In this document: in pieces, positions 1 through 64,000 of the stretch
Layout of the letters: the number at the start of each line of letters is the position of its first letter
How positions within the stretch are numbered: the stretch's first letter is position 1
DNA from: Flavobacterium sp. WC2421
GTDB taxonomy: Bacteria > Bacteroidota > Bacteroidia > Flavobacteriales > Flavobacteriaceae
Direction: 5' to 3'
NCBI RefSeq assembly: GCF_040822115.1
Contig: NZ_CP162004.1
Span: forward strand, 434,001-498,000
Length of the DNA stretch: 64,000 nucleotides
Position numbers and translations under genes: made by a program
The notes under the pieces: model-generated
Told to the model about the DNA's origin: nothing
Seen by the model: the letters and a program-made list of their open reading frames with translations, nothing else
Database searches by the model: none

Positions 1-234
1 GCTGCCGACATTATCAAAATTGCCATGATTAATATCCATGAAAAATTAAAAACAGAAAACTGGAAAAGTAAAATGCTCCTTCAAGTTCATGATGAACTTG
101 TGTTTGATGTACATAACTCGGAATTAGAAAAAATCCAACCGATGATCAAACACGAAATGGAGAACGCTTTCAAACTTGATGTTCCATTAATTGTAGATCT
201 TGGAATGGGTAAAGATTGGCTGGAAGCACATTAA
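1..234 (+). CDS. polA: DNA polymerase I, C-terminal end (partial)
   Basis: The reading frame is open from the first base, so this is the last 77 residues of a gene that starts before the window. It carries family-A polymerase motif C (QVHDEL, with the catalytic-site His-Asp-Glu) followed by the usual C-terminal helix-rich end. The enzyme does repair synthesis and Okazaki-fragment processing on the chromosome. The gene ends in TAA and is followed by a hairpin terminator shared with the convergent LacI-type gene. The call rests on a short but highly characteristic segment. Confidence 0.93.
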   Translation, partial: AADIIKIAMINIHEKLKTENWKSKMLLQVHDELVFDVHNSELEKIQPMIKHEMENAFKLDVPLIVDLGMGKDWLEAH

Positions 235-254
235 TTTCAATTAAAAAAAGCACA

Positions 255-292
255 AAAAAACCACTCTTATATAAATAGGAGTGGTTTTTTTT
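255..292. terminator. Bidirectional terminator between polA and lacI-type gene
   Basis: A 10-bp stem (CCACTC arm at 261-270, GAGTGG arm at 275-284, one G-U pair, 4-base loop) is flanked by an A-run on the left and a T-run on the right. It therefore works as an intrinsic terminator for both convergent genes. Confidence 0.85.
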
Positions 293-309
293 AATATTAA
301 AAATTCTAA

Positions 310-1335
310 TTATCCGTTTCTTGTAGACTCTCTTTCTTTCAAAATTGTTTTAATAACCACCGTTTTAAAAGGTAAATTTTCTTCTTTAGCTTCTAAACGA
401 TCAATTAACAACAAAGCTGCTTTTTCTCCAATTTCAGGCGCATGTTGGCTTACAGTTGTAACACTTGGAGTTAGCCTTCTCGAAGCTAATATTCCATCTG
501 CAAAACCAATAATTGATAATTCTTCAGGTATTTTAAAACCATGTTTTAGTCCATACTTTAATGCAGCAACCGTATCCGTTTCTTCCAAAGCAAAAATTGC
601 ATCTATAGGCTCATTTGAAGGAATATTTAAAACAGCGGCACTTAAATCATCTTCTGAGTTTGTTCTTAAAATAATAGTTTCATTTACTGCAACACCATTA
701 TTTTTCAACGCTTGTAAATAACCATCTGTACGCAATTTACCAACACTAAGTTTATCTACTGATGAAAACAATGCTATGTTTTTACAGCCTAAATCAATTA
801 ATCTTTGTGTAGAATTTAAAGCTGAATTAAAATCATCAACCACGACTTTATCACATTCAATTTCATCCGCTATTCTATCAAACATTACTATAGGAGTTCC
901 GTCATTTATTATTGCTGAGAAATGAGAATAATCCTGAAGCTTCTGTGCTTCTTCAGATACTGATAAAATGAAGCCATCAATAGTTCCATTACTAAGCATT
1001 TCTAATGTATTTATTTCCTTTTCAATCGACTCATTAGAAATACAAGTAATCACATTATATCCTTTTTCATCCGCAACTTTTTCAATACCACTAAAAACTT
1101 TTGCGAAAAAAGAATTTAAAATATTGGGTATAATAACACCAATTGTTTTTGTTTTTCTGTTTTTTAGATTTAAACCAATAACATTGGGTTTATAATTTTT
1201 AAGTTTAGCGTATTCTTTTATCTTAATTTTTGTTTGATCACTAATCTCAGGACTATCATTAAGGGCTTTTGAAACTGTAGAAACAGAAACGTTAAGTTCT
1301 TTTGCAATTTGTTTAAGAGTTGCTTTAACTTTCAT
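310..1335 (-). CDS. LacI family transcriptional regulator
   Basis: A 341-residue DNA-binding regulator. Residues 1-55 form the LacI helix-turn-helix (TLKQIAKELNVSVSTVSKAL) and hinge; the rest is a periplasmic-binding-protein-like ligand domain typical of sugar-responsive repressors. The frame stays open a further 52 codons upstream, but that segment is hydrophobic and unlike the family, so I place the start at 1335 where the HTH begins. No carbohydrate genes adjoin it: it faces polA on one side and is divergent from rplM on the other. Its regulon cannot be read from this window. The family is certain; the ligand is unknown. Confidence 0.9.
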   Translation of the reverse strand: MKVKATLKQIAKELNVSVSTVSKALNDSPEISDQTKIKIKEYAKLKNYKPNVIGLNLKNRKTKTIGVIIPNILNSFFAKVFSGIEKVADEKGYNVITCISNESIEKEINTLEMLSNGTIDGFILSVSEEAQKLQDYSHFSAIINDGTPIVMFDRIADEIECDKVVVDDFNSALNSTQRLIDLGCKNIALFSSVDKLSVGKLRTDGYLQALKNNGVAVNETIILRTNSEDDLSAAVLNIPSNEPIDAIFALEETDTVAALKYGLKHGFKIPEELSIIGFADGILASRRLTPSVTTVSQHAPEIGEKAALLLIDRLEAKEENLPFKTVVIKTILKERESTRNG

Positions 1336-1614
1336 AATTATGTATTTGTTGACTAAATTAGTAATAATAGTATCTTGAATAGTCTCTAACTTTAAATATA
1401 ATAGCAATTTACATGCTATAAAAAAAGACAGTATTATTCTATAAAAATAGCTGGTAAGAATGCAATATAAAAATTTTATTATTGATAACAAAAGTAATAC
1501 AAAAATAGAATAGATGTATTAAGTAAAAATCCAAAAGATAAAAATACAACGACACCCTAAATATACAATTGATTATCAGTGTAAAAACAAGTGAAAATTA
1601 TTCTTTTAAGGTAT

Positions 1615-1644
1615 TTGTATTTAAAATAATTAATTGTACTTTTG
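1615..1644 (+). promoter_or_regulatory. Promoter of rplM-rpsI
   Basis: TTG at 1615-1617, a 19-base spacer, then TACTTTTG at 1637-1644 match the Bacteroidota housekeeping consensus TTG/TAnnTTTG. The rest of the 352-base gap upstream (1336-1614) is AT-rich with nothing else recognisable. Confidence 0.8.
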
Positions 1645-1664
1645 CATCCCCTTTAATGGGGATG
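1645..1664 (+). promoter_or_regulatory. Hairpin at the very start of the rplM leader
   Basis: CATCCCC (1645-1651) and GGGGATG (1658-1664) form a 7-bp GC-rich hairpin with a 6-base loop directly after the -7 element, so at or near the 5' end of the mRNA. It may be an autoregulatory site for L13 or a stabilising 5' cap-like stem. That function is inference; the hairpin itself is plain in the sequence. Confidence 0.5.
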
Positions 1665-1687
1665 GAATGTTTAATTAAAAAATTATT

Positions 1688-2143
1688 ATGGACGCATTAA
1701 GCTACAAGACACAATCAGCAAGCAAAGCCACCGTTACAAAAGAGTGGATCGTTGTAGATGCTGAAGGTCATAACTTAGGTCGTCTTGCTTCAAAAGTCGC
1801 TATGATTTTAAGAGGTAAGTACAAGCCAAGTTACACACCGCACGTTGACTGTGGAGATAACGTAATTGTTATCAACTCAGAAAAAATTAACCTTACAGGT
1901 AACAAAATGGACGAAAAGATTTACATGCGTCACACAGGTTACCCAGGAGGACAAAGAACTTTAACTGCTAAAGTATTGCAATCGAAAAACCCTGCATTAT
2001 TAGTAGAAAAAGCAGTAAAAGGAATGTTACCAAAAAACAAAATTGGTGCTGAACTTTTCAGAAATTTAAATGTTGTTGTTGGTTCAGAGCACAAACAAGG
2101 TGCACAAAAACCGAGAACAGTTAACCTAAACGATCTTAAGTAA
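1688..2143 (+). CDS. rplM: 50S ribosomal protein L13
   Basis: 151 residues. It contains the L13 core (WIVVDAEGHNLGRLAS near the N-terminus, HTGYPGG in the middle and a GMLPKN motif towards the end). L13 binds 23S rRNA early in large-subunit assembly. The roughly 15-residue N-terminal lead with DALSYKTQSASK is a common Bacteroidota extension. The stop codon overlaps the start of rpsI by one base (TAATG), so the two are translationally coupled, as in most bacteria. Expression is expected from the promoter at 1615-1644. Confidence 0.98.
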   Translation: MDALSYKTQSASKATVTKEWIVVDAEGHNLGRLASKVAMILRGKYKPSYTPHVDCGDNVIVINSEKINLTGNKMDEKIYMRHTGYPGGQRTLTAKVLQSKNPALLVEKAVKGMLPKNKIGAELFRNLNVVVGSEHKQGAQKPRTVNLNDLK

Positions 2144-2529
2144 TGGGAGTTATTCACAAAATCGGTAGAAGAAAAACCGCTGTTGCACGTGTTTATGTTT
2201 CGGAAGGAACAGGAGTAATCACTGTAAACAAAAAAGAATTCGCAACTTACTTCCCAACAGCTACTTTACAGTACAAAGTAATGCAACCTATGTCTATGAC
2301 AGAAAATGCAACTAACTTTGACGTAAAAGTAAATGTTTATGGAGGTGGTTCAACTGGTCAAGCAGAAGCTGTAAGAATGGCATTAGCACGCGTTATGTGT
2401 GAAGTAAATGCTGAAAACAGATTAATCTTGAAACCAGAAGGTTTATTAACAAGAGATCCAAGAATGGTTGAGCGTAAGAAATTCGGTCAAAAGAAAGCTC
2501 GTAAGAAATTTCAATTCTCGAAACGTTAA
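2143..2529 (+). CDS. rpsI: 30S ribosomal protein S9
   Basis: 128 residues, normal length. It begins with the S9 signature GRRKTAVARVYV and ends in the conserved basic tail KKARKKFQFSKR, whose last arginine reaches the P-site tRNA in known ribosome structures. It starts within the rplM stop codon, so it forms one operon with L13. A hairpin at 2538-2561 follows the stop. Confidence 0.98.
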   Translation: MGVIHKIGRRKTAVARVYVSEGTGVITVNKKEFATYFPTATLQYKVMQPMSMTENATNFDVKVNVYGGGSTGQAEAVRMALARVMCEVNAENRLILKPEGLLTRDPRMVERKKFGQKKARKKFQFSKR

Positions 2530-2700
2530 TATTGCCTGTCTTGAATACATTTATTCAAGACTTATTGAATTTATTATTGAATTTAAAACAATGTTGTTGT
2601 TGCCTACCGAGGTAGGAATTAGTTTAGCATCTAAATGTATTTAGCCGAGAAATCGCCATTCATACATTGCTAATCAACAGAACGTAAACTAGTACAAAAA
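2530..2700 (+). promoter_or_regulatory. Structured rpsI-rpsB intergenic leader
   Basis: The gap contains a 9-bp hairpin (2538-2561, GTCTTGAAT arms) without a clear T-run, a small GC-rich hairpin at 2603-2616 (CCTAC/GTAGG around CGAG), and further complementary segments (ATGTAT near 2635 against ATACAT near 2663). It may hold a weak terminator for rplM-rpsI followed by an rpsB leader. Whether it binds S2 is a guess; no TAnnTTTG box stands out. Confidence 0.4.
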
Positions 2701-3507
2701 ATGTCAAACAAAGTAGAAGTAAAAGAATTACTAGAAGCAGGTGTTCACTTCGGACACATGACTAGAAAATGGGATCCAAACATGGCTCCGTACATTTATA
2801 TGGAACGTAATGGTATACACATTATCAATCTATATAAAACTGCAGCAAAAATTGAAGAGGCTAATGAAGCTTTGAAAAAAATCGCTGCATCAGGTAGAAA
2901 AATATTATTTGTTGCTACCAAAAAACAAGCAAAAGACATCGTTGCTGAAAAAGCAAAAGCTGCAAACATGCCTTACATCACTGAAAGATGGCCTGGTGGA
3001 ATGCTAACTAACTTCGTAACTATCCGTAAAGCTGTTAAAAAAATGGCTACTATTGATAAAATGAAGAAAGATGGTACTTTCATGACACTTTCAAAGAAAG
3101 AGCGTTTACAAGTTGATCGTCTTCGTGCTAAATTAGAGAAAAATTTAGGTTCAATTTCTGATATGTCAAGATTACCAGCTGCATTATTTGTAGTAGACAT
3201 CAAAGCTGAACACATCGCAATAAAAGAAGCTCAAAAATTAAACATTCCAGTTTTTGCAATGGTTGATACTAACTCTGATCCTCGTGAAGTAGAGTTTGTA
3301 ATTCCATCAAATGATGATGCTTCTAAATCAATCGATAAAATTTTATCTTTAGTTACAGCTGCAATCACTGAAGGACTTTCTGATAGAGGGTCTGACAAAG
3401 AAGCTGACGCAACTGAAAAAGCTGCTCCTGCTGCTGTAGCAACTGCTACAACTGAAGAAGTAGTAGCTCCAGCTGCTGAAACAGCTGCACCAGCAACTGA
3501 AGAATAA
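2701..3507 (+). CDS. rpsB: 30S ribosomal protein S2
   Basis: 268 residues. Residues 1 to about 225 are a standard S2 (EAGVHFGHMTRKWDPNMAPYI at the N-terminus, ERWPGGMLTN in the middle). The last roughly 40 residues are a low-complexity Ala/Glu/Thr tail, longer than in E. coli S2 and common in Bacteroidota. S2 bridges head and body of the small subunit. It is followed by tsf as in nearly all bacteria, but a repeat-filled gap of 139 bases separates them. Confidence 0.97.
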   Translation: MSNKVEVKELLEAGVHFGHMTRKWDPNMAPYIYMERNGIHIINLYKTAAKIEEANEALKKIAASGRKILFVATKKQAKDIVAEKAKAANMPYITERWPGGMLTNFVTIRKAVKKMATIDKMKKDGTFMTLSKKERLQVDRLRAKLEKNLGSISDMSRLPAALFVVDIKAEHIAIKEAQKLNIPVFAMVDTNSDPREVEFVIPSNDDASKSIDKILSLVTAAITEGLSDRGSDKEADATEKAAPAAVATATTEEVVAPAAETAAPATEE

Positions 3508-3512
3508 AAAAC

Positions 3513-3617
3513 AAATTTTAAATTCCAAATTTTAAATTCCAAATTCCATAAAAAAATTAGAAACAATAAGTTGATAATTTAATAAAATTGGAATTTGGGA
3601 TTTAAGAATTGGAATTT
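3513..3617. repeat. Inverted repeat of AAATTCC units between rpsB and tsf
   Basis: The left arm (3513-3548) is built from repeated TTTAAATTCCAAA units. The right arm (3589-3617) is largely its reverse complement (TGGAATTTGGGATTTAAG). About 40 bases separate them. The two arms can fold into one long AT-rich stem. There is no coding potential; it looks like a short-period dispersed repeat lodged in the operon. Confidence 0.6.
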
Positions 3618-3646
3618 TTACTTTTAACCTTAAAAAATAATACAAC

Positions 3647-4471
3647 ATGGCAACAATTACAGCTGCAGACGTAAATAAATTAAGAACAATAACCGGTGCA
3701 GGAATGATGGACTGCAAAAAAGCATTAGTTGAAGCAGAAGGAGATTTTGATTTAGCGATCGAAAACCTTCGTAAAAAAGGACAAAAAGTAGCGGCTAACC
3801 GTTCAGATAGAGAATCTACTGAAGGCGCTGCAATTGCTGTTGTAAATGCTGACAAAACTGCTGGTGTAGTGATCACTTTAAACTGTGAGACTGACTTCGT
3901 AGGTATGAATGAAAGTTTTGTGAAAATGGCTACTGAAATGGCTACTTTAGCATTAAATTTTGATTCAAAAGAAGCATTTTTAGCTTCAGATTTCAACGGA
4001 ATTACTATTGCTGATAAATTAATTGAGCAAACTGGAGTTATTGGTGAAAAATTAGAAATCAGAACTTTCGAAAAATTAGAAGGTGCTTTTATCGGATCTT
4101 ACATCCACTCTGGAAACAAAATCGCAACTTTAGTAGCTCTTTCTGCAAAATTAGAAGGTGGTGAAGAGGTAGCTAGAAATATTGCTATGCAAGCTGCTGC
4201 AATGGCTCCTATCGCGTTAAACGAAGAAGGTGTTGATGCTGCAACTATCGAAAAAGAAATTGAAATTGCTAAAGATTTACTTCGTCAAGAAGGAAAACCA
4301 GAAGCAATGTTAGACAATATCGCTAAAGGTAAATTGGCTCGTTTCTTTAAAGACAATACTTTAGTAAACCAAGATTACATCAAAGACAATAAATTAAGTG
4401 TTGCTAACTACGTAAAATCTTTAGATAAAGATCTTATCGTTACAGGATTTAAAAGAGCGGCTTTAGGTTAA
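3647..4471 (+). CDS. tsf: Translation elongation factor Ts
   Basis: 274 residues, within the usual range. The N-terminal UBA-like domain includes the signature LRTITGAGMMDCKKAL, and the core contains the EF-Tu-contact motif CETDFV. EF-Ts exchanges GDP for GTP on EF-Tu. It lies 139 bases after rpsB and ends in front of a strong terminator, closing the ribosomal block. Confidence 0.98.
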   Translation: MATITAADVNKLRTITGAGMMDCKKALVEAEGDFDLAIENLRKKGQKVAANRSDRESTEGAAIAVVNADKTAGVVITLNCETDFVGMNESFVKMATEMATLALNFDSKEAFLASDFNGITIADKLIEQTGVIGEKLEIRTFEKLEGAFIGSYIHSGNKIATLVALSAKLEGGEEVARNIAMQAAAMAPIALNEEGVDAATIEKEIEIAKDLLRQEGKPEAMLDNIAKGKLARFFKDNTLVNQDYIKDNKLSVANYVKSLDKDLIVTGFKRAALG

Positions 4472-4493
4472 TCCTAATTTACTTCCAAAATAG

Positions 4494-4530
4494 AAAAAGA
4501 GCGATTTGTTTATTCAAATCGCTCTTTTTT
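4494..4530 (+). terminator. Intrinsic terminator after tsf
   Basis: A stem of at least 13 bp (AGAGCGATTTG / CAAATCGCTCT) with a 6-base loop is followed by a T-run. Confidence 0.9.
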
Positions 4531-4616
4531 ATTTAATGCTACTTAAACTATTATTTCAAAAAAAATCAGACATATTCTAAATCAATGATTAAAACTTAAA
4601 ACTCAAAATAAAATAT

Positions 4617-4624
4617 TAAATTTG
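4617..4624 (+). promoter_or_regulatory. -7 element of the queuosine-precursor transporter gene
   Basis: TAAATTTG fits TAnnTTTG and lies 17 bases before the ATG at 4642, leaving a leader of about 10 bases. No clear TTG at the -33 position. The short leader leaves no room for a preQ1 riboswitch. Confidence 0.55.
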
Positions 4625-4641
4625 AGTTTTAAATTAGTTTT

Positions 4642-5298
4642 ATGCTCAAAACAAAAAAAGAATTTGTCTTTATCATCCTTGCAGGAATCTTCATCACTAA
4701 TGCTGTTGTAGCAGAATTAATAGGCGGTAAATTAATCCAAATTGGCCCTTTTGTAATGAGTATAGGAATCTTGCCTTGGCCAGTTGTATTCCTAACAACT
4801 GATTTAATTAATGAATATTTTGGAGAAACAGGCGTAAAAAAACTGTCCTTAATAACGGCTTGCTTAATAGCATATGCTTTTGTCATATTGTTTTTTGCCA
4901 TAAATGTTCCAGCAGCTGTAGGCATCAGTCCTGTAAATGACAATCAATTTTATGCCGTTTTTGGGCAAAGTATGTGGATTATTGTAGGAAGCATAATTGC
5001 ATTTATGGTTTCTCAACTAATAGATGTTAGCATCTTTTGGTTTTTCAAGAAGCGCACTGGAGAACAAAAAATATGGCTTCGTACTACTGGTTCCACTGTA
5101 ATCTCACAATTATTTGACTCCTTCATTGTTTTAGGAATTGCATTTTGGTTGCCTGGAAAAATAAATTTCGATACTTTTATCTCATCTGCATTAACGGGTT
5201 ATGTTTTTAAATTAACCATTGCTATATTACTCACTCCGTTAATATATTTAGGGCATCATATTATTAAAAAATACTTATCTGAAGAAACTGAAGAATAA
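4642..5298 (+). CDS. Queuosine precursor transporter, YhhQ/VUT family
   Basis: 218-residue polytopic inner-membrane protein with about six hydrophobic segments. The N-terminal pattern, with FITNAVVAELIGGKLIQI and then PWPVVFLTTDLINEYFG, is typical of the COG1738 (YhhQ) family, which imports preQ0/preQ1 for queuosine modification of tRNA. No que gene lies nearby. The tag gene follows after one base, so the two are probably co-transcribed, although no functional link is known to me. Family assignment is firm; substrate follows from characterised homologues. Confidence 0.88.
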   Translation: MLKTKKEFVFIILAGIFITNAVVAELIGGKLIQIGPFVMSIGILPWPVVFLTTDLINEYFGETGVKKLSLITACLIAYAFVILFFAINVPAAVGISPVNDNQFYAVFGQSMWIIVGSIIAFMVSQLIDVSIFWFFKKRTGEQKIWLRTTGSTVISQLFDSFIVLGIAFWLPGKINFDTFISSALTGYVFKLTIAILLTPLIYLGHHIIKKYLSEETEE

Positions 5299-5299
5299 A

Positions 5300-5860
5300 A
5301 TGGAAGAAAAAACAAGATGCGGCTGGTGCTTATCAAGCGATTTATATAAAGAATACCACGATCAAGAATGGGGAACTCCTGTTTATGATGACGCTACGCT
5401 ATTCGAATTTTTAATTCTTGAAACCTTTCAAGCTGGATTAAGTTGGATAACTATACTCAACAAAAGAGAGAATTTCAGAAAAGCTTTTGACACATTCGAT
5501 TATAAAAAAATAGCCAACTATTCTGAAGATAAAATTCAAGAATTACTATTAGACAGTGGAATTATTCGCAACAAATTAAAAGTTCGATCGGCTGTTTCTA
5601 ATGCACAAGCTTTTATCAAGATTCAAGAAGAATTTGGAACTTTTTCAAAATATATTTGGGGATTTACTGATGGAAAACCGATTGTCAATAACCCCAAAAC
5701 CCTAAAAGAGGTTCCAGCTACTACTCCATTGTCCGACGTTATTAGCAAAGATTTAAAAAAAAGAGGCTTTAAATTTGTCGGCTCCACTGTAATCTACGCC
5801 AACATGCAAGCCACTGGAATGGTTAACGATCATGTTCAAGATTGCTGGAAACGCAACTAA
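5300..5860 (+). CDS. tag: DNA-3-methyladenine glycosylase I
   Basis: 186 residues, typical of Tag. It removes 3-methyladenine from alkylated DNA as the first step of base excision repair. The zinc-ligand pattern is present: RCGWC at the N-terminus with a histidine in KEYHDQEWG, and the C-terminal pair in NDHVQDC. The conserved ETFQAGLSW segment also fits the family. It begins one base after the transporter's stop codon. Confidence 0.95.
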   Translation: MEEKTRCGWCLSSDLYKEYHDQEWGTPVYDDATLFEFLILETFQAGLSWITILNKRENFRKAFDTFDYKKIANYSEDKIQELLLDSGIIRNKLKVRSAVSNAQAFIKIQEEFGTFSKYIWGFTDGKPIVNNPKTLKEVPATTPLSDVISKDLKKRGFKFVGSTVIYANMQATGMVNDHVQDCWKRN

Positions 5861-5964
5861 TTTTCACTTTCAATCGTAGACTTACCTATTTATAATATCA
5901 CAAAAAACCACAAACAACCTCAACTTTAAACTTAAAACTTAAAACCTTTAAGTAAAAAAACCAT

Positions 5965-5972
5965 TACATTTG
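5965..5972 (+). promoter_or_regulatory. -7 element of the thiamine operon
   Basis: TACATTTG fits TAnnTTTG. It predicts a transcript start around 5976-5979, exactly at the 5' edge of the TPP aptamer. No TTG is found at the expected upstream distance. Confidence 0.65.
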
Positions 5973-5978
5973 CTGCAC

Positions 5979-6138
5979 ACTTTAGGGGTGTCTACAATAT
6001 TGTAGGCTGAGAATTACCCTCTGAACCTGATCTAGTTCATACTAGCGTAGGGAAAAGTAAGATGACTTCGTCGCGTATTTTTATGCGCCCTTGTAGCCAT
6101 TCCTAAAGTATAACTATACTAAATTTAAAAAGGAATGG
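5979..6138 (+). promoter_or_regulatory. TPP riboswitch (THI element) controlling thiS
   Basis: The aptamer spans about 5979-6058. It has GGGGTG, CTGAGA, ACCC and GAACCTGATCTAG...TAGCGTAGGGAAA in canonical order, with P1 formed by ACTTT (5979-5983) and AAAGT (6054-6058). The downstream part can be read as an expression platform: CCATTCCT (6097-6104) pairs perfectly with AGGAATGG (6131-6138), which contains the thiS start codon, and CCTAAAGT (6102-6109) pairs perfectly with ACTTTAGG (5979-5986) at the aptamer's 5' strand. The aptamer is certain; the switching model is inference from pairing. Confidence 0.95.
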
Positions 6139-6341
6139 AGCTTAAAATCAACAACCAAACAAAACAATTTGCCGCAGACAGCCTAACTGTTCAAGCACTT
6201 CTGGACTTGGAAATTCCCGAAAAACAAAACGGAATTGCCATAGCCATCAACAATACGGTTATTCCAAAATCCACCTGGAATTCCCATTCTATACAAGAAA
6301 CCGACATTATTCTAATCATTTCTGCGACCCAAGGAGGCTAA
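6135..6341 (+). CDS. thiS: Sulfur carrier protein ThiS
   Basis: 68-residue ubiquitin-fold protein ending in the required Gly-Gly (ATQGG). ThiF adenylates this tail, it is converted to a thiocarboxylate, and ThiG uses it as sulfur donor for the thiazole ring. It is the first gene after the TPP riboswitch, and its ATG (6135-6137) lies inside a stem of the proposed expression platform. The next gene, thiC, is 339 bases away across two repeat elements, an unusually large gap for a thi operon. Confidence 0.95.
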   Translation: MELKINNQTKQFAADSLTVQALLDLEIPEKQNGIAIAINNTVIPKSTWNSHSIQETDIILIISATQGG

Positions 6342-6346
6342 TTTGG

Positions 6347-6490
6347 CTGCTCGGGCGGGCTATCCGTTTCAAGTCCGCACTGCAATCTTATAAAACATAG
6401 TCTTAGTTAAAGCTTCTTTCAGTCGCTTCACTAATCCTTGTTTTACATCGATTCCACTTTACGGGCTTTTCACTGCTATCCCTAGCAGAA
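6347..6490 (-). repeat. Dispersed hairpin-border element, copy F (divergent)
   Basis: Read on the minus strand it starts TAGGGATAGCAGTGAAAAG followed by CCCG, and ends with GCGGACTTGAAACGG then ATAGCCCG. The shared blocks AGTGAAAAGCCCG and GGACTTG-AACGGA-AGC are also found in copy G (13431-13568). It is longer and less hairpin-like than copies A-E. It fills the first half of the thiS-thiC gap (6342-6680). Confidence 0.6.
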
Positions 6491-6563
6491 AAGAGTGCAT
6501 TTTAACAGAGGAAAGAATCAAGATAAAAGAACCAAAAGAAAATCAACAAACTACTACAAACTG

Positions 6564-8504
<1,941 letters not shown>

Positions 8505-8531
8505 ACGAAAATATAAGAAAGAAGTAAGATT

Positions 8532-9113
8532 ATGATAGTAATCACAAACCCTATTCCCATAGCAAATGAAATCAACACCATTCATTCTCTTTTTGAGAGT
8601 GGATTGGAGTTGCTTCATGTCCGCAAACCTGATTATTCTGACGAGGAAATGATAGCGTTTTTATCTAAAATCGAATTAAAACACTGCTCTAAATTGGTTC
8701 TACACCACCATCATGATTTAGCTGAAGAATTCGGGATCAACAGAATTCATTTTACAGAAACTAAAAGATTTCAATTAAGGATTACCGCTGACCAATTTAT
8801 AGAATCTACCTCGACACATTCGATAACAGATTTCAATTCATTGCATACCCGTTTTGATTACGCTTTTCTGAGTCCGATTTACCCAAGTATTTCAAAACCT
8901 AACTATGTCTCTAGAATGAACCTTTTAGAAACAACAAAACAACGAACTAATTTCAAAACTAAACTCGTTGCCTTAGGTGGAGTTTCTTCAGAGAACATCA
9001 CAGAAACATACAAATTTGGTTTTGATTCAGTAGCCCTTTTAGGAACCATTTGGAACAGTAAAAATCCGATAGAAAATTTTAAATTATGTCAACAATTCGC
9101 CCATTCGTTCTAA
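8532..9113 (+). CDS. ThiE/TenI family protein, probable thiazole tautomerase
   Basis: 193-residue TIM-barrel protein of the thiamine phosphate synthase/TenI family. It has the substrate loop variant LLHVRKPDYSDEE in place of the QLREK-type loop, and ends with VALGGVSSENI, the phosphate-binding region. A second, more canonical ThiE lies 700 bases downstream. By analogy with TenI beside ThiE in other thi operons, this copy may aromatise the thiazole made by ThiG. That split of roles is inference. Its 3' end overlaps thiD by 28 bases, indicating coupling. Confidence 0.8.
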   Translation: MIVITNPIPIANEINTIHSLFESGLELLHVRKPDYSDEEMIAFLSKIELKHCSKLVLHHHHDLAEEFGINRIHFTETKRFQLRITADQFIESTSTHSITDFNSLHTRFDYAFLSPIYPSISKPNYVSRMNLLETTKQRTNFKTKLVALGGVSSENITETYKFGFDSVALLGTIWNSKNPIENFKLCQQFAHSF

Positions 9114-9841
9114 GCATAGCAGGATTTGATCCTTCAGCCGGTGCTGGCATTTTAGCAGATGTAAAAACATTTGAACAACATCAAGTTTACGGTTTTGCCA
9201 TAAGCACAGCCAATACTATCCAAACTGAAGAGGAGTTCTTCAAAATAGAATGGACTGACATTAATTTTGTTTTAGAATCACTAGAAAAATTATTGAGTAC
9301 CTATGATATAAAAGCAGTAAAAATTGGAATAATACCTTCATTGGATTACTTAAAAAAAATTGTATTAAGTATCAAACGACTTTCGCCAAAAACAAAAATC
9401 GTTTGGGATACAGTTTTGAAATCCACAACCCAATTCAACTTTATAACTGTAGAACAGCAAGATTTATTAATAGAAATCTTAAAAAAAACAGATTTAATAA
9501 CACCCAATTACGATGAGATTTTATCGTTTTCATTGGATGAAAAAAAACCAGTTCTAATAGCTCTAGCACTTTCAAAATACACTTCGATTTTACTTAAAGG
9601 AGGACATAATTCAGCTACAGTTGGGACAGATTATTTATATAGCAAGAATGAAATTTTCAGGCTTTCGCCAAAAACTACTTTGGTTTTCCAAAAGCACGGT
9701 TCTGGTTGCGTATTGTCATCGGCCATTACTGCCAATTTAGCTTTAGGCCAAGACTTATTAACTGCTTGTAATAATGCCAAAATATATATAGAAACATACT
9801 TATCATCAAATCAAACTAAATTAGGATATCATTATGTATAA
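9086..9841 (+). CDS. thiD: Hydroxymethylpyrimidine/phosphomethylpyrimidine kinase
   Basis: 251-residue ribokinase-fold enzyme that phosphorylates HMP and HMP-P to HMP-PP. The N-terminal signature SIAGFDPSAGAGILADVKTF and the C-terminal anion-hole motif HGSGCVLSSAITANLA are both present. It overlaps the upstream ThiE/TenI gene by 28 bases and the downstream thiE by 8 bases, in a tightly packed operon. Confidence 0.95.
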   Translation: MSTIRPFVLSIAGFDPSAGAGILADVKTFEQHQVYGFAISTANTIQTEEEFFKIEWTDINFVLESLEKLLSTYDIKAVKIGIIPSLDYLKKIVLSIKRLSPKTKIVWDTVLKSTTQFNFITVEQQDLLIEILKKTDLITPNYDEILSFSLDEKKPVLIALALSKYTSILLKGGHNSATVGTDYLYSKNEIFRLSPKTTLVFQKHGSGCVLSSAITANLALGQDLLTACNNAKIYIETYLSSNQTKLGYHYV

Positions 9842-10466
9842 TAAATTACAATACATTTCTCAAGGAAATACAATCAAAAAACAGTTGTATGCTATCCATA
9901 GCGCATTAGACAATGGGTGCGACTGGATCCAAATGCGATTCAAAAATCCAAATGTGCTTGAAGTTTTAACTTTGGCAGAAGCCGTAAAAAAGTTAACTCA
10001 AGACTATACATCCACATTTATCATCAATGATAATGTCCAATTAGCAAAACAACTGGACGCAGATGGAGTCCATTTAGGCTTAACAGATATGGGGATTATT
10101 GAAGCCCGCTCCATTTTGGGGCCTTCAAAAATCATTGGAGGTACTGCCAATACATTTGAAGACATTCTTAGAAGAGCTGCTGAAGATTGTGATTATATCG
10201 GATTGGGACCATTTCAATACACAACAACAAAACAAAATTTGAGCCCAATTTTGGGATTAGAAGGCTATTGTGATATCATAGAAAAAATGAGGACATACTG
10301 TATAAAAATACCCATATATGCTATTGGTGGTATCGATTTTGAAAACATAGAAAACCTAATGGAAACTGGCATTTATGGTATTGCAGTTTCTAGTTTAATT
10401 ACAAAAAATAAAAATCCGTCAGAACTTATTACTCAACTTAACGAAAAATTATATGTCAGTATTTAA
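9834..10466 (+). CDS. thiE: Thiamine phosphate synthase
   Basis: 210 residues. It joins HMP-PP with thiazole phosphate to give thiamine phosphate. It has the ThiE pattern: DWIQMRFKN near the N-terminus, [19 protein letters not shown] in the middle (the DGVHLG block is diagnostic), a [13 protein letters not shown] loop, and [11 protein letters not shown] near the end. It overlaps thiD and thiG, so it is part of the same transcript. It is closer to canonical ThiE than the gene at 8532. Confidence 0.93.
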
Positions 10467-11223
10467 TTTAGGAGATAAAACCTTCCACTCCCGTTTATTT
10501 TTAGGCACTGGTAAATTTGGTTCGAACCAACAAATGGCAGAAGCAATCTTAGCTTCTGCCAGCGAATTAGTGACGGTTGCTTTGAAACGAATCGATTTAG
10601 AAACCGAAACAGATGCTATTTTATCACATCTAAAACATCCTCACATCAACTTATTGCCTAATACTTCTGGCGCTAGAAATGCTAAAGAAGCTGTTTTTGC
10701 AGCACAATTGGCAAGAGAAGCACTCGAAACCAATTGGCTGAAACTAGAAATTCATCCCGACCCAAAATATCTAATGCCAGATGCCATCGAGACCTTAAAA
10801 GCTACTGAAGAATTAGCCAAACTCGGTTTTATAGTCTTGCCTTATATTCATGCCGACCCCGTTTTATGTAAACGGTTAGAAGATGTTGGAACCGCAGCAG
10901 TAATGCCTTTGGGCGCACCAATAGGAAGTAATAAAGGACTTAAAACGATTGATTTTCTTGAAATTATAATTGAATCCTCTAAAGTTCCTGTGATTATTGA
11001 TGCTGGAATTGGCTCTCCATCTGATGCTGCAAAAGCAATGGAACTGGGCGCAGACGCCGTTTTAGTAAATACTGCAATATCAGTTGCTGGAAATCCAATA
11101 TTAATGGCAGAAGCTTTTAGAGAAGCTGTAATTGCAGGTCGAAAAGCATATGAAGCCAAGCTGGGACAGCAATATAAACACGCAATGGCTTCGAGTCCCT
11201 TGACAGCATTTTTAAATCAATAA
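10453..11223 (+). CDS. thiG: Thiazole synthase ThiG
   Basis: 256 residues, normal length. It condenses 1-deoxyxylulose 5-phosphate, dehydroglycine and ThiS-thiocarboxylate into the thiazole. The Schiff-base lysine lies in [17 protein letters not shown], and [21 protein letters not shown] gives the phosphate-binding end. It overlaps thiE by 14 bases. Dxs, which makes one substrate, is also encoded in this window (46253-48034). Confidence 0.97.
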
Positions 11224-11229
11224 ATTAAC

Positions 11230-11282
11230 CGCAAAATTCACAAAGATAGGCACTAAGCGCGCAAAACTTTGTGAACCTTGCG
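11230..11282. repeat. Inverted repeat upstream of thiH
   Basis: CGCAAAATTCACAAAG (11230-11245) and CTTTGTGAACCTTGCG (11267-11282) are complementary at 14 of 16 positions. A further CGCACTTTGCG palindrome follows. This resembles a short dispersed intergenic repeat. It separates thiG from thiH in an otherwise overlapping operon. Confidence 0.55.
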
Positions 11283-11312
11283 AAAAACCGTACGCACTTT
11301 GCGTTTAAGCTT

Positions 11313-12437
11313 ATGAAAACATTCAAATCTATTTTTGAACAATACGATTGGGAAACCATTAAATCAAAAATATACCAAACCACTTCAAGAGAAGTTGAGC
11401 AATCCTTAGCTAAAACTAAAAGAAACCTAGCTGATTTCCTTGTCTTGATTTCTCCTGCAGCCCAACCCTATTTAGAACAAATGGCACAGTTAAGTCATGA
11501 ACTTACAAAAAAACGTTTTGGCAAAACCATTCAAATGTATGCTCCATTATATTTAAGTAATGAATGTCAAAATATATGTACCTACTGCGGTTTTAGCCTC
11601 GACAACAAAATAAAAAGAAAAACTCTAACCGACTCTGAAATTAAACTTGAAGTAGGAGCTTTAAAAAAAGCTGGTTTTGATCATGTACTATTAGTAACTG
11701 GAGAAGCCAACTATACCGTTAATATCAATTATTTTCTTAATGCTATAGATGTAATAAAAGAACAGTTTTCCATTATTTCCGTAGAAGTGCAACCGCTGTC
11801 CACAGAAGATTATGAGCGTTTGCATCAAGCTGGTGTTTATTCGGTATTAGTCTATCAGGAAACCTACCATCAAGAAGTCTATAAACAATACCATACAAAA
11901 GGGAAAAAATCAAATTTTGATTATCGACTAGAAACTCCAGATCGTGTGGGATCGGCTGGAATTCACAAAATAGGTTTAGGGGTCTTACTCGGATTGGAAG
12001 ATTGGCGTACAGATAGTTTTTTTAACGCTTTGCATTTAGATTATTTACAAAAGACCTATTGGCAAACAAAATACACTGTTTCATTTCCTAGATTACGTCC
12101 CGCCGAAGGGGTGATAAAACCCAATTTTATTATGGACGACAAAGATTTAGCCCAACTCATTTGTGCGTATCGTTTGTGGAATGAAGATCTAGAGATTTCT
12201 TTATCAACACGTGAAGATGAAAAATTTAGAAACAATATTATTCCACTTGGTATTACTAGTATGAGTGCAGGTTCTAAAACAAATCCAGGTGGATATGTGG
12301 TAGATCCACAATCGTTAGAACAATTTGAAATTAGCGACGAACGATCTTCTTTTGAAATTGCATCAATAATTTCTAATAGCGGATATGAACCGGTTTGGAA
12401 AGATTGGGACAGGACTTTTAGCCAAAAGTCTAATTGA
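11313..12437 (+). CDS. thiH: 2-iminoacetate synthase ThiH
   Basis: 374-residue radical-SAM enzyme that cleaves tyrosine to p-cresol and dehydroglycine for ThiG. The 4Fe-4S motif CQNICTYC (Cys85, Cys89, Cys92) is intact. The start at 11313 was chosen because the 14 extra upstream codons derive from the inverted repeat. Its presence and the absence of thiO indicate the tyrosine route to dehydroglycine, which is usual in organisms with anaerobic or mixed ancestry. Confidence 0.96.
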   Translation: MKTFKSIFEQYDWETIKSKIYQTTSREVEQSLAKTKRNLADFLVLISPAAQPYLEQMAQLSHELTKKRFGKTIQMYAPLYLSNECQNICTYCGFSLDNKIKRKTLTDSEIKLEVGALKKAGFDHVLLVTGEANYTVNINYFLNAIDVIKEQFSIISVEVQPLSTEDYERLHQAGVYSVLVYQETYHQEVYKQYHTKGKKSNFDYRLETPDRVGSAGIHKIGLGVLLGLEDWRTDSFFNALHLDYLQKTYWQTKYTVSFPRLRPAEGVIKPNFIMDDKDLAQLICAYRLWNEDLEISLSTREDEKFRNNIIPLGITSMSAGSKTNPGGYVVDPQSLEQFEISDERSSFEIASIISNSGYEPVWKDWDRTFSQKSN

Positions 12438-12502
12438 AGTCAAGAGCTTCCAATAGACTATTATTAAACATAAAAACCTCATACTTTAAGATATAAAATA
12501 AA

Positions 12503-13213
12503 ATGGGTGTAATACAAGATTTTTTGCGCTATAACCGCCAAACCATGCTTCCCGAAATAGGTAATGCGGGACAAGAGAAACTAAAAAAAGCCAAAGTACT
12601 CGTTATTGGTGCGGGAGGATTGGGTTGTCCCGTTTTACAATATATAGCCACTGCAGGAGTGGGAACTATTGGAATAGTAGATTTTGATATTGTAGAACTA
12701 CACAATTTACACCGTCAAATTTTATATACTGAAAAACATCTTGGCCATTCGAAAGCAATTATAGCAAAATCAGTTATAGAGTCTTTAAATCCATTAATTA
12801 AAATTGATGCTTTTCAAGAAAAATTAACTTCAGATAATGCCATACAAATTATTGCCAATTTTGATATTATCGTCGACGGTAGCGATAATTTTGCTACCCG
12901 CTATTTAGTCAATGACACTTGCGTAACTTTAGGAAAAACAGTTGTATATGGAAGTATTCTAGGTTTTGAGGGACAACTTGCTGTTTTTAATCACCAAGGC
13001 GGTAAAAACTTGCGTGATTTATTTCCGGAGGCACCTGATCCTAAAGATGTTCCTAACTGCAATTTAAATGGTGTATTGGGTACTTTACCGGGGATGATTG
13101 GCACCATGATGGCACATGAAACATTGAAATTAATTATTGGGTTGCCGAGTTTAAGGAATGAATTGGTATTGTTTAAAACTTTGGACTGGCAATTTACTAA
13201 ATTGAAGTTTTAA
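12503..13213 (+). CDS. thiF: ThiS adenylyltransferase ThiF (HesA/MoeB/ThiF family)
   Basis: 236-residue E1-like enzyme. The nucleotide-binding motif VLVIGAGGLGCPVLQYIATAG lies at about 30-50 and a conserved GSDNFATRYLVND block follows. It adenylates the ThiS C-terminus. Only three cysteines are present, so neither of the CxxC pairs that form the structural zinc site in E. coli ThiF/MoeB is present, and the protein is slightly short. Position at the end of the thi operon favours ThiF over MoeB. Confidence 0.88.
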   Translation: MGVIQDFLRYNRQTMLPEIGNAGQEKLKKAKVLVIGAGGLGCPVLQYIATAGVGTIGIVDFDIVELHNLHRQILYTEKHLGHSKAIIAKSVIESLNPLIKIDAFQEKLTSDNAIQIIANFDIIVDGSDNFATRYLVNDTCVTLGKTVVYGSILGFEGQLAVFNHQGGKNLRDLFPEAPDPKDVPNCNLNGVLGTLPGMIGTMMAHETLKLIIGLPSLRNELVLFKTLDWQFTKLKF

Positions 13214-13244
13214 GTCAGTCTTAAAATCTATTTTGATTGTGTGG

Positions 13245-13302
13245 AATGGAACGCGTATGATGCGGATTTACTGAAGCAAAAACACGGATTAAAACGGATT
13301 TC
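13245..13302 (+). repeat. 57-bp dispersed repeat, right copy
   Basis: Inverted copy of 6564-6622 (about 80 percent identical by eye). Another short CACGGATTTAACGGAT segment follows near 13333. It begins 31 bases after thiF. The rest of the 357-base thiF-aat gap is AT-rich apart from copy G. Confidence 0.65.
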
Positions 13303-13430
13303 AAATTATTCTGTTTACTGTGTGAAATTGGACACGGATTTAACGGATAGATAGTTGTTTTATTGCTGTCTTTCTTATTAATTTATGTGGATTGTGTGTC
13401 GTAGTTTTCTTAGTAGGATTGTATGTGTTT

Positions 13431-13568
13431 TGCCCCAGATGGGAGTGAAAAGCCCGGACTTAAAAAACTATTTTTTCAAGGAATAAAAGAGCGACCGTAG
13501 GAAGCTCCTTTTATGACTTTAGAAAAAAAGGTTTTGAAGGAGGACTTGTAACGGACAGCTGGATAAGG
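13431..13568 (+). repeat. Dispersed hairpin-border element, copy G (divergent)
   Basis: Starts TGCCCCAGATGGGAGTGAAA then AGCCCGGACTT, and ends GGACTTGTAACGGACAGC then TGGATAAGG. It contains an internal stem (ATAAAAGAGC against GCTCCTTTTAT, one bulge). It shares its borders with copy F and abuts the aat stop codon. It sits between the convergent thiF and aat genes. Confidence 0.65.
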
Positions 13569-13570
13569 CA

Positions 13571-14212
13571 CTACTTACTATTTTTAAGAATTGCCATGAA
13601 GTCCTTTCTATCAATTTCACGACAGCCTAGAGTTTCTAAATGAGGATTATAAACCTGGCAGTCCAAGAGTTGATAATTGGCAGTCTTTAGTGAATTAACC
13701 AAGGAAATAAAAGCGACTTTGGAAGCGTTAGAAACTTTAGAGAACATACTTTCGCCACAAAAAACGTTACCTAAATCTATACCGTATAAACCACCAACCA
13801 AAATACCATCTTGCCAAACCTCAACTGATTTTGCGACTCCTAATTCATGTAAATTGCAATAGGCATCAATCATATCATTAGTAATCCAAGTGCCGTTTTG
13901 CCCCTCTCTTTTTATCATTTGACAATTAGAAATAACTTCTCTAAAGTTTTTGTTGAATGTAACTGTAAAGAGATTACGATTTAGGATATTACGCATACTC
14001 TTAGAAACGATTAATTCTTCCAAAAACAAAACCATTCTTGGATTTGGTGACCACCAAGTAATAGGTTCTCCATCTTCAAACCAAGGGAAAATACCGCTTT
14101 TATAGGCCAATTGCAGCCTTTCGGGAGATAAATCACCACCCAACGCAATAATACCAGAAGAATGCGTTAAACTAACATCTGGAAAAAATAAATCTTGAGA
14201 CAAATAATACAT
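13571..14212 (-). CDS. aat: Leucyl/phenylalanyl-tRNA-protein transferase
   Basis: 213 residues, close to the usual Aat length. It transfers Leu or Phe from tRNA to proteins with N-terminal Lys or Arg, marking them for Clp degradation. Family blocks are GIIALGGDLSPERLQLAYKS and GIFPWF near the N-terminus, WWSPNPRMVL, and GGLYGIDLGNVFCGESMFS in the second half. It is convergent with thiF and stands alone. clpS is not in the window. Confidence 0.96.
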   Translation of the reverse strand: MYYLSQDLFFPDVSLTHSSGIIALGGDLSPERLQLAYKSGIFPWFEDGEPITWWSPNPRMVLFLEELIVSKSMRNILNRNLFTVTFNKNFREVISNCQMIKREGQNGTWITNDMIDAYCNLHELGVAKSVEVWQDGILVGGLYGIDLGNVFCGESMFSKVSNASKVAFISLVNSLKTANYQLLDCQVYNPHLETLGCREIDRKDFMAILKNSK

Positions 14213-14241
14213 ATTTTAAATAATATCTAAATCATTACCCT

Positions 14242-14249
14242 TAACTTTG
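14242..14249 (+). promoter_or_regulatory. -7 element of the PAP2 gene
   Basis: TAACTTTG matches TAnnTTTG and predicts transcription from about 14255, giving a leader of about 45 bases to the ATG at 14301. Confidence 0.5.
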
Positions 14250-14300
14250 GTATACAATTTTAATTTTCAACCCATTCATTCTTATAATAAAGTCATCCTT

Positions 14301-15032
14301 ATGAAATACAAATCAATTCTACTTGTTTTTATAGTATTGGCAACACAAATGTATGGACAAAAAATTGATAAGTTATCAACTTCCAAGAAACTCAGCTATA
14401 AACCTTTTATTGTTCCAACTGCTATGATCACAGCCGGAGTAATATTACTCAATACGGATGATAATCAGGAAATACAAGATAAATCAAATAATTTTTTTGG
14501 AAAAAATTTCCATTCTACAGCTGACAACATATTCCCTTTAGTTCCAATTGCACAAATTTATACAGGACGTTATTTAGGTTTTCAACCCAAAAACAACTTT
14601 AAACACCAAACTATTGATATTGTCGTTGCCAACGCAACCAGTTTAATTATTGTTGAGATTCTTAAAAATACCATTAAAAAAGAACGCCCCGACCAATCAG
14701 ACAATTTGAGTTTCCCCTCTGGACATTCGGCCATCGCTTTTACGAATGCAGCACTGTTGTTCAACGAATATAAAGACTCTAATATTTGGTATGCAAGTAG
14801 TGGTTTTCTATTTGCTACTACTACCGCAGTTTTTCGAATAGCCAATAACAAACATTACAGTTCTGATGTGTTGACTGGAGCAGGAATCGGCCTGGCATCG
14901 GGAATTTTAGTATCGTATTACAATCCTTTTCAATCCATGCGATTTGGAAAAACAAAAAAGACAACTGCTTTCATTTATCCCCAAATTGGCAATAAAATTG
15001 GATTTGGGTTACTTATAAAACCTAATTATTGA
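14301..15032 (+). CDS. PAP2-superfamily phosphatase, exported
   Basis: 243 residues with an N-terminal signal peptide (MKYKSILLVFIVLATQMYGQ). The three PAP2 motifs are present: K-x6-RP (KNTIKKERP), PSGHS, and R-x5-H-x3-D (RIANNKHYSSD). It probably dephosphorylates a lipid phosphate at the cell envelope. An upstream TTG at 14247 would extend the frame, but that overlaps a TAACTTTG promoter element (14242-14249), so I use the ATG at 14301. The substrate cannot be told from sequence. Confidence 0.85.
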   Translation: MKYKSILLVFIVLATQMYGQKIDKLSTSKKLSYKPFIVPTAMITAGVILLNTDDNQEIQDKSNNFFGKNFHSTADNIFPLVPIAQIYTGRYLGFQPKNNFKHQTIDIVVANATSLIIVEILKNTIKKERPDQSDNLSFPSGHSAIAFTNAALLFNEYKDSNIWYASSGFLFATTTAVFRIANNKHYSSDVLTGAGIGLASGILVSYYNPFQSMRFGKTKKTTAFIYPQIGNKIGFGLLIKPNY

Positions 15033-15050
15033 GATGGGAATTGATTAAAC

Positions 15051-15086
15051 AAAAAAAGCCTTGAGATAAACTCAAGGCTTTTTTTT
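15051..15086. terminator. Bidirectional terminator between PAP2 and DUF3127 genes
   Basis: AAAAAAAGCCTTGAG and CTCAAGGCTTTTTTTT form a 15-bp stem with a 5-base loop. A- and T-runs on both sides serve both convergent genes. Confidence 0.92.
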
Positions 15087-15099
15087 GTTTTTCTTTTTA

Positions 15100-15471
15100 T
15101 TAAAAAGGCAAATCGTCTGGTTCATCTTCATTAAGATTTGTAGCAGGAGCAAATGCTTGTGCTGCTGGCATAGGTGCTGAAGCTGCTGGAGCATCGGCAA
15201 CTAATTTTTCAATTCTCCATCCTTGAATACTGTTGAAATATTTAGTTTCACCTTGTGGATTAACCCATTCTCTACCTCTTAAATTGATTGAAACTTTTAC
15301 AGGTTCACCAATACTATAATTGTTTAACAAATCACATTTATCTTGAGTAAACTCAATCATAATGTGTTGTGGATACTGCTCTTCTGTAGTAACAACTAAT
15401 TCTCTCTTTTTAAATGAGGCACTAACTTGTTGTTCTGGATTAACAACTTTAATTTTTCCTGTAACTTCCAT
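15100..15471 (-). CDS. DUF3127 protein, SSB-like with acidic tip
   Basis: 123 residues. Residues 1-90 match the DUF3127 pattern and look like an OB-fold: the stretch with NLRGREWVNPQGETKYFNS resembles the central strands of single-stranded DNA-binding proteins. An Ala/Pro-rich linker (about 92-112) leads to a C-terminus ending DEPDDLPF, very like the DDIPF tip that E. coli SSB uses to recruit repair proteins. The window's own ssb also ends in NDLPF. Function is not established; the SSB-like reading is inference from length, layout and tip. Confidence 0.85.
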   Translation of the reverse strand: MEVTGKIKVVNPEQQVSASFKKRELVVTTEEQYPQHIMIEFTQDKCDLLNNYSIGEPVKVSINLRGREWVNPQGETKYFNSIQGWRIEKLVADAPAASAPMPAAQAFAPATNLNEDEPDDLPF

Positions 15472-15499
15472 CTTCCTTTATTTTAATTGTTATTTAAGA

Positions 15500-16375
15500 T
15501 TATTTTTTTGCAAGAAGTACTTTCCATGCAGAAAGAACATCGTTTTCATCTAAGTATTTCTTTGCTTCCAAATGCACATTTTTTTGGTCATCTGAGCTTA
15601 AAACTGCTTTTATCGAAAAATTCTGTTTTACAAATATACTAACTTCTTCTGTTGTAGGCAAGGCTTCTATGTTTCCTAATTTACCAAAATCATTTCCGTC
15701 AAATACAACGCTATTCCTCACATGATTAGGAATTGCATCTACCCCAATTCCAAGAGTGGACAATGGCTTTGGTACTTCAAACAATCCTTGATTTGACCTT
15801 GAATACCAATTCCCTCCTAGCCTGGAAACTAAATCAATTTTATGTTGATCAATAGCTCCGTTTTCATCTAGTATAGCTTCATCAATATGCAACTTAATCA
15901 CTTCACACAGAATTAAATTCCCAGCTCCGCCTTCGGTCCCCAAAGCAATAATCTCAATTACTTTACATTCAAATTGCACTGGTGATTCTTTTACTCTAAA
16001 AGGTTTTACCAGATCAGATAGTATAGCAGTAAACCCTGATTTCAAAAATTCATTTACCCCATCAGCATACTCTGTACTAGCAAGTGAAGTTTGTTGCACC
16101 ATATCAAAATTGACAACATTGATGACTACTTCTTTTGTAGCTTCACAATTAATTAAGGTATGCTTTACCGAATTATCACGTACTCGTCTGGCTGGTGAAA
16201 AGACTAGAATCGGTGGATTAGCACTAAAAACATTAAAAAAGCTAAAAGGAGACAAATTGGGATTTCCGTTTTCATCTATAGTACTTGCAAATGCAATTGG
16301 TCTTGGCCCAACAGAACCCTGTAAATAACCTTGCAACACAGCAGTTCCAACACTTTTTGGATCAATACTAATCAT
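15500..16375 (-). CDS. Flavin reductase-like FMN-binding split-barrel protein
   Basis: 291 residues. The N-terminal 200 residues form the FMN-binding split barrel of the flavin reductase/DIM6 family (VGPRPIAFASTIDENGNPNLSPFSFFNVFS, here given in two blocks: VGPRPIAFAST and GNPNLSPFSFFN). The last 80 residues are a less conserved extension. The partner enzyme and electron acceptor are unknown. It lies 28 bases upstream of the DUF3127 gene on the same strand. A TACTTTTG box on the minus strand at 16422-16415 probably starts the transcript. Confidence 0.85.
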   Translation of the reverse strand: MISIDPKSVGTAVLQGYLQGSVGPRPIAFASTIDENGNPNLSPFSFFNVFSANPPILVFSPARRVRDNSVKHTLINCEATKEVVINVVNFDMVQQTSLASTEYADGVNEFLKSGFTAILSDLVKPFRVKESPVQFECKVIEIIALGTEGGAGNLILCEVIKLHIDEAILDENGAIDQHKIDLVSRLGGNWYSRSNQGLFEVPKPLSTLGIGVDAIPNHVRNSVVFDGNDFGKLGNIEALPTTEEVSIFVKQNFSIKAVLSSDDQKNVHLEAKKYLDENDVLSAWKVLLAKK

Positions 16376-16558
16376 ACTTTTTATCGTTTTTATTTGTTTA
16401 AATCGCTTGGTTTACAAAAGTAAGCAAATCGTTTAAGTTTAAAAAAGAAGGTACACTATTTTAATCTTAAATGTTTAATACCACGTAAAAAACTTTCTTT
16501 CACCTACTAAAACAATCCAGTATTTATTTCGTTATATTTATACCTCAAAATAACATTT

Positions 16559-17719
16559 ATGCAGTTTTCTGAAAGAAGAAATACAAGTCGTTGGATTATT
16601 ATTTTTGCTTCATTTTTGATTATCTCTCTGATACTTTGGAATACCTATACTTTTTTTCAAATTTTTAAAAACGAAGAACGTTTAAAAATGAATCTTTGGG
16701 CAAATGCTCAAAAAACACTTATAAATGCTGATGCAAATACTGATGTCGAATTGCCATTACAAATATTCAGTAACAATACGTCGATACCCATCATTCTTAC
16801 CGAAAATGACAGCATTATAAATACCGTTAATATTGATGAAGTGATTATAAAAGACAGCAATAAAGCAACTCTTTTTTTAAATGACTTAAAAAATGAAAAT
16901 GACCCAATTGTAATTAAATACGGCCCTGGGAAATTTCAAAAATTATATTATGGAAATTCTGCTTTACTAAATAAGCTTAAATATTATCCTATTGCTTTAT
17001 TACTTATTATTGTATTATTTGCCGCCTTAGTCTATTATTTTTATCGAAGTACAAAAATTGCAACTCAAAATAAACTCTGGGCTGGAATGGCCAAGGAAAC
17101 CGCACACCAAATAGGCACACCACTCTCCTCTTTAATAGGGTGGGTAGAAATATTAAAAGCAGATAACGTAGCTGAGTCAATTACAACTGAAATTGAAAAA
17201 GACATCGATCGTTTACTAACTATCACAGATCGTTTCTCGAAAATAGGATCAGAACCCATATTAGAAAATAAAAATATTGTTGAAGAAACACAGCAATCGT
17301 ATCACTACTTACAATCCCGTTTTTCTAAACAAATTGAATTTATATTTGAAGCTCCAGAGAAACCCATATACGTTATGCTGAACTCTAGCTTACACAGTTG
17401 GACTATAGAAAACTTGGTCAAAAACGCCATTGACGCTATGAAAGGAAGAGGGAAATTAACGTTAAAAATTGAACAGGATAATGATTATGTGAAAATAAAT
17501 GTGTCCGATACCGGAAATGGAATTCAGAAACAACAATTCAAAACAGTATTTGAACCCGGCTTTACTACTAAAAAAAGAGGTTGGGGACTAGGTCTTTCTT
17601 TAACAAAAAGAATCGTTGAAGAATATCACAAAGGAAAAATTAGAGTATTAAATTCTGAAATAGGGAAAGGAACCACCATGCAAATTGTATTAAAAAAGAA
17701 TAAGCCGCTTAATATCTAA
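16559..17719 (+). CDS. Orphan membrane sensor histidine kinase
   Basis: 386 residues. TM1 is at about 12-34 and TM2 at about 144-163, enclosing a periplasmic sensor of about 110 residues. The dimerisation box has His182 in AHQIGTPLSSLIGW, an atypical H-box in which HELRTPL is replaced by HQIGTPL. The ATPase domain is complete (NLVKNAIDAM, DTGNGI, then GWGLGL). No response regulator is adjacent, so it is an orphan kinase. Its last 11 bases overlap the convergent gene downstream. Confidence 0.9.
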   Translation: MQFSERRNTSRWIIIFASFLIISLILWNTYTFFQIFKNEERLKMNLWANAQKTLINADANTDVELPLQIFSNNTSIPIILTENDSIINTVNIDEVIIKDSNKATLFLNDLKNENDPIVIKYGPGKFQKLYYGNSALLNKLKYYPIALLLIIVLFAALVYYFYRSTKIATQNKLWAGMAKETAHQIGTPLSSLIGWVEILKADNVAESITTEIEKDIDRLLTITDRFSKIGSEPILENKNIVEETQQSYHYLQSRFSKQIEFIFEAPEKPIYVMLNSSLHSWTIENLVKNAIDAMKGRGKLTLKIEQDNDYVKINVSDTGNGIQKQQFKTVFEPGFTTKKRGWGLGLSLTKRIVEEYHKGKIRVLNSEIGKGTTMQIVLKKNKPLNI

Positions 17720-18872
17720 TGATGGTACGAAACATAGTCTCTCTTGCTGGCTCTGATTTACTTAAGTATTTAAACACAAACTTTTCATGTTCTTGAGTCA
17801 ATTGCATTGCAACACTTAAAGATTTTTTTATTGAATTTAGGCTTGCATCATTTTTATCACCTACTTGCCCCAAATTATTCAACAAATATTGACAGTTACT
17901 AAATATATCTTTGGGGTTACCTATCATTCTTTTTAGTTCTTCATCTGAATGAATGGGTCTAAATTGCTTGTTTCTATAATTAATGAATTCATTTAATTTA
18001 TTAATCCCTTCTTTATATAAGTTTACTATTATTTTAAAATCGTCTAAAGCTTTGACTTGATCGTAATATTCTATTTTCTTTTTCTCATAAGAAAGCTGAT
18101 CCAAAATCATAGAATTGATAACACCATTCTTTTTAATTCTTTCCGAAGAACTTATTAATTGTTCTTTCTCTGATACCGTATTATATCTTGAAATTTCTGA
18201 ATCAAAATCGAAACGTCTTTTTGATGAATTGATTTGGGTTTGCCCATTATAGAATTCCTTATTAGATATTGTATAATTAAGAAATTGCCACATATAATCA
18301 AATGGAATGTGAGATGAAATTATTTTACTTGGATCTGTTTTAAAATAATAATTATCAATTGCTTTAACAAATACACCATTTCTTATATAACCAGCGCCCC
18401 AAGTTGGATCAAAAACATACCATTTATTATCAATATTAGCACCACACCAAGCATGTGGGTCAGTAAGAATTTCTCCTTTATATTTTGTATATCCGTTTAT
18501 CACTACGGCATTAATTCCTGCTTTAATTGCAATGTCTTTAAATATTTCTGCATAGTCACTACAAACTCCTTTTCTAGTTTTTAATGTGTTTTTTATTCTG
18601 TTTTCAAAAGTATCGGTATAGTTAAGGACACGCATGTTTTCAATATCATAATTGATTGTTGATGCAGTCCAATAAAAAACTGCCCGAATTTTTTCGTCAT
18701 TAGTTTTAAAATTAGATGTGATATAATCCGCAATTGAATTTGTAGAAAAGGTCAATCGATTTGGAATTTCAGCCATTTTCTTATCAATTGAAGCGTACTC
18801 TATTTTGGCTTGACCCAAACAAAACAGGGAGAAAAAGAAAGTGATAAAAAGAAATAAAAAACTATTTTTCAT
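17709..18872 (-). CDS. Secreted transglutaminase-like protein
   Basis: 387 residues with a signal peptide (about 1-20). A transglutaminase/peptidase-like core lies at about 45-165, with the catalytic triad visible as Cys104 (GVCSDYA), His140 (DPHAWC) and Asp155 (FDPTWGAG). Such proteins in Bacteroidota act as cysteine peptidases or unknown envelope enzymes. The C-terminal 200 residues are rich in charged helices and match nothing I recognise. It is tail-to-tail with the histidine kinase, overlapping by 11 bases. Confidence 0.85.
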   Translation of the reverse strand: MKNSFLFLFITFFFSLFCLGQAKIEYASIDKKMAEIPNRLTFSTNSIADYITSNFKTNDEKIRAVFYWTASTINYDIENMRVLNYTDTFENRIKNTLKTRKGVCSDYAEIFKDIAIKAGINAVVINGYTKYKGEILTDPHAWCGANIDNKWYVFDPTWGAGYIRNGVFVKAIDNYYFKTDPSKIISSHIPFDYMWQFLNYTISNKEFYNGQTQINSSKRRFDFDSEISRYNTVSEKEQLISSSERIKKNGVINSMILDQLSYEKKKIEYYDQVKALDDFKIIVNLYKEGINKLNEFINYRNKQFRPIHSDEELKRMIGNPKDIFSNCQYLLNNLGQVGDKNDASLNSIKKSLSVAMQLTQEHEKFVFKYLSKSEPARETMFRTIIRY

Positions 18873-18960
18873 TGTAATGGTGCGCTCTAAATTAAAATTA
18901 GCAATTGCTTATTTCATTTTAAACGAAAACCGTACCACTTTATTGGATTGTGCTGATAAA

Positions 18961-19350
18961 CTACAAATTGGATTGAATTTGCTCTGCCAACGATTCAAAT
19001 TCTTCTTTAGTTAAAGAAACTTTATTTTGAAAACGCATTTCATCCATTTCATTAAGAGGAATTAAATGAACATGGGCATGAGGTACTTCAAGCCCTACAA
19101 CTGCCATTCCTACTCTTTTACAAGGAACGGCTTTCTCTAAGGCTATAGCTATTTTTCTAGAGAAATGCATTAATCCCAGATAATGCGCTTCGTCCATGTC
19201 AAAAATTTTATCAACTTCAAATTTAGGAATACAAAGTGTATGCCCTTTAGCATTAGGATTTACGTCAAGAAAGGCCAAATAGTTATCGTCCTCCGCAATT
19301 TTATAACAAGGAATCTCACCGTTTACAATTTTGGTAAATATGCTACTCAT
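18961..19350 (-). CDS. HIT family protein
   Basis: 129 residues. The histidine triad His91-x-His93-x-His95 (HAHVHL) is intact. The family hydrolyses nucleotide phosphoramidates or adenylates (HinT type). It follows greA by 49 bases in the same direction, a pairing common in Bacteroidota, so the two are probably co-transcribed. Cytoplasmic, no signal peptide. Confidence 0.93.
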   Translation of the reverse strand: MSSIFTKIVNGEIPCYKIAEDDNYLAFLDVNPNAKGHTLCIPKFEVDKIFDMDEAHYLGLMHFSRKIAIALEKAVPCKRVGMAVVGLEVPHAHVHLIPLNEMDEMRFQNKVSLTKEEFESLAEQIQSNL

Positions 19351-19399
19351 AATTTAAGTTCATTTGAAGTTTTAATATATCCGATAATTGAGTACAAAA

Positions 19400-19876
19400 T
19401 TAGTCACGTGAAATTTCTAAAATTTCAAATTTCAACACTCCATTCGGCACCGTAATTTCAGCAAATTGACCTACTGATTTTCCTAGCAATCCTTTCCCTA
19501 TTGGAGATGTTACTGAAATTTTTCCTGTTTTTAGATCTGCTTCACTTTCAGCTACTAATGTGTATTTCATTTCCATTCCGTTCGCTTGATTTTTAATCTT
19601 TACAATTGATAAAACTAATACTTTAGAAAGGTCAAGGTGTGTTTCGTCAATCAATCTTGCGTTTGAATGTACTTCTTCTAGTTTAGCAATTCTCATCTCT
19701 AACATCCCTTGAGCCTCTTTGGCTGCATCGTATTCAGCATTTTCAGACAAATCCCCTTTATCTCTTGCTTCAGCAATATCTGCAGACGCTTTTGGGCGCA
19801 TCACACTTTTTAAATAATCTAATTCTTCTCTTAATTTTTTTAATCCTTCTGCTGTGTAATACGATATTGCGCTCAT
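19400..19876 (-). CDS. greA: Transcription elongation factor GreA
   Basis: 158 residues, standard length. The N-terminal antiparallel coiled coil includes the acidic tip region KGDLSENAEYDAAKE, which reaches the RNA polymerase active site to stimulate cleavage of backtracked RNA. The C-terminal FKBP-like domain ends in FEILEIS. It is the first gene of a greA-HIT pair. Confidence 0.97.
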   Translation of the reverse strand: MSAISYYTAEGLKKLREELDYLKSVMRPKASADIAEARDKGDLSENAEYDAAKEAQGMLEMRIAKLEEVHSNARLIDETHLDLSKVLVLSIVKIKNQANGMEMKYTLVAESEADLKTGKISVTSPIGKGLLGKSVGQFAEITVPNGVLKFEILEISRD

Positions 19877-19992
19877 AGTTTAATTATATTATTTGTTGGG
19901 TCATATGTAAGCTTTGAATTAAAAGTGAGAGCATCATTCCTCATTTAGTTTTACTCAAATCAAACCTAAATTCTCTTAGCTTATATAAATAG

Positions 19993-20020
19993 AAAAAATC
20001 CCATCAGGACGGGATTTCTT
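19993..20020. terminator. Terminator-like hairpin between divergent genes
   Basis: AAATCCC (19996-20002) and GGGATTT (20011-20017) form a 7-bp stem. The stronger T-run follows on the minus strand. It lies between the starts of greA and the gene at 20133, where no terminator is needed for either, so it may end a short or antisense transcript. Confidence 0.55.
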
Positions 20021-20092
20021 TCCACAAAGATAGTATTATTTTTTTAGTATATAATTATATGTTAATCATATCTAATTCAAAGTTAAATAATT

Positions 20093-20100
20093 TAAATTTG
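20093..20100 (+). promoter_or_regulatory. -7 element of the Rieske-like lipoprotein gene
   Basis: TAAATTTG fits TAnnTTTG, 32 bases before the ATG at 20133. No clear -33 TTG. Confidence 0.5.
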
Positions 20101-20132
20101 TTTAACTAATACTTTTAAAATATTATTATTTA

Positions 20133-20546
20133 ATGAAAAAATGTATCGTATTACTCGTTATTATATCTGCTTTTTGGGGCTGTAGCAACAGTGATTTCAA
20201 TAATAAAAACCCCTATATACCTAGCTATACTTTTACTGTTGATATCAACATGAATTTACCTGCTTACTCAAACTTACAATATCCTAGTAATGCTATCTAT
20301 TACTCTAGTGTTGGAGCTAAAGGAATTTATATTTTCAATACAGGAAGCGGCTACAATGCATTTGATGCCGCCTGCCCTAATCAAGCAATTGGCAGTTGTT
20401 CTACGATGACATTAAAAGGCATTAATATAGTTTGCCCATGTGATGACACTGAATATAGTTTGTTTACTGGACAAGGAAAATTACAATATCCTTTAAAACA
20501 ATATCGAGTTGAAGTAAATGGAAATGTATTACGCGTGTATAATTAA
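20133..20546 (+). CDS. Rieske-like lipoprotein lacking the histidine ligands
   Basis: 137 residues. The signal peptide has a lipobox ending at Cys17 (AFWGC), so it is a predicted lipoprotein. The C-terminal half has the Rieske layout with four cysteines: Cys81 and Cys89 (ACPNQAIGSC), Cys101 and Cys103 (VCPCDDTEY). The two histidines that ligate the 2Fe-2S cluster in Rieske proteins (CxH, CxxH) are Asn83 and Asp104 here. The 17-residue spacing between the two boxes fits the family. Whether it binds a cluster is open. It stands alone between greA and a TonB receptor, with a terminator after it. Confidence 0.75.
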   Translation: MKKCIVLLVIISAFWGCSNSDFNNKNPYIPSYTFTVDINMNLPAYSNLQYPSNAIYYSSVGAKGIYIFNTGSGYNAFDAACPNQAIGSCSTMTLKGINIVCPCDDTEYSLFTGQGKLQYPLKQYRVEVNGNVLRVYN

Positions 20547-20547
20547 T

Positions 20548-20583
20548 AAAAAAGCCCGAAAATAAAAACTTTCGGGCTTTTTT
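20548..20583. terminator. Bidirectional terminator
   Basis: AAAAAAGCCCGAAA and TTTCGGGCTTTTTT make a 14-bp stem with T-runs on both strands. It serves the lipoprotein gene and the convergent TonB receptor gene. Confidence 0.92.
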
Positions 20584-20603
20584 ATACGTTTCACTATGTT
20601 TAT

Positions 20604-22814
20604 CTAAAACTTCAATGTTAATCCTACAAGGAAGTTAATTCCAGCTTGTGGATAGTACCCTGCTCCTTCTATCGTTTTAATTTGATTTTGATCGCTCCAG
20701 TTATCATTGTACGTATAGAAATAACCGTTGGACACATATTTATAATCAAAAATATTATTAACTAATCCTGTTACTAAAATTGATTTGAATACTGACTTCG
20801 GTGTAAACTCATATGAAACATTCAAGTCGTTTACAAAATAAGACTTCAATTTAGACCCTTCTGAATCTATATTTCCCATGTATTGCTGACCAACCATTTT
20901 TGATAAAAACGAAACTTGAAAATTAGTAATTGGCATAAAAGTGATTATGTTCCCCGCAATAAAATCTGGTGAATAGGCAATATTAGTATTTCCTAAAGCA
21001 GTTAAGACTCCGTCTCTTTCAAAATGAAAATCTTTATTTTTATTACTACTTAGGGTAAAGTTTGGTCGAATGATTAAATTATCCAATACTGCTATTGTAG
21101 CATCAACCTCTACACCTAAGCGATAACTATCCCCGCTATTTTTGCGAATTGGACTTCCTACATCATCTAATTGTCCCGTTAAGATCAACTGATCTTTGTA
21201 GGCCATATAATAGACATTTGCATTTAATTTTACTTTTGCAGTACTATGACGCAATCCCAATTCAAAGTCATTTAACTTTTCAGGTCTTGGACTTCCGTTT
21301 TCATAATCGGTTCTATTAGGTTCACGATTCGCTCTTGCATATGAAGCATACAGTTGATTGTTGTCGTTAATCTCAAAATTCAATCCTGCTTTTGGATTAA
21401 AGAAATTAAAGTTGTCATTTACTACTCCTGTTTCAGGACTATCTGCTTTGTAACGTACATTTCTCAATTGTAAATCTCCATATAAACTAAACTTCTCTGC
21501 AATTTGATAATTGGCTTTTGCAAAAACATTTCCATCAGTTTTGGTGGCATAATCATCATAATAATGGTCTCCCAATTCGGTTGTTGAAGCAAAACGTGCC
21601 CAAATTACTTTTCCAAAATGACTTCCTTCGTATTTATTGTATCCTCCTCCAAGTATTACATCTAACTTTTCACTTTTATAATTAGCAGAGAATGTAGTTC
21701 CATAGAAATCATTGTCTAACCATTTTTGACGGACAAGGTCGGTAGTAGTCACTGTCCCAACAGGCTGTAAACCATAATCAGCCATATCAGCATCTTCCTT
21801 GTAATTTTCATAATACCCCTTCCCTTTGGTATAATGAAAAGCTAGGTTTGTATTCCAGTTATCAGATACTTTTTCGTTCCAATGCAATTGGTAATGATCT
21901 TGCTGGTAATTATCCGTTTCATTATCATAAAATCGTGTATTTCCAGATTCATCTGTAAATATTCCAGCTGAATTAAATGTCCTGTCACTGATCAATGTTT
22001 CCGCATCAATACCATTCCAAGATTGATAGGTTTTTTCCTTTCCCCCAAAGGCCAACGCTTTAATCAAGGTTGTTTTACCTACATAAGTTCCTTGTAAGAA
22101 ATACGATTTTAAGTCGGAACTAGCGCGATCAATATAACCATCTGATTTTAAAGCAGACAATCGTCCTGCCAATTCAAAATGATTGTTCATTAATCCCGTA
22201 CTGAATTTAACTGTATGTTTTCTAGTATTGAAACTTCCAAAAGAATTAGAAATCTCCCCATTACTCTCTTTAGAGTAGGCATCAGTCAACATATTTAAAC
22301 TAGCTCCAAAAGCTCCTGCTCCATTTGTTGATGTTCCTACACCACGTTGCAATTGCAAGCTTTCTACTGAAGAAGCAAAGTCGGGCATATTTACCCAATA
22401 CGTTCCGTGACTTTCAGAGTCATTATAAGGGATTCCATTAATAGTTACATTCACACGGGTAGCATCACTACCTCGTACCCGAATTCCTGTGTAACCTACT
22501 CCATTTCCAGCATCTGATGTTGTAATAACCGAAGGTAGATAGTTCATCAAAATAGGAATATCTTGACCTAGATTTCTAAACTTGATGTCTTTTTTATCTA
22601 AATTACTAAAACTAACCGGCGTTTTTGTAGTAACCCGAACCGCTGAAACCAGTACCTCATCGAGTTGGTTTACTTTGGTAGTGTCTTTAACTTGTGAAAA
22701 AGAGATAAAAGAAAAAAGAGATAAAATAATTGACGTTGAGATTGTCAATTTTTGTTGTTTTGCAGCTTTGCAGCTTTGCAACTTTGCGACTTTGTAATCA
22801 ATAATAGTATTCAT
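20604..22814 (-). CDS. TonB-dependent outer-membrane receptor under TPP riboswitch control
   Basis: 736 residues: signal peptide (about 1-41), plug domain (VRVRGSDATRVNVTINGIP-type block around 110-130) and a long beta-barrel ending in the aromatic F-L-V-G-L-T-L-K-F strand. It uses TonB energy to import a scarce ligand across the outer membrane. The upstream minus-strand TPP riboswitch makes thiamine or a thiamine precursor the likely substrate, although by sequence alone it would be called a siderophore-type receptor. The n-region of the signal peptide is unusually long because an 8-bp tandem repeat (22758-22797) is translated there. No alternative ATG lies downstream in the signal peptide. 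Confidence 0.88.
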   Translation of the reverse strand: MNTIIDYKVAKLQSCKAAKQQKLTISTSIILSLFSFISFSQVKDTTKVNQLDEVLVSAVRVTTKTPVSFSNLDKKDIKFRNLGQDIPILMNYLPSVITTSDAGNGVGYTGIRVRGSDATRVNVTINGIPYNDSESHGTYWVNMPDFASSVESLQLQRGVGTSTNGAGAFGASLNMLTDAYSKESNGEISNSFGSFNTRKHTVKFSTGLMNNHFELAGRLSALKSDGYIDRASSDLKSYFLQGTYVGKTTLIKALAFGGKEKTYQSWNGIDAETLISDRTFNSAGIFTDESGNTRFYDNETDNYQQDHYQLHWNEKVSDNWNTNLAFHYTKGKGYYENYKEDADMADYGLQPVGTVTTTDLVRQKWLDNDFYGTTFSANYKSEKLDVILGGGYNKYEGSHFGKVIWARFASTTELGDHYYDDYATKTDGNVFAKANYQIAEKFSLYGDLQLRNVRYKADSPETGVVNDNFNFFNPKAGLNFEINDNNQLYASYARANREPNRTDYENGSPRPEKLNDFELGLRHSTAKVKLNANVYYMAYKDQLILTGQLDDVGSPIRKNSGDSYRLGVEVDATIAVLDNLIIRPNFTLSSNKNKDFHFERDGVLTALGNTNIAYSPDFIAGNIITFMPITNFQVSFLSKMVGQQYMGNIDSEGSKLKSYFVNDLNVSYEFTPKSVFKSILVTGLVNNIFDYKYVSNGYFYTYNDNWSDQNQIKTIEGAGYYPQAGINFLVGLTLKF
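22758..22797. repeat. Five 8-bp tandem units inside the receptor's signal peptide
   Basis: On the plus strand the units are TTTTGCAG, CTTTGCAG, CTTTGCAA, CTTTGCGA, CTTTGTAA. They lie 17 bases after the receptor's ATG and are translated. Gain or loss of one unit would shift the frame. Confidence 0.8.
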
Positions 22815-22997
22815 CCGTAAATAAGATTACGAATAAAAGGGGGAATTATTCTTTTGTTAAATTAATAAATGATTGTTTCCTATGACTATCAGATAGCGTA
22901 CACACTATTGATTTATCATTTTTTCCCTTGACAACATTACTCGTCTAGGTTCGTTGGGTATAATCTCAGCTCGTTATTTAGAGCACCCCTTTGAGAC
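22815..22997 (-). promoter_or_regulatory. TPP riboswitch upstream of the TonB receptor
   Basis: On the minus strand the aptamer (about 22997-22921) reads GGGGTGCTC, GAGCTGAGATTATACCC, GAACCTAGACGAGTAATG, TTGTCAAGGGAA: the THI-box blocks in canonical order, with P3 GCTC/GAGC and a P5 stem GACGA/TTGTC. Downstream, CCCCTTT (22842-22836) is complementary to AAAGGGG in the aptamer's 5' strand (22992-22986), and a CGTAA/TTACG hairpin sits just before the start codon. The aptamer is clear; the control mechanism is inferred. Confidence 0.9.
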
Positions 22998-23001
22998 GGG
23001 G

Positions 23002-23033
23002 CAAATGTAATCTTAAAAAAGATAAAAATCAAA
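23002..23033 (-). promoter_or_regulatory. Promoter of the TonB receptor gene
   Basis: On the minus strand TTG (23032-23030), 20 bases, then TACATTTG (23009-23002) match the Bacteroidota consensus. It places the transcript start directly before the TPP aptamer. Confidence 0.75.
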
Positions 23034-23103
23034 CATGAAAATGCAAATAAAACCGGAATAACAAATAAAACAAAACAAGTTAAAAAGAAGCTTTATTATC
23101 AAA

Positions 23104-23508
23104 TCAATCCAAATCCGGTTTTTTCCGATTTTGTTTTAATTGAGAAATGTTTTTTTTATTTTTAATACGCTTTCTTATTGCTGATTTTGGAACCCTAGTC
23201 TCTTTTCTCGGTTTTTGTACAATTAGTCCCTTTCTAATTAATTCCAAAAATCGTTTAGTGACAATTTCCTTATTTCTTAATTGACTTCTGTCTTCATCAC
23301 AGTTGAGTATCAAAATCAAATCAGCGGTTAATCTTGTGGAAAGACTCATTTCAAGCACTGCTTTTTCCTCATCAGACAAAGCAGTAGAATTTTTCAAATC
23401 AAAAGTCAATACAATCTTTGAAGAGACCTTATTTACATTTTGCCCACCAGCACCACTGCTACGAACCGCCTTGTACTGTAATTCTGATATAATTTTTTGA
23501 ACTTCCAT
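23104..23508 (-). CDS. arfB: Alternative ribosome-rescue factor / peptidyl-tRNA hydrolase ArfB
   Basis: 134 residues. The catalytic GGQ motif is at 21-23 (SSGAGGQNVNKVSSK), followed by the short release-factor-like domain and a basic C-terminal tail (RKRIKNKKNISQLKQNRKK) that enters the empty mRNA channel. It frees nascent chains on stalled ribosomes. It lies 24 bases after the kinase-DUF4301 gene on the same strand and probably ends that operon. Confidence 0.95.
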   Translation of the reverse strand: MEVQKIISELQYKAVRSSGAGGQNVNKVSSKIVLTFDLKNSTALSDEEKAVLEMSLSTRLTADLILILNCDEDRSQLRNKEIVTKRFLELIRKGLIVQKPRKETRVPKSAIRKRIKNKKNISQLKQNRKKPDLD

Positions 23509-23532
23509 TATGTTTTCTTACTAATTCAAAAA

Positions 23533-25647
23533 CTATTGGGGTTGATGCGCTAGGTTTAATAAATCATTCACTGTTTTAACTGGATTAAAGGTAATTAAAG
23601 GTACCTGTACAAAAACCGTTAACCAATTAGCCATTGCTCCATTCCATAAACCAGGTAATTCATAAGCTTTTATATCTTTCCCAGAAATACTTTTACTAAC
23701 AATAAATCCGCGATTATGATCCACAAAATTCATTAAATCGAACTTCTCATTTTTGTAGTTTTTTAAACTACAAACCAAATCTACAGGGTTAAAATGAGAA
23801 GCATTTTCCATAATTTTCAGTTGTGCTTTAACTGATAAATCTACCTCCGAAGATTCTACAATTTGAAGTGATACATTTCCATTATTCTCTTTCGTCCAAA
23901 AAGGACCTCCTCCTGGCTCACCTTCATTTTTAACCATACCGCAAATACGAATAGGTCTATTTAAAATATCCCTAATTTCCTTAACGCTGTTTTCAAATGT
24001 AAGACTTTGAAAATCAGAAGAAAATGACATGTTTATTTTTTCTTTCAAAAACGTCATTGTCTCCTCTAATAATTCTTGATCAAATGCATTAGTATCAATT
24101 GCATTGAGATATAAAAATATTTTTTGTTGTAAATCAATCAAAATTCCTGCTAACGCTTTCTTATACAATGAAATTTTATCGTGATTAATTTGAGTTACAT
24201 TATCAATATTTTTTATAAAAACAATATCAGCATCTAATTCATTTAAATTTTTAATTAATGCCCCATGACCACCAGGTCTAAACACTAATCTCCCATTTTC
24301 ATTTCGAAAAGGTTTATTGTTTAAACCCACTGCAATTGTATCAGTGCTTTTATTTTGAAAAGAAAAATTCACGCTTATTGAAGTCTCCGTTTTTTTCTCT
24401 ACTATAGGTTTAACCTCTTTTATTATATCTACAAATTGCTCTAAATGAGTTTCAGAAACAGTAAAATGTAAATTTGAAACCCCGTTTGAACTTGAGTAAT
24501 TAGCACATTCATACAAATGTTCTTCTATTGCTGTTGCGCTATGTGTTTCATATTTATGAAATGGAAGAACTCCTTTTGGTTTATTAGAAAAATCAAAATA
24601 ATCCTCCGATAACATTAATTTTATAAAATAGTAATTTTTTAAATTGCGATGAAGAGAGTCAAAGCTTATAAATTCTTCTTTTAATTTTTTATTTATCTCT
24701 TCATAAAAAGCGAGTCTTTCCAACCCTACCACAAAAACAGGTAGCTTACTATTCTTTTTTCTATTTACATAAGCCTTAATACTTTCGTTTTCAACATCAA
24801 ATTCATTCAAAAAAGTAATCAAAAACTTAAACATTCTACTAGCAGCGCCAGATGCTGGAACAAATTTCTCTAACTTTAATTCCGCCTTATTTGAATCAAA
24901 ATAAGCGGCTTTCTCTTTAAATTCAATTTCGGATAGTTTTAAGATTCCATTGTATAGGGTTGCAGGCTCTAATAACACCGTTTTTTTAACACCATTTTTA
25001 AATATCGACAACTGTTTTCGAATATTCTCTAATGGAATCCCATATTCATAAATCTGTACAAAATCACGGGAGCTCAAACCCATTTCTTTAGCCTTAGCTA
25101 AATCATCAATAATAGAAATTGCAGTATTTAATCGAAGATTTTTATCTCCAGACAGTGTTATAAATGGTTTTTTATTTTCTATCAATGCCCTTTTAAAAAC
25201 CTCAAAAACAGATTTTCTACCTTCTGGCTTGTCCCTCAAATCATCTTTTTCCCACGGCACATCGATATCAGTAAGAAAAAACAAGTCGTATTCATGTTTA
25301 AGCGAAGCTTTATCTAGCGAAGGGTCGCAAAAATTATAGTAAACTTCAGAAAAAACTTTTGTCACCATTAAGTTGGTATCACAAAACAAATAATCATTTG
25401 CATGAGCAAGAGCATCATTTTCTAATTTAGTTTGGCCATACGCAATGGGTAGCATATCATTAACATCACAAACAAGTTGCTGCTTATCCCATTTTTCTTG
25501 CAAATAATCACGCGCAAACTCTGGAACCCACAGTGTCTTATAGTATTCCGCAAGTTGCTTTGCTAAAGTTGTTTTCCCTGTACTTTCAGGGCCAAACATA
25601 GCAATTTTTATAATTGCAGACTGCTTTTGTTTAAGATTTTCCTCCAT
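23533..25647 (-). CDS. Fusion: NadR-type P-loop kinase domain plus DUF4301
   Basis: 704 residues with two recognisable parts. Residues 1 to about 187 are an AAA_28/NadR ribosylnicotinamide-kinase-like domain with Walker A GPESTGKTT (19-27) and VPEFARDYL. Residues from about 190 are DUF4301, with the hallmark KFVPASGAASRMFK (261-274) and RPGGHGAL (457-464), reminiscent of sugar-nucleotide pyrophosphorylases. Met189 (MGLSSRDF) sits exactly at the join and could be a former start codon. It overlaps the PnuC gene by 40 bases. The kinase role fits nicotinamide riboside salvage; DUF4301 has no known function to my knowledge. Confidence 0.85.
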   Translation of the reverse strand: MEENLKQKQSAIIKIAMFGPESTGKTTLAKQLAEYYKTLWVPEFARDYLQEKWDKQQLVCDVNDMLPIAYGQTKLENDALAHANDYLFCDTNLMVTKVFSEVYYNFCDPSLDKASLKHEYDLFFLTDIDVPWEKDDLRDKPEGRKSVFEVFKRALIENKKPFITLSGDKNLRLNTAISIIDDLAKAKEMGLSSRDFVQIYEYGIPLENIRKQLSIFKNGVKKTVLLEPATLYNGILKLSEIEFKEKAAYFDSNKAELKLEKFVPASGAASRMFKFLITFLNEFDVENESIKAYVNRKKNSKLPVFVVGLERLAFYEEINKKLKEEFISFDSLHRNLKNYYFIKLMLSEDYFDFSNKPKGVLPFHKYETHSATAIEEHLYECANYSSSNGVSNLHFTVSETHLEQFVDIIKEVKPIVEKKTETSISVNFSFQNKSTDTIAVGLNNKPFRNENGRLVFRPGGHGALIKNLNELDADIVFIKNIDNVTQINHDKISLYKKALAGILIDLQQKIFLYLNAIDTNAFDQELLEETMTFLKEKINMSFSSDFQSLTFENSVKEIRDILNRPIRICGMVKNEGEPGGGPFWTKENNGNVSLQIVESSEVDLSVKAQLKIMENASHFNPVDLVCSLKNYKNEKFDLMNFVDHNRGFIVSKSISGKDIKAYELPGLWNGAMANWLTVFVQVPLITFNPVKTVNDLLNLAHQPQ

Positions 25648-26231
25648 TCTAAATAAGCTGAAACAGCTAAAATTGTAAATATTAAATATTGTAAAGACAA
25701 CATCCCTAACCCTCTATAAGCATACAACGGTGTTACAATTATATCACCAATAATCCAAAGCGTCCAATTTTCGATTTTTTTATTGGCCATATACCACATC
25801 CCTGTAAAGAAAACACCAGAGGCAATGATGTCTATATAATTATCATTATGAATTTTATAATCAAATAATTTATATATCCCGAAAACTACGAAAATTGTCA
25901 CAAAAAACAACAAAATACCAATTAATTTTTCTTTACCATTTGTTCTCGTTATTGGCAATGAGTCGCTATCTTTTGTCTTTCTAGTCCATTTATACCAACC
26001 ATAAATACTCATAATTGTAAAATAACCGTTAATCATCATGTCACCAAGATAACCAGCTATAAAAAGTAAATATACTGAAATTATTGTGGCTATCAATCCA
26101 GTAGGATATACTAAAATATTTTCTTGTCTAGCAAACCAAACGCTTAATATCCCAAAAACGAAAGCTATAAACTCTAATACAATATGCGTCATACTTACAT
26201 CTTTGTAAGCATTTAAAAAAAAATCTATCAT
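25608..26231 (-). CDS. pnuC: PnuC-family vitamin transporter
   Basis: 207 residues with about seven hydrophobic segments. It has family blocks such as WFARQENILVYPTGLIATI, MSIYGWYKW and a C-terminal WRKIL. PnuC imports nicotinamide riboside; the PnuT subgroup in Bacteroidota imports thiamine. The downstream kinase domain is NadR-like, favouring nicotinamide riboside, but a TPP-controlled receptor lies 3 kb away, so thiamine is not excluded. It overlaps the upstream synthase gene by 4 bases (ATGA) and the kinase fusion by 40. Confidence 0.88.
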   Translation of the reverse strand: MIDFFLNAYKDVSMTHIVLEFIAFVFGILSVWFARQENILVYPTGLIATIISVYLLFIAGYLGDMMINGYFTIMSIYGWYKWTRKTKDSDSLPITRTNGKEKLIGILLFFVTIFVVFGIYKLFDYKIHNDNYIDIIASGVFFTGMWYMANKKIENWTLWIIGDIIVTPLYAYRGLGMLSLQYLIFTILAVSAYLEWRKILNKSSLQL

Positions 26232-26965
26232 TGATTAAAGTGATTAAAAAAATTAAAATCTTTTTCAAAAGCAGTCCCTATAACTACCAAATCAGCCCCT
26301 GCAGCATATGCTTTTTGAATTCCTTGTAAATCTACAATTCCACCCCCAACAATTAAAGGAATTTCTAAATTTTGAGCAACTAATGCAATCATTTCAAATG
26401 GAACTGCTTGCTGCGCTCCACTACCCGCTTCTAAATAAATGAGCTTATTACCCAGCATTTCGCCCGCTTGGGCAGTTGCAAGCACTAAATCACCGTTGCT
26501 TCTCGCTACAGGATTTGTTTTACTAACTCTGGCTACGGCAGTTTCATTTCCGCTTTCGATCAATATATAACCTGTCGAAATAATTTCGAGATCACTTTGT
26601 TTTAAAATTGGAGCTGCTATAACCTGATGGCCTATTAAATAATCTGGATTTCTTCCTGACAATAAGGAGAGAAACAATATCGCATCGGCTTCATTTGAAA
26701 TTTGAGACGGATTGCCTGGAAAAAGAACGATTGGTAAATTAACGTTCTGCTTTAATCGAATAATTAATTCATCGATTCGATTCGATTCTACCAAACTCCC
26801 ACCAATGAAAACATGTGAAGCAGGAGATTGATTAATTTTCAAAATCAAATTATCCAAATCTCTCCAGACAATTTTATCTGGATCCAACAAAATGGCCAAT
26901 AGTTTTTTTTTATCTGCCTTACTTTTTACTATTTCTTGATATGTGTTTTCTGTTTTTTTTTGCAT
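26228..26965 (-). CDS. Geranylgeranylglyceryl/heptaprenylglyceryl phosphate synthase
   Basis: 245-residue TIM-barrel enzyme of the PcrB/GGGPS family. Conserved blocks are AILLDPDK (near 25), VFIGGSLVE, VLFPGNPSQIS, YLEAGSGAQQAV and PLIVGGGI. It couples a polyprenyl diphosphate to glycerol-1-phosphate. In Bacteroidota this enzyme is widespread although its lipid product is little studied. It is the first gene of a four-gene minus-strand operon and is divergent from a Crp/Fnr regulator. Confidence 0.93.
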   Translation of the reverse strand: MQKKTENTYQEIVKSKADKKKLLAILLDPDKIVWRDLDNLILKINQSPASHVFIGGSLVESNRIDELIIRLKQNVNLPIVLFPGNPSQISNEADAILFLSLLSGRNPDYLIGHQVIAAPILKQSDLEIISTGYILIESGNETAVARVSKTNPVARSNGDLVLATAQAGEMLGNKLIYLEAGSGAQQAVPFEMIALVAQNLEIPLIVGGGIVDLQGIQKAYAAGADLVVIGTAFEKDFNFFNHFNQ

Positions 26966-27020
26966 TGGAACGTAAAAGTAAAAGTTTTTTTTTTAGCACA
27001 ATAACTATTTTTGAAACAAT

Positions 27021-27028
27021 TACATTTG
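27021..27028 (+). promoter_or_regulatory. -7 element of the Crp/Fnr gene
   Basis: TACATTTG fits TAnnTTTG, 39 bases before the ATG at 27068. No TTG at the usual upstream distance. Confidence 0.55.
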
Positions 27029-27067
27029 CTTGAAAGGCTCTCCATAACAAAACCAAAAAAATAAAAA

Positions 27068-27664
27068 ATGATTGCTATTGAATTATTAGAAAAATATGGC
27101 GCCGTAAAAAAAAGATATGACAAAGCCTCCACTATATTTGAAGAAGGAAAACTGCCTACACATTATTATCAAATTCTTTCTGGCGAAGTGAAAATGAACA
27201 ATTATAATGACGATGGACGTGAATTTATTCAAGGTTTTTTTTATGAAAATCAATGTTTTGGAGAACCTCCTTTATTCCTAAATCGAGTTTATCCAGCTAG
27301 TGCAGTTGCCTTAGAAAATACCGAATTGATTTGCATCACTAAAGAATGCTTTTTAGAATTGCTCGCTAATAATCCTGCAATAAGCATAACAATAATTGAA
27401 AACTTAGCACAGCGATTGTACTATAAATCAGTAATGGCAGCTGAAATATCTTCTGAAGAACCCGAACATAGAGTCTTAACACTCATTGATTATGCGATTG
27501 CTAATTTTAATTTAAAAAAATCCCAACATGGATATCTAATCAATTTTACTAGGCAACAAATTGGTGATTTAACGGGACTTCGAGTAGAAACCGTTATTCG
27601 AGCTATTAAGTCTTTAGAAAAAAAAGGGCTCTTAAAAATTATTAATCGAAAGGTCTACCGTTAA
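27068..27664 (+). CDS. Crp/Fnr family transcriptional regulator
   Basis: 198 residues: a cyclic-nucleotide-binding-type beta-roll (about 20-115), a dimer helix, and a C-terminal winged helix-turn-helix (INFTRQQIGDLTGLRVETVI at about 158-178, the recognition helix containing RVETV). There is no N-terminal cysteine cluster, so it is not a classical Fe-S FNR. It ends 8 bases before a perfect FNR-type palindrome that precedes the membrane protein and truncated haemoglobin genes, which makes those genes its likely targets. Confidence 0.93.
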   Translation: MIAIELLEKYGAVKKRYDKASTIFEEGKLPTHYYQILSGEVKMNNYNDDGREFIQGFFYENQCFGEPPLFLNRVYPASAVALENTELICITKECFLELLANNPAISITIIENLAQRLYYKSVMAAEISSEEPEHRVLTLIDYAIANFNLKKSQHGYLINFTRQQIGDLTGLRVETVIRAIKSLEKKGLLKIINRKVYR

Positions 27665-27671
27665 GTTGCCC

Positions 27672-27691
27672 TTTATGATTTGAATCATAAA
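27672..27691. promoter_or_regulatory. Perfect 20-bp palindrome, FNR/CRP-type operator
   Basis: TTTATGATTTGAATCATAAA is symmetrical at every position except the central pair and contains TGAT-N4-ATCA, the core of FNR-type sites. Its centre lies about 44 bases before the predicted transcript start (about 27726), the position used by activators. Confidence 0.75.
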
Positions 27692-27711
27692 TAAAACGAG
27701 TCCCATACATC

Positions 27712-27719
27712 TAACTTTG
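27712..27719 (+). promoter_or_regulatory. -7 element of the truncated-haemoglobin operon
   Basis: TAACTTTG fits TAnnTTTG. There is no TTG at -33; the palindrome at 27672-27691 lies there instead, as in activator-dependent promoters. Confidence 0.6.
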
Positions 27720-27739
27720 TCATATTAAATTTTTACACT

Positions 27740-28021
27740 ATGACACTTTATAAAAATACATTAGAGAATTTCGACAAAAATTTTATTGGTTTTTCAACTT
27801 TAGCCATATTAGGACAAAGCTGTCTCGGTGGAGCTGCAGCTATGATGATATTAGCAAATGGAACTTCTTTTGGACAGATGATTCAACTTAGTATTATTGT
27901 ACTAATTTGCATGCTAGTGAACACTTCTATTTTAGCACAAATGAAACACAAACTAATTTTTAATCTAATTATTGCAAGTACTATTCTAAGCACTTTATTG
28001 ATTGTATTAAATAATCTTTAA
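27740..28021 (+). CDS. Small membrane protein, three transmembrane segments
   Basis: 93 residues. Three hydrophobic segments (about 16-39, 46-65 and 71-91) with short polar links. I do not recognise the family. It is separated from the truncated haemoglobin by two bases and lies behind the FNR-type operator, so it is part of a regulated pair. It may be a membrane partner of the haemoglobin, which is inference from context only. Confidence 0.75.
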   Translation: MTLYKNTLENFDKNFIGFSTLAILGQSCLGGAAAMMILANGTSFGQMIQLSIIVLICMLVNTSILAQMKHKLIFNLIIASTILSTLLIVLNNL

Positions 28022-28023
28022 TA

Positions 28024-28413
28024 ATGAAAAAGACTATTGATAACCGAGCTGACATTTCACTTTTAGTCACCACTTTTTACAAGAAAATAAGAGCTGATAG
28101 TGAAATAGGTTTTTATTTTAATGACACCATACTTAACTGGGAAGAACATGTAACAAAACTGACCGATTTTTGGGAAACCAATTTATTTGCGGTCAAAAAG
28201 TACAGCGGAAACCCAATACTGGCTCACAATACAATCGACAAGTTATTTACTAACCAAATATCATCACACGAATTTGGCATTTGGCTGAATTTATGGTTTG
28301 AAACCTTAGACGAGTTATTTTTAGGAGAGAATGTGGATATTCTAAAAAGAAGAGCCCGAAAAATGAGTACTTTTCTTTATATGAATATGTTCGAAAGCCG
28401 AACTAAAGTGTAG
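28024..28413 (+). CDS. Group III truncated haemoglobin
   Basis: 129 residues, typical of TrHb III. Family blocks are FWETNLF, then YSGNPILAHNTI, whose histidine fits the proximal haem ligand, and GIWLNLWFETLDELF. These proteins bind O2 or NO, and characterised members are linked to nitrosative stress and microaerobic life. It follows the small membrane protein by two bases and shares its promoter. The upstream Crp/Fnr gene and operator give a likely control circuit. Confidence 0.92.
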   Translation: MKKTIDNRADISLLVTTFYKKIRADSEIGFYFNDTILNWEEHVTKLTDFWETNLFAVKKYSGNPILAHNTIDKLFTNQISSHEFGIWLNLWFETLDELFLGENVDILKRRARKMSTFLYMNMFESRTKV

Positions 28414-28440
28414 TTCATTTATACCGTTTTGCAACACATA

Positions 28441-29088
28441 TTACTTTTTCTCAAAAGCATACACAAGCCCAAAGTCTTCTATTTCTTCGTGAAATATTTT
28501 AAAATCTTTCACTAACTTATCAAAGTGAAGTTCTGCTCTTAATTCTTTATCATGTAAACGGAAGGCTTTGACTTTAATATGATCCTTGAAACTAATTCCC
28601 TTTTCATTTCTAATTTTAAAAATAGCTTCTTTGGCTCCCCAAATCACAGTAAGTTTTTTTATGTATTCTTCGTGATTTTTTATATCTAAATAGTTGAACT
28701 CTTCATCAGCAAATTTATCAGCGATGCGAATGATTTTTTCTCTTTGTAGCTCAATATCGATGCCTACGGTTTCATCACTCAGAATAATAGCTGAAAAATG
28801 GTGGGAATGTGTAATAGAAATGTATTTACCATCTATAAGATGTGGCTTCCCAAACTCATCGTAATACAAGTCTAAATCATTATAACCTGCCTCTTGCAAG
28901 AGTTTACGAACGCTTAAAAAACCCCGTTGATGCAAGTCGGATTTCATATTATCAAGTCGGATACGGTTTTTCATGTTTAACACAACTTCCCCATGGAGTT
29001 CATCAAAAGATTCGGTGATTTTCCAAACCAGAATTTTAGTATTTATCCCAACGCTTGGGGAGAAGTTTATGGTCTTGTATAAAGGCAT
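28441..29088 (-). CDS. 4'-Phosphopantetheinyl transferase, Sfp type
   Basis: 215 residues. The two catalytic blocks are GIDIE (in TVGIDIELQ, Mg2+ ligands) and WGAKEAIFK (WxxKEA). It moves phosphopantetheine from CoA to carrier proteins such as ACP. The enzyme is stand-alone; no polyketide or peptide synthetase lies nearby, so it may serve fatty-acid ACP or distant clusters. It converges with the haemoglobin gene and is divergent from ahcY. Confidence 0.92.
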   Translation of the reverse strand: MPLYKTINFSPSVGINTKILVWKITESFDELHGEVVLNMKNRIRLDNMKSDLHQRGFLSVRKLLQEAGYNDLDLYYDEFGKPHLIDGKYISITHSHHFSAIILSDETVGIDIELQREKIIRIADKFADEEFNYLDIKNHEEYIKKLTVIWGAKEAIFKIRNEKGISFKDHIKVKAFRLHDKELRAELHFDKLVKDFKIFHEEIEDFGLVYAFEKK

Positions 29089-29107
29089 GATTCTATATCG
29101 TGATTTT

Positions 29108-29210
29108 TAGCCCCGATGGCAACGGCATCCTTTTTATCTTGAAAATTGTTTTAGTTTACCAAAACAAGTTCAAGATAAAAAGATATAGTGAACAGCGGGA
29201 TTAGCTCCTG
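29108..29210 (+). repeat. Dispersed hairpin-border element, copy A
   Basis: Left border TAGCCCCGATGGCAACGGCA then TCC; right border GATATAGTGAACAGCGGGAT then TAGCTCC. The core is a near-perfect stem: CTTTTTATCTTGAA against TTCAAGATAAAAAG, with inner TTGTTTT/AAAACAA. It lies between the divergent phosphopantetheinyl transferase and ahcY genes. Confidence 0.8.
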
Positions 29211-29321
29211 AAAATGAAGCTAAACAGTCTTTAAATTATTATTTTACTGATTTTTAAAAGATTACACTATTAAACAATTCATAAATATAAGTGAATCCTT
29301 TTTAAATCATAAGTTATTACG

Positions 29322-29329
29322 TAAATTTG
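29322..29329 (+). promoter_or_regulatory. -7 element of ahcY
   Basis: TAAATTTG fits TAnnTTTG, 29 bases before the ATG at 29359. Confidence 0.6.
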
Positions 29330-29358
29330 CAAAAAATTACAATACAAATATACTATAA

Positions 29359-30675
29359 ATGAGTACTACAACTATGCCTTTTGTGGCTTTCAAAGTAAAA
29401 GACATCTCTCTAGCAGCCTGGGGAAGAAAAGAAATTGAACTAGCTGAAGCTGAAATGCCAGGTTTAATGGCACTTCGCGCTGAATACAAAGACGAACAAC
29501 CTCTTGCTGGTTCTCGTATTGCTGGATGTTTACACATGACGATTCAAACTGCAGTTTTAATAGAGACTTTGATTGCTCTTGGCGCTGAAGTGACTTGGTC
29601 TTCTTGTAACATTTTCTCAACTCAAGATCAAGCTGCTGCTGCTATCGCTGCTGCAGGAATTCAAGTATACGCTTGGAAAGGTTTGAACGAAGAAGATTTT
29701 GACTGGTGTATTGAGCAAACATTATTCTTTGGTGAAGATAGAAAACCATTGAACATGATTCTTGATGATGGTGGAGATTTGACAAACATGGTTATTGACC
29801 GTTACCCAGAATTAGTTGCTGGAATAAAAGGATTGTCTGAAGAGACTACAACTGGAGTTCATAGACTTTACGAAAGAGTAAAAGCAGGAACTTTACCAAT
29901 GCCTGCAATCAATGTTAATGACTCGGTTACTAAATCGAAATTTGACAACAAATACGGATGTAAAGAATCTGCAGTTGATGCTGTACGTCGTGCAACTGAT
30001 ATTATGCTTGCTGGTAAAAGAGTAATCGTTTGTGGATATGGTGACGTAGGAAAAGGTACTGCTGCTTCTTTTAGAGGTGCTGGATCTATTGTTACAGTTA
30101 CTGAAATTGATCCAATTTGTGCTTTACAAGCTGCAATGGACGGTTTTGAAGTTAAAAAATTAAATACTGTTGTTGGAAATGCTGATATCATCATCACAAC
30201 AACTGGAAATAAAGATATCGTTCTTGGTTCTCACTTTGAGCAAATGAAAGACAAAACTATCGTTTGTAACATTGGACATTTTGATAACGAAATTGCTGTT
30301 GCTTGGTTAAACACTAACCACGGAGCTTCTAAAGTTGAAATCAAACCACAAGTTGATAAATATACAATTAATGGTAAAGATATCATCCTTTTGGCTGAAG
30401 GTCGTTTAGTAAACCTTGGTTGTGCTACAGGTCACCCAAGTTTTGTAATGAGTAACTCATTTACTAACCAAACTTTGGCTCAAATCGAATTGTGGAAAAA
30501 TAGCGCAAATTACGACAATGACGTATACATGTTACCAAAACACTTAGACGAGAAAGTAGCAATGCTTCACTTGGCTAAATTAGGAGTTGAATTGGAAACT
30601 TTACGTGACGATCAAGCGGCTTACATTGGTGTTCCAGTTGATGGACCATTCAAACCAGAATATTACAGATACTAA
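29359..30675 (+). CDS. ahcY: Adenosylhomocysteinase
   Basis: 438 residues, standard length. It hydrolyses S-adenosylhomocysteine to adenosine and homocysteine, feeding the methionine cycle that metE (52500-54824) completes. Diagnostic blocks: [55 protein letters not shown] (NAD-binding) and the C-terminal KPEYYRY. It is a single gene with a strong terminator. Confidence 0.98.
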
Positions 30676-30720
30676 TTAATTGTAAATTAGCGATTGCTGA
30701 TTATAATTTTAGATTTATAG

Positions 30721-30771
30721 AAACCCTTGCAAGAAACTGAACTAAATTCAGTTTGAATGCGAGGGTTTTTT
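30721..30771 (+). terminator. Intrinsic terminator after ahcY
   Basis: AAACCCTTGCA and TGCGAGGGTTT form an 11-bp stem with one G-U pair; inside it AAACTGAA and TTCAGTTT extend the helix. A T-run follows. Confidence 0.88.
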
Positions 30772-30801
30772 GTTTTTGGGCGAGACCCTACGTAAAAACT
30801 T

Positions 30802-30880
30802 CGGGTCGGGCTATTCACTATATCTTTTATTTCTTCCCGAAGTTTCGAGACGAAATAAAAGGATACCGCTACTATCCCTT
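30802..30880 (-). repeat. Dispersed hairpin-border element, copy E
   Basis: On the minus strand: GGGATAGTAGCGGTATCC, a stem CTTTTATTTC/GAAATAAAAG whose loop holds a second hairpin (CTTCGGG near GAAACTTCGGG), then GATATAGTGAATAGCCCGA. Outside it CCTACGTAAAA (from 30788) and TTTTCACGTAGG (to about 30933) form a wider inverted repeat. It is part of the 425-base gap between convergent ahcY and rpmA; nothing else is recognised there apart from two terminators. Confidence 0.7.
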
Positions 30881-31052
30881 TCGCAGTTCCCACGAGCTAG
30901 GGAATCCCTTCCTGCACAGATTTTCACGTAGGACTGCAGTGAGGCTCTGCAATTACGCAACGCTTTGACACAAACAATTTTTACAATCAAAAAAATCCAT
31001 TTCCCGTTCAGCCACCCTCTCCTTTGGCAAAGGACTGGGAATTATCCACAAA

Positions 31053-31082
31053 AAAACCCGCTTCTTTCGAAACGGGTTTTTA
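31053..31082 (-). terminator. Terminator of rplU-rpmA
   Basis: AAAAACCCG and CGGGTTTTT arms around a 10-base loop, just past the rpmA stop on the minus strand. Confidence 0.8.
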
Positions 31083-31100
31083 ATAAATTGAGAAAATCAA

Positions 31101-31367
31101 TTATGCTTCAACTTCAAATGGAAGTATAGAAACGTATGATTTGTTGTCTCTTTTCTTTTGGAACTTTACAATTCCAGGTACTCTAGCATGTAGTGTGTGA
31201 TCTTTACTGATGTAAACATTTTCACCTGGATTGTGCTTAGAACCTCTTTGTCTTACGATGATGTTCCCTGCAATAGCAGCTTGTCCTCCAAAAATCTTAA
31301 CGCCTAAACGTTTTGATTCTGATTCTCTACCATTCTTGGAACTACCGACACCTTTCTTGTGAGCCAT
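31101..31367 (-). CDS. rpmA: 50S ribosomal protein L27
   Basis: 88 residues. It begins [20 protein letters not shown], the normal bacterial L27 start whose tail reaches the peptidyl-transferase centre. No Firmicutes-type N-terminal cleavage extension is present. It follows rplU by 32 bases, the usual L21-L27 pair. Confidence 0.98.
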
Positions 31368-31399
31368 GACGTATTAGTTTTATATTGTTAATAAATTAA

Positions 31400-32035
31400 T
31401 TAAACCGCTTTACCGCCGTTTAATTCATCTTGTAATTTTTTTAATTCATCCATTTTACCATCTGCAGCTAATTGAGCTTGTTGAGCCCAAGTAGTTGGAT
31501 CTAAATGAGATAATTTAGATTCTGACGCTTCTAAAATTGCTTTTACAGCATCAGCACTTGTTTTTGCTAATTTAGAGAATGTTGCAATCCCAGCAGCAAC
31601 TAACGCTTCTGCAGCTTTTGGTCCAACTCCTTCAATTAATTTCAAATCATCCGCTTTCTTAGCTGCTTTTGGAGCCTTAGCTTCAGCAACTTTTTCAGCT
31701 TTTGGAGCTGCTTTCTTTGTACCAGACGCAGAAATACCTTCAATTACAATTTGAGTAAGATACTGTCTATGACCGTTTCTCTTTTTGTACCCTTTTCTTC
31801 TTTTCTTTTTGAAAACGATAACTTTATCTCCTTTTAAGTGTTGTAACACTTTAGCTTCTACTGAAGCACCTTCTATAGCTGGGGCGCCTAAAGTGATTGT
31901 TCCATTGTCATCTAATAAAAGAACTTTGTCAAAAGAAACTTTTGAACCTTCTTCATTAGTCAAACGATGAACATAAACCTTTAAGTCTTTGCTTACTTTA
32001 AATTGTTGCCCTGCTATCTCTACGATTGCATACAT
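31400..32035 (-). CDS. rplU: 50S ribosomal protein L21 with C-terminal helix-hairpin-helix extension
   Basis: 211 residues, twice the usual L21 length. Residues 1-103 are L21 (IVEIAGQQFKV at the start, KRRKGYKKRNGHRQ near 78-91). Residues 104-129 are a Lys/Ala-rich linker. Residues 130-160 contain a helix-hairpin-helix (LKLIEGVGPKAAEALVAAGI) followed by further helices. The tail is known from other Bacteroidota but its role is not established. HhH motifs usually contact nucleic acid backbones. A strong promoter lies upstream (32066-32095). Confidence 0.95.
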   Translation of the reverse strand: MYAIVEIAGQQFKVSKDLKVYVHRLTNEEGSKVSFDKVLLLDDNGTITLGAPAIEGASVEAKVLQHLKGDKVIVFKKKRRKGYKKRNGHRQYLTQIVIEGISASGTKKAAPKAEKVAEAKAPKAAKKADDLKLIEGVGPKAAEALVAAGIATFSKLAKTSADAVKAILEASESKLSHLDPTTWAQQAQLAADGKMDELKKLQDELNGGKAV

Positions 32036-32065
32036 ACCGAATTGATTTATTGATTTTTAAGGTTG

Positions 32066-32095
32066 CAAATATACAATTTATTTTTTACCATGCAA
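32066..32095 (-). promoter_or_regulatory. Promoter of rplU-rpmA
   Basis: On the minus strand TTG (32095-32093), 19 bases, TATATTTG (32073-32066): a full match to the Bacteroidota consensus. Confidence 0.85.
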
Positions 32096-32191
32096 TCACT
32101 TAAAGGAAAAAATGTTTTCATCTCTTTTCTCCCCATTTTCAAGACTTTAGAAACATAAAATACCATTCATTTAAACAACAATTAAAAACAA

Positions 32192-32225
32192 TTGTACTTT
32201 CATCCTTAAAAAAAAGGTATTTTTG
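32192..32225 (+). promoter_or_regulatory. Promoter of the M16 peptidase pair
   Basis: TTG at 32192-32194, 23 bases, TATTTTTG at 32218-32225; 56 bases before the ATG at 32282. Confidence 0.55.
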
Positions 32226-32281
32226 AAGTAACAATAATCAACTTTAAATAACTTATTGTAAATACATTTTTATTAATCTTT

Positions 32282-33607
32282 ATGAAAAAATCAATAATGG
32301 TATTAAGTTCTGCCCTTATGCTTGGTGGAGTAGCAACTGCCCAAAAAATAGCTTTTGAAGAATATGATCTTGATAACGGAATGCATGTTATTTTGCATCA
32401 CGACCCTACAGCACCGGTAGTTATCACCTCCGTAATGTACCATGTGGGCTCAAAAGACGAAAATCCTGAAAAAACAGGTTTTGCCCATTTTTTTGAACAC
32501 TTATTATTTGAAGGAACTGCCAATATAAAACGCGGAGAATGGTTTAAAATTGTAGCTTCAAATGGAGGTACTAATAATGCCAACACTTCTGACGACCGAA
32601 CCTATTATTACGAAGTCTTCCCTTCCAATAATTTGGAATTGGCTCTTTGGATGGAATCCGAAAGATTGATGCACCCTATAATCAACCAAATAGGTGTTGA
32701 TACACAAAACGGAGTTATAAAAGAAGAAAAAGCATCCCGTTATGACAATCGCCCTTATGGAAAAATCATAAACGTAGTAAAAGAGCACCTGTTTATTAAC
32801 CATCCTTACAGATGGTCCACCATTGGCTCCATGGAACATTTAGATACCGCTACATTGGAAGATTTTCAAGCTTTTAATAAAAAGTTCTACACCCCTAATA
32901 ATGCTGTACTGGTTGTTGCAGGAGATTTTGAAAATGCAATTACTAAAGAATGGATTCAAAAATACTTTGGAACTATCAAAAGAGGAGAAGAAATACAAAA
33001 ACAAGTTTTCACCGAAAAACCGATTACACAAACTATTAAAGCAACTTATCATGATCCAAATATCAAGATCCCAATGCTTGTCGCCGCATATAGAACGCCT
33101 TCAATGAAAACCAGAGACGCAGTTGTTTTGGATTTCATTTCTGCTTATTTAAGCGATGGTAAAAGTTCAAAATTGTACAAGAAAATTGTTGACCAAAAAA
33201 AAATCGCCTTACAAATTGGAGCCGTTAATCTTAGCGAAGAAGATTACGGAATGTATATTTTATATGGTCTACCAATGGGCACTAATTCATCTGAAGATTT
33301 ATTAAGAGAAATAGATGAAGAAATCCTAAAAATACAATCTGAATTAATTACTGACAAAGACTATCAAAAACTATTGAATCAATTTGAGAATCAAAATGTA
33401 AATAACAATTCTAATGTAGAAGGTGTTGCCGAAAATCTAGCCAAGTATTATTTGCTTTATGGTGACATTCATTTAATAAATAATGAGATTGATATTTACC
33501 ATTCTATTACCCGAGAGGAGATTCGAACAGTGGCTAAAAAATACTTAAATCCAAACCAACGATTATTATTGGATTACGTTCCCGCTACTGAAACAGCACA
33601 GAACTAA
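32282..33607 (+). CDS. M16 family zinc peptidase, catalytic subunit
   Basis: 441 residues with a signal peptide (about 1-20, ending GGVATAQ). The inverted zinc motif HxxEH is intact (His69, Glu72, His73 in HFFEHLLFEG), and the third ligand Glu lies in the NGVIKEEK block. Such M16B proteins act in the periplasm on peptides. The next gene, 7 bases downstream, is the non-catalytic partner, so the two probably form a heterodimer like mitochondrial processing peptidase. Confidence 0.92.
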   Translation: MKKSIMVLSSALMLGGVATAQKIAFEEYDLDNGMHVILHHDPTAPVVITSVMYHVGSKDENPEKTGFAHFFEHLLFEGTANIKRGEWFKIVASNGGTNNANTSDDRTYYYEVFPSNNLELALWMESERLMHPIINQIGVDTQNGVIKEEKASRYDNRPYGKIINVVKEHLFINHPYRWSTIGSMEHLDTATLEDFQAFNKKFYTPNNAVLVVAGDFENAITKEWIQKYFGTIKRGEEIQKQVFTEKPITQTIKATYHDPNIKIPMLVAAYRTPSMKTRDAVVLDFISAYLSDGKSSKLYKKIVDQKKIALQIGAVNLSEEDYGMYILYGLPMGTNSSEDLLREIDEEILKIQSELITDKDYQKLLNQFENQNVNNNSNVEGVAENLAKYYLLYGDIHLINNEIDIYHSITREEIRTVAKKYLNPNQRLLLDYVPATETAQN

Positions 33608-33614
33608 GATAATC

Positions 33615-35030
33615 ATGAAAAAAATAAGAATTACACTCATCCTTTTGTTTATAACAGGAATTATGCAAGCACAAGATCGCCCACAACCCAAAGCCGGAAA
33701 AGCTCCAGTGGTAAACATAAAAAAACCACAAACTTTCTTTTTGGCAAATGGACTTAAAGTCATGGTAGTCGAAAACCACAAATTACCAAAAGTTACTTTT
33801 AATCTTACGATAGACAATCCCCCATTTGCCGAAGGCGATAAAAAAGGGGTAGATGAACTTTGCAGTTATTTAATAGGAAGCGGAAGTACTAAAATAACCA
33901 AAGATGACTTTAATGAAGAAGTAGACTTTCTTGGTGCCAATATTAGTTTTAACTCCCATGGCGCATACGCGAGTTCTCTTTCTAAATATTCGGGGCGCAT
34001 TTTAGAACTACTTTCTTATGGCGCTTTGTACCCTGATTTCACTCAAGAAGAATTTGATAACGAAAAAGCCAAACTTCTTGAAAATCTTAAATCCCAAGAA
34101 AAAAGCGTTCCTGCTATTGCCAATAGAGTCATTGACGCCTTAGCATTTGGAGAAAAACATCCATCTGGAGAATACATTACTGAGGAAACTATAAACAATG
34201 TGACTCTTGCAGATGTTGAAGCTAACTACACAAACTATTTTGCTCCTGAGAACGGTTATTTAGTAATCATCGGCGATGTCAAATTCAAAGAAATAAAACC
34301 AATTGTCGAAAAGCTTTTTGGAACTTGGAAAAAAAGGAATACTCCTAAATTAACTTATACTGCACCACAAAACGCACCTTTTACTCAAATAAATTTTGTA
34401 GACGTCCCTAGTGCTTCACAATCTGAAATTTCATTAGTCAACACCATAAATTTAAAAATGGGAGACAAGGATTTTTTCCCCGCAGTTATTGCTACCTATA
34501 TATTAGGAGGAGGCTTCAATAGTTACCTAAATATGAACTTACGAGAAGAACACGGCTGGACGTATGGCGCTAATGCTATTATAGGTGCCGGTAAATATGT
34601 GTCCAAATTAAGATCAGCATCATCCATTAAAACTAGCGTTACAGATAGCGCAGTCGTTGAATTTATAAAAGAAATCAAAAGAATCCGAACCGAAAAAGTG
34701 TCCGTACAAGCACTTAACGAAGTCAAAGCGGGCTATATTGGTCGTTTTGTAATGCAGGTCGAAAAACCACAGGCCGTTGCACGATATGCATTAAACATTG
34801 AAACGGAAGAACTACCAAAAGATTTTTACGAAAACTACATCAAAACAATAAATGCGGTAACCCCAGAAGATGTACTACAAGCTGCTAACAAGTATTTTTT
34901 AATTGACAATACTCGAATCATTATTGCTGGTAAAGGAGCCGAAGTAATCCCTGGCTTAGAAAAACTCAATATCCCTATATCCTATTTTGATAATTATGGA
35001 AACTCCATAGAGAAACCGAATTACAAATAA
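33615..35030 (+). CDS. M16 family peptidase, non-catalytic partner
   Basis: 471 residues with a signal peptide (about 1-20). The M16 fold is clear, but the zinc motif is gone: where HxxEH should be the sequence reads VDELCSYLIGSGS. The C-terminal substrate-binding Arg/Tyr block is kept (NLREEHGWTYGA). This is the usual division of labour in a two-subunit M16B peptidase. It is translated with the upstream catalytic gene. Confidence 0.9.
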   Translation: MKKIRITLILLFITGIMQAQDRPQPKAGKAPVVNIKKPQTFFLANGLKVMVVENHKLPKVTFNLTIDNPPFAEGDKKGVDELCSYLIGSGSTKITKDDFNEEVDFLGANISFNSHGAYASSLSKYSGRILELLSYGALYPDFTQEEFDNEKAKLLENLKSQEKSVPAIANRVIDALAFGEKHPSGEYITEETINNVTLADVEANYTNYFAPENGYLVIIGDVKFKEIKPIVEKLFGTWKKRNTPKLTYTAPQNAPFTQINFVDVPSASQSEISLVNTINLKMGDKDFFPAVIATYILGGGFNSYLNMNLREEHGWTYGANAIIGAGKYVSKLRSASSIKTSVTDSAVVEFIKEIKRIRTEKVSVQALNEVKAGYIGRFVMQVEKPQAVARYALNIETEELPKDFYENYIKTINAVTPEDVLQAANKYFLIDNTRIIIAGKGAEVIPGLEKLNIPISYFDNYGNSIEKPNYK

Positions 35031-35053
35031 AAAAATAGTGCTCTTTTTAAAAC

Positions 35054-35083
35054 ACAAAGGCGGTCTAGAAAGACGGCCTTTGT
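35054..35083. terminator. Terminator-like hairpin between convergent genes
   Basis: ACAAAGGC and GCCTTTGT arms with an inner GTCT/AGAC stem. The T-run is weak, so confidence is moderate. Confidence 0.6.
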
Positions 35084-35112
35084 TGTTTATATCATATTCA
35101 AAAGAGCAGCTA

Positions 35113-35979
35113 CTACTTTTTCGCCGATAAATACACTCCTATTAAAATAATGAATGCACCAAAAAACTGTACAGGTGTCAACATTTCATTATCTAATAAC
35201 CCCCAAAAGAAAGCCACAACTGGAATCAAATAAGTCACTGAAGTTGCAAAAACGGGTGATGAAATTTGGATTAATTTAAAAAATAAAATATTAGCAATCC
35301 CAGTTCCTACTACACCCAAGATCATAATGAAATAAACCGAATGCTGTACTTTTTCAACTGCTAGCACATCATAAAATCCTGTAAAATACAGAATTGTTAA
35401 TGCGGGAAATATTAGAAATAAAAAATTTCCCGTTGTTATACTAAGCGGAGCTAAATCAGACAGAAATCGTTTGATTAGATTTACGTTGACAGCATAGCAA
35501 AGTGAAGCAATAACAACCAAAATAGCATAATAATAATTTTGATCCGGATGGTTCATTGCTCCGTTAAAAACGAGAAGTAAACTCCCAACCAATCCAATAA
35601 AAACACCCCAGACCTGTCTTCTTTGAAAATTAACACCAAACACTAAAGCACCCAAAATCAACGTATTTAAAGGAGTTAATGAGTTTAGAATCGAACTTAC
35701 TGAACTATCAATTTCTGTTTGCGCTAATGCAAAAAGAAAAGCAGGAACAAAAGTCCCAAATACCGAGGTTAGAGCAATATATTTCCATTTCTCTTTAGGG
35801 ATCTTTGACAAACTTTTAAAACCAATCAACAACAAAAAAATGGCAGCAAATATAATTCGTAATGAACCCACTTGAATCGCGGACAACCCTATTAATCCTT
35901 TTTTAATTAGAATAAAAGAACTCCCCCAAACCAAAGAAAGCACCAATAAATAACCCCATTTTAATTGTTTTGATTCCAT
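35113..35979 (-). CDS. EamA/DMT family transporter
   Basis: 288 residues with about ten hydrophobic helices in two EamA repeats, each about 140 residues. The first begins WGYLLVLSLVWGSSFILIK. The frame is open 10 codons further upstream, but I chose MESKQLKWGY because it gives the normal short cytoplasmic start. The substrate is unknown; the family exports metabolites such as amino acids. It stands alone between the M16 genes and gldD. Confidence 0.88.
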   Translation of the reverse strand: MESKQLKWGYLLVLSLVWGSSFILIKKGLIGLSAIQVGSLRIIFAAIFLLLIGFKSLSKIPKEKWKYIALTSVFGTFVPAFLFALAQTEIDSSVSSILNSLTPLNTLILGALVFGVNFQRRQVWGVFIGLVGSLLLVFNGAMNHPDQNYYYAILVVIASLCYAVNVNLIKRFLSDLAPLSITTGNFLFLIFPALTILYFTGFYDVLAVEKVQHSVYFIMILGVVGTGIANILFFKLIQISSPVFATSVTYLIPVVAFFWGLLDNEMLTPVQFFGAFIILIGVYLSAKK

Positions 35980-36182
35980 ATCTGTAATTTTACCCCAAAA
36001 TTGTAACAATTTTATGAATAGACTGCCTTTTTTTAATTTATTTTAGAAATAAATTACAACTCCCATCAAATAAGTACAATACAATATCACAGCTAATTGC
36101 TCTCAGAAAAATTGAATCAGAAATTTGAAACAACTATCTATCAAAAATAACTTTGAAACATGCTACCTAGCATTTTACTCAA

Positions 36183-36212
36183 AAAAAAAGCGTCTCAATT
36201 GAGAAGCTTTTA
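36183..36212 (-). terminator. Terminator of the mutY-ssb-gldE-gldD string
   Basis: On the minus strand AAAAGC/GCTTTT and TCTC/GAGA arms around AATT are followed by a long T-run, 10 bases after the gldD stop. Confidence 0.85.
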
Positions 36213-36221
36213 TATGAAAAT

Positions 36222-36815
36222 TTATTTCCATTTTAAGGTTTCCAGCAGTCTTTGCATGTCATTTTTCACATAACTAGCTGCAGGCATAATGGAATCAAAA
36301 TTAGGTTTTGCGTAGAAATAGATAGAACCCGTTACAAAATGCTTAATACTGTCAGTAGCATAAAACTGAGAATTCGTAGCCGCATTCCCATCTACTTGAT
36401 AAAACATTCCAAACACTTTTTTTTGCGGGTTCAAATAGGGTTGCTCTAATATATCATCGGCTTTTATAACATGCTCATAAGTTAGTTTTTGAGCATCCCT
36501 CAATAACTTATTAATATTGTTATTTACAGGCTTATAAGTCAGATAAATAGTTGCTTTCATTTTTGGATAGGTAATCGTAAAACCACAATCCTTTTCTCCT
36601 TTTATAACAGCTTCTGAATTCATTTCAAAAGTAAACGGGCACTTATTTTCAAAACCCACATATTTAGCCACTGGATAATCCAAACGCAAATAGCTTGATG
36701 GTTTAGGAATAACATCATCTTTACAACTTGAAAAAAGAAGTACCCCTGAAAATAAAATTAAAAACACTACTGCTGTTTTAAACTTTATAGGTGCTGTTTT
36801 AAAATTAAGCATCAA
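36222..36815 (-). CDS. gldD: Gliding motility lipoprotein GldD
   Basis: 197 residues. It has a signal peptide with a lipobox (LLFSSC), then a conserved PSSYLRLDYP start of the mature protein and the GldD body. GldD is required for gliding and type IX secretion in Flavobacterium johnsoniae. The reading frame overlaps gldE by 11 bases, so the two are coupled. A second ATG immediately follows the first and is an equally good start. Confidence 0.93.
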   Translation of the reverse strand: MMLNFKTAPIKFKTAVVFLILFSGVLLFSSCKDDVIPKPSSYLRLDYPVAKYVGFENKCPFTFEMNSEAVIKGEKDCGFTITYPKMKATIYLTYKPVNNNINKLLRDAQKLTYEHVIKADDILEQPYLNPQKKVFGMFYQVDGNAATNSQFYATDSIKHFVTGSIYFYAKPNFDSIMPAASYVKNDMQRLLETLKWK

Positions 36816-38103
36816 TTGTAACTTTTATTTGTTTTATACGTTTCTTATCTACAGTTTCAATAGTAAACAAACAGTTTCCATATGAAATTTTTTGTCCTTT
36901 ATTTGGGAAGTTCCCAGAGATTTCGAGGATAAATCCAGCCAACGTTTCGGCTTCCCCTTTTTTAATTTCAAATAGATCTTCATCAACATCTATAATTCGG
37001 TAGAAATCTTTAAGATTTATCTTCCCTTCAAAAATATAATTTTTATCATCTAACTGAGAAAAATTAACCCCTTCGTCATCAAACTCATCACTAATATCAC
37101 CAACAATTTCCTCTATTACATCTTCCAAAGAAACCAAACCAGAAGTCCCTCCATATTCATCAACAACTATAGCCAAATGGCTTTTCATATTTTGAAAATC
37201 TTTCAACAAATTGTCTAATTTTTTATTTTCTGGTACAAAAAACGGCTCTCTAATTAATGTAGCCCAATCAAAATCAGTAGTATTTAAGTGTGGTAATAAA
37301 TCTTTTACAAAAAGTACCCCTTCAATTTGATCTACATTATCTCTATAAACAGGAATTCTAGAATACCCTTTTTCAATAATTTTAGCATATATTTCACTAA
37401 AGGTTTCAGTTATTTCCAAAGCAAAAATATCAATCCTAGGACTCATTACCTGCTTTGTATCTGTATTTCCAAAAGAAACAATTCCTTCAAGAATTTTTTG
37501 TTCCTCAGATGAAGTTTCGTCAGATGAAGTAAGCTCTAATGCTTGTGATAATTGATCCACAGAAAAACTAGTTTTTTGCTTTCCTAATTTATTATGTAAA
37601 TACACCGTGGCCTGACGCATTGGAATACTTAATGGCGAAAGTAACTTGTCAAGTATTACTATTGGATAAGCAACACCTTTAGCAAATTTAATATTATTTC
37701 TACTTGCATATACTTTGGGCAAGACCTCTCCAAATAGTAATAATAAAAAGGTCACAACTATTACTTCTAATATAAATTTTAAAATAGGAGAACTGATTGC
37801 CGCAAATAAGTCATTCCCAATAAATGAAAATAAAATTACTACTCCAATATTAATAAAGTTATTAGCGACAAGAAGTGTAGCCAGTAATTTTTTTGGCCTT
37901 CCTAAAAGGTCAGACAAAATTCTCCCTTTGGAGGCATTTCCCTGTATTGCTTCATCAATATCTTTTTGAGATAAGGAAAACAAGGCAACTTCGGCTCCAG
38001 AAACTAATGCAGAGCAAAAAAGCAATACAAATATTCCGGCAAAACCAAACACTAGATCAGTATCTAATGTATAGGCAAAATTTAAACTGGGCTCTGGGTC
38101 CAA
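36805..38103 (-). CDS. gldE: Gliding motility-associated protein GldE
   Basis: 432 residues: an N-terminal CNNM/DUF21 membrane domain (about 20-190, four hydrophobic segments), paired CBS domains (about 210-335, with YSRIPVYRDN and VVDEYGGTSGLVSLED), and a C-terminal CorC/HlyC domain. GldE is related to Mg2+/Co2+ efflux proteins and genetically supports GldD in F. johnsoniae. Between ssb (23-base gap) and gldD (overlap), it is clearly operonic. Confidence 0.93.
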   Translation of the reverse strand: MDPEPSLNFAYTLDTDLVFGFAGIFVLLFCSALVSGAEVALFSLSQKDIDEAIQGNASKGRILSDLLGRPKKLLATLLVANNFINIGVVILFSFIGNDLFAAISSPILKFILEVIVVTFLLLLFGEVLPKVYASRNNIKFAKGVAYPIVILDKLLSPLSIPMRQATVYLHNKLGKQKTSFSVDQLSQALELTSSDETSSEEQKILEGIVSFGNTDTKQVMSPRIDIFALEITETFSEIYAKIIEKGYSRIPVYRDNVDQIEGVLFVKDLLPHLNTTDFDWATLIREPFFVPENKKLDNLLKDFQNMKSHLAIVVDEYGGTSGLVSLEDVIEEIVGDISDEFDDEGVNFSQLDDKNYIFEGKINLKDFYRIIDVDEDLFEIKKGEAETLAGFILEISGNFPNKGQKISYGNCLFTIETVDKKRIKQIKVTIDA

Positions 38104-38126
38104 ATTAAAAAAGATTAGTTAAACAA

Positions 38127-38567
38127 TTAAAACGGCAAATCATTGATTGGTAAGCCGTTATTCTGTGGGTCAAAGTTAGTGTTTTTTGTCGATTCTTGAA
38201 TGGGAATTTGCTTGTTGTTTTCTCCATCCTTTTTTGTGGATAAAAAAGTGAACTCTGTAACCTGTATTTCAGTAGTGAATTTTGTTACACCTTCCTCCGT
38301 TTGCCATTGACGTGATTTAATTCGACCTTCTACGTAAATTTTATCTCCTTTCGAAAGATATTTTTCGCAAAGCTCAGCAGCTTTATTACGCACTACCAAA
38401 TTATGCCACTCTGTAGAAGTTATTTTTTCATTAGTCGTTTTATTTATATAGACTTCATTTGTTGCCAATTGAAACCGTCCAATACAATTTCCTCCATCAA
38501 AATAGTGCATTTTCACTTCATCACCAAGATGCCCAATAAGCATCACCTTATTTAACGTTCCGTTCAT
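38127..38567 (-). CDS. ssb: Single-stranded DNA-binding protein
   Basis: 146 residues. The OB-fold begins MNGTLNKVMLIGHLGDEVKM and includes the central EWHNLVV and IYVEGRIKSRQWQ strands. The C-terminus ends PINDLPF, the acidic SSB tip. The frame is open 16 codons further upstream, but those residues precede the conserved start, so I use 38567. It lies between mutY and gldE. Confidence 0.95.
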   Translation of the reverse strand: MNGTLNKVMLIGHLGDEVKMHYFDGGNCIGRFQLATNEVYINKTTNEKITSTEWHNLVVRNKAAELCEKYLSKGDKIYVEGRIKSRQWQTEEGVTKFTTEIQVTEFTFLSTKKDGENNKQIPIQESTKNTNFDPQNNGLPINDLPF

Positions 38568-38618
38568 TTTATTTATTATGGTATTTCTATCAAAGATACA
38601 TTTTTTACAAACCAAATA

Positions 38619-39653
38619 TTATTCCTTTTCAATAAAATTATGAATCACTATTGGAAAAGGGAACGTCTTTAAAGCAACATTGTCAACCCCATTTTCAATC
38701 ACCCCTTTTACTTTAATTTTCCAGAACTTAATATATAGGTGTTGATGTGATAATTTATGAATTATACTTTCAGCATTACACTCCATTATACTGACAACCT
38801 CATTATTCTTAAAAAAATCATTTTTCACCTGCATGGCTACATATTCAAAATCTTCCACCTTATCCGTTTCAATAACTGGAAATTCATATAGATTTTGCCA
38901 AATCCCTTTTGAAGTTCTCTTTTGGATTAGCGTATCCTCACGCTCATCAGAAACCACTAAATAATTAAAATAACGATTTCTAACTTTTAGTTTCTTAGAC
39001 TTAACAGGCAATTGGTCTACTTTGTTTTTTTGTAAGGCTGCACAACTTTCGTTAAAAACACAAATGTTGCAATTAGGACTTTTAGGCACACATTGTAAAG
39101 CACCAAACTCCATAATTGCCTGATTAAAGGTTGCCGGATTATCTTTAGGCATTAATTCAAAAGCCAAAGCGGCAAACTCTTTTTTGGCGGAAGCCAAAGC
39201 GATATCCGTTTCAATATCAAAATAACGAGATAATACTCGAAACACATTTCCATCTACAACAGGAACCGTTTCATTATAGGAAAAAGAAGCTATGGCCGCT
39301 GCAGTATATTCGCCAACTCCTTTCAACTTCAATAACTCATTATAAGTATCAGGAAAAATTCCTGATAAATCATTAGCTACATATTGCGCAGTTTTATGTA
39401 AATTGCGAGCACGGGAATAATACCCTAAACCTTGCCATAGTTTCAAAACCTGTTCTTCATCGGCTTTAGCCAAATCAAATACAGTAGGAAATGCTGTAGT
39501 AAAAGACAGAAAATAAGGCATTCCTTGCGCTACTCGAGTCTGTTGCAACATGATTTCAGAAAGCCAAATAAAGTAAGGATTGGTGGTATTTCTCCAAGGT
39601 AAATCACGTTTATTTTGTAAATACCATTGAATTAGCAAGTTAGAAAAAATCAT
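38619..39653 (-). CDS. mutY: A/G-specific adenine glycosylase MutY
   Basis: 344 residues. The HhH-GPD catalytic domain has the glutamate in SEIMLQQTRV and the Asp in PVVDGNVFRV. The 4Fe-4S loop is intact (C-x6-C-x2-C-x5-C in CVPKSPNCNICVFNESC), and a C-terminal NUDIX-like domain recognises 8-oxoG. It removes adenine mispaired with 8-oxoguanine. It is the first gene of mutY-ssb-gldE-gldD. Confidence 0.96.
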   Translation of the reverse strand: MIFSNLLIQWYLQNKRDLPWRNTTNPYFIWLSEIMLQQTRVAQGMPYFLSFTTAFPTVFDLAKADEEQVLKLWQGLGYYSRARNLHKTAQYVANDLSGIFPDTYNELLKLKGVGEYTAAAIASFSYNETVPVVDGNVFRVLSRYFDIETDIALASAKKEFAALAFELMPKDNPATFNQAIMEFGALQCVPKSPNCNICVFNESCAALQKNKVDQLPVKSKKLKVRNRYFNYLVVSDEREDTLIQKRTSKGIWQNLYEFPVIETDKVEDFEYVAMQVKNDFFKNNEVVSIMECNAESIIHKLSHQHLYIKFWKIKVKGVIENGVDNVALKTFPFPIVIHNFIEKE

Positions 39654-39711
39654 TATTAAATATTTGTTTGCAAAAGTAAAAGTTTATATGATTAAAATTT
39701 AACGAATTAGC

Positions 39712-39743
39712 TTGATTTATTGTTTTTTAAATTCCTATATTTG
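39712..39743 (+). promoter_or_regulatory. Promoter of the HU gene
   Basis: TTG at 39712-39714, 21 bases, TATATTTG at 39736-39743; a leader of about 38 bases follows. Confidence 0.75.
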
Positions 39744-39787
39744 CACACTCAAAAAAATTATTACAATATAATAAATAAGGAAAGAAA

Positions 39788-40078
39788 ATGACGAAAGCAG
39801 ATATCGTAGCAAAAATTTCAGAAAAATTAGGTCTTGAAAAAGGTGATGTTCAAGCAACAGTAGAGACTTTTATGAATGAAGTTAAAAATTCATTAGAAAC
39901 TGGAGACAATGTTTATTTAAGAGGTTTTGGAAGTTTCATTGTGAAAACAAGAGCTGAGAAAACTGGTAGAAATATTTCTAAAAATACCACAATAAAAATT
40001 CCTGCACATAACATTCCTGCATTCAAACCTGCAAAAGTTTTTGTAGAAGGAGTAAAAATAAATAACGAAGCAAAATAA
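39788..40078 (+). CDS. HU/IHF family DNA-binding protein
   Basis: 96 residues. It has the HU pattern MTKADIVAKISEKLGL, then LRGFGSFIVKTRAEKTGRN and the IPAHNIPAFKPAK arm-end motif. The protein bends and compacts DNA. It is divergent from mutY, and the 30-residue basic protein follows in the same direction, probably on one transcript ending at 40218. Confidence 0.95.
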   Translation: MTKADIVAKISEKLGLEKGDVQATVETFMNEVKNSLETGDNVYLRGFGSFIVKTRAEKTGRNISKNTTIKIPAHNIPAFKPAKVFVEGVKINNEAK

Positions 40079-40106
40079 TATTAATTAATCATAAAATCAA
40101 CACAAT

Positions 40107-40199
40107 ATGCCAAGTGGTAAAAAAAGAAAGAGACATAAGGTAGCAACTCACAAACGTAAAAAAAGAGCGAGAGCTAACCGTCACAAAAAGAAAAAGTAG
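40107..40199 (+). CDS. 30-residue highly basic protein, candidate ribosomal protein
   Basis: Complete small gene: MPSGKKRKRHKVATHKRK at the start, KRARANRHKKKK at the end, 19 of 30 residues Lys or Arg and 4 more His. I recall near-identical short proteins across Bacteroidota, related to the AURKAIP1/COX24 (mS38/bS22-like) group, but cannot confirm that here. It lies 28 bases after HU and its stop is inside the terminator stem. The composition suggests RNA binding, probably on the ribosome. Confidence 0.85.
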   Translation: MPSGKKRKRHKVATHKRKKRARANRHKKKK

Positions 40200-40218
40200 T
40201 TTATAACTACTTTTTTCT
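40191..40218 (+). terminator. Terminator of HU-small basic protein operon
   Basis: AAAAAGTAGT and AACTACTTTTT arms with a T-run; the 5' arm includes the stop codon of the 30-residue gene. Confidence 0.85.
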
Positions 40219-40445
40219 TTTTAAACGTTCATTGAAATCGAAAATTAGTATTCAGTCGTCAGTTTTTAGTATTCAGTTTACTGATCACTTATTACTGCAA
40301 ACTGCCAGCTAGTTTTCTCCGGGTTCAATACCTGTTAAAATTATTGTTTAATCCATCCTTACAATTCAGTTATGAATTATGAGTTAAGAGTTTTTAAAAC
40401 TTTAAACTTTATATTAAAACTAAAAGTTTGGATAAAAATTTACAG
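40219..40445. repeat. Intergenic region with short direct repeats upstream of RNase G
   Basis: Contains TTAGTATTCAGT twice (near 40245 and 40268), and AACTTTAAACTTTA-type repeats just before the gene. I see no gene and no clear TAnnTTTG box here. It looks like one of several short-period intergenic repeats in this genome. Confidence 0.45.
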
Positions 40446-41990
40446 ATGAATAAAGAATTGATCATTAGATCTAGTTCTGATTTCGTAGATTTTGCCTTAT
40501 TAAAAGATGGAAAACTAATTGAATTACACAAGGAAGAAGAAAAAAGCAATTTTCAAGTTGGAGATATTTTTATCGCCAAAATTAGAAAACCCGTTGCTGG
40601 ACTTAATGCCGCTTTTGTAAATGTAGGCTTCGAAAAAGATGCTTTTTTACATTATCACGATTTGGGTCCAAATTTATCTTCCCAACTGAAATTCATAAAA
40701 CTTGTAAGCGCAGGTAAATTAAAAGATTTCTCCCTAAAAAACTTTCAGTTTGACAAAGAGATTGATAAAGATGGTACTATTACAGATGTAATAAATGCCA
40801 ATCAATCTATCCTTGTACAAGTCGTAAAAGAACCAATATCTACTAAGGGTCCAAGAATTAGCGCTGAGCTTTCTCTTGCCGGACGTTTTATTGTTCTAGT
40901 CCCATTTTCTGATCGCGTCTCTATTTCTCAAAAGATAGAAGACAAAAAAGAAAAAGACAGACTAAAAAAACTTGTACATTCAATCAAACCCAAAGGTTTT
41001 GGTGTTATTGTTCGCACAGTAGCAGAAGGCAAAAATACAGCCGAATTAGAAAAAGATTTGCAGAACCTGCTAAGCAGATGGGATGCAATGTGTAAAAAAT
41101 TACCAACTGCTCATCATCCATCCAAAATATTAGGAGAGCTTAATAGAGCTTCTTCGATATTAAGAGATGTTTTTAATGATACCTTTAGTGGTATTCAAAT
41201 TGATGATGAAGAGTTGTACAACCAAACTAAGGATTATTTGCAAGAAATTGCACCATCCAAACAATCAATTGTTAAGTTTTATCAATCAAACGATACACCA
41301 ATTTTTGAGAAATACAATATAGAGAGACAAATCAAGACTTCATTCGGGAAAACAGTATCCATGAGTAAAGGGGCTTATCTTATTATTGAACATACTGAAG
41401 CTTTGCACGTTATTGACGTAAACAGCGGAAACCGTTCTAATAAAGCTACCAACCAAGAAGACACTGCCATGGAAGTCAACATGATAGCTGCTGCTGAAAT
41501 CGCTAGACAATTGCGTCTACGTGATATGGGTGGTATTATTGTAATTGATTTTATCGATATGTCTAATCCAGAAAATCGTAAAGTTTTGTTCGACTTCTTG
41601 AGAGAAGAAATGAGCGATGACAAAGCGAAACATAAAATCTTACCTCCTAGTAAATTTGGATTAGTCCAGATTACAAGACAAAGAGTAAGACCAGAAGTAA
41701 ATATAAAAACTAGAGAAGAAGATCCAAACGATGTTAAAGGCGAAATTGAAGCGCCAATTTTAATTATCGACCGAATCAATTCTGATTTAGAAAGAGTTTT
41801 AAAAACCCACAAAGATGTTGTACTTAATGTACATCCATTTGTGGCAGCATACCTTACCAAAGGTTTTCCATCATTACGTTCAAAATGGTTTTTTGAACAT
41901 AAGAAGTGGGTGAAAATCATACCTCGTGACGCTTACACGTATTTAGAATATCATTTCTTTGACAAAAAAGGAAATGCTATAAAAGACTAA
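40446..41990 (+). CDS. rng: Ribonuclease G/E family endoribonuclease
   Basis: 514 residues from ATG 40446; an upstream TTG at 40428 is possible but MNKELIIRSS matches the family. The N-terminal S1-like domain lies at about 36-120. The catalytic aspartates are in DVNSGNRSNKA and IDFIDM. The zinc-link cysteine pair (CPxCxG) that joins subunits in E. coli RNase E/G is absent; the corresponding region reads TRQRVRPEVNIKTRE. There is no long C-terminal scaffold. It processes rRNA ends and decays mRNA. Confidence 0.93.
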   Translation: MNKELIIRSSSDFVDFALLKDGKLIELHKEEEKSNFQVGDIFIAKIRKPVAGLNAAFVNVGFEKDAFLHYHDLGPNLSSQLKFIKLVSAGKLKDFSLKNFQFDKEIDKDGTITDVINANQSILVQVVKEPISTKGPRISAELSLAGRFIVLVPFSDRVSISQKIEDKKEKDRLKKLVHSIKPKGFGVIVRTVAEGKNTAELEKDLQNLLSRWDAMCKKLPTAHHPSKILGELNRASSILRDVFNDTFSGIQIDDEELYNQTKDYLQEIAPSKQSIVKFYQSNDTPIFEKYNIERQIKTSFGKTVSMSKGAYLIIEHTEALHVIDVNSGNRSNKATNQEDTAMEVNMIAAAEIARQLRLRDMGGIIVIDFIDMSNPENRKVLFDFLREEMSDDKAKHKILPPSKFGLVQITRQRVRPEVNIKTREEDPNDVKGEIEAPILIIDRINSDLERVLKTHKDVVLNVHPFVAAYLTKGFPSLRSKWFFEHKKWVKIIPRDAYTYLEYHFFDKKGNAIKD

Positions 41991-41992
41991 AC

Positions 41993-42027
41993 AAAAAACC
42001 GCCTTTCGTGAGATTGGCGGTTTTTTT
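41993..42027. terminator. Terminator after RNase G
   Basis: AAAAAACCGCC and GGCGGTTTTTTT arms with a 12-base loop. Confidence 0.9.
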
Positions 42028-42085
42028 GTGCGTCATTGCGAGATTATTCGAAACAATCTGTAATTTATAATTTATTTGTTTTTAA

Positions 42086-42164
42086 GAGCTACTTCCAGCT
42101 ATACGCTGCAATCTTTTTATTTTTAAAGAAAAAATAAAAAGGATTTCCACTGCTATCTGGGCTA
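42086..42164 (-). repeat. Dispersed hairpin-border element, copy D
   Basis: On the minus strand TAGCCCAGATAGCAGTGGAA then ATCC, a stem CTTTTTATTTTT/AAAAATAAAAAG with a short loop, then GATTGCAGCGTATAGCTGGA and AGTAGCTC. It lies between the convergent RNase G and MFS genes; the rest of that 317-base gap holds only the terminator. Confidence 0.72.
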
Positions 42165-42307
42165 AAGTAATTTCATTATCAATACAATTACCTTCTCTCC
42201 AGAACGAACAAAAAACAAATTGCAATTCAGTTGAAGATCTTAAAAACAAGAAAACTGTTCCTATAAACTAGAGTTATCTACTTATAAATCAATAGTCACT
42301 AACAAAT

Positions 42308-43474
42308 TTAGTTGTTTTGCCATTTTAATATTCGGCGCTTTCTCTGAAGAAAAATTGTTGTAAAAAACACCCCTGATAATGCCATCACAACTCCAACTAA
42401 ATTAGGAGTTGCGTAGCTTAAGCCAGCGACTAGAGGCAAACCACCAAGAAAGGCACCTAATGCATTACCCACATTAAATGCGGCTTGAATTGCAGCCGAA
42501 GCAATCATCTCTGAGCCAACAGCCGTTTTAATCATCAGCATTTGAATAGGAGCTCCTATAGAGAATGAAATACATCCAGTAGTAAATACTAACAACAAAC
42601 TCACATATTGGTTTGAAGAGAATAAATAGACTAAGATTAAATCAACCGACAGAAATAGAAGAATCGATATAATTGTAATTTCAGGAGAAAATTGATCGGT
42701 CAACTTCCCTCCTATTAAATTTCCTATAACCATCCCAAGCCCAGCTAAAACCAATATATATGAAACATCTGAAGCAGAGAATTGTGACACTTCTGTGAGC
42801 AACGGAGCGATATAGCTAATCCAACAAAATAATCCTCCAGTTCCGATGGCTGTAATTAAAATAACCAACCAAGCTTCCGGTCTCTTAAAAAATTGCAATT
42901 GACTCTTAACTGTTTGTTTTGCTCTAGCTTCTAAATTTGGCATCCAAAAGTAAAGAGCAACAAATGTGATCATACCAATAAAAGCAATTATTATAAAAGT
43001 ATAACGCCAAGCAAAATGATGTCCTATATAAGTTCCAATAGGCACCCCAGCAAGATTGGCAATCGTTAAACCAGAAAACATAATTGATATAGCTTGCGCT
43101 TCTTTCCCTTTATCGGCAAGACGAGTAGCAACCACGGCACCAACACCAAAAAAAGCTCCATGTGGCAATCCAGAAAGCAAACGTGAAATAAACAGCAAAC
43201 TATAAGATGGTGCAATTATAGATAATGAATTAAAAAAAGCAAGCATTGCTGCTAATATCAGCAATATCTTCTTTGGCGGCTCATTTCTCGCTATTATTAC
43301 AATTAAGGGCGCACCAATAACAACACCTAAGGCATAAGCCGAAATTAAATATCCAGCAACTGGAATGGATATTTTTAAATCAGAGGCGATATCAGGCAAT
43401 AGTCCCATCATTACAAACTCTGTTATTCCTATTGTTAGCCCACCCAACAAAAGAGAAAAAAGACTTTTTTTCAT
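42308..43474 (-). CDS. MFS transporter, DHA1/AraJ type
   Basis: 388 residues with 12 hydrophobic helices. It begins LLLGGLTIGITEFVMMGLLPDIA, the start typical of sugar/drug efflux members (AraJ, YdhP). A motif-A-like loop ARNEPPKKILL and the SRLLSGLPHGAFFGVGAV helix support this. It is divergent from an AraC regulator that probably controls it. The substrate is unknown. Confidence 0.88.
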   Translation of the reverse strand: MKKSLFSLLLGGLTIGITEFVMMGLLPDIASDLKISIPVAGYLISAYALGVVIGAPLIVIIARNEPPKKILLILAAMLAFFNSLSIIAPSYSLLFISRLLSGLPHGAFFGVGAVVATRLADKGKEAQAISIMFSGLTIANLAGVPIGTYIGHHFAWRYTFIIIAFIGMITFVALYFWMPNLEARAKQTVKSQLQFFKRPEAWLVILITAIGTGGLFCWISYIAPLLTEVSQFSASDVSYILVLAGLGMVIGNLIGGKLTDQFSPEITIISILLFLSVDLILVYLFSSNQYVSLLLVFTTGCISFSIGAPIQMLMIKTAVGSEMIASAAIQAAFNVGNALGAFLGGLPLVAGLSYATPNLVGVVMALSGVFFTTIFLQRKRRILKWQNN

Positions 43475-43500
43475 GTAAAAAAAATTAATTATTTGAATAT

Positions 43501-43524
43501 GCAGCTTTTTTTAAAATAAGCTGC
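43501..43524. promoter_or_regulatory. Palindrome in the MFS-AraC intergenic region
   Basis: GCAGCTT (43501-43507) and AAGCTGC (43518-43524) form a 7-bp inverted repeat, a few bases downstream of the predicted MFS transcript start. It is a candidate operator or leader hairpin. Confidence 0.5.
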
Positions 43525-43536
43525 AATTAGATTTTG

Positions 43537-43544
43537 CAAATTTA
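43537..43544 (-). promoter_or_regulatory. -7 element of the MFS gene
   Basis: TAAATTTG on the minus strand fits TAnnTTTG and puts the start near 43530. Confidence 0.55.
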
Positions 43545-43601
43545 TTTATTAAGCAATGGAATAAATTGTAGATTTACACTATAAACTTGTAGTTATCCGT
43601 T

Positions 43602-44435
43602 ATGAAAAAGTTAAATCAATTTGAGTCATTAGTTATTGATGAATTTGAAGAAGAAAAGTTTCACCTCCCAACGCATAGTCACACCTATTACGAAATCATC
43701 TACATCTTAAAAGGAAACGGAATTCATCATTTAAACAAAAATCTATTACCCTATAGAGCTGGAGATTTATTTGTGATTTCACCTGATGATGAACATTATT
43801 TTGACATTAAAAAAAGTACTCGATTTGTCTTTATAAAATTCACCGACACTTATTTTAACTCAAACAAAAAACTTTCTTGTGACGAGTTTCTTCTAAACAC
43901 ACCAGAGAATTTCATGCGAGACCAATCTCTAAAAGAAAATGTTTTGAGATTCGATGAAACTTGCAAAATAATACTAAAAAATACAATCGAAAACATCACT
44001 AAGTACAATTGCAAAACAAACATTTCAAGTTCACCAATCATTTTCTATCAAATACTTTCTATTTTTGGACTAATCAAGGAAACTATGCGCGGCATGAATA
44101 TGCAAATCACAGGAAACGCTATTGATAACGATCAAATCATTTCCTATATTCATCAAAACATTTACAATCCAAAACTAGTTCAAATCAAAACAATTGCCAA
44201 TCATTTCAATATATCCCATACGTATTTTGGTACTTATTTTAAACGCAATTTTTCTCTAACTTATAGAGACTATATCAATAACCTAAAAATACAACTAATT
44301 GAAAAAAGAATAATTCATAAACAACTATCAATCAAACAAATTGCATATGAATTTGGTTTTACTGATGAAAGTCATCTCTCAAATTATTATAAAAAACAAA
44401 GAAATAGGAAACCCAGTGAGATTAAAAAGGATTAA
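43602..44435 (+). CDS. AraC family transcriptional regulator
   Basis: 277 residues: an N-terminal cupin ligand domain (about 10-100, including LPTHSHTYYEIIYILKG) and a C-terminal double helix-turn-helix (about 180-277, with IKTIANHFNISHTYFGTYFK and SIKQIAYEFGFTDESHLSNY). It is divergent from the MFS pump at 42308-43474, the usual layout for a local regulator. The inducer is unknown. Confidence 0.93.
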   Translation: MKKLNQFESLVIDEFEEEKFHLPTHSHTYYEIIYILKGNGIHHLNKNLLPYRAGDLFVISPDDEHYFDIKKSTRFVFIKFTDTYFNSNKKLSCDEFLLNTPENFMRDQSLKENVLRFDETCKIILKNTIENITKYNCKTNISSSPIIFYQILSIFGLIKETMRGMNMQITGNAIDNDQIISYIHQNIYNPKLVQIKTIANHFNISHTYFGTYFKRNFSLTYRDYINNLKIQLIEKRIIHKQLSIKQIAYEFGFTDESHLSNYYKKQRNRKPSEIKKD

Positions 44436-44596
44436 ATCATAAATCAAAGTCAATTTAATTAGAGTCTTTATTTTCACCTTCTAAGAACGACACTATATTA
44501 ACTGTTTATTCCCTATATTAGTTGCCTAACTATAGCTAAACTACTAGACAAGACCAACATTAATGTTGAATTTTTGATAAGATTAAAATAAATACT

Positions 44597-45637
44597 ATGA
44601 ACTATTTTGTTTTTTTTCTAGGAATCATTCTCCTTTTGGTAACTACTTCCGATTTAATAAATACATCATTATCCGTTCGTGGAGCCGGTTTTATTTCAAA
44701 AAGGTTATCCAAATCTATTTGGAGTCTATTATTGGTCATTAATAAAAAAACAGGACGCAAAAAAGTTTTAGAACTTGGAGGAGCTTTTATTTTAGTTTCG
44801 ATTCTGATTAACTGGCTTTTTCTTATATGGATATCGGCTAGCTTGTTGTTCATTAGTGATCCTAATTCAATTATGAATGTTGAAACAAATTCGAAAACGA
44901 CAATTATTAATAAGATTTATTATACTGGCTATACACTATCTACTTTAGGTTTAGGTGACATGGAATCCTCAGGTGAATTTTGGGACATACTTACTGCCAT
45001 ACTTTCTTTTACAGGTTTGATTTTGATTTCTATAGCGATTACCTATTTAATTCCAGTGGTTTCAGCTGAAATAATGAAAAGAAAAATAAGTGTTTATATC
45101 AATACACTTGGTGGATCGGCAGAAGAAATTCTATTGAATTATTGGAATGGAAAAGATTTTAAAGAGCTGGAACAACCTTTTATAAGCCTCATAGATTCTA
45201 TCATTTTACACGCCCAAAATCATAAAGCCTATTCTGTCTTGCACTTTTTTCATTCCTCAGACAGAAAAGAAGCCTTTGTTCTCAATCTTACGAACCTTGA
45301 CGAGATGCTTACTATATTACTTTATAATATTCCAGTAGACCAACGACCTTCAAAAAACATTCTTATTAGATTGAGGAAAGCCATTTCTAGCTATCTCGTT
45401 ACTCTTCCAGCCACTTTTATAGTACCTGGTAAAGAAATCCCACCCATACTAAAACTTACAGCCCTTGAGAATAAAGGAATAAAAATTATATCCGGTGAAA
45501 AGGTAGATTTAGAATATGAAAAACTAAAAACCAGACGTCAATTATTACTGTCACTTATTAAAGATGATGGCTGGGAGTGGGCTGATCTAAAAACCAGCGG
45601 CTATAATCATGCAATAAATACGGGAGAAACTTACTAA
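44597..45637 (+). CDS. Two-helix potassium channel family protein
   Basis: 346 residues. An N-terminal hydrophobic segment (about 3-22) and one at about 62-86 precede the pore loop with selectivity filter TLGLGD (116-121), followed by a last helix (about 131-155). The filter differs from the standard TVGYGD. The C-terminal 190 residues are soluble, with no RCK motif that I recognise. It stands alone. Channel fold is well supported; K+ selectivity is inferred. Confidence 0.82.
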   Translation: MNYFVFFLGIILLLVTTSDLINTSLSVRGAGFISKRLSKSIWSLLLVINKKTGRKKVLELGGAFILVSILINWLFLIWISASLLFISDPNSIMNVETNSKTTIINKIYYTGYTLSTLGLGDMESSGEFWDILTAILSFTGLILISIAITYLIPVVSAEIMKRKISVYINTLGGSAEEILLNYWNGKDFKELEQPFISLIDSIILHAQNHKAYSVLHFFHSSDRKEAFVLNLTNLDEMLTILLYNIPVDQRPSKNILIRLRKAISSYLVTLPATFIVPGKEIPPILKLTALENKGIKIISGEKVDLEYEKLKTRRQLLLSLIKDDGWEWADLKTSGYNHAINTGETY

Positions 45638-45686
45638 ATACTTGTCTAACCTTTAATCAAATTATCGCTTTTGGGTTTTTAAAAAA

Positions 45687-46130
45687 TCACTTCCTTTTTC
45701 CAGCAAAAAACCGCTTCATCAATTCGGCAGCTTCATCTGCTAGAACACTATGAACAACAGTTGTTTTTGGGTGTAGTTGCGTTCCCATTTTTTGAAAACC
45801 GCGCTGCAAATCACTGGCTCCAAAAACAATTTTAGAAATCTGGCTCCAATACAAAGCTCCGGCACACATCTGGCAAGGCTCCAGCGTAACATAAAGCGTG
45901 CAATCTTTCAAATATTTTCCCCCAAGATAATTAGCCGCTGCCGTTATGGTTTGCATTTCAGCATGTGCCGTCACATCGTTCAATAATTCTGTCAAATTAT
46001 GAGACCGGGCTATAATTGTATTATTAATCACAATAATGGCACCAACAGGAATTTCTCCTTTTTCAAAAGCTATTTCGGCCTCATTCAAAGCCTTTTTCAT
46101 AAAATATTCGTCGGTGAAAATGTTTTCCAT
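45687..46130 (-). CDS. tadA: tRNA-specific adenosine deaminase / nucleoside deaminase
   Basis: 147 residues. Zinc-deaminase motifs HAE (THAEMQTI) and PCxxC (EPCQMCAGAL) are intact. TadA makes inosine at the wobble position of tRNA-Arg(ACG). The frame extends 15 codons upstream, but MENIFTDEYFMKKALNEAE is the family-like start. Some members act on guanine or cytosine instead, so the substrate is likely rather than certain. It is divergent from dxs. Confidence 0.88.
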   Translation of the reverse strand: MENIFTDEYFMKKALNEAEIAFEKGEIPVGAIIVINNTIIARSHNLTELLNDVTAHAEMQTITAAANYLGGKYLKDCTLYVTLEPCQMCAGALYWSQISKIVFGASDLQRGFQKMGTQLHPKTTVVHSVLADEAAELMKRFFAGKRK

Positions 46131-46240
46131 AATAATAGCTACAAATTCACAAATTTTAAATTCTTTGTGAATCATCCTTATGTTTGTTAATCTTTATCTA
46201 ACAACTTTTTTATCGAATGTAAAAATACAATTTCAAATCG

Positions 46241-46248
46241 TACATTTG
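46241..46248 (+). promoter_or_regulatory. -7 element touching the dxs start codon
   Basis: TACATTTG is a full TAnnTTTG match but ends only 4 bases before the ATG at 46253, so a transcript from it would be leaderless or nearly so. No TTG at -33. Confidence 0.5.
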
Positions 46249-46252
46249 CTTT

Positions 46253-48034
46253 ATGTCAGCTAATTTACTTTCAAAGATAAATACCCCAACCGATTTACGC
46301 CAACTTGACGAAGCGCAACTTCCTCAGGTAGCCAAAGAATTACGTGATTTTATAATTGATATTGTATCCGTAAAAGAAGGACATCTGGGTGCTAGCTTAG
46401 GTGTTATCGAACTTACCATTGCCTTGCATTATGTATTCAATACTCCAGAAGATTTATTGATTTGGGATGTAGGTCATCAAGCGTACGGACATAAAATATT
46501 GACTGGTAGAAGAGAAACTTTTCATACCAATAGGCAATTAGGCGGTATATCTGGCTTCCCTAAAAGAAGTGAAAGCATCTATGATGCCTTTGGCGTAGGC
46601 CACTCCTCTACTTCCATTTCAGCAGCTTTAGGAATGGCAATTGCTTCAAATTTAAACGGAGACTTTGAAAAACAACACATAGCAGTCATTGGGGACGCCT
46701 CCATCGCCTCCGGAATGGCTTTTGAAGGATTAAATCATGCTGGCGTTACCGATGCTAATTTATTGGTAATTCTTAATGATAATGCTATTGGCATCGACCC
46801 TAGTGTAGGAGCTTTAAAAAACTATCTAACTGCTGTAAAAGAAGGAAAGAATCCAAGACAAAACAACATGATTAAGTCCCTGAATTTTGACTATTCAGGA
46901 CCTATTGATGGTCATGATATTTTTGCAGTTATCAAAGAACTAAAACGATTACAAAAAATAAAAGGCCCAAAATTCCTTCATGTGATAACTACAAAAGGAA
47001 AAGGGCTAAAACAAGCTGAGGAAGATCAGGTAAAATACCATGCTCCAGGAAAATTTGATGCAAAATCAGGAGAAATTCATTTAAAGTCGGAAGAAAATCT
47101 TGCTCCAAAATACCAAGATGTTTTTGGTTTAACCGTATTAGATTTAGCCAGAAAAAATAAAAAAATTATAGGTATCACACCAGCTATGCCCTCAGGAAGT
47201 TCCCTAAAATTTATGATGGAAGCACTTCCTGAACGTGCTTTTGATGTTGGAATTGCAGAGCAACATGCAGTAACACTTTCAGCAGGAATGGCTACTCAAG
47301 GCATGATCGTTTTTTGTAATATATACTCGACCTTTTTACAGCGCGCTTACGACCAAGTGATTCATGATGTCGCAATACAAAACTTACCTGTTATATTTTG
47401 TTTGGATCGTGCTGGTTTAGTTGGCGAAGATGGCGCAACGCATCATGGTGTTTTTGATATTTCGTATTTACGCTGTATTCCAAATATGATTATTTATGCC
47501 CCTTTAAATGAAATTGCCCTTCAAAACATTTTATACACTGCCCAGTTAGGTCTAAAAAACCCTATCGCTATTCGCTATCCTAGAGGCCGTGGCGTAACCC
47601 CCGATTGGCAATCCAAATATTTAGGAAATTATGAAGAAATCGAAATTGGAAAAGCAACTTGTTTAAAAAAGGGAAGCGAAGTAGCCGTACTTTCTAATGG
47701 AACCATCGGGAAAAATGTCATCGAGGCTTTGGATAATTTAAATAATCCAGAAACAATCTCCCATTTTGACTTTCCTTTCGTTAAACCTTTGGACGAAAAG
47801 GAACTACACTCTATTTTTAAACAATCAAAATCAATTATAACAATAGAAGATGGATCTATAATTGGAGGTTTCGGAAGTGCCATTTTAGAATTTGCATCTC
47901 AAAATAATTATAACCTAAAAATAGACACATTAGGGATTCCTGATAAGTTTATTGAACAAGGAAGTGTGCTACAACAACAACAAATTTGCAAAATTGACGT
48001 TAAAAATTTAGAAATAATTTTTTCAAGTAAATGA
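46253..48034 (+). CDS. dxs: 1-Deoxy-D-xylulose-5-phosphate synthase
   Basis: 593 residues. A thiamine-diphosphate enzyme making DXP from pyruvate and glyceraldehyde-3-phosphate. Thiamine motif GDASIASGMAFEGLNHAG leads to the ILNDNAIGI block, and the DRAGLVGEDGATHHGVFD segment is diagnostic. DXP feeds isoprenoids and also the thiazole of thiamine made by ThiG here; the enzyme itself needs TPP. The start is supported by the conserved LLSKINTPTDLRQL N-terminus. Confidence 0.97.
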   Translation: MSANLLSKINTPTDLRQLDEAQLPQVAKELRDFIIDIVSVKEGHLGASLGVIELTIALHYVFNTPEDLLIWDVGHQAYGHKILTGRRETFHTNRQLGGISGFPKRSESIYDAFGVGHSSTSISAALGMAIASNLNGDFEKQHIAVIGDASIASGMAFEGLNHAGVTDANLLVILNDNAIGIDPSVGALKNYLTAVKEGKNPRQNNMIKSLNFDYSGPIDGHDIFAVIKELKRLQKIKGPKFLHVITTKGKGLKQAEEDQVKYHAPGKFDAKSGEIHLKSEENLAPKYQDVFGLTVLDLARKNKKIIGITPAMPSGSSLKFMMEALPERAFDVGIAEQHAVTLSAGMATQGMIVFCNIYSTFLQRAYDQVIHDVAIQNLPVIFCLDRAGLVGEDGATHHGVFDISYLRCIPNMIIYAPLNEIALQNILYTAQLGLKNPIAIRYPRGRGVTPDWQSKYLGNYEEIEIGKATCLKKGSEVAVLSNGTIGKNVIEALDNLNNPETISHFDFPFVKPLDEKELHSIFKQSKSIITIEDGSIIGGFGSAILEFASQNNYNLKIDTLGIPDKFIEQGSVLQQQQICKIDVKNLEIIFSSK

Positions 48035-48070
48035 AAATAATTATTTTGCGCCCACTAACTAAAAAAACCT

Positions 48071-49033
48071 ATGTTTAAATTACTATCATTCACCTGTTTA
48101 TTAATTTTAATTTCAATAAATAGTTACTCACAAAAAATCATAACTACATTAATTCCTCCACAACCAATAAAAGACACCGCTTCACATTGGGTAAAGAAAA
48201 ATAGAATTGGATTTGACATCTCCGAAATTGCTTTTGTGAATTGGAATGCTGGGGGAACCAGTTCTATTTCCGGTTTATTAAAAACAAAATTTAACCGAGT
48301 ATATACTAAGGACAATTACAATTGGTCAAACGAACTTATTATGCGTTACGGCTTAAACAAACAAGATGGGATTGAACTTCGTAAAACTGATGATGTATTC
48401 CAATTTAATTCTGCTTTTGGCTATAGAAATGACACTATTTCAAACTGGTATCATACAGCAAAATTTAATTTTAACACTCAGTTTACTGATGGTTACTCCT
48501 ACCCAAATAAAGAGATTTCCGTTTCAAAACCTTTTGCTCCAGCTTATGTGTTCTTAGGTTTAGGAGCTGAATATGCTACTAAAAAGAAAGACAGAATGCT
48601 TTATCTTTCTCCATTCACCTCTAAAATGACTTTTGTTTTAGACCAAAGGCTAGCCAATCAAGGATCATTTGGGGTTGAAAAAGCAATATATGACATCAAC
48701 GGAAATCTAATTAGACAAGGAGAAAAATCAAAAATAGAACTTGGAATATTAGTAACTGGTTTGTACAAAAAAGAGGTGGTTAAAAACGTAACGCTAGAAA
48801 ATCGCGTGAGTCTTTACTCTGATTACATCAATAAATTTGGGAATATTGATGTAGATTATGATTTAGTTTTGGATTTAGTCGTAAACGAACACATACGCAC
48901 AAATATAGGAGCACATATTATTTATGATGATGATATTAAAGCAAAAGAAGATGTTAATGGAGAGCAAATTACTGTAGGTCCAAAAACACAACTAAAACAA
49001 ACTCTAGGAGTTGGTCTTGTTTATGATTTTTAG
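48071..49033 (+). CDS. DUF3078 protein, probable outer-membrane beta-barrel
   Basis: 320 residues with a signal peptide (about 1-20, ending INSYSQ). Alternating hydrophobic strands and a final aromatic residue (LVYDF) suggest an outer-membrane barrel. The blocks FVNWNAGGTSSISGLL and WYHTAKFNFNTQFTDGYS match the DUF3078 family of Bacteroidota. No function is established. It follows dxs by 36 bases and may share its transcript. Confidence 0.82.
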   Translation: MFKLLSFTCLLILISINSYSQKIITTLIPPQPIKDTASHWVKKNRIGFDISEIAFVNWNAGGTSSISGLLKTKFNRVYTKDNYNWSNELIMRYGLNKQDGIELRKTDDVFQFNSAFGYRNDTISNWYHTAKFNFNTQFTDGYSYPNKEISVSKPFAPAYVFLGLGAEYATKKKDRMLYLSPFTSKMTFVLDQRLANQGSFGVEKAIYDINGNLIRQGEKSKIELGILVTGLYKKEVVKNVTLENRVSLYSDYINKFGNIDVDYDLVLDLVVNEHIRTNIGAHIIYDDDIKAKEDVNGEQITVGPKTQLKQTLGVGLVYDF

Positions 49034-49037
49034 TGAC

Positions 49038-50384
49038 CTAATCCTTCTTTTTCCCATTGATAGTATCAAACAATTCTAATGCATTTCCATCAGTTAGCAA
49101 TGAAATATAATGGCAAATATGAAGCAATCTTTCATATAAATTTTCTTTCTCTAAATGGTGTCTCTCAGGTAATAATTTCAAAATTAATTTATCATAATTA
49201 GAATCAGTACCATCGAACTTATTGTTGAAGGCTGTTATGAATTTATCCAATAATGTTTGAATAATCTGATACCCTACTATCTCTTTTTCAATCACTTCGC
49301 GACTTTGATAAATATTGTTCACACTGATTTTAATAATATCATCCATCTGTGCTTTATACTTGCTTTTATCCGTCAAAGCATACGGAAATTTTCCATTTAA
49401 AATCGCCTCTTCATTATCAATAAAAACTTTTACCGCATCGTTGATTAAACTACCTATAGCCAATGCACGCAAATAACTTATACGGTCTTCTTTTGTTTCT
49501 AATGTTTTATATTTCGAAGTATCTATACTGTCTTTTACCAATTTGATTAAGTACTCTAAGGCAAAATCTTCCGAAACCAATCCTAAATTAATTCCATCTT
49601 CAAAGTCAATAATCGTATAACAAATATCATCTGCAGCCTCCACTAAATAAGCAAGTGGATGTCTTTCAAAACCTATATCACTACCAGACTTATTAGGAAT
49701 CATTCCCATCTCTTTTGCTACATCTTCAAAAAACTTTTTATCAGTTTGAAAGAAACCGTATTTTTTATCAGCAATATTTTTGGTTGGTTTTTTGGGCAAA
49801 CTTTCCTTTGGATATTTCATAAAAGCACCAAGTGTAGCAAATGAAATGCGAAGTCCGCCTTCAATTCCTGGGCGGCTTGCTGTAAGCACCGAAAAACCAT
49901 TGGCATTCCCTTCAAAATCAATTAAATCCTGCCATTCTTTGTTAGACAATTGGTCTTTGTATTGTTTACCCTTTCCAATTGAAAAATATTCTCCAATTGC
50001 TTTCTCCCCAGAGTGACCAAAAGGAGGATTCCCTATATCGTGAGCCAATGAAGCTGCTGCTACAATAGCGCCAAAATCATTCATATGGTAGCCATGTACT
50101 TCTTTTAAATGAGGGTATTTATCAATTATCTTTTTACCAACTAATCGCCCTAAAGAACGTCCCACAACTGAAACTTCTAAACTATGCGTCAATCGAGTGT
50201 GTACAAAGTCGGTTTTAGAAAGGGGAATCACTTGTGTTTTATCTTGTAAACTTCTAAAAGCGGCAGAGAAAATAATACGGTCGTAATCTACTTCAAAACC
50301 CAATCGAGTGTCGTCTTGTTCAATACGTAATCTTTTGCTTGTGTCGCCTTGTCGTTTTAATGATAAAAGTTGTTCCCAGTTCAT
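49038..50384 (-). CDS. Deoxyguanosinetriphosphate triphosphohydrolase (dGTPase)
   Basis: 448 residues. HD-domain metal ligands are seen in THSLEVSVVGR and SLAHDIGNPPFGHSGE, with the start RLRIEQDDTRLGFEVDYDRI. It hydrolyses dGTP (or other dNTPs) to the nucleoside and triphosphate, affecting dNTP pools and phage resistance. It converges with the DUF3078 gene, leaving 4 bases between stops. Confidence 0.94.
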   Translation of the reverse strand: MNWEQLLSLKRQGDTSKRLRIEQDDTRLGFEVDYDRIIFSAAFRSLQDKTQVIPLSKTDFVHTRLTHSLEVSVVGRSLGRLVGKKIIDKYPHLKEVHGYHMNDFGAIVAAASLAHDIGNPPFGHSGEKAIGEYFSIGKGKQYKDQLSNKEWQDLIDFEGNANGFSVLTASRPGIEGGLRISFATLGAFMKYPKESLPKKPTKNIADKKYGFFQTDKKFFEDVAKEMGMIPNKSGSDIGFERHPLAYLVEAADDICYTIIDFEDGINLGLVSEDFALEYLIKLVKDSIDTSKYKTLETKEDRISYLRALAIGSLINDAVKVFIDNEEAILNGKFPYALTDKSKYKAQMDDIIKISVNNIYQSREVIEKEIVGYQIIQTLLDKFITAFNNKFDGTDSNYDKLILKLLPERHHLEKENLYERLLHICHYISLLTDGNALELFDTINGKKKD

Positions 50385-50616
50385 ACTGTTTTTGTCGAAT
50401 TTGAATATTTGGATAATTATTCAAAGATAGAGAAATACCAATAACTAAAAATAGGTTTCTGTTGATTTATAAAAGCAATAAAAGAAAACCTGCCTTAAAT
50501 TGAGCAATCAATTAAAAATGATTAAAATCAACAATAAGACTATTTAATAAATTGATACTACAAAACCATTTTTAAACAAACAGATTGTATTTTTACAGCC
50601 AATAACTACTAGAGCA

Positions 50617-51672
50617 ATGTCCAAAAAAATAATCATATTAGGAGCGGGTTTAAGCGGATTACTAACTGCTTATCGTTTACAAAACAAAGGTTTTGAAACC
50701 GAAATTATCGAAGCCAGAGAACGCATAGGCGGACGAATTCACACCATAAGTACAGATACCGCTCAGGTCGAAATGGGCGCGACCTGGTTTAATGCTATTC
50801 ATGTTAACTTTAGAAATCTTTTAAGCGAACTAGAATTGGATTATTTTGAACAATTCATGCAAGGCACCTCCTATTTCGAACCATTTTCGGCAGCAGCAGT
50901 ACAAGAAATCCAGATTCCAGAAAATAGCCCAAGTTATCGTGTTTCGGGTGGCACAAACCAACTTATTCACACCTTAAAAAACAAACTAACAACTATTCCT
51001 ATTCACTTAAACCAAACTGTTTCTAGTCTGAATTTTGAAAACGAAAAGATTCAAATTAAAACTCAAAATCAATCTTTCGAGGCTGATTATGTGATTTCGA
51101 CTTTGCCACAAGCTTTGTTTACAAATGACATTATCGTTACTCCTGCTCTTCCACAAAAACTAACCGATATCGCAAATAAAACGCACACTTGGATGCAAGA
51201 TTCTATTAAAGTTGCTTTTGTTTATGCAACCCCTTTTTGGCGCAACAAGAATTATTCGGGTACTTTATTCAGTAATGTGGGGCCAATAACCGAGTTCTAT
51301 GATCAATCGAATGCTTCCTTAGATAAATTTGCCCTTTGCGGTTTTATTAGCTCTGGGATGGAAATGTATTCTAAAACAGAACGTTTAGAAAAATTAAAAA
51401 TACAATTGGTTAAAGTTTTTGGTGAGGACGCAATACATTTTACGTCTTATCACGAAACGGTTTGGGCAAAAGAAAAGCAAACCAAAAGTGCTAACCAAAT
51501 TGGTTTTATGTATCCACATCAAAACAATGGACATCCTTTATTTAGAGCATCCTACTACAACAATCGCTTGTTCTTTGCAGGGACAGAAACGGCAAATCAA
51601 TTTCCTGGTTATATGGAAGGGGCTGTAATTGCAGCAGAAAATGCTGTTAATGCCATTTTAAAATTAAAATAA
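50617..51672 (+). CDS. Flavin monoamine oxidase family protein
   Basis: 351 residues. It starts with the FAD-binding Rossmann motif IIILGAGLSGLLTAYRLQ, followed by EARERIGGRIHT, and ends with the C-terminal FAD-contact block FFAGTETANQFPGYMEGAV. It is shorter than typical amine oxidases (about 450). The substrate is unknown. It is divergent from the dGTPase gene and convergent with the Lrp regulator. Confidence 0.88.
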   Translation: MSKKIIILGAGLSGLLTAYRLQNKGFETEIIEARERIGGRIHTISTDTAQVEMGATWFNAIHVNFRNLLSELELDYFEQFMQGTSYFEPFSAAAVQEIQIPENSPSYRVSGGTNQLIHTLKNKLTTIPIHLNQTVSSLNFENEKIQIKTQNQSFEADYVISTLPQALFTNDIIVTPALPQKLTDIANKTHTWMQDSIKVAFVYATPFWRNKNYSGTLFSNVGPITEFYDQSNASLDKFALCGFISSGMEMYSKTERLEKLKIQLVKVFGEDAIHFTSYHETVWAKEKQTKSANQIGFMYPHQNNGHPLFRASYYNNRLFFAGTETANQFPGYMEGAVIAAENAVNAILKLK

Positions 51673-51754
51673 AGTATTTTTATTTAATGGATTGGAGTTC
51701 AACAAAATTGATGATGCAATTGTGATTTCCTGAAAAACTACTAATTGTAATCGC

Positions 51755-51835
51755 TAGCCCCGATTGTAGCGGCATCCTCTAGTGTAAGCGAAAGCAAACA
51801 CTAGAGATATAGCAAAAAGCGGGACCAATGTTGCT
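51755..51835 (+). repeat. Dispersed hairpin-border element, copy B
   Basis: TAGCCCCGATTGTAGCGGCA then TCC, a perfect 9-bp stem CTCTAGTGT/ACACTAGAG, then ATATAGCAAAAAGCGGGACC. Same borders as copy A, quite different but self-complementary core. It lies between convergent genes. Confidence 0.8.
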
Positions 51836-51884
51836 AAAACCAATAAACCGTCTGCTCCTAAAACGACAAAAAACGTTGTTGCTA

Positions 51885-52346
51885 TTAAAAATTCAAGGCT
51901 GTACTATGCTTAATTTCCCCCATTACAAAAATAGTTTGGGTATTCCCTATATTGTCAATAGTGGACAATTTATTCATTACAAAGTCCTGATAACTTGCCA
52001 TATCCTTCACTAATATTTTCAGCATAAAATCATAATCTCCAGCAATATTGTACGACTCTATGATTTCAGGAAGTGCAACAATATCTTTAACAAAATTGCT
52101 TCCTACATTTCGAGCGTGCTCTTTTAACCGTACGTTGCAAAAAACAATCATACCCAAATTCATTTTTTGTTTATCCAATAAAGCGACATATTTCATAATA
52201 TATCCTTCCCTTTCCAATCTTTTTATACGCTCGTAAACTGGTGTTGCGGTTAAGAACAACTTACTCGCTAGGTCTTTTATGTTGATATTAGAGTCTTCTT
52301 GAAGGTGTTTTAGAATTTGTATGTCGGTTGCATCTAGATTTTCCAT
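51885..52346 (-). CDS. Lrp/AsnC family transcriptional regulator
   Basis: 153 residues. N-terminal HTH (ATDIQILKHLQEDSNINIKDLA) and a C-terminal RAM/AsnC ligand domain (AGDYDFMLKILVKDMASYQDF). It is divergent from metE and several TAAATACT-like repeats lie in the shared region, so it probably senses methionine or another amino acid and controls metE. That link is inference from layout. Confidence 0.94.
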   Translation of the reverse strand: MENLDATDIQILKHLQEDSNINIKDLASKLFLTATPVYERIKRLEREGYIMKYVALLDKQKMNLGMIVFCNVRLKEHARNVGSNFVKDIVALPEIIESYNIAGDYDFMLKILVKDMASYQDFVMNKLSTIDNIGNTQTIFVMGEIKHSTALNF

Positions 52347-52373
52347 AGTGTTTTTTACTGCTAATGTTATTTA

Positions 52374-52494
52374 TTTAAATACTAAACGAAATTAAATACT
52401 GTATTTTTTACAATATATAGTTCATATTACTTAGTTAAAGGCCAAAATTAAGTATTTAATACTAAGCTTATACCTTTGTTTAGAAATAAATACT
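52374..52494. promoter_or_regulatory. Candidate Lrp operator array and metE promoter
   Basis: TAAATACT-like boxes at 52374-52383, 52392-52400 and 52486-52494, and a perfect palindrome AGTATTTAATACT at 52451-52463. The metE -7 box TACCTTTG is at 52471-52478, and the palindrome occupies its -33 region. Repeated half-sites on one side of a divergent Lrp gene fit Lrp-type binding. Confidence 0.6.
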
Positions 52495-52499
52495 AAAAA

Positions 52500-54824
52500 A
52501 TGAAAACAAACAATTTAGGTTATCCAAGAATAGGCAGCAACAGAGAATTAAAAAAAGCGAGTGAACTATACTGGTCTGGTAAAATCACAGCCGAAGAACT
52601 TATTTCTACAGGAAAAAACATCCGAAAAGAAAACTGGGCACTTCAATTTAATGCTGGAATTGATTTAATTCCGTCAAATGACTTCTCTTTTTACGATCAA
52701 GTACTTGATTTATCTTTAACGCTTGGCGTTATTCCCGAGCAGTATAAAGCTTTCGCAAAAGAGAATTCGGTGCTCGATTTATATTTTGCTATGGCAAGAG
52801 GCGCTCAAAAAGAAGGTCAAGATGTTGTAGCCATGGAAATGACCAAATGGTTTGATACTAATTACCATTATATTGTACCTGAATTTTCTAAAAATCAAGA
52901 ATTCGAATTGTTTTCAGAAAAAATTATTGACGAATACAAAGAGGCAAAAGCAGCAGGATTTCAAACTAAACCTGTAATTATAGGACCCGTTTCTTATTTA
53001 CTTCTTGGAAAAGAAAAGCAAGAAGGTTTTCATAGAATTGACCTCATCAATAAACTACTTCCTGTTTATTTTGACATTTTACAAAAATTACAAGAGGAAA
53101 AAGTAGAATATGTTCAGTTTGACGAACCTTTTTTGACTTTAAATCTAACGGATATTGAAAGAGCCGCATTAGTGTATGTGTATACTAAAATCAATGAAAA
53201 ATTCCCAAACATCAAAATCATTCTTGCCAACTATTTTGATTGCTTCGGAGAAAATTTAGCAACTGCTTTATCCCTTCCAGTTCATACTTTCCACTTGGAT
53301 TTAGTGCGTTGTGCATTGCAATTAGACGATATTCTAGAATCTAATTTATTAGCAAAAACAACTTCGCTTTCACTAGGAGTTATTGACGGTAGAAACATTT
53401 GGAAAAATGATTTCAAAAAATCGTTAGCACTAATCCAGAAAGCTACGGATGCTCTTGGAACTGACCGTATTTTTATTGCTCCATCTTGCTCTTTAATTCA
53501 TTCGCCATGTGACCTAGATTTAGAAACCAATGACGAAACGCTCACTCCAGAAATTAAACAATGGCTGGCTTTCGCCAAACAAAAAGTGGACGAGGTTGTT
53601 GTTCTAAGAAATTTAGCTTCGAACGAAATTACGGAGAACGATCAAGCTGTTTTTGAAGAAAATACATTGGCAAATAACAACAGAAAAAAAGCAACAATCA
53701 TTCACAATGAGGCTGTAAAAAACAGAGTTGCTAGTATTGTCGAAGAAGATTCGAGAAGAAAAAGCCCTTTTTCGGTGAGAAGACAACAACAAATTGACGC
53801 TTTACAATTACCGTTGTTCCCAACCACCACTATTGGTTCATTCCCACAAACTCCTGAAGTACGTAGCTGGAGAGCCAAATTTAAAAAAGGAGACTTATCA
53901 CAATTGGAATATGACGACCTTCTTCGAAAAGAAACCGAAGAAACCATCCGTTTTCAAGAAGAGTCTGGCATTGATGTTTTAGTACATGGTGAATTTGAGC
54001 GTAATGATATGGTGGAATATTTTGGAGAACAACTCGATGGATTTGCTTTTACAAAAAACGGTTGGGTTCAAAGCTACGGAAGTCGTTGTGTAAAACCACC
54101 CGTTATTTATGGTGATGTATCTCGTCCAAAACCTATGACAGTCAAATGGGCCGAGTTTGCACAATCCTTAACACCTAAATGGGTTAAAGGAATGCTTACA
54201 GGACCCGTAACTATCTTGCAATGGTCATTTGTACGTAATGACCAACCAAGATCAGAAACCTGTACACAAATTGCCTTAGCGATTCGTGATGAAGTGGTAG
54301 ATCTAGAAAATGCTGGAATCAAAATCATACAAATTGATGAACCAGCCATTAGAGAAGGATTGCCATTGCGCAAAGAAGAATGGGCGGCATACCTGGATTG
54401 GGCCGTAAAAGCTTTTAGAATTTCGGCAAGTGGTGTAAAAGATGACACTCAAATTCACACACATATGTGTTATAGTGAGTTCAATGATATCATTCAGAAT
54501 ATAGCCGATATGGATGCGGATGTGATTACAATAGAATGTTCCCGTTCCCAAATGGAATTACTAGACGCCTTTGCTTATTTCAAATACCCAAACGAGATTG
54601 GACCTGGCGTATATGACATTCATTCACCACGCGTTCCATCGAGTCAAGAAATGGTTCATTTATTAGAAAAAGCAGCTGCCGTGATACCTATTGATCAATT
54701 GTGGGTCAACCCCGACTGTGGTTTAAAAACACGCCATTGGGATGAAACCAAAAAAGCATTGATCGAAATGGTTGCCGCAGCTAAAAAAATGCGAATTGCC
54801 GTTACCAATACCGCCACTATTTAA
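52500..54824 (+). CDS. metE: Cobalamin-independent methionine synthase
   Basis: 774 residues. It transfers the methyl group of methyltetrahydrofolate-triglutamate to homocysteine. N-terminal MKTNNLGYPRIGSNRELKKA is standard. The zinc ligands are in HTHMCYSEF (His, Cys) and NPDCGLKTR (Cys), and PLFPTTTIGSFPQT opens the catalytic domain. It is likely controlled by the divergent Lrp-type regulator. ahcY in this window supplies homocysteine. Confidence 0.97.
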   Translation: MKTNNLGYPRIGSNRELKKASELYWSGKITAEELISTGKNIRKENWALQFNAGIDLIPSNDFSFYDQVLDLSLTLGVIPEQYKAFAKENSVLDLYFAMARGAQKEGQDVVAMEMTKWFDTNYHYIVPEFSKNQEFELFSEKIIDEYKEAKAAGFQTKPVIIGPVSYLLLGKEKQEGFHRIDLINKLLPVYFDILQKLQEEKVEYVQFDEPFLTLNLTDIERAALVYVYTKINEKFPNIKIILANYFDCFGENLATALSLPVHTFHLDLVRCALQLDDILESNLLAKTTSLSLGVIDGRNIWKNDFKKSLALIQKATDALGTDRIFIAPSCSLIHSPCDLDLETNDETLTPEIKQWLAFAKQKVDEVVVLRNLASNEITENDQAVFEENTLANNNRKKATIIHNEAVKNRVASIVEEDSRRKSPFSVRRQQQIDALQLPLFPTTTIGSFPQTPEVRSWRAKFKKGDLSQLEYDDLLRKETEETIRFQEESGIDVLVHGEFERNDMVEYFGEQLDGFAFTKNGWVQSYGSRCVKPPVIYGDVSRPKPMTVKWAEFAQSLTPKWVKGMLTGPVTILQWSFVRNDQPRSETCTQIALAIRDEVVDLENAGIKIIQIDEPAIREGLPLRKEEWAAYLDWAVKAFRISASGVKDDTQIHTHMCYSEFNDIIQNIADMDADVITIECSRSQMELLDAFAYFKYPNEIGPGVYDIHSPRVPSSQEMVHLLEKAAAVIPIDQLWVNPDCGLKTRHWDETKKALIEMVAAAKKMRIAVTNTATI

Positions 54825-54832
54825 TTGAAAGC

Positions 54833-54868
54833 AAAAACCCTAGTGTCTCATACGCACTAGGGTTTTTT
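54833..54868. terminator. Bidirectional terminator after metE
   Basis: AAAAACCCTAGTG and CACTAGGGTTTTTT form a 13-bp stem with a 9-base loop. Confidence 0.92.
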
Positions 54869-54870
54869 GA

Positions 54871-55371
54871 TTATTCGGCTCTACCAAATTCTTCTGGATG
54901 ATTAAAGTACTGTATGCTTTTCGCTAATTTCCTTTTCTTAACTACATAAGTCCCTGAAAAGCGATCATGCCATCCCCAAGAAACGGATCCTAAGTAGGAC
55001 AAGCCCTCAAAAGGGATAAAACGACAAATAGTTCGAATAAAAATCATATCGATTGTAGGCTTTAAACCATCACTTTTAACCACGATAGTTCTGGTAACTA
55101 ATTTAGCTAGTGTTCTTGAGAAATAAACCTCGGTTAAAAAATAATAAAGAAACAGTATTAACAAGCCATAGGATAAAATTGCGGCCCAACTTAGGGTTTC
55201 AACCCAATCAGAGACCGTAAATTTATTAGCAACATCGGCTATCAAAATAATGGATGTCCCTACGCTTAAAATAATAATATAAATGAAAAGTAAGTCAAGT
55301 AGTAGATTCAAGAAACGCTGCCCTTGACTAGCAAGCAAATGATCTGTAATTGTAAATGTTTTATTTTTCAT
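54871..55371 (-). CDS. RDD family membrane protein
   Basis: 166 residues with three hydrophobic segments (about 22-45, 60-82, and a weaker one near 85-105). The RDD pattern is seen as QRFLNLLLDLLFIYI near the N-terminus and TLAKLVTRTIVV in the middle. The function of the family is unclear; some members are Na+/H+ antiporters. The gene is single, ending against the metE terminator. Confidence 0.85.
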   Translation of the reverse strand: MKNKTFTITDHLLASQGQRFLNLLLDLLFIYIIILSVGTSIILIADVANKFTVSDWVETLSWAAILSYGLLILFLYYFLTEVYFSRTLAKLVTRTIVVKSDGLKPTIDMIFIRTICRFIPFEGLSYLGSVSWGWHDRFSGTYVVKKRKLAKSIQYFNHPEEFGRAE

Positions 55372-55604
55372 AATTGCTTTTTTTAAGAATTTAAAAAAGA
55401 ATTTTAATAAACCATAACCTACTCAAATATAGTGAATTATTCTTAAAATATTAATCAGAATATTCACGATTATGAAGTATAATCAATCTATTTTATAAAA
55501 AATAAAGAATAGGCAGAACAAAAAAAAGCTACCTAAAAAGGCAACTCTGTATTTTAAAATATAATCCTCGATCTAGCAAAAGCCAACACGAGTTAGTCTT
55601 CAAT

Positions 55605-55796
55605 TCATTTTTTAAACACATCCATGAAAAAACTGTCGGCAATAAAAAGACGATTGCATTCTATAAAAAAGGCTAAAATAAATATCTCGATATTACTAGC
55701 TTGTTTTGAATAAACAATCAATTCATTAGTACAAGTAGCATAAAATAAATGTATCATTTTTTTGCTTATTTCCTTAGTTTTTTCAATTGCTCTCAT
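55605..55796 (-). CDS. Small hypothetical protein, 63 residues
   Basis: The frame is open from 55841, but a minus-strand TATATTTG box at 55824-55817 lies inside that longer version, so the ATG at 55796 (MRAIEKTKEISKKMIH) is the better start. I do not recognise a family. The protein has a charged N-terminal helix and a hydrophobic centre (IEIFILAFFIE). It is isolated in an AT-rich stretch, and I see nothing else between 55372 and 55604. Confidence 0.45.
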   Translation of the reverse strand: MRAIEKTKEISKKMIHLFYATCTNELIVYSKQASNIEIFILAFFIECNRLFIADSFFMDVFKK

Positions 55797-55940
55797 AATT
55801 CTGCCATTTGATATTACAAATATACCTCCTATGCAGCTCAATCATTTTATAGAATTATTTGTTAGTTTTATATAATTATACCTCACAAAAAGAACGGTTT
55901 AGCTTTTTGAGTTGCAATTAAAAACCGAAATAACTCCAAA

Positions 55941-55976
55941 TAAAGAGCAGCTATCAAAATTGATAGCTGCTCTTTA
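55941..55976 (-). terminator. Perfect 16-bp hairpin after the NYN gene
   Basis: TAAAGAGCAGCTATCA and its exact reverse complement, separated by AAAT, lie 3 bases beyond the NYN stop. The T-run is short, so it may act more as an RNA-stabilising end. Confidence 0.75.
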
Positions 55977-55978
55977 TA

Positions 55979-56617
55979 TTATGACCAATGTTTTGGCTTT
56001 TTCAAAACATATCCATCTTTCTTTATAACTTCTAGTTGAAATTGACTATCTACAAGTTTTTTTCGACCAATAGTTAATGACCCTTTTGCAACCAATGAAA
56101 CAGATTGATTATGCCTTTTTGGTGGAAAAGCAGCAAAAACTCTTTTGTTCTTAAAAATTTCATGTACTGCTCTCATTGGAGGAACTAAATCACTATCGCC
56201 AGAAATCAACATTGCCATATCATATTTATCTTGATAAGCGTCAATCAAAATTTGTGTTGCAATATTAACATCAGTCATTTTCTCGTTAAATTTAGGCCAA
56301 ACATTTTGACATCTTTTACATTCAATTTTATCAGACTGATAATTTCCAAAAAAAATATTAACGTCGATAGCCTCAAGTGCTTCAATGTATGTATTTTGTC
56401 TTTTCTGCTTTTCAGGATTATTACTTACCCTACTAGTAAAATACTTAACCTCTACTAAAACCTGATTAGATTGCAATAAATTATTAGACAAAAGAATCAA
56501 ATCCAGCCACTTACAATAATCAAGCCCAGCTTCTAACATCCCAAAATATAAGTTAAAACCATCTATATAAACGATAACTCTTTCTTTTTTTGTTAAAACA
56601 TTTGTTTCACTCATCAT
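55979..56617 (-). CDS. NYN (PIN-like) domain ribonuclease, LabA/DUF88 type
   Basis: 212 residues. NYN-fold acidic residues appear in VIVYIDGFNLYFG (near 14-27), in the conserved TDVNIATQILIDAY block and in SGDSDLVPP. A CKRC pair near residue 100 may bind zinc. NYN proteins are metal-dependent ribonucleases. No toxin-antitoxin partner or defence gene adjoins it. A candidate small RNA is transcribed divergently from within 30 bases of its start. Confidence 0.85.
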   Translation of the reverse strand: MMSETNVLTKKERVIVYIDGFNLYFGMLEAGLDYCKWLDLILLSNNLLQSNQVLVEVKYFTSRVSNNPEKQKRQNTYIEALEAIDVNIFFGNYQSDKIECKRCQNVWPKFNEKMTDVNIATQILIDAYQDKYDMAMLISGDSDLVPPMRAVHEIFKNKRVFAAFPPKRHNQSVSLVAKGSLTIGRKKLVDSQFQLEVIKKDGYVLKKPKHWS

Positions 56618-56633
56618 TTTTTACTTATATTTG
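56602..56633 (+). promoter_or_regulatory. Promoter of candidate small RNA
   Basis: TTG at 56602-56604, 21 bases, TATATTTG at 56626-56633: a full Bacteroidota promoter pointing away from the NYN gene, with no coding region in front of it. Confidence 0.65.
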
Positions 56634-56639
56634 CAACAC

Positions 56640-56700
56640 ATAAACAACACTAAAGATAGCATCTTTAGTCCGACGCCTCTCTTGAGGCGTTTCTTTTTTT
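56640..56700 (+). ncRNA. Candidate small RNA of about 60 nt
   Basis: It starts just after a consensus promoter. It contains a perfect 8-bp hairpin (CTAAAGAT / ATCTTTAG, 56650-56668) and a terminator hairpin (ACGCCTC / GAGGCGT, 56673-56690) followed by TTCTTTTTTT. No open reading frame fits. The next plus-strand gene is over 4.8 kb away, so this cannot be a leader. I do not recognise the family. Confidence 0.6.
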
Positions 56701-56768
56701 ATACCCATAGTAATCTTATCAATTTCTCACAATAAGAATTGATGAAATCACATTTAAAATACATAAAG

Positions 56769-56810
56769 AACCCTTGCAATTAAATACTAATAAGCAAGGG
56801 TTTTGTTTTT
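56769..56810. terminator. Terminator near the end of nrdA
   Basis: AACCCTTGC and GCAAGGGTT arms with T-rich sequence on the plus side. On the minus strand it follows the nrdA stop by about 13 bases. Confidence 0.75.
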
Positions 56811-56822
56811 TATAACTAAATA

Positions 56823-59240
56823 TTAACTACCACACATTTCACAATCGTCTGGACCTGCATTTTTAGCCAGTTCAATCATTGCTCTGTATTCCTCGGCACT
56901 CATGGCCGCTGGTTCTACTGCTTCCACTGCAATTGCAACTTCTTGTTCTTTAATTTCTATTGGTTCTGTTTTTTTATCGTTGTTCAATGTAAATTTAATC
57001 GCATCCACTGCCGCTTTCGTTCTTAAATAATACATTCCTGTTTTCAATCCAGATTGCCATGCATAGAAATGCATAGAAGTCAATTTAGAATAGTTAGCAT
57101 TTTGCATAAACAAGTTCAATGATTGAGATTGATCTACAAAATAACCACGTTGACGTGACATATCTATAATATCTTTCATTGACATTTCCCAAACAGTTTT
57201 ATACAGTTCTTTCAAATCTTGCGGAATGTTTAAGTCCTGAACTGAACCGTTATTACGCATCAATTCTTGTTTCAACGTTTCGTTCCATAAACCACGTTCT
57301 ACTAAGTCATGTAACAAATGTTTGTTCACTACAATAAACTCACCCGAAAGTACTCTTCTAGTATAAATATTAGACGTATAAGGTTCAAATGCTTCATTGT
57401 TACCTAAGATTTGTGAAGTAGAAGCTGTTGGCATAGGCGCTACCAATAAAGAGTTACGAACTCCATGTTCAACCACTTCTTTTCTTAAAGAACCCCAATC
57501 CCAACGACCAGATAGTTCTTCATCTTTCATTCCCCACAAATTGTGTTGGAATTCTCCTTGAGAAATTGGTGACCCTTTGAAAGTAGAATACGGCCCTTCT
57601 TCTTTGGCCATTTCCATTGAAGCCGTTACAGCTGCAAAATATAAAGTTTCAAAAATTTCTTGGTTTAGTTTTTTAGCCTCATCAGATGTAAAAGGCAAAC
57701 GCAACATAATAAAAGCATCCGCTAATCCTTGTACTCCAAGACCAATTGGTCTATGACGCATATTAGAGTTTTTAGCCTCTTCAACAGGATAATAATTTCT
57801 ATCAATTACCTTATTCAAGTTTCTAGTTACCCGTTTGGTTACTTTGTATAAAGCATCGTGATCAAATTTTCCATTCTCAACAAACATGGGCAATGAAAGT
57901 GAAGCTAGGTTACAAACCGCTACCTCATCTGGAGAGGTGTACTCCATAATCTCCGTACACAAGTTAGACGAACGAATCGTTCCTAAATTCTTTTGGTTTG
58001 ATTTACGGTTAGCTGCATCTTTATATAACATGTATGGCGTTCCAGTCTCGATTTGAGATTCTAGAATTTTCTCCCACAATTCATGCGCTTTGATCGTTTT
58101 TCTACCTTTACCTGCTTTTTCATAATCCGTGTACATTTTTTCAAATTCTTCACCATACACATCATACAATCCTGGACATTCGTTTGGACACATTAAAGTC
58201 CAATTCCCGTCTTCTTGTACACGCTTCATGAATAAATCTGAAGTCCACATCGCAAAGAATAAATCTCTAGCACGCATTTCTTCTTTTCCAGTATTCTTTT
58301 TCAAGTCTAAGAAGTCAAAGATATCCGCATGCCACGTTTCGATATAAATAGCAAAACTTCCTTTACGTTTTCCTCCACCTTGATCTACATAACGTGCTGT
58401 ATCATTAAACACACGCAACATAGGAACAATCCCGTTTGACGTTCCGTTAGTACCACGTATATAAGAACCTGTCGCACGAACATTATGAATAGAAAGACCT
58501 ACTCCACCTGCTGATTGAGAAATTTTTGCCGTTTGTTTCAACGTATCATAAATTCCATCAATACTATCATCTTGCATAGCCAAAAGGAAACAAGAAGACA
58601 TTTGTGGTTTTGGAGTTCCTGAATTAAACAAGGTTGGCGTAGCATGTGTAAAGAACTTTTTAGACATTAAGTCATACGTTTCTAAAACAGAATCTAAATC
58701 ATCCAAGTGAATCCCCACAGAAACACGCATCAACATATGTTGTGGTCGCTCTACAATTTTCCCGTTTATTTTAAGCAAATAAGAACGTTCTAATGTTTTG
58801 AAACCAAAATAATCGTAGTTAAAATCTCTATTGTATATAATATGTGAATTTAAAAATTCAGCATTTTCTTGAATTACTTTATGTACTTCTTCTGATAATA
58901 ATGGTGCTTTTTGACCATTTCTTGGATTTACATAATGAAACATTTCGTTCATCGTTTCTGAGAACGATTTGTTGGTATTCGAATGTAAATTTGAAATGGC
59001 AATTCGAGCCGCTAATTGAGCATAATCAGGGTGTGCGATAGTCATTGACGCTGCTGTTTCAGCTGCCAAATTATCCAATTCTGATGTCGAAACCCCATCG
59101 TAAAGTCCTTCAATAACACGCATTGCCACTTTCACAGCATCTACCAAATCATTTAAACCATAGCATAACTTTTTAATTCTATCCGTGATTTTGTCAAACA
59201 TTACTGGTTCTTTGTGACCATCTCTTTTAATTACATACAT
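56823..59240 (-). CDS. nrdA: Ribonucleoside-diphosphate reductase, alpha subunit
   Basis: 805 residues of class Ia reductase. There is an N-terminal ATP-cone ([16 protein letters not shown], about 3-95), substrate-site blocks [16 protein letters not shown] and [22 protein letters not shown], and the C-terminal redox pair CEMCGS. It reduces ribonucleotides to deoxyribonucleotides, with activity set by dATP at the cone. It is transcribed after nrdB across a gap holding repeat copy C. Confidence 0.97.
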
Positions 59241-59307
59241 AAGCTCAATTGTTTTTTAAAAAACAGAAAATCCCTTTTCTATTTTTTGGGTATTTGTTAA
59301 TTTTTTT

Positions 59308-59390
59308 TGGGAAGCTAATCCCGCTCTCATTCCTATCTTTGTGTTTTTTAAAGAAAAAAACACAAAGGATATTCCCTTCCATCGGGGCTA
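59308..59390 (-). repeat. Dispersed hairpin-border element, copy C
   Basis: On the minus strand TAGCCCCGATGGAAGGGAAT then ATCC, a stem CTTTGTGTTTTTTT/AAAAAACACAAAG, then GATAGGAATGAGAGCGGGAT and TAGCTTCCC. It lies inside the nrdB-nrdA operon, the only copy clearly between two co-directional genes of one pathway. Confidence 0.78.
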
Positions 59391-59419
59391 GGTGCCACCG
59401 GTAACCTAAAAGCTAATTT

Positions 59420-60397
59420 CTAAAAATCAGCATCAAAAGATATTTTTTGAGCATCACCATCCGTGTTCATCACACCTGATTTTTGATATTCAGCCACTTT
59501 CTTTTCGAAGAAATTGGTTTTCCCTTGCAATGAAATCATATCCATAAAATCAAAAGGATTTGTAGTATTGTATTCTCTTTCACAACCTAATTCCACCAAT
59601 AATCTATCAGCCACAAACTCTAAATATTGAGTCATCAATACGGCATTCATCCCTATCAAACTTACAGGAAGTGATTCTGTAATAAATTCTCTTTCGATGT
59701 TTAACGCATCTACAATAATACTTCTAATTCTTTCTTTTGGCACTTTATTCACCAAGTGATGGTTGTGTAAATGCACTGCAAAATCACAATGAACTCCTTC
59801 GTCACGAGAAATCAACTCATTAGAAAAAGTTAATCCAGGCATTAATCCACGTTTTTTCAACCAGTAAATAGAACAAAATGCTCCCGAGAAGAAAATCCCT
59901 TCTACCGCTGCAAAAGCAATTAATCGTTCTGCAAACGAATCCGATTCAATCCATTGTAAAGCCCAATCTGCTTTTTTCTTAATGGCAGGGAAAACTTCTA
60001 ATGCATTAAACAATTCATCTTTCTCAGCTTCATCTTTTACATAAGTATCAATTAATAAAGAATACGTTTCACTATGAATATTCTCCATCATGATTTGAAA
60101 ACCATAAAAGAATTTTGCTTCCGCATATTGTACTTCGTTTACAAAATTTTCAGCTAAATTTTCATTTACGATACCATCTGAAGCAGCAAAAAAAGCTAAG
60201 ATATGTTTTACAAAATAACGCTCGTCATCAGAAAGTTTATTATTCCAGTCATTTAAATCTTGAGATAGATCTATTTCTTCAGCTGTCCAAAAACTAGCTT
60301 CCATACTTTTATAAAATTCCCATATATCATGGTGCTTGATAGGAAAAATTACGAAACGATTTTTATTCTCTTGTAATATTGGTTCAATTTGCGACAT
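59420..60397 (-). CDS. nrdB: Ribonucleoside-diphosphate reductase, beta subunit
   Basis: 325 residues of a class Ia radical-generating subunit. Iron-ligand helices are seen ([56 protein letters not shown]), with the radical tyrosine in the [12 protein letters not shown] region. The first gene of nrdB-nrdA. A DnaA-type box overlaps its likely promoter. Confidence 0.96.
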
Positions 60398-60473
60398 TGT
60401 AGTTGTTTATTTTTTGAAAATTTATGTATTCCGTGGATTACAAAGATTGGAAAATATTGCCATTATTAAAAGC

Positions 60474-60487
60474 CAAACTTATCCACA
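60474..60487 (-). promoter_or_regulatory. nrdB promoter element overlapping a DnaA box
   Basis: The minus strand has TAAGTTTG (60481-60474, fits TAnnTTTG). The plus strand has a perfect TTATCCACA (60479-60487) overlapping it by three bases. In the rest of the 343-base gap (60398-60740) I see only AT-rich sequence and a weaker, diverged box near 60432. Confidence 0.5.
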
Positions 60488-60740
60488 ATCGGCACTAGTT
60501 TTTAACAAACATAAAAATTAGGATTCTTTTTTGACGTAAATACAATTGACTGAAAAACAGTATTTTAAAAATTTAAAAGTGTCGTTAAGCACCGTAATAC
60601 ATAGGATTTTTAAAATCCAAATACAATGATTTAACAATGTTTTTTTGTTAAATTTTTTCCTTCCAAATAAAAATTAATAGACAATTTGTTTCGGATAATC
60701 GAATCGAAAACAAAATACTTTAATCTAAGATGCAAATGAA

Positions 60741-61307
60741 TTAAAGTTTCATCTCAAGAGCCACTTTTTCAAGCTCTAAATACCAATCCTCACCAAATTT
60801 TCGAACTAAAGCCTCTTTTACAAATTTATAAACAGGTACTTCAAGCTCTTGACCTAGTGAACAGGCTGGATCACAAATATCCCATTTGTCATAATTAACA
60901 GCGGCAAATTCAGTAAAATCTTTTACACGTATTGGATACAAATGACAAGAAACAGGTTTTTTCCAGTCAATTATTCCTTGATTGTAGGCTTGTTCAATAC
61001 CACAAAGTGCCGTTTTACCATCAAAAATAACATAAGCACAATCTTTATTGTCAATCAGTGGCGTTTCAAGATCACCATCTGTTCCTTTTACCCAAACTCC
61101 TTGTGCCTCAATAGCTTCAATTCCTTGTTTACGAAGAAATGGTTTTACTTTTGGATAGATTTCTTCCAGAATTTTTGTCTCCTCTAAACTTAGTGGTGCA
61201 CCAGCATCTCCATCTACACAACAAGCGCCCTTACAAGCAGACAAATTGCAAACAAAATCTTTACTTAATATATCTTCTGAGACGATGGTTTTTCCTAACT
61301 GAAACAT
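60741..61307 (-). CDS. DUF3109 cysteine-cluster protein
   Basis: 188 residues. The start [20 protein letters not shown] was preferred over an upstream ATG at 61364. There are many cysteines: [11 protein letters not shown] near the N-terminus, then single Cys in [21 protein letters not shown], and a last pair in CDPACSLG. The pattern fits the DUF3109/YkgJ-like group, thought to bind a metal or Fe-S cluster. No function is established. It stands alone. Confidence 0.85.
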
Positions 61308-61567
61308 GCTTTTTTTTATAACTATTGAGAATGCAAAGGTAGCATTAAAGTAATCAAGTTGCAAAGGAAAGCGTCATAAGCAATAAAACCACTGCGGTTT
61401 AAACCACTATTATTAAAGACCATAAATAAACCCGTACAGCAACTCTGTTTTTTATTTAGGAACAATTTCTTTTTTTAACACAAATAGTTCATTTTTAATC
61501 AATTTACATCAAAAAAAGAGAGAGAAATAGCTATCTCCGTAAAGCATTTAAAAATCAAAAATAATTG

Positions 61568-61575
61568 TACTTTTG
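61568..61575 (+). promoter_or_regulatory. -7 element of marC
   Basis: TACTTTTG fits TAnnTTTG, 21 bases before the ATG at 61597. No -33 TTG seen. Confidence 0.55.
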
Positions 61576-61596
61576 TGCCCATAAAAAATTAAAAAA

Positions 61597-62178
61597 ATGT
61601 TTGAGTTAAGTTGGAAAGAAATTGCTACCGTTGGAATGGTATTGTTTGCCGTAATTGATATTTTAGGAAGCATTCCTATTATTGTTGATTTACGTACTAA
61701 AGTAGGGCATATCCAGTCTGAGAAAGCCACTATTGTAGCCATGATCATTATGATTCTATTTCTTTTTGCTGGAGAAGAATTGCTAAACATAATTGGAATT
61801 GATGTCAATTCATTTGCAGTGGCTGGTTCTTTTGTATTATTTTTTCTAGCTTTAGAAATGATTTTAGGTATTCGTTTATATAAGGACGAAGAGGAATCTA
61901 CAACTGCTTCAATCGTTCCCATTGCCTTCCCATTAATTGCTGGCGCTGGAACCATGACCACTTTGTTATCCTTAAAATCTCAATACCATACAATCAACAT
62001 CATTATTGCCATTTTACTCAATATGATCGTCGTTTACCTAGTTTTAAAATCATCTTCAAAAATCGAGCAAATGCTTGGAAAATCTGGCTTAGGTGTCATC
62101 AGAAAAGTTTTTGGAGTTGTTTTGCTGGCAATTGCTGTTAAATTATTCGGCGCTAATGTTAAAGGTTTGTTTGTCTAA
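61597..62178 (+). CDS. MarC family integral membrane protein
   Basis: 193 residues, six hydrophobic segments. Family blocks are FAVIDILGSIPIIVDL near the N-terminus and IAFPLIAGAGTMTTLLSL in the middle. MarC proteins were once linked to multiple antibiotic resistance but their transport role is unproven. The three plus-strand genes that follow may share its transcript. Confidence 0.9.
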   Translation: MFELSWKEIATVGMVLFAVIDILGSIPIIVDLRTKVGHIQSEKATIVAMIIMILFLFAGEELLNIIGIDVNSFAVAGSFVLFFLALEMILGIRLYKDEEESTTASIVPIAFPLIAGAGTMTTLLSLKSQYHTINIIIAILLNMIVVYLVLKSSSKIEQMLGKSGLGVIRKVFGVVLLAIAVKLFGANVKGLFV

Positions 62179-62305
62179 TATTTTTTTTTATAAATTTACC
62201 CCCTAATGTACTCTGTAAATATAATCTGATTTTTAAGAGAAAAACATTTTTTAAAAAGAACACTCTCAATATTTTTTATATTTTCGGAACAAAAAAAAAA
62301 ACATT

Positions 62306-62509
62306 ATGAAAATCTTTACTAACATATTAGTGTTTCTAGCATTGGCACTTATTGTTTTCAATATTACTTTGTTAGACTTCAAACACCCGTTTCAAGGAGA
62401 TAGCGTAGTTGCTTTCATAGGAATTGCCGCTTCGTTTTGTGCTGTATTAATTCTTTTAATTTTTAGAATGTCTAAAAAGATAGAAGAAAAAATGAATGAT
62501 AAGTTATAA
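62306..62509 (+). CDS. Small membrane protein, 67 residues
   Basis: Two hydrophobic segments (about 5-22 and 33-53) and a charged C-terminal tail (SKKIEEKMNDK). I do not recognise the family. It is five bases upstream of the flavoprotein gene, so the two are likely co-translated. A 127-base gap separates it from marC, with no clear terminator. Confidence 0.7.
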   Translation: MKIFTNILVFLALALIVFNITLLDFKHPFQGDSVVAFIGIAASFCAVLILLIFRMSKKIEEKMNDKL

Positions 62510-62514
62510 CACCT

Positions 62515-63120
62515 ATGTTCGATGTATTAATTATTGGTGGTGGAGTTTCAGGGATATCTTGTGCACTTGTCTTAGGTTCTGCAAAAAACAAATCCTTTGT
62601 CACTGACAAGCAAATTGGAGTTATCACTCATCAAAAAGCATCTTCGCTTCAGGACGCCCTTTTTAATAATGCCTATGGAATTGCTCCAGGAACATTAGGG
62701 ACTACTCTACTACAAGAAAGTACACAACATTTATCAGAGGCTTATCCTCATATAAAGCAAATACCAAACGAAAAAGTCCTTAAAGTTGAAGGGGTTTATC
62801 CAGAGTTTACTATTACTACAAATAAAAACACCTATACAAGTAAAATTGTTGTTATTGGTATAGGATCCGCAAATACGTTTGCTATTGAAGGATTAATGCA
62901 ATATGTAGAACCACACCGAAAAGCACTACCCGAAAAACAACGAATCCAGCTACAAAATTCAGATCATAAAGTCGCTGATGGAATTTATGTTATCGGAACT
63001 TTGGCAGGATGGAGAAGCCAGCTGGCTATTGCTGCAGGAAGTGGCGCTGCGGTAGCTACAGATATTCTTACTTTATGGAATAACGGCATCCAAACCCATG
63101 CGCACGACAGCATTAGATAA
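62515..63120 (+). CDS. Short FAD-dependent oxidoreductase (thioredoxin reductase-like)
   Basis: 201 residues. N-terminal FAD motif VLIIGGGVSGISCALVLGS and C-terminal FAD-contact block GIYVIGTLAGWRSQLAIAAGSG. It is only about two thirds of thioredoxin reductase: the NADPH-binding domain and the CxxC redox site are missing, leaving a single FAD domain. It may be a diverged flavoprotein of unknown activity rather than a broken gene, since the frame is intact. Confidence 0.8.
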   Translation: MFDVLIIGGGVSGISCALVLGSAKNKSFVTDKQIGVITHQKASSLQDALFNNAYGIAPGTLGTTLLQESTQHLSEAYPHIKQIPNEKVLKVEGVYPEFTITTNKNTYTSKIVVIGIGSANTFAIEGLMQYVEPHRKALPEKQRIQLQNSDHKVADGIYVIGTLAGWRSQLAIAAGSGAAVATDILTLWNNGIQTHAHDSIR

Positions 63121-63179
63121 ATAGAAATTAGCATATTAGAAAATTAATAGTAGATTTACCTTTTTTATAAATCAACACT

Positions 63180-63929
63180 ATGTTTTCATTTCTACTTGGC
63201 CTACTCAGACTTATCGTTTTTATCCTATATATTTCCTTTTTTTCATTAACCTTTTATTTGGCAAGTTTTTTTTGGAGTGAAAAAACTACAAATCGCAATG
63301 CCCTAATCCTACGTGATTTTATAATAAAAACAACAAATCAAATTTTAGGAATCCGCACTATTGTTTATGGTGAATTACCGAAAACTCAAGGGTTAATTGT
63401 AGCCAATCACCGTTCTTATTTTGATCCAATAGTAATTGTAAGTCATATTCATGCTTATCCTGTAGGCAAAAAAGAAGTAGCGTCATGGCCACTTATTGGC
63501 TATCTCTGTAAAATATCAGGAGTGATTTTTGTTGAACGAGAGTGCCAAGACAGCAGACAGAAAACGTGTGACATGATCAAGAAAACACTAAATGAAGGAT
63601 CTTCAATAATTAATTTCCCTGAAGGAACAACTGATATTTTACCCACCACATTACCTTTTAATTATGGTTCGTTTAAAACTGCAACTCAAATAAAAGCAGC
63701 AATAATTCCTGTTGCAATAGACTATAAAGTAAAATCAGATGCCTTTGTAAATGACGACACTTTTATCCCTCATTTTTTAAAATGTTTTGGAAAACCAATT
63801 ACCGAAATAAAGATTACTTATTTCCCACCAATCTATTCCAATGATGCTGAATTTTTATTAAATACATCTAAAGTAATGATTGACAAAGAACTTATTCGCT
63901 TTAGAAAAGATTGGGATAGTGAAAAATAA
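63180..63929 (+). CDS. plsC: 1-Acyl-sn-glycerol-3-phosphate acyltransferase
   Basis: 249 residues. An N-terminal hydrophobic segment (about 5-30) anchors it to the membrane. The catalytic HX4D motif is intact (NHRSYFD, His77 to Asp82) and the substrate motif FPEGT follows. It adds the second acyl chain in phospholipid synthesis. Other PlsC-fold acyltransferases look alike, so the exact acceptor is likely but not certain. Confidence 0.88.
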   Translation: MFSFLLGLLRLIVFILYISFFSLTFYLASFFWSEKTTNRNALILRDFIIKTTNQILGIRTIVYGELPKTQGLIVANHRSYFDPIVIVSHIHAYPVGKKEVASWPLIGYLCKISGVIFVERECQDSRQKTCDMIKKTLNEGSSIINFPEGTTDILPTTLPFNYGSFKTATQIKAAIIPVAIDYKVKSDAFVNDDTFIPHFLKCFGKPITEIKITYFPPIYSNDAEFLLNTSKVMIDKELIRFRKDWDSEK

Positions 63930-63978
63930 AAGACCTTAAAAAGAATCAATTTACTAAGAAACCGATACGGAATGAATC

Positions 63979-64000
63979 TTATTTCTTCTCCAAAATTTCC
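63979..64000 (-). CDS. Possible C-terminal end of a minus-strand gene (partial)
   Basis: On the minus strand the last 22 bases read EILEKK then TAA in one frame. The piece is too short to identify. It is listed only because convergent genes at this spacing are common here. Confidence 0.2.

Follow-up and report, generated by a model that had tools for sequence, protein, structure and literature searches.

Flavo-1 (Rfam RF01705) is an already known family, an RNA motif of Bacteroidota that is catalogued but unexplained. It was published in 2010 and, in the accessible part of that paper, is named once, as a table row (Weinberg et al. 2010, PMC2864571); having been described then, the family is not new. 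A review counts it among the abundant sRNA families, in the portion of its text that is available (PMC9029176). In the accessible text on the F. psychrophilum transcriptome, Flavo-1 matches are sense or antisense to transcribed regions with no preference, and many lie outside transcribed regions (PMC9723704). The literature retrieved by name or by the accession RF01705, PMC2864571 included, states no function in its accessible portions, in agreement with an earlier reading made without databases (the sequence-only reading), which knew of no described function. The search returned nothing on GNA loops in DNA and no further description of Flavo-1. Rfam files the family as an sRNA gene, a filing that is not favoured by the placement of the copies reported here.

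Integron attC sites have conserved ends around a variable, self-complementary middle and are folded as one strand. Flavo-1 has the same arrangement of ends and middle, but it occurs as 110 single copies over 3.83 Mb, in both orientations and in no same-orientation array. The REP and BIME sequences associated with RAYT are described, in the available part of the source, as imperfect hairpins dispersed between genes in high copy number, in which complementary changes preserve the pairing (PMC2817692). Flavo-1 resembles these in its dispersal, high copy number, intergenic position and compensatory changes within imperfect hairpins, whereas its unit is longer, it has conserved internal loops and no pairing with a RAYT was seen. 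The REP head is 5′ GT(A/G)G, as defined for Stenotrophomonas in the accessible text. This head is absent from the Flavo-1 copies inspected; the parsed copies mostly start with TAGCCC, or their left flank ends in GAGGG or similar. A RAYT gene between two inverted Flavo-1 copies was found in none of the 15 Y1 loci scanned out of 30. The CGTC-tagged palindromic repeats occur in Bacteroidetes and Spirochaetes as well, according to the portion of the paper available (PMC3733652); these are also high-copy palindromes, a likeness to Flavo-1 that is drawn from the description only. REPs have been counted in two Flavobacterium species, as given in the accessible part of a further paper (PMC12306157).

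The window analysed here is the whole stretch of 64,000 nucleotides (64 kb) from Flavobacterium sp. WC2421. The sequence-only reading had reported seven copies of a hairpin element with common borders, named A to G, and all seven are present in the sequence where it placed them. It took the element to be undescribed, which does not hold: copies A–E are members of the Flavo-1 family, and a match to a known Rfam family was an outcome that the reading itself had named as refuting it. These five score 53.2–77.9 bits against RF01705 (E 1.7e-15 to 1.1e-8; gathering threshold 42 bits) and align to the model end to end, with the same borders and helices. Copies F and G are under the threshold and are longer Flavo-1-like variants with borders of the A–E type, in which the RF01705 border pattern is kept and the stems are longer. 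A second model, R1, was built from 25 Flavo-1 copies of the same genome. Its search of the window recovers A–E and G; F is not recovered at E<=0.05. The copies, with the genes on either side named from Pfam unless stated otherwise, are as follows:

6347..6490, minus strand: copy F, long Flavo-1-like variant (RF01705 27.0 bits, E 0.18; fold z -5.12), antisense, between thiS (read off the translation) and thiC.
13428..13569, plus strand: copy G, long Flavo-1-like variant (RF01705 34.8 bits, E 0.0013; R1 33.1 bits, E 2.9e-6; fold z -3.08), between convergent ThiF family and Leu-Phe-tRNA transferase genes.
29105..29206, plus strand: copy A, Flavo-1 (RF01705 71.3 bits; R1 46.2 bits), between a divergent 4′-phosphopantetheinyl transferase gene and sahH; left border 29108–29130 with a bulged C at 29130, inner stem-loop 29131–29181, right border 29182–29208.
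30800..30902, minus strand: copy E, Flavo-1 with a type Q border (RF01705 53.2 bits; R1 41.8 bits, over 30800–30883), between convergent sahH and ribosomal protein L27 genes.
42088..42167, minus strand: copy D, Flavo-1 (RF01705 77.9 bits; R1 85.7 bits), between convergent RNase E/G family and MFS genes.
51752..51830, plus strand: copy B, Flavo-1 (RF01705 56.4 bits; R1 46.3 bits), between convergent amine oxidase and Lrp-AsnC family genes.
59313..59393, minus strand: copy C, Flavo-1 (RF01705 53.3 bits; R1 60.6 bits), sense, lying between the genes for the small and large subunits of ribonucleotide reductase.

The gene contexts given by the sequence-only reading (four convergent, one divergent, two co-directional) are correct, and no transposase was found among the neighbouring genes run through Pfam, as it had stated. 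In the type Q border of copy E, the outer helix differs from that of RF01705, the outer CCC/GGG pairs being inverted to GGG/CCC. The border pattern of F is common to G and to one further place in the genome. As copy C lies sense in an operon-like gap, it is probably transcribed, judging from its position. Both long variants adjoin thiamin genes, F between thiS and thiC and G after the ThiF family gene. A TPP riboswitch is located at window positions 5974–6070, ahead of the thiamin genes, and a second TPP-like match (22907–23000, minus strand, 33.7 bits, below the gathering score) lies upstream of a 736-amino acid ORF.

The arms of A–E were said to pair each with its own partner, and this pattern extends to the genome. 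In 25 chosen class I copies from the same genome (19 pairs, 475 cells), 96.2% of the cells are paired and both sides have changed in 12 of the 19 pairs. None of 500 shuffles scored as high, and slid alignments were paired in 36.4–50.1% of cells. The consensus helices of RF01705 show covariation in these copies. All four Watson–Crick pairs are used at positions 10 and 14 (79 and 80 of 84 copies), a count that covers the 84 of 110 copies that were parsed, 26 with differing borders being skipped. Across 198 elements and 1979 cells there are 51 G-U and one A-C combinations. Such an excess of G-U over A-C points to one folded strand, and the folded single strand is under selection, as the sequence-only reading had argued.

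The architecture consists of a short outer helix, a 3×3 loop in which GNA faces GNA, a 2-bp helix, a second 3×3 loop, a bulged C and the inner stem. In the first loop, the left side is GNA in 190 of the 198 elements and the right side in 191, a regularity partly imposed by the search pattern, which demanded A at the third base of this loop and G or A at the first. The second loop divides the elements into two classes. In class I (125 of 198) it is GNA-like, with GNA facing GNA; in class II (73 of 198) it begins with GRY in most, a GRY-like side facing an ANA-like one. Inner pairing was also demanded of this set, from which one element out of 199 was removed because of its register; together with the loop pattern, this makes its counts lean towards the consensus. 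Relatives supplied 122 of the 199 elements, with orthologues included.

Two kinds of tip close the inner stem. Of the 180 elements whose stem has six positions or more, 97 end in a five-base loop; it takes the form NNNTT, the last two bases being T in 95 and 92 of the 97. These two bases are kept even between elements whose loop-proximal arms are unrelated (agreement 0.94 and 0.85 over 2040 pairs). The second tip is GNA-NN-GNA-NN-GNA with NN paired; the 199 inner regions contain it ten times, where base shuffles predict 0.007 occurrences. GNA triloops are stable in DNA.

Folding calculations bear on the form in which the strand may act. The RNA folds of A, B, C, E, F and G are better than those of dinucleotide shuffles (z -2.44 to -5.12); copy D is the exception (z -1.34; 22 of the 200 shuffles fold equally well). 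With RNA parameters, the minimum-energy fold contains the inner stem in all five of A–E and the border helices in A and E and partly in B, while C and D pair their borders otherwise. With DNA parameters, the border helices are absent from the minimum-energy folds of A–D and only partial in E, and the opposite strand of A–D is about as stable. The absent border helices and the equal opposite strand speak against an ssDNA form. On the other side, G-U occupies 51 of the 1979 Flavo-1 cells and 15 of 152 in the TPP riboswitch helices of relatives (p 3.5e-5), a deficit that leans weakly towards DNA over RNA, given that orthologues are included, the control is small and the stems differ. Within helix 2 (25 of 396), G-U does not differ from the riboswitch control. 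An RNA form of Flavo-1 is quite possible.

The genome of 3.83 Mb holds 110 Flavo-1 matches at E<=0.001, 102 of them above the cut-off (150 of 1147 candidates were scored). A match was found in 40 of 60 relatives, the count per genome ranging within the genus from 0 to at least 65, and in 22 of the 148 genomes of a phylum-wide sample. The copies are mostly intergenic, as the sequence-only reading had it, since 103 of the 110 overlap no called ORF; of the seven that do, two lie in long ORFs that by eye resemble TTG extensions upstream of real genes. Sixty-six copies occupy co-directional gaps, 19 divergent and 15 convergent ones, and three are one-sided. Among 101 background gaps, 59 are co-directional, 31 divergent and 11 convergent. 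The convergent majority in the window is therefore no genome-wide trend (15 of 100 copies against 11 of 101 background gaps, p 0.41; divergent 19 of 100).

There is little orientation with respect to genes. Within co-directional gaps of the genome, 28 copies are sense and 38 antisense (p 0.27). At the 43 loci parsed out of 47 in relatives, nine are sense, 22 antisense, five divergent, four convergent, two overlapping and one open; pooled with the genome’s own copies, this gives 37 sense against 60 antisense (p 0.025), a mild antisense tendency. No bias with replication was detected (50 of the 110 copies, p 0.39), a count that places dnaA at 1.2 kb and assumes the terminus to lie diametrically opposite. 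Stop codons lie at a median distance of 50 nt (n=98) and start codons at 87 nt (n=105). The motif TANNTTTG, which is presumably the Bacteroidota promoter box, occurs within 100 nt pointing away from the element in 41 of 220 flanks and toward it in 16 of 220. A promoter of the element’s own was not seen, the motif being present in the sense direction within 100 nt upstream in 10 of the 110 copies. In the 3′ flank (+4 to +16), AAAAA is found in 41 of 110 copies and TTTTT in three; a control stretch has AAAAA in 11 of 110. An intrinsic terminator, which is a GC-rich hairpin followed by a U-run, was rejected on these tracts and on the composition of the inner regions, which are 73% A+T.

At some sites the element persists from one species to another with its inner stem exchanged, and other sites have been gained or lost. 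Between the phosphopantetheinyl transferase gene and sahH (site A), a copy is found at the same place and in the same orientation in all of the best-matching 29 relatives out of 357 scored (357 of 398 genomes), and the inner stems are often unrelated between relatives. Among 20 more distant sahH loci, picked by hand and non-random, six score, two of them weakly at about 20 bits, and two others have visible remnants. Apparent decayed copies were seen by eye at the sahH site of two loci (L238 and L239), with the outer ends only or the right half only. In five syntenic relatives, R1 finds 28 matches, of which 17, one of them weak, fall on window sites and 11 elsewhere. Sites A and D are occupied in five of five and E in four of five, while G and F have one match each, that of F being weak. 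Site C has one match, from the sole stretch seen to reach it, and copy B was not found in these five by R1. At position 604884 of the genome, nine of ten relatives can be compared: two have the same core, two have other cores and five are without the element, the gap holding different sequence that the model does not match. At position 1738264, two of ten relatives have the element, with other cores.

Cores also recur between sites. Thirteen copies of the genome, grouped visually, form a core subfamily that spans both border types. Its flanks, inspected by eye with a MITE in mind (terminal inverted repeats and a target-site duplication), differ. The pattern of this subfamily gives 15 matches: 12 have no more than one mismatch and are all in Flavo-1 copies; the other three, at two mismatches, lie outside. 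The reversed pattern gives six. Similar cores recur many times in several relatives. One relative has four identical copies with much of the upstream flank in common, and in two of the four the downstream flank diverges soon past the 3′ border. This early divergence hints that the 3′ border is a true end of the element. By eye, three loci (L024, L131 and L234) show other palindromes within the core or border of Flavo-1 that look like insertions.

Y1 transposases and reverse transcriptases were compared with copy number in 37 genomes of the genus, the latter because of the A-tract 3′ of the element. The limit for high copy number was set at 30 by choice, counts reaching at least 65. Neither class tracks copy number: of the 25 high-copy genomes, 19 have Y1 transposases and 16 have reverse transcriptases; of the 12 low-copy ones, 8 and 6 do. 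Reverse transcriptases were dropped as the mobiliser, having no association with copy number. Two further observations concern Y1-type genes. The genome has a tandem pair of identical 137-amino acid genes near 2.317 Mb (L083), and RAYT-like genes at two loci (L084 and L087) adjoin short repeats of another kind, which show up as recurring peptide motifs in spurious ORFs; the scan of these two loci found no Flavo-1.

The published transcriptome, in its accessible part, and the placement of the copies argue against an ordinary sRNA gene, and Flavo-1 is probably not a conventional one. Persistence at some sites argues against a freely moving parasite. It is tentatively proposed, with something short of even confidence, that Flavo-1 is a hairpin repeat akin to REP, in which copying or overwriting is rare, and not a conventional sRNA gene, acting through a mechanism that we infer as follows. 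The folded strand, as either ssDNA or RNA, would be the recognition structure for a putative trans-acting enzyme. The element would be copied rarely, the core of one copy could at times overwrite that of another, and copies would persist where they leave transcription undisturbed. Several points count against this proposal. No mobilising enzyme emerged among the Y1 transposases and reverse transcriptases, and the folds obtained with DNA parameters do not support the mechanism. Conservation at fixed places suggests local selection, for which a selfish repeat has no need, and the persistence of sites is partial. The mild antisense tendency, the riboswitch-like G-U share in helix 2 and the probable transcription of copy C also count against it. 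Flavo-1 might instead be a REP proper, with an IS200/IS605-family RAYT as its mobiliser; its dispersal and copy number are similar, and RAYT-like Y1 proteins are present in the genus. The distribution in the genus and the neighbourhoods of the Y1 loci disfavour such a mobiliser: among the 15 of 30 Y1 loci scanned, only one with a strong IS200-type match (L066) has Flavo-1, as a single copy, and six high-copy genomes have no Y1 match at E<=0.001, a limit that weak RAYT matches could escape. This version is very improbable. A new class of convertible ssDNA hairpin, and not an RNA gene, has also been considered, in which the stacked GNA-type loops would form a handle for a putative enzyme and the inner arm would be swapped between copies, so that fixed sites would receive new cores; this is rather improbable.

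It is possible, if doubtful, that Flavo-1 is a structured RNA as in Rfam, either numerous short RNAs or elements embedded in mRNAs, with internal and terminal loops that a protein would bind. Such a role would account for the covariation with G-U tolerated and A-C not, for the NNNTT pentaloop kept across unrelated arms, and for the border fold that RNA parameters give to A and E where DNA parameters give it only partly to E. It sits poorly with the weak orientation to genes, the scarcity of sense promoter-like motifs upstream and, in the accessible transcriptome text, the lack of orientation and the many matches outside transcribed regions (PMC9723704). The conserved position at several sites, the promoter-like motifs directed more often away and the absence of replication orientation would suit a chromosomal site for a nucleoid protein, a topoisomerase or an insulator, locally selected, with the hairpin extruded between transcription units. 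The range of 0 to at least 65 copies within one genus means that such a function would be dispensable, and the G-U/A-C asymmetry is unexpected for a double-stranded site, so that this explanation appears unlikely. A bidirectional element for transcription ends or mRNA 3′ processing would fit the shorter distance to stop than to start codons, but convergent gaps are not enriched, 19 of 100 copies are divergent and most of the copies inspected visually lack a U-run beyond the stem on either side. It, too, is improbable.

For this known family, most of the evidence agrees with a REP-like repeat that is rarely copied and often stays where it is. If Flavo-1 is truly a repeat element, its annotation as an sRNA would mislead wherever it is counted. 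The persistent sites, replaced cores and two kinds of tip make Flavo-1 testable in a laboratory Flavobacterium.
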